Below are positions 1 to 11,588 of a stretch of 11,588 bases of DNA, one piece after another. The notes under the pieces were generated by a model, which worked only from the letters and a program-made list of their open reading frames with translations, made no database searches and was not told the DNA's origin. Source of the stretch: Pseudomonadota bacterium (GTDB taxonomy: Bacteria; Pseudomonadota; Gammaproteobacteria; Acidiferrobacterales; UBA6901); NCBI GenBank assembly GCA_021785795.1, contig JAJYEK010000004.1, positions 1 through 11,588 on the forward strand, written 5' to 3'. Every line of letters starts with the position of its first letter. Position 1 is the stretch's first letter. The position numbers and the translations under genes are program-made.

Positions 1-37
1 ATGTAAATGAGTCATAATTGTCTATCATTAACAGCAT
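1..37 (-). CDS. trpG: Anthranilate synthase component II (glutamine amidotransferase), 5' end only
   Basis: Only the first 12 codons lie in the window; the gene continues past the left edge. On the minus strand they read MLLMIDNYDSFT, the hallmark start of TrpG/PabA class I glutamine amidotransferases. The family subunit releases ammonia from glutamine for the TrpE subunit, which uses it to aminate chorismate. The ATG at 37-35 has a G-rich Shine-Dalgarno-like stretch just upstream; the in-frame ATG at 28-26 is a second possible start. It follows trpE on the same strand after a 78-base spacer, as expected for a trpE-trpG transcription unit. In some bacteria the same protein also serves p-aminobenzoate synthase. 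The active-site Cys-His-Glu residues are outside the window, so the call rests on the N-terminus and context. Confidence 0.85.
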   Translation of the reverse strand, partial: MLLMIDNYDSFT

Positions 38-115
38 GCAAGGCCCCCTAGCCTCCGTGCGCCTGACCAGCCCGGCATCCGCCCCTGTCCCCGCAATGAG
101 GTTCCGCTGGACATC

Positions 116-1612
116 CTAATTTCCGTCGTGCTGAGCCAGTCCACAGGCTGCCAGCGAAGCTGCGCGAAATATGGCCCGCGCCTTGTTCATCGTCTCGTTC
201 CATTCGTTGCGTGCCACCGAGTCGGCAACGATGCCCGCGCCGGCCTGAATGTGGAGCCTGCCTCGGGCAATGACAGCGGTACGTATGGCGATGGCTGTAT
301 CCATCGCGCCATCCCACCCGATGTACCCGACTGCGCCCGAATAGATTCCACGCTTGACCGGCTCGAGCTCGTCAATGATCTCCATCGCGCGTACTTTGGG
401 AGCGCCGCTTACTGTGCCGGCTGGAAATGTCGCCCGCAGCACGTCGATGGCATCCAGTCCGCGCCTTAACTCACCGGTAATGTTGGAGACGATGTGCATC
501 ACGTGCGAATAGCGCTCGATGACCATCCTGTCGGTGACCTTCACGCTGCCGATGCTTGCGACACGCCCGACATCGTTGCGCCCCAGGTCAATCAGCATGA
601 GATGCTCGGCGAGTTCCTTGGGGTCGGACAGCAGATCATGCTCCAGCGTCTTGTCCTCCTGCTCGTCGCGTCCACGAGGCCTGGTTCCCGCGATCGGCCG
701 CAGCGTCACGCCCCCGCCCTCGAGACGAACCAGGATCTCCGGCGAAGATCCGACGACATGGATGTCGCCCAAGTCCATGTAGTACATGTACGGCGATGGG
801 TTGAGAGTGCGCAGCGCGCGGTAGAGATCAAGGGGTGGGTGTTCGAACGGAACCGACAGGCGCTGGGACAGAACAACTTGCATGATATCGCCTGCACGGA
901 TGTATTCTTTTGACTTTTCTACCGCCGCCTCGAATCCGGACTGGGTAAAGCCCGACACAAAGTCCTCCTCCCGAAGGCGCATGTCCGGCGACCCGCGTTG
1001 CGGCAGCGGCAGACCTTCGTGCAGGCGACCCACCAGCTCATCGAGGCGACGCACGCCCTTCTCGTAGGCATGCTCTACCGCAGGATCAACGTGAATGACG
1101 GCATACAGCTTCCCGGCAAGGTTGTCGAACACGACAACCTCATCAGACACCATCAGGATGATGTCCGGGCCGCCGATTTCGTCGGGCTTGTTGCTGCCTC
1201 CAAGCACCGGCTCTATGAGCCGCACGGTATCGTAACCGAAGCATCCCACCAGACCACCCGTGAACCGGGGGAGTCCGGGGAGTGCCGGCACCGAATAGCG
1301 CCTACGAAAGCTGCGGAGGTAGTCGAGCGGATCGCCCACGGTCGCGCGCTCGACAATCACGCCATCCCGTTCGATGCTGATTTCATTGCCAAACGCACGC
1401 ACAACGGTCCGGCACGGCAACCCGATGATGGAGTATCTTCCCCATTTCTCGCCACCCTGCACCGACTCAAACAGATAGCTGTATCGGCCGCGTGCCAGCT
1501 TGAGGTAGGTACTGAGCGGAGTATCGAGATCCGCCAGAACCTCGCGCATGAGCGGAATGCTATTCGCGCCCCGGAGGGCGTAACGGTCAAATTCGGACTT
1601 GCTGAGCAACAT
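116..1612 (-). CDS. trpE: Anthranilate synthase component I
   Basis: This 498-residue protein converts chorismate and ammonia to anthranilate, the first committed step of tryptophan synthesis, as a cytoplasmic complex with TrpG. The length is typical. The N-terminal domain starts with the family pattern [21 protein letters not shown] (residues 19-39). It is followed by LFES at 47-50, the place of the LLES tryptophan feedback site; the serine is kept and a Phe replaces one Leu. The chorismate-binding domain has PIAGTRPRG (about residue 310), LIDLGRND (about 345), [10 protein letters not shown] (about 400) and a C-terminal [10 protein letters not shown]. These separate it from salicylate or isochorismate synthases, and the adjacent trpG supports trpE over pabB. 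The ATG at 1612 is the only sensible start. Its GGTGGTGA ribosome-binding sequence lies inside a long inverted-repeat structure that fills the spacer from gph, so translation may be controlled by RNA folding. Confidence 0.97.
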
Positions 1613-1741
1613 GGGTCACCACCGGATCACAGAAACAGAGAAAGCGCACTGACATCTCGGAACGCCTGTACCATCGTTCCAGCAGATGTACTCCCTTCTC
1701 TGTCATGCGTGATATGGCCAAATCCGGTGGTCGCGCACCCT
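1613..1741 (-). promoter_or_regulatory. Nested inverted-repeat structure filling the gph-trpE spacer
   Basis: Read by eye, the spacer contains stems that nest without conflict. They are 1613-1616/1737-1740 (4 bp), 1618-1627/1722-1731 (10 bp, ACCACCGGAT with its exact complement), 1628-1630/1709-1711 (3 bp), 1635-1642/1696-1703 (8 bp, ACAGAGAA), 1652-1657/1684-1689 (6 bp, ACATCT) and 1659-1664/1675-1680 (6 bp, GGAACG) around a 10-base loop. That is about 37 pairs, all Watson-Crick. In the transcript the structure begins two bases after the gph stop codon and ends at the trpE ATG, so the ribosome-binding stretch is base-paired. No T-run follows a stem, so it is not a classical terminator. No short frame with consecutive Trp codons is seen. 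It could be a trpE leader or a palindromic mobile repeat. Confidence 0.6.
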
Positions 1742-2455
1742 TTACAGGTACCGCCTCAGGTAGTGGGGTAATTCCGCCAGCGAGTCGATCACCGCATCCG
1801 GCCCGGACCCGCGTATGTCTTGTCCGTGATTATACCCATACGTAACGCAAATAACAGGCATCTGCGCCGCACGGGCCGCCTGCACGTCGCTTCGCGAATC
1901 ACCCACGAGGACACCCTGGTCCGGGCGGATACCGAAATGGGCGCAGGCGTGCTGCAGCGGCAGGGGATCCGGCTTCTTCCGTGGCAGACTGTCCCCGCTG
2001 AGAACCAGCCCGAAGTACTGCTGCAGCCGCAGATCGCGCAGCAGCGGATCCGTAAACACCTTGGCCTTGTTGGTGATGCAGGCAAGATCAAACCCCATGC
2101 TCTTTAGCTGCTCGAGCCCTTCCACCACCCCCGGAAACGGGCGGCTCTGCAGCGAAACACAGGCCGCATAGTGCTTCTGGTAGAGCGTGTACGCCCGCTC
2201 GAACAGCGCCGGATCGGGCTCGCCCTCCATTTCCCCGGTCAACGCCCGCTTCACCAGGCGCGGGACACCGTTTCCGATCCAGGCCTCGATGTCCACGACG
2301 TCGCGCTTGGGGCGGCCGAGATCCGCGAGCATGCCGTTTGCGGCTGCCGCCAGGTCTGGCGCGGTATGCACCAGCGTCCCGTCGAGGTCTATCATCACCA
2401 TTTTGACCACGAGCGGAAAGCGGGAACCGTCTGGTTGCGGCTGCGTTGCGCTCAT
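1742..2455 (-). CDS. gph: Phosphoglycolate phosphatase, HAD superfamily
   Basis: This 237-residue cytoplasmic enzyme dephosphorylates 2-phosphoglycolate. The compound arises from DNA repair and, in autotrophs, from the oxygenase activity of Rubisco. All four HAD motifs are visible. DLDGTL at 23-28 has nucleophile D23 and acid/base D25; ITNK has T128; a Lys pair at 160-161 precedes PDP; VGDSRSD at 184-190 has D186 and D190. The helical cap between motifs I and II matches the Gph/PGP subfamily. The start at 2455 is chosen because its ATG overlaps the rpe stop in an ATGA and has an AGGG sequence just upstream. This gives about 18 residues before the core, and M19 is an alternative start. The order rpe-gph-trpE supports Gph over other HAD phosphatases. 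The exact substrate cannot be proved from sequence. Confidence 0.93.
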
Positions 2456-3123
2456 TTTGCCCTGGCCAGTTCCGCGCGCATCTTGGCGATCGTCGCCTTG
2501 TAGTCGGACGTGCTGAAAATAGCCGAACCTGCAACAAACGTATCGGCACCGGCCGCGGCTATTTCGCGGATATTGTCGACTTTCACGCCCCCGTCGATTT
2601 CGAGCCGGATGCTGCGGCCGCTGTCGTCTATGAGGCGCCGCGCTTCGCGCAGCTTGTCCAGGCTCGAACGGATGAAACTCTGGCCCCCGAAACCCGGGTT
2701 GACTGACATCAGAAGCACCATGTCAATCTTGTCCAAGACATACTTCAGGTAGTCGAGCGGAGTCGCCGGATTGAACACGAGACCGGACTTGCACCCTGAA
2801 TCCCGTACCAGCTGCAGTGATCGGTCAATATGTTCAGTTGCTTCCGGGTGGAAGGTGATATAGGTGGCGCCGGCTTTGGCGAAATCCGGAATGATGCGAT
2901 CCACCGGCTTCACCATCAGATGCACGTCGATGTCGGCCGTGACGCCGTGCTTACGCAGCGCTTCGCAAACCAACGGACCAATCGTCAGATTGGGCACATA
3001 GTGATTGTCCATGACATCGAAGTGAACGATATCGGCGCCGGCTGCCAGCACCGCCGTGACGTCATCACCGAGCCGGGCAAAGTCCGCCGACAGGATCGAC
3101 GGGGCAATCTTGTAATCAAGCAT
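2452..3123 (-). CDS. rpe: Ribulose-phosphate 3-epimerase
   Basis: This 223-residue TIM-barrel enzyme interconverts ribulose 5-phosphate and xylulose 5-phosphate in the pentose phosphate pathway, and in the Calvin cycle if the host is autotrophic. The metal and catalytic residues are all present. APSILSADF is at 7-15, and HFDVMD at 34-39 has H34 and D36. H68 lies in VHLMV and D177 in EIDGGV. The phosphate loop is formed by NPGFGGQSF (142-150) and the C-terminal [13 protein letters not shown]. The ATG at 3123 has GAGGA six bases upstream, a strong ribosome-binding site. It is the first gene of the leftward rpe-gph-trpE-trpG series and overlaps gph by four bases, so the two are probably translationally coupled. 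The family is very well conserved and no other identity is likely. Confidence 0.98.
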
Positions 3124-3453
3124 AGGTTTTCCTCAATCCTGCTGCCTAGGGACGTCCGCAAAGGGCAGTCATGCGCTGCCCAAAAACGGCGACTTTACCG
3201 GATCACGCAGAAGTTTTCAGCCGACGGGCGTCATCGCATCTTCGGCATGCATCTAACCGACTGAAAAATCCCGGAAGATTTTCCCGCAGCCCGGGCACGG
3301 ATATTGCAATGCTTCTCGCATAATCGCTCCCATGAGCTTCCGGGGAGCGGCCAAATAACAAGGCACCGGCGACAACCCTCGGGGGGCGGATCGCTGCAAC
3401 TGCCCATCGTGACGTTCCGCCTCTTGGCGGCGTCCAGCCGGCTTAGGATTGTC
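3124..3453. other. Divergent non-coding region between rpe and the DUF2892 gene
   Basis: These 330 bases hold no convincing gene; frames crossing them are shadows of neighbours. They should contain the rpe promoter (leftward) and the promoter of the DUF2892-GGDEF pair (rightward), but no pair of boxes with proper spacing stands out. A CATAAT at 3319-3324 could be a -10 box, without a good -35. Visible symmetry includes GGGCAG/CTGCCC at 3163-3168/3176-3181, about 40 bases before rpe, a possible operator. Towards the rightward gene there are a 7-bp hairpin at 3325-3331/3343-3349 and a 9-bp hairpin at 3411-3434 (GACG-TT-CCGCC, TCTT loop, GGCGG-CGTC). The latter lies just before the Shine-Dalgarno sequence at 3445-3448. 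Confidence 0.55.
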
Positions 3454-3849
3454 ATGACTGAACGCATGTTTCGCCTCGTCTTCGCGTCGGTTCTGCTCGT
3501 GGGGCTCTATTTCGGCCTGCGCTTTGTCGTTTACGGATTGATCGCGCTGTCTCTTTTTCGGGGCGTGGCCCCGTGGCGGATCGGCAACATGCCAGCGCGC
3601 CTGCGCCCACGCGGTCGCGCACATTCGGGCCGCGACCTGAGCGCACTGGCGTCACATCCGGTCCGGATGAATTTCGAGGCAGAACGGGCGGCGTCCATAC
3701 TCGCTGCGGTGACCATCTTCTGCGGAAGCTTCCTGTTTGCCGGTCATCTGTGGTTCCTTCCTTGGTTCGTTGCCTTTGCGTTCTTTGGGGCAGGTTTAAG
3801 CGGAGTCTGTCCAATGGTCTTGTGTCTGAAATGGGCCGGACTGAAATGA
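3454..3849 (+). CDS. Small inner-membrane protein with C-terminal DUF2892-like domain
   Basis: This is a 131-residue protein of unknown function. Residues about 7-35 form a long hydrophobic stretch (one or two membrane segments), followed by a basic, probably cytoplasmic loop at 48-60. Residues about 72-131 resemble DUF2892: the lead-in MNFEAERAASILA, two hydrophobic segments at about 79-97 and 99-117, then a GVCPMVLCLKW-type ending like the family's FTGFCP...L.K.G. DUF2892 is best known as the membrane half of YgaP-type proteins, where it is fused to a rhodanese; no rhodanese domain is present here. The ATG at 3454 is preferred over an upstream in-frame ATG at 3304, because AGGA lies five bases before it and the extra N-terminus looks non-coding. 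Its stop overlaps the next gene in an ATGA, suggesting coupled translation. The family call is by eye. Confidence 0.75.
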   Translation: MTERMFRLVFASVLLVGLYFGLRFVVYGLIALSLFRGVAPWRIGNMPARLRPRGRAHSGRDLSALASHPVRMNFEAERAASILAAVTIFCGSFLFAGHLWFLPWFVAFAFFGAGLSGVCPMVLCLKWAGLK

Positions 3850-6314
3850 CGGGCTACAACGACTCCACCAGCGTCTTCCGCGGTGCCGGAAGGACCACCC
3901 TGTCGATGAAAATCACCGGCCTCGTCTTCTGGGGCATGATCCTTGTCGGCATCTCAGTCACATTGCTGCTGCTGCACGGACTGGAACGCGACATCGCCTC
4001 CCGCCAGCAGATGCATGCCGACCGCTTCGCCTATGCCCTGCAGCAATACCTGCTTCACGAACCCCATCCGCTTCCGGCTGAACTGCAGGCCGCGGCGCGG
4101 CGGCTACGGCGCGAGAGCGGCGTGGCGGGCGCAAGCATCCGCATCGCGTCCGAGTCCATCCGAACCGGAGACACCGGCACCGGACTGACAATGGTGCCCC
4201 GCCTGATCCAGTATACCGCCCGCCGCGGCACACACGGGACGGCAAGTGCCTTTGCCACGGTTTACGAGCCTGCCCTGTCCAGCTCCGTGGCCGCAGCCCG
4301 GCGGCACATACTGATGTTCATGGGGGCGATCACCCTACTATTCGGAATGGTATTGCAATGGGTACTGGGCCGCGTCTTGTCGCAGCCCTTCGAGCGCATG
4401 GTTGCCACCGCCCACGCCTTCAGCCGCGGGGATGCGACAGTCCGGTTTGACGAGACGCGTGACGACGAATTCGGATTTCTTGCGCGATTTATCAACCGGG
4501 CGCTTGATGTCAGCGCCTCCCAGCAGCAGGCTCTGCGCGAAGCGTTGGCGGACGTTCAGCAGTCGGAATCCGAACTCTTTGCCGAAAAGGAGCGCGCCGA
4601 GGTTACGCTGCATTCTATAGGCGACGCCGTAATTACGACGGACAGGGACGGGACGGTCGAGTACATGAATCCTGTGGCGGAGTCCCTGACCGGGATTCGA
4701 CTGTCGGATGCACGGGGCACGCCGCTCGGTGAAGTGCTGAAACTGGTTGACGAGGAGACACGCGGCCCGATCGACAGCCCGGTTGACCGATGTCTGCGCG
4801 AAGGCACCGTGGTCGGCAGCTTGGAGCACGTTGTCATGCTTTGCCCGGACGGACAGGAGCTGGACATTTCGCCGTCGGCCGCCCCCATCCACAATCGAAG
4901 CGGTGACCGGGTGGGCGCGATAATGGTTTTTCACGACGTCGGACATGTGCGCAGGATGGCCCGCCAGCTTTCCTATCAGGCAACCCACGACGCACTCACT
5001 GGACTGTACAATCGACGTGAATTCGAACGGCAACTGCAACTGGCCCTGGAGGAGGCGAAGCATGACGAGCGCGGGCACGCGCTGTGCTTTCTCGATATGG
5101 ATCAGTTCAAGGTTGTCAATGACACCTGCGGACATGCCGCTGGCGATGAGCTGCTGCGCCGGTTTAGCGCAATCTTGCGCGGGAGCACGCGCGACTCCGA
5201 TGTGATTGCACGGCTTGGCGGCGACGAGTTCGGCGTGCTGCTCAGGCACTGCGATCTTGATCTGGCAATGCGGATTGCTGAAGATCTGCTGCACAATACC
5301 CACAACCTGCGTTTCGCCTGGCAGGACCACAGTTTCGATGTCGGCGTCAGCATCGGCGTAGTACCCGTCTTGCCGACAGCGTCCGGAATTGCCGAAACCA
5401 TGAGCGCTGCCGATGTTGCCTGCTATGCTGCCAAGGACGCCGGGCGCAACCGCGTCCACGCATACCGTTCTGGCGACGATGTGCTCCGTCAGCGCCATGC
5501 TGAGATGCGGTGGGTATCAAGGCTGCAGCGCGCCATGGAGGGGAACCGCTTCCGGCTGTTCTGTCAGCCAGTCATGGCGGTATCACGGAATTCCGATCTG
5601 GTCGAGTATCACGAGATGCTGCTTCGCCTGGAAGATGAAAGCGGCGGCCTCATTCCGCCGGTAGCCTTCGTCCCCGCAGCAGAACGCTACAGCCTAATGC
5701 CGCAGATAGACCGATGGGTCGTACGCGCCACGCTCAGCACGCTGCAGTCGGTATGTCCCGGCGGTGGCGAATGGAAATTCGCGATCAACGTTTCTGGCCA
5801 GTCGCTGTGCGACGACCGCTTCGTCGATTACGTGATCGACGAGATCAAATCCAGCGGCATCGCGCCGCGCTGCATATGCTTTGAAATAAGCGAAGCGGCG
5901 GCCATGGCAAATCCTGACCAGACCATGCGTCTAATTGCGGCGCTACGTGCCATCGGCTGCAGCTTTGCGCTCGACAACTTCGGCAGCAGTCTGAATTCCT
6001 TCCTCCAGATCAGGGAATTGAAGATGGATTACCTTAAGCTGGACGGCTGCTTCATAAAAGACATCGCGCACGATGCCTACGCCCGTTCCATGGTGGAGGC
6101 AGCAAACCACGTCGTCCATGCCGCCGGGATCAGCATGATCGCGGAATTCGCCGAGACCCAGAATGTCGTGGCTGCCCTGCGTCGGATCGGCGTCGACTAT
6201 GCTCAAGGCTTTGCTATCGCCAATCCCCGTCCGCTGGAGGAGGTACTTGCCGGCGGCGAGGGCGCACCTGCGCACCGCGCGTCAGCGCTTCCGGAACCAT
6301 CCCGGCTTCCGTGA
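3846..6314 (+). CDS. Membrane-bound HAMP-PAS-GGDEF-EAL cyclic-di-GMP protein
   Basis: This is an 822-residue signalling protein. In order: membrane segment at about 22-45; periplasmic sensor region 46-153; second membrane segment 154-177; HAMP about 178-225; a short helical linker rich in Gln and Glu; PAS 251-368; GGDEF 378-540; EAL 555-805. The diguanylate cyclase half looks active: GGDEF is exact at 458-462, and the RxxD inhibitory site is present at R449-D452, five residues before it. The phosphodiesterase half is altered. EML (590-592) replaces EAL, and the DDFGxG loop reads DNFGSS (710-715), so an Asp normally used in metal binding is Asn. N648, E680, K731, E767 and Q787 are kept. The start at 3846 overlaps the preceding stop (ATGA). 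ATG 3906, with AGGA eleven bases upstream, is an alternative, and ATG 3831 is possible. An upstream in-frame extension to 3573 is rejected. Confidence 0.93.
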   Translation: MTGYNDSTSVFRGAGRTTLSMKITGLVFWGMILVGISVTLLLLHGLERDIASRQQMHADRFAYALQQYLLHEPHPLPAELQAAARRLRRESGVAGASIRIASESIRTGDTGTGLTMVPRLIQYTARRGTHGTASAFATVYEPALSSSVAAARRHILMFMGAITLLFGMVLQWVLGRVLSQPFERMVATAHAFSRGDATVRFDETRDDEFGFLARFINRALDVSASQQQALREALADVQQSESELFAEKERAEVTLHSIGDAVITTDRDGTVEYMNPVAESLTGIRLSDARGTPLGEVLKLVDEETRGPIDSPVDRCLREGTVVGSLEHVVMLCPDGQELDISPSAAPIHNRSGDRVGAIMVFHDVGHVRRMARQLSYQATHDALTGLYNRREFERQLQLALEEAKHDERGHALCFLDMDQFKVVNDTCGHAAGDELLRRFSAILRGSTRDSDVIARLGGDEFGVLLRHCDLDLAMRIAEDLLHNTHNLRFAWQDHSFDVGVSIGVVPVLPTASGIAETMSAADVACYAAKDAGRNRVHAYRSGDDVLRQRHAEMRWVSRLQRAMEGNRFRLFCQPVMAVSRNSDLVEYHEMLLRLEDESGGLIPPVAFVPAAERYSLMPQIDRWVVRATLSTLQSVCPGGGEWKFAINVSGQSLCDDRFVDYVIDEIKSSGIAPRCICFEISEAAAMANPDQTMRLIAALRAIGCSFALDNFGSSLNSFLQIRELKMDYLKLDGCFIKDIAHDAYARSMVEAANHVVHAAGISMIAEFAETQNVVAALRRIGVDYAQGFAIANPRPLEEVLAGGEGAPAHRASALPEPSRLP

Positions 6315-6441
6315 CCGCCGGCGGAATCGCGAACCAGCCTCGCCACCGGCTGCGCGCCCTTCGGACGCTCGCCCAGGGAGAAAGGTCGCCCCGTGCCGCT
6401 GTCAGTCGTTCCGCGCTGCCTTGGTACCGGGACACATTGGA
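6315..6441. other. Convergent spacer between the GGDEF-EAL gene and soeC
   Basis: Both flanking genes end here. A perfect 10-bp palindrome, CCGCCGGCGG, lies directly after the GGDEF-EAL stop codon (6315-6324), with TTCCG/CGGAA around it. No hairpin followed by a T-run is visible on either strand, so no intrinsic terminator can be assigned. Termination could be Rho-dependent or lie within the opposing coding regions. Confidence 0.4.
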
Positions 6442-7419
6442 TCAGGAAACGGCCTGGTAGTACAGGTTCTGCGGGTGGTTCGCCTGGGCAAAAAAGAACC
6501 AGCGCTCCACCAGCAGGCCGAAATACTGCACGACAAAGGCTATCAGCACCAACGCCGGAATCCGCAGCATCATGCCCCACCATAGCAACAATACCGGAAG
6601 CGGAAACACCAGCAGCAGAAACAACCATTTCAAAGAACGGAGCAGCCCTGGGCCGACGCCATGAAAGAACTCGCGTGTGTTGAACGACCCGCCCATGGAC
6701 CCTTGCGCCATCTGGGTGATCCTGGCGTGACGCACGCCAATGGCGGTCTGGGGCGAAGACTTGTGGCGGATCCGGGCATTGCGGATTAGCGAGGCAGACC
6801 GCGTGACGAGCGCGGCGGCCGTGATCACGGTTGCCCAGGTAGCCAGGAATCCTTCCAGCTGCGGCGACTGGTACGCAGTGTAGGCACTTGCGAGTACGAA
6901 TCCCGACGCCAGTCCAAACAGCAGGTAGTTCATCACCGTAAGCCATGTCGCCCATTCCTGGAGGAACCGGATGCAGGCATAGACCATGCCGGTGCAGAGG
7001 AACAACGCGAGCGTGGCCACCACCGCCACAGCTCCTACGACCAGCGGCACGATATCGTGCAAGGCACCGCGTCCGTCAGGCAGCACCACCGTCCAGCGCA
7101 GGTAGTGCACCAGACCGTAGAGAATAATGGTCCCGGTGGCAACGGGCAGCGCAATCACCTCGCGCGACAGCCACGACGTACGCCACTTCGTGGCCGCCCG
7201 CCAGGCCCGCTCCGGGTGGCCCAGGTGGAAAAACGATGCCACCAGGCCAGCGCAGAGAAAGGTCGCAGCGATCACGCTGCCGCGGACAAAGAATGCCGCA
7301 TTCTGGGCCGGCAACAGTCCGATGCTGGCGTAGACCTCAGTCGTGAACAGCGCGAGAAACAGCCCCTGGCCCACGCCGATAAGGGTTGTCAGAAGAACTA
7401 CTGAAAATGCTGGACGCAT
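6442..7419 (-). CDS. soeC: Sulfite dehydrogenase membrane anchor, DmsC family
   Basis: This 325-residue integral membrane protein has about eight predicted segments, at roughly 6-26, 45-65, 86-106, 123-148, 159-182, 190-209, 263-281 and 284-303. The motif HLGHPERAWRA at 65-75 and the following WRTSWLSRE at 79-87 are typical of the DmsC-type anchor (as opposed to NrfD/PsrC). Established SoeABC complexes use this anchor type to pass electrons from the iron-sulfur subunit to the quinone pool. It lies downstream of soeB on the same strand. The ATG at 7419 has GGAG five bases upstream. Unlike the tight soeA-soeB junction, an 86-base spacer with a stable-looking hairpin separates it from soeB. The name depends on the operon as much as on this protein, since DmsC-type anchors also occur in DMSO reductases. 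Confidence 0.9.
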   Translation of the reverse strand: MRPAFSVVLLTTLIGVGQGLFLALFTTEVYASIGLLPAQNAAFFVRGSVIAATFLCAGLVASFFHLGHPERAWRAATKWRTSWLSREVIALPVATGTIILYGLVHYLRWTVVLPDGRGALHDIVPLVVGAVAVVATLALFLCTGMVYACIRFLQEWATWLTVMNYLLFGLASGFVLASAYTAYQSPQLEGFLATWATVITAAALVTRSASLIRNARIRHKSSPQTAIGVRHARITQMAQGSMGGSFNTREFFHGVGPGLLRSLKWLFLLLVFPLPVLLLWWGMMLRIPALVLIAFVVQYFGLLVERWFFFAQANHPQNLYYQAVS

Positions 7420-7447
7420 AACGACTCCGATAGCAGATGGCGAACGG

Positions 7448-7492
7448 ACGGCGAACCCGGTTTCGAACCGGGTCGCGTCGGAAAATCGCCGT
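7448..7492 (-). promoter_or_regulatory. Two-part hairpin in the soeB-soeC spacer
   Basis: An inner perfect 8-bp stem (ACCCGGTT at 7455-7462 with AACCGGGT at 7466-7473, three-base loop) stacks directly on an outer perfect 7-bp stem (ACGGCGA at 7448-7454 with TCGCCGT at 7486-7492). A 12-base bulge at 7474-7485 sits on one side only. The 15 pairs lie after the soeB stop and before the soeC ribosome-binding site. No T-run follows in the direction of transcription, so it is not a standard terminator. Likely roles are mRNA processing or stability, or setting the soeB:soeC ratio; these are inferences. A GGCGAAC direct repeat (7439-7445 and 7450-7456) overlaps it. Confidence 0.55.
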
Positions 7493-7505
7493 TACCCGCA
7501 GACAC

Positions 7506-8237
7506 TCACCAGCTGGTTACATCGTCCAGCGATGGATCGGTAATTGGCGGTTTGGGGAGCTTGGCCTCCTTTTTCAGAGGATTGGCCGCGCGAATCAGCT
7601 CGTCATCATGAATCTTCATGCGCGTCTTGCGCCGTGGCAAATAGTGGTTAGCCGGCCTCGTGCCCCACTCTGGCATAAGCGCATAGCCACCAGACTCCCG
7701 GATCGCGACCGAAACCTGCGAGTCGGGATCATGCACATCGCCGAACAGCCGCGCATTGGTCGGACAGGCCAGTACGCAAGCCGGTCTGCGCTCTGATTCC
7801 GGCAGCGTCCGGTCATAGATGCGATCCACACACAAGGTGCATTTTTTCATGACTTTCTGGTGCTCGTCTATTTCGCGTGCGCCGTACGGACAGGCCCACG
7901 AACAGTATTTGCAGCCGATGCACTTGTTGTAGTCCACGAGTACGATTCCATCTTCCGGCCGCTTGTAGCTTGCGCCGGTAGGACATACCGGAACGCATGG
8001 CGGATCTTCGCAGTGCAGGCAGGATTTCGGAAAATGCACGGTCTCGGTGCGCGGAAACTCACCCACTTCGAATGTCTGAACCCGGTTGAAGAACGTACCC
8101 GTAGGATCGGCGCCATACGGCCTGTCGTCTGACATGGAAACGGCTGCTCCGGACGTGTTCCATTCCTTGCAGCTGGTAACACAGGCATGACAGCCCACGC
8201 ACACATTGAGGTCGATTACCAGAGCGAGCTGCGTCAT
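7506..8237 (-). CDS. soeB: Sulfite dehydrogenase iron-sulfur subunit with four [4Fe-4S] clusters
   Basis: This 243-residue ferredoxin-like subunit carries electrons from the molybdenum subunit to the membrane anchor. Sixteen cysteines in four groups fit four [4Fe-4S] clusters: C13, C16, C19, C23; C73, C76, C81, C85; C106, C109, C112, C116; and C133, C136, C154, C158. In this family the groups exchange ligands between paired clusters. The pattern CVGCHACVTSCKEWN and the CP-containing second and third groups are typical of the DmsB/PsrB/SoeB family. A tail of about 80 residues after the last cysteine is rich in charged residues and Pro. The start at 8237 is chosen because its ATG overlaps the soeA stop (ATGA) and AGGGGG lies upstream. 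A frame extension to 8273 would lie within soeA. No signal peptide is present. Confidence 0.95.
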   Translation of the reverse strand: MTQLALVIDLNVCVGCHACVTSCKEWNTSGAAVSMSDDRPYGADPTGTFFNRVQTFEVGEFPRTETVHFPKSCLHCEDPPCVPVCPTGASYKRPEDGIVLVDYNKCIGCKYCSWACPYGAREIDEHQKVMKKCTLCVDRIYDRTLPESERRPACVLACPTNARLFGDVHDPDSQVSVAIRESGGYALMPEWGTRPANHYLPRRKTRMKIHDDELIRAANPLKKEAKLPKPPITDPSLDDVTSW

Positions 8238-11128
8238 GGCTTTTTCCCCCTGCCAGCGAAATACGCGAGCCACGGCCGCCGCTGGCCAACACCGGGCGGC
8301 GGGGCAATCGGCTGGAACTGCGGATAAGTCTGCTGCGGCTCTCCGGGCGCGGCCTTGTACACGCGCACCCGCACATCGTACCAGCCGGCCTGGCCGGTCA
8401 CCGGATCGGAATTGGACAGATGCACCCCGTCCGCAGCGACGGGAAGTTCCTCTGAAATCAGGTGATTAAGCAGAAACCCCTTCTGAGATTCGTTAGCGTT
8501 CGGCTCGAGATTCCATGCGCCCGACTGCTTGCCGATGGCGTTCCAGGTCCAGACCGTGCCCGGCTCTACCGCCTCGCTGAAGCGGCACATGCAGCGCACA
8601 CGCCCCCACATCGACTCCACCCACACCCAATCTCCGTCGCGCAGCCCTTCCTGCGATCCCAGCTGCGGGCTCAAGTAGAGATAGTTATGGGCATGTATCT
8701 GGCGCAGCCACGCATTCTGCGAATCCCAGGAATGGTACATGGCCATGGGCCGCTGGGTGACTGCGTTGAGGGGGTACTTGCGACGGTCGGTGCGCTGGGT
8801 CTCAAGCGGCTCGTGGTAAAACGGCAACGGATCGAAATACGTCGCAATGCGCGCGCGCAGGCGTTCCGGCGGCTGCTTGCCGGAAGTCCGGCCCTGGGCA
8901 GCGAGACGGAATTTCTGTAAAACTTCCGAATAAAGCTGGATCAGTATGGGCTCGGCATAACGGGTGAGGCGATGGCGCTGTGCCCACTCCAGGTAGCCCT
9001 TGTTCCAGTTGCGCAGGTACTGATATGAACGCGGCAATCTGTAGTGGTAGACACAATTGTTCTTCTCGTACATTTCCCATTGACGCGGATTGGGTTCGCC
9101 CCTCATGAACTTCTCGCCCCCTGTCCCGCGCCAGCCCGCCAGAAACCCGATGCCCGATCCGGGTTCGGTCTCATAATTCACGACGAAATCGGGGTAATCG
9201 CGGAATTTGCGGGTGCCATCATCATTTACGAATGCCGGAAGGCGCAGGCGCGACGCTACTTCGATCAAGACCTCCTGGAACGGTCGACACTGGCCGGTAG
9301 GTGGCACCACCGGGACACGTACGGAGTCAACCGGACCGTCGAATTCCGAAATCGGCCGATCAAGGATGCTCATCACATCATGGCGTTCAAGGTAAGTAGT
9401 ATCCGGAAGGACCAGATCGGCGAATGCAACCATTTCCGACTCAAAGGCATCACAGACCACCAGGAAAGGGATCTTGTATTCGCCATCCTCGCGCCGGTCG
9501 TTAAGCATGCGACGGATTTCTGCCGTGTTCATGGCGGAGTTCCATGCCATGTTCGACATGAAAATGAGCAGGGTATCAATTGGGTAGGGATCTCCGCGCC
9601 AGGCGTTGGTGATGACATTGTGCATCAACCCGTGGACCGACAGCGGATATTCCCAGGAGAATGCCTTGTCTATGCGCACCGGCTCGCCTTCCTGATCCAC
9701 GAACAGATCGTCGGGCTCCGCCGGCCAGCCGAGCGCCATGCCATCCAAGACCGAGTCTGGCTGCACTGCCTCGGGTCCGCGTGGCGTCTTGGCGCAAGGC
9801 GGAATCGGGCGCGGAAACGGCGCCTTGTGACGGAAACCACCCGGACGGTCGATGGTTCCAAGCAGGCTCATCAGCACCGAGAGGGCGCGGATTGCATGAA
9901 ATCCGTTCGAATGCGCCGCCAGGCCGCGCATCGCATGAAACGCGACCGGATTGCCAGTTACCGTATCATGCTCCGCGCCCCACGAATCAGTCCAAGCGAT
10001 GGGCAGTTCGATCCGGTGATCGCGCGCGGTGACGCCCATTTCGTTGGCAAGCCGGCGGATCGTTTCCGCTGGGACCCCAGTTATTCCTGCGGCCCACTCG
10101 GGTGTATAATCCTTGACACGGTTTACAAGAAGTTGGAATGCTGGCTTGACCGGCGTGCCGTCTTTCAGGGTGAATTCGCCAAGAAGAAATGGATCAGCTC
10201 CCTCAGTATGGGACCTAACCGGCTGGCCACTGAGCCTATCCCACCAGAGCTGATCCTGGGGATCGAAACATCCTTCCTCGTGCGGTTCGCCCGTACGCAC
10301 CAGCAGACCGGACCGCGGTCCGTCAGCGGTCAGATCCACGAGTTGCGGTCCATTCGTATAACGCACGACGAAATCGCGGTCATACAGCCCCTGACGGATG
10401 ATTTCGTGAATCAGCGCTAACAGCAACGCGCCGTCCGTGCCGGGCTTGATCGGCACCCATTCGTCGGCAATTGCCGAATAGCCGGTGCGCACGGGATTGA
10501 TTGATACGAATCGCCCGCCGTTGCGCTTGAACTTGGATATGGCGATCTTTAGCGGATTGGAATGATGGTCCTCTGCCGTACCGATCATGACGAACAGCTT
10601 GGCTCTATCAAGATCGGGCCCGCCGAACTCCCAAAACGAGCCTCCGATCGTGTAGATCATGCCTGCTGCCATGTTGACCGAACAGAACCCGCCGTGTGCC
10701 GCATAGTTCGGCGTACCGAACTGCCTCGCGAACAGGCTGGTCAGCGCCTGCATCTGGTCACGGCCGGTAAAAAGCGCAAACTTCTTTGGATCGCTCGAAC
10801 GGATCTGCGCAAGCCGTTCCGTCATGAGCGCAAACGCTTCGTCCCAACTGATCTCCTCGAACTCGTTGGCGCCGCGCTCTGCGCCTGCTTTGCGACGCAG
10901 CGGCTTGGTGAGGCGCGCCGGGGAGTATTGCTTCATTATTCCGGATGCACCTTTCGCGCAGATCACTCCTTTATTGAGCGGGTGATCGGGATTGCCCTCG
11001 ATGTAACGGACCTGACCATCGCGCAGATGCACGCGTATGCCGCACCGGCAGGCACACATATAGCAGGTTGTATTTTTGGTTTCCGAAACCCCGCTGGGAA
11101 CGGGTGACGTATCGGTTGAAATATTCAT
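8234..11128 (-). CDS. soeA: Sulfite dehydrogenase molybdopterin catalytic subunit
   Basis: This 964-residue member of the DMSO reductase (Mo-bis-MGD) superfamily is the catalytic subunit for oxidising sulfite to sulfate. The N-terminal [4Fe-4S] site is CYMCACRC (C22, C25, C29, with C27 extra) plus C57 in GVICAKG. GGFCSVN at 146-152 puts a Cys (C149) where the family has its molybdenum ligand, as in Psr/Phs-type enzymes. The C-terminal molybdopterin dinucleotide-binding domain starts near residue 790 and includes RDGDWVWVES and NEPNANES-like sequence (here NLEPNANES). There is no twin-arginine signal. That fits the cytoplasm-facing SoeABC of purple sulfur bacteria and argues against exported Psr, Phs or DMSO reductases. 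soeB starts within its stop codon. The start at 11128 lacks a strong Shine-Dalgarno sequence but is supported by the close promoter and the N-terminal Cys motif. Confidence 0.92.
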   Translation of the reverse strand: MNISTDTSPVPSGVSETKNTTCYMCACRCGIRVHLRDGQVRYIEGNPDHPLNKGVICAKGASGIMKQYSPARLTKPLRRKAGAERGANEFEEISWDEAFALMTERLAQIRSSDPKKFALFTGRDQMQALTSLFARQFGTPNYAAHGGFCSVNMAAGMIYTIGGSFWEFGGPDLDRAKLFVMIGTAEDHHSNPLKIAISKFKRNGGRFVSINPVRTGYSAIADEWVPIKPGTDGALLLALIHEIIRQGLYDRDFVVRYTNGPQLVDLTADGPRSGLLVRTGEPHEEGCFDPQDQLWWDRLSGQPVRSHTEGADPFLLGEFTLKDGTPVKPAFQLLVNRVKDYTPEWAAGITGVPAETIRRLANEMGVTARDHRIELPIAWTDSWGAEHDTVTGNPVAFHAMRGLAAHSNGFHAIRALSVLMSLLGTIDRPGGFRHKAPFPRPIPPCAKTPRGPEAVQPDSVLDGMALGWPAEPDDLFVDQEGEPVRIDKAFSWEYPLSVHGLMHNVITNAWRGDPYPIDTLLIFMSNMAWNSAMNTAEIRRMLNDRREDGEYKIPFLVVCDAFESEMVAFADLVLPDTTYLERHDVMSILDRPISEFDGPVDSVRVPVVPPTGQCRPFQEVLIEVASRLRLPAFVNDDGTRKFRDYPDFVVNYETEPGSGIGFLAGWRGTGGEKFMRGEPNPRQWEMYEKNNCVYHYRLPRSYQYLRNWNKGYLEWAQRHRLTRYAEPILIQLYSEVLQKFRLAAQGRTSGKQPPERLRARIATYFDPLPFYHEPLETQRTDRRKYPLNAVTQRPMAMYHSWDSQNAWLRQIHAHNYLYLSPQLGSQEGLRDGDWVWVESMWGRVRCMCRFSEAVEPGTVWTWNAIGKQSGAWNLEPNANESQKGFLLNHLISEELPVAADGVHLSNSDPVTGQAGWYDVRVRVYKAAPGEPQQTYPQFQPIAPPPGVGQRRPWLAYFAGRGKKP

Positions 11129-11158
11129 TCGGAGCGTTGCTCAGGAAAACGGAGCTTG

Positions 11159-11188
11159 ACTATATTTGGAGGCTCAATCCGATGCCAA
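11159..11188 (-). promoter_or_regulatory. Predicted sigma70-type promoter of soeABC
   Basis: On the minus strand TTGGCA (11188-11183) and TATAGT (11164-11159) are each five of six matches to the -35 and -10 consensus, separated by 18 bases. Transcription would begin near 11152, giving a leader of about 24 bases before the soeA ATG. A small GAGC-GTT-GCTC inverted repeat (11132-11142) lies in that leader. The -35 box overlaps the start codon and the spacer covers the ribosome-binding site of the divergent gene, so expression of the two could interfere. Confidence 0.45.
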
Positions 11189-11588
11189 TTAGGATTATTA
11201 ACAGGCGCATAAGCCGCTGCCGGAAATCCTGCACGCCTTTTCCGCCGGATGCGCCGGGCCGAACGGATTCGGCCGCAACACCGACCCGCCGTGCCCTCTC
11301 GCCGGCGCAGGCAGCCCGTGCCGCCTGTCTTGTCCCGATGCTGCTGCTGGCACGCACAGCGGCAGCGGTGATATCGATAGGCGCGGGAGGCGACGTGTTG
11401 TACGCTCCGGGGACGTACGCCCTGTTTTTGAATTACCGGCCGCAGGCACAGCATTTGGTTTACTTTGCAGGTGGCTGGCGCGGGCGGTACCATGATGAAT
11501 TCTACGGCGCCGGTTACCACTGCGGGTATGGCCGCCTGTCTCTCTCGTTTGGGATAGCCTACCTGGCGGACGAAACCGCCATCAAAGA
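11182..11588 (+). CDS. Unidentified, possible outer-membrane beta-barrel protein, 5' part only
   Basis: The frame is open from ATG 11182 to the window end (135 complete codons). GGAGG at 11168-11172, nine bases before the ATG, is a perfect Shine-Dalgarno sequence, and third positions are GC-rich like the neighbours. The first 45 residues are basic and Pro/Ala-rich. A hydrophobic stretch around ACLVPMLLLARTAAAV (residues 48-63) could be the core of a signal peptide, though with an unusually long leading segment. The rest alternates in a beta-strand-like way with many aromatic and Gly residues (YALFLNYRP, HLVYFAGGWRGRYH, LSLSFGIAYLADE). This suggests an outer-membrane barrel, perhaps of the PagL/acyloxyacyl hydrolase type, but I do not recognise it firmly. 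The next in-frame ATG (11338) lacks a ribosome-binding site and would leave too short a signal. It is transcribed divergently from soeABC, 53 bases away. Confidence 0.5.
   Translation, partial: MPIRIINRRISRCRKSCTPFPPDAPGRTDSAATPTRRALSPAQAARAACLVPMLLLARTAAAVISIGAGGDVLYAPGTYALFLNYRPQAQHLVYFAGGWRGRYHDEFYGAGYHCGYGRLSLSFGIAYLADETAIK

Follow-up and report, generated by a model that had tools for sequence, protein, structure and literature searches.

In the classical trp leader attenuator of the E. coli type, a short leader ORF with Trp codons precedes trpE and the position of the ribosome on this ORF affects the structure of the RNA. A passage in one study places the trpE of Shewanella under RF00513, the Rfam family of this leader (PMC2659441), and part of another describes gammaproteobacterial trp operons as being under attenuation, citing Panina 2001 (PMC5343134). 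For the trpGDC genes of P. aeruginosa, an excerpt of PMC8297930 describes premature 3' ends close to a possible uORF and refers to Olekhnovich and Gussin 2001 for attenuation of trpE in P. putida. Attenuators may also act on translation: according to a section of PMC5118997, the ermC-type attenuators of resistance genes combine a leader ORF with a stem-loop hiding the next ribosome-binding site (RBS), and stalling opens the stem-loop. In the mycobacterial cysteine-codon uORF attenuators of Canestrari 2020, as presented in a portion of PMC9031893, translation downstream depends on codons of a short ORF that specify the amino acid in short supply, and for Actinobacteria a fragment of PMC1262725 covers both Trp-codon leaders with terminators and T-boxes that hide the RBS. 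Further related passages are contained in PMC2965389 and PMC9094748.

Here, we report a nested hairpin that fills the spacer between gph and trpE in a gammaproteobacterium and correlate its form with that of the corresponding spacers across an order. As judged from sequence, the hairpin hides the start of trpE, and a short reading frame that includes a Trp codon runs through it; the spacer therefore probably acts as a switch that senses tryptophan, one whose general kind is known but whose form is unusual. We favour, with reasonable though not strong confidence, the reading that it is a trp leader controlling the translation of trpE inside an rpe-gph-trpE operon, and to the same degree that it would work as a ribosome-mediated trp attenuator through hiding of the trpE RBS and not through a terminator. 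No description of this leader in this order was found in a literature search that covered subscription papers thinly, and an earlier description is possible.

A nested hairpin between gph and trpE

The window, that is the whole stretch of 11,588 nucleotides that was analysed, carries on its minus strand and in this order rpe (3123-2452), gph (2455-1742), a spacer of 129 bases and trpE (1612-116). The spacer is bounded by the gph stop codon at 1744-1742 and the trpE ATG at 1612-1610. The features of the locus are the following:

2452..3123, minus strand: rpe, ribulose-phosphate 3-epimerase (TIGR01163, above the NCBIfam cut-off)
1742..2455, minus strand: gph, phosphoglycolate phosphatase (NF009695, above the NCBIfam cut-off)
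116..1612, minus strand: trpE, anthranilate synthase component I (TIGR00564, above the NCBIfam cut-off)
1613..1741, minus strand: gph-trpE spacer, one nested hairpin (folds and shuffles)
1722..1731, minus strand: 5' arm of the outer helix, ACCACCGGAT, pairing with 1618-1627 in the fold
1618..1627, minus strand: 3' arm of the outer helix, ATCCGGTGGT, containing most of the trpE Shine-Dalgarno sequence GGUGGUGA
1696..1703, minus strand: 5' arm of the middle helix, pairing with 1642-1635 in the fold
1635..1642, minus strand: 3' arm of the middle helix, from the fold
1659..1689, minus strand: inner hairpin GGAACG/CGTTCC with a Trp codon in its loop, from the fold

Refolding of the minus strand returned, at the same coordinates, all four stems that a first-pass annotation of this DNA had named. 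These are stems of 10, 8, 6 and 6 bp around a 10-base loop; in the fold of the window the third stem is formed by the ACATCT arm (1689-1684) and 1657-1652 (6 bp), and the innermost stem joins 1680-1675 to 1664-1659. The same annotation had the trpE RBS buried in a helix, and the predicted fold agrees, with GGUGGUGA (1623-1616) lying within and adjoining the outer 10-bp stem. The predicted mean unpaired probability of the Shine-Dalgarno region is 0.03, corresponding to an RBS held in the leader hairpin. A scan of 1500-3500 revealed no promoter-like sites; two terminator sites were found in the same interval, neither inside the spacer, and no T-run was present in the gph-trpE spacer of the window. 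No Rfam family, RF00513 (Trp_leader) included, reached its gathering score in the window or in 12 loci, and none matched 1580-1800 at E<=1. The view that this is not the classical enteric attenuator thus holds as far as tested, and annotation by Rfam alone would miss these leaders because no family matched in the window or the 12 loci scanned.

Elsewhere in the window, positions 6442-11128 form one block of a molybdopterin oxidoreductase, an iron-sulfur subunit and a membrane protein, in which no NCBIfam cut-off was reached and which we take to resemble a sulfur-compound oxidoreductase. A 131-aa ORF at 3454-3849, beside a GGDEF-EAL gene, is without an NCBIfam match.

Relatives were drawn from a TrpE scan of which the best 80 loci were kept, the nearest among them being L001 with 90% identity. 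The genome of L001 (G001) led to seven genomes of its family, five with a close trpE, and to 57 genomes of its order, 48 with a TrpE match at E<=1e-150. The order held 49 trpE places; removal of L114 and L125, which lie at contig edges, of L120, with a spacer of 34 nt, and of G017 gave 45, and with the window 46 spacers were analysed: the window and five from its family (118–133 nt), 25 long spacers (103–172 nt, the length for L102 being fixed at 117 by eye) and 15 short ones (54–69 nt). A set of other gammaproteobacterial spacers comprised the 53 of 79 loci in which gph was found and the spacer measured 60–300 nt; L003 and L122 are apparently the same contig, with identical length and spacer, so that one of the 53 loci is also in the order set.

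The fold of the window spacer reached −54.4 kcal/mol against −46.6 (sd 3.7) for dinucleotide shuffles, 6 of 200 of which were equally good (z −2.08). For the spacer extended by six bases z was −2.47 and 4 of 200 shuffles were equally good. The structure had been described as far more ordered than expected by chance, which is overstated for the window sequence alone, where the excess is moderate. Across the 46 spacers the mean z in the shuffle comparison was −3.7, with values below −1 in 44 and below −2 in 30. The RBS duplex of the window was matched by 3 of 500 shuffles, and those of L123, L124 and L126 by 190–254 of 500.

Candidate leader reading frames and their Trp codons

The hairpin is traversed by a candidate leader frame:

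1587..1706, minus strand: putative leader ORF from the ATG at 1706-1704, with its stop inside trpE (listed with an upstream TTG start; start and translation presumed)
1671..1673, minus strand (1673-1671): UGG of the leader ORF, in CGA-UGG, common to all six family spacers

The frame of this ORF is also open in five family relatives of the window, and no clear Shine-Dalgarno sequence was seen for it. From ATG 1706 the window ORF begins MTEKGVHLLERWYRRS and holds a single UGG; the leader frame contains one Trp codon in the window and L091, and two in L001, L090, L092 and L093. In 46/46 spacers an ORF beginning with ATG, GTG or TTG contains one Trp codon or more; one alone is about the shuffle expectation, and the single Trp codon of the window is no more than chance. 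When spacers were scored for Trp-rich ORFs, defined as at least two Trp in 10 residues of an ATG or GTG ORF inside the spacer, all 25 long spacers outside the family of the window harboured one (shuffle mean 3.9, maximum 8), exemplified by the leader peptide MRHRIRKWSDMRWWRPWAAAVAAV in L100. So did four of the six family spacers (shuffle mean 1.2, maximum 3; the window scores one Trp) and 23 of the 53 other gammaproteobacterial gph-trpE spacers (shuffle mean 3.8, maximum 9). The short clade showed no Trp excess, with 0/15 by the spacer scan (shuffle mean 0.7, maximum 3), an undercount, because the ORF of this clade has its start upstream of the gph stop or on it. The first-pass annotation had denied a leader peptide with repeated Trp codons; this is literally correct for the window, with its one Trp codon, but the leader ORF at 1706-1587, which stands out clearly in relatives, had been overlooked, and for the order the statement fails on the long spacers and on the four family spacers with at least two Trp codons.

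The hexamer CGATGG was found in 6/6 family, 14/25 long, 15/15 short and 25/53 other spacers, with shuffle means of 0.6, 1.7, 0.8 and 2.3, respectively. Where in frame it encodes Arg-Trp with a CGA codon, and it is strongly over-represented in the gph-trpE spacers of many gammaproteobacteria. Codon-position counts in five family members gave no coding bias, with 13, 15 and 17 variable columns at positions 1, 2 and 3. The window also has a GTG-initiated ORF of 11 codons, one of them for Trp, which we discarded as a leader since it is missing from the relatives L090-L092.

Two shorter forms of the spacer occur. In the clade L127-L141 (54–69 nt) the leader ORF overlaps the gph stop and has one CGA-UGG, a small stem CCTTAAGGG/CCCTTGAGG lies over the trpE Shine-Dalgarno sequence, and the folds are weakly better than shuffles in most. 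Among L041-L072, 19 gph-trpE spacers of 66–72 nt, 18 from Pseudomonas and one from a relative, lack any Trp-codon ORF and leave the trpE RBS open. They differ in this from further Pseudomonas loci, L030, L062 and L064 among them, that have RWRW leaders.

The family leader frames contain no stop ahead of trpE and end 20–26 nt within it. Between the UGG and the trpE start this frame is open in 6/6 family spacers (the other two frames in 0/6 and 2/6) and in 14/15 short-clade spacers (the others in 1/15 and 0/15), a pattern that is only suggestive, as these sequences share ancestry and the compared stretch ends within conserved codons of trpE. We entertain, with low confidence, a trp attenuator with a stopless leader ORF, in which CGA-UGG would sense Trp and ribosomes moving past it would cross the trpE RBS and terminate no earlier than within trpE; as part of this doubtful reading, a slow terminating ribosome would thereby be kept from falsely opening the hairpin. 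If it is true, the avoidance of stops would be a design rule for overlapping-ORF attenuators.

Predicted hiding of the trpE start and alternative explanations

In the per-species folds an arm near the 5' end of the spacer pairs with the RBS region, as CATGAGA/TCTCATG, CACTGCTGG/CCAGTG or ATTAAGA/TCTTAAT depending on the sub-group; in the family of the window the 5' arm CACCGGAT pairs with the RBS-region arm ATCCGGTG. As the arm sequences differ between sub-groups, we relied on these folds and on a swap of arms among seven sub-group representatives, the sub-groups being our own definition from the RBS arms. The true pairing gave the lowest sum of all 5,040 (−133.2 kcal/mol against a mean of −89.8); taken singly, five of the seven left arms prefer their own partner and those of L117 and L123 do not. 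Within the family alignment, 83% of cells are paired in the named structure, compared with 36–43% after sliding, and seven pairs are altered on both sides, a number reached by 46 of 500 shuffles. The outer helix is paired in 98.3% of cells of family alignment A1, with 8 of its 10 pairs invariant. RNAalifold returned no consensus pairs from a sequence-only alignment of 28 sequences, 18 weak pairs from one of 16, and, from the six family sequences, 49 pairs for which the covariation term was slightly unfavourable. Compensatory change between spacers is found in part: the arm sequences are exchanged between sub-groups and yet pair, but inside the L100 group there is no excess, the double changes at four pairs not exceeding shuffles (102/500). 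A covariance model built from eight leaders of the L100 group (R1) recovers 10 of the remaining 17 long leaders in the correct orientation at E<=0.01, with L001 at 0.086 and L093 at 0.26; it does not find the window or L090-L092 at E<=5.

The RBS opening cost, the predicted cost of opening −13 to +6 at trpE, was 11.7 kcal/mol in the window and 10.6–17.7 in its family. Predicted values were 10.8–19.1 kcal/mol in 22 of the 25 long spacers (5.6, 6.4 and 9.9 in the other three), 8.2–16.2 in the 15 of the short clade, and 3.2–7.2 in the 19 spacers of 66–72 nt without a leader ORF. In other gammaproteobacteria with a leader ORF the predicted cost varies and is low in some (3.6–5.9 in L007, L027, L033 and L034), so hiding of the RBS is not general.

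The effect of stalling was modelled by masking a ribosome footprint on 29 leaders and recomputing the RBS opening cost; L124, L126 and the short clade were excluded from this model and from the arm swap. In the model the free leader had a mean cost of 13.9. Placing the ribosome on the leader start brought this to 7.4, placing it on the best Trp codon to 9.9, and disallowing base pairs that span it to 6.7. A modelled ribosome stalled at Trp codon 7 or 8 lowers the cost by 3.6–15.0 kcal/mol in 14/14 leaders outside the family, and many later Trp codons matter only with pairing across the ribosome barred or a second ribosome behind. With nothing but the footprint masked, the reduction at any Trp codon in the family of the window is 1.8 at most; the window itself gave 9.9 free, 11.8 at the start, 9.9 at Trp and 8.5 with pairing barred, which is almost no switching. 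Our confidence in the mechanism is accordingly higher for the order at large than for the copy in the window. The proposal of a cis-acting leader controlling trpE is supported by comparison, through the order-wide stability, the Trp-rich ORFs, the per-species folds and the swap; its function in the window is less certain, because the single Trp codon is at chance level and hardly any switching is modelled. The predicted opening costs, the modelled effect of stalling outside the family and the near-restriction of model matches to trpE also speak for the favoured reading. Against it stand the lack of consensus pairs over 28 sequences, the L100 double changes, the failure of R1 to find the window, the missing coding bias and leader Shine-Dalgarno sequence, and terminator-like patterns in 8 of the 31 family and long spacers.

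In the favoured mechanism, folding predicts that in free mRNA a long hairpin would pair the trpE RBS with the start of the spacer, and trpE would be poorly translated. The short ORF, which as read from the sequences starts just past gph, climbs the 5' arm and carries the Trp codons, would probably be fed by ribosomes finishing gph, as the distance is short. When Trp is scarce, ribosomes would stall at UGG, the 5' arm could not re-pair and the RBS would be exposed; when Trp is ample, they would pass UGG and the hairpin would re-form. On this reading the family of the window carries a reduced version, in which the leader has one or two Trp codons and its frame continues into trpE.

The spacer had alternatively been suggested to be a small palindromic mobile element absorbed into the operon, and its palindromic form and a length similar to that of known repeats such as ERIC would fit. 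However, at E<=0.01 the window spacer has one match in each of four of the seven family genomes, no second copy in those four and no match in the other three, and a plasmid search gave no match. R1 finds 28 places in 22 of the 57 order genomes, five being opposite-strand matches to the same hairpin, and tblastn placed 25 of the 28 immediately at trpE, but not L161 and L164; the last of the 28 is a second copy (G041). A mobile element is scarcely credible against this distribution; on the evidence of sequence, the gph-trpE structure is a cis-acting leader and not a dispersed repeat. The repeat search inside the window gave nothing beyond one weak match (71%) that covers part of the spacer (D8), and when 10 genomes of the class were searched for the pattern, G001 alone was recovered. 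The second trp leader copy of G041 (L118:3589-3705, 39.7 bits) lies downstream of trpE and, by reading of the sequence, before a 70-codon ORF and an apparent trpG start. A chance structure within a GC-rich spacer, as the z of −2.1 to −2.5 of the window alone might suggest, is very improbable, being opposed by the stability across the order, the excess of Trp codons and the outcome of the arm swap.

Premature termination driven by the same leader ORF, via Rho or through a terminator that lacks a distinct U-tract, would accord with transcription attenuation as a known mode of trp leaders, and a terminator-like hairpin with a T-rich tail is seen in 8 of the 31 family and long spacers (L001, L090, L102, L107, L108, L111, L113 and L122). 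The pattern is absent from the window, from the other 22 of these 31 and from the 15 short spacers, and the RBS itself lies in a helix that co-changes between sub-groups, leaving this mode unlikely. For the species of the window we give somewhat more weight, as a minority view, to a leader that no longer senses Trp, where the hairpin would set a low level of trpE translation or couple it to that of gph. The one Trp codon, the lack of switching in the model and the lack of coding bias are consistent with such a loss; the retention of CGA-UGG and of an open frame up to the trpE start in 6/6 family spacers, and the nearly invariant outer helix, argue against it.

Comparison with known attenuators

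If the translational attenuator that we favour is real, it would extend Trp-codon attenuation to the translation of trpE in a mixed operon, with trpE turned down and rpe and gph untouched. The order would then present a graded set of natural variants, with several Trp codons and an early stop at one end and a lone Trp codon without any stop ahead of trpE at the other, in which the rules of ribosome-driven RBS switches could be tested.

The locus resembles the classical E. coli-type trp leader (RF00513) in having a short Trp-codon ORF ahead of trpE and an RNA structure that a ribosome could change, and differs from it in lying within an operon after gph, in the lack of a T-run terminator in the window and in the placement of the trpE RBS in a stem. 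With the ermC-type translational attenuators it shares a leader ORF and a stem-loop, here predicted, that hides the RBS; unlike in these, the signal would be a lack of charged Trp-tRNA and not a drug, and the leader ORF in the family of the window has no stop before the main gene. The cysteine-codon uORFs of mycobacteria, comparable in that codons for a limiting amino acid govern translation downstream, are leaderless and stand at the start of the mRNA, whereas the present ORF lies in an internal operon spacer. Control by an amino acid through a hidden RBS and not a terminator is also a property of the actinobacterial ileS T-boxes, but these sense tRNA directly and without a leader peptide, while here a translated leader ORF would be the sensor.
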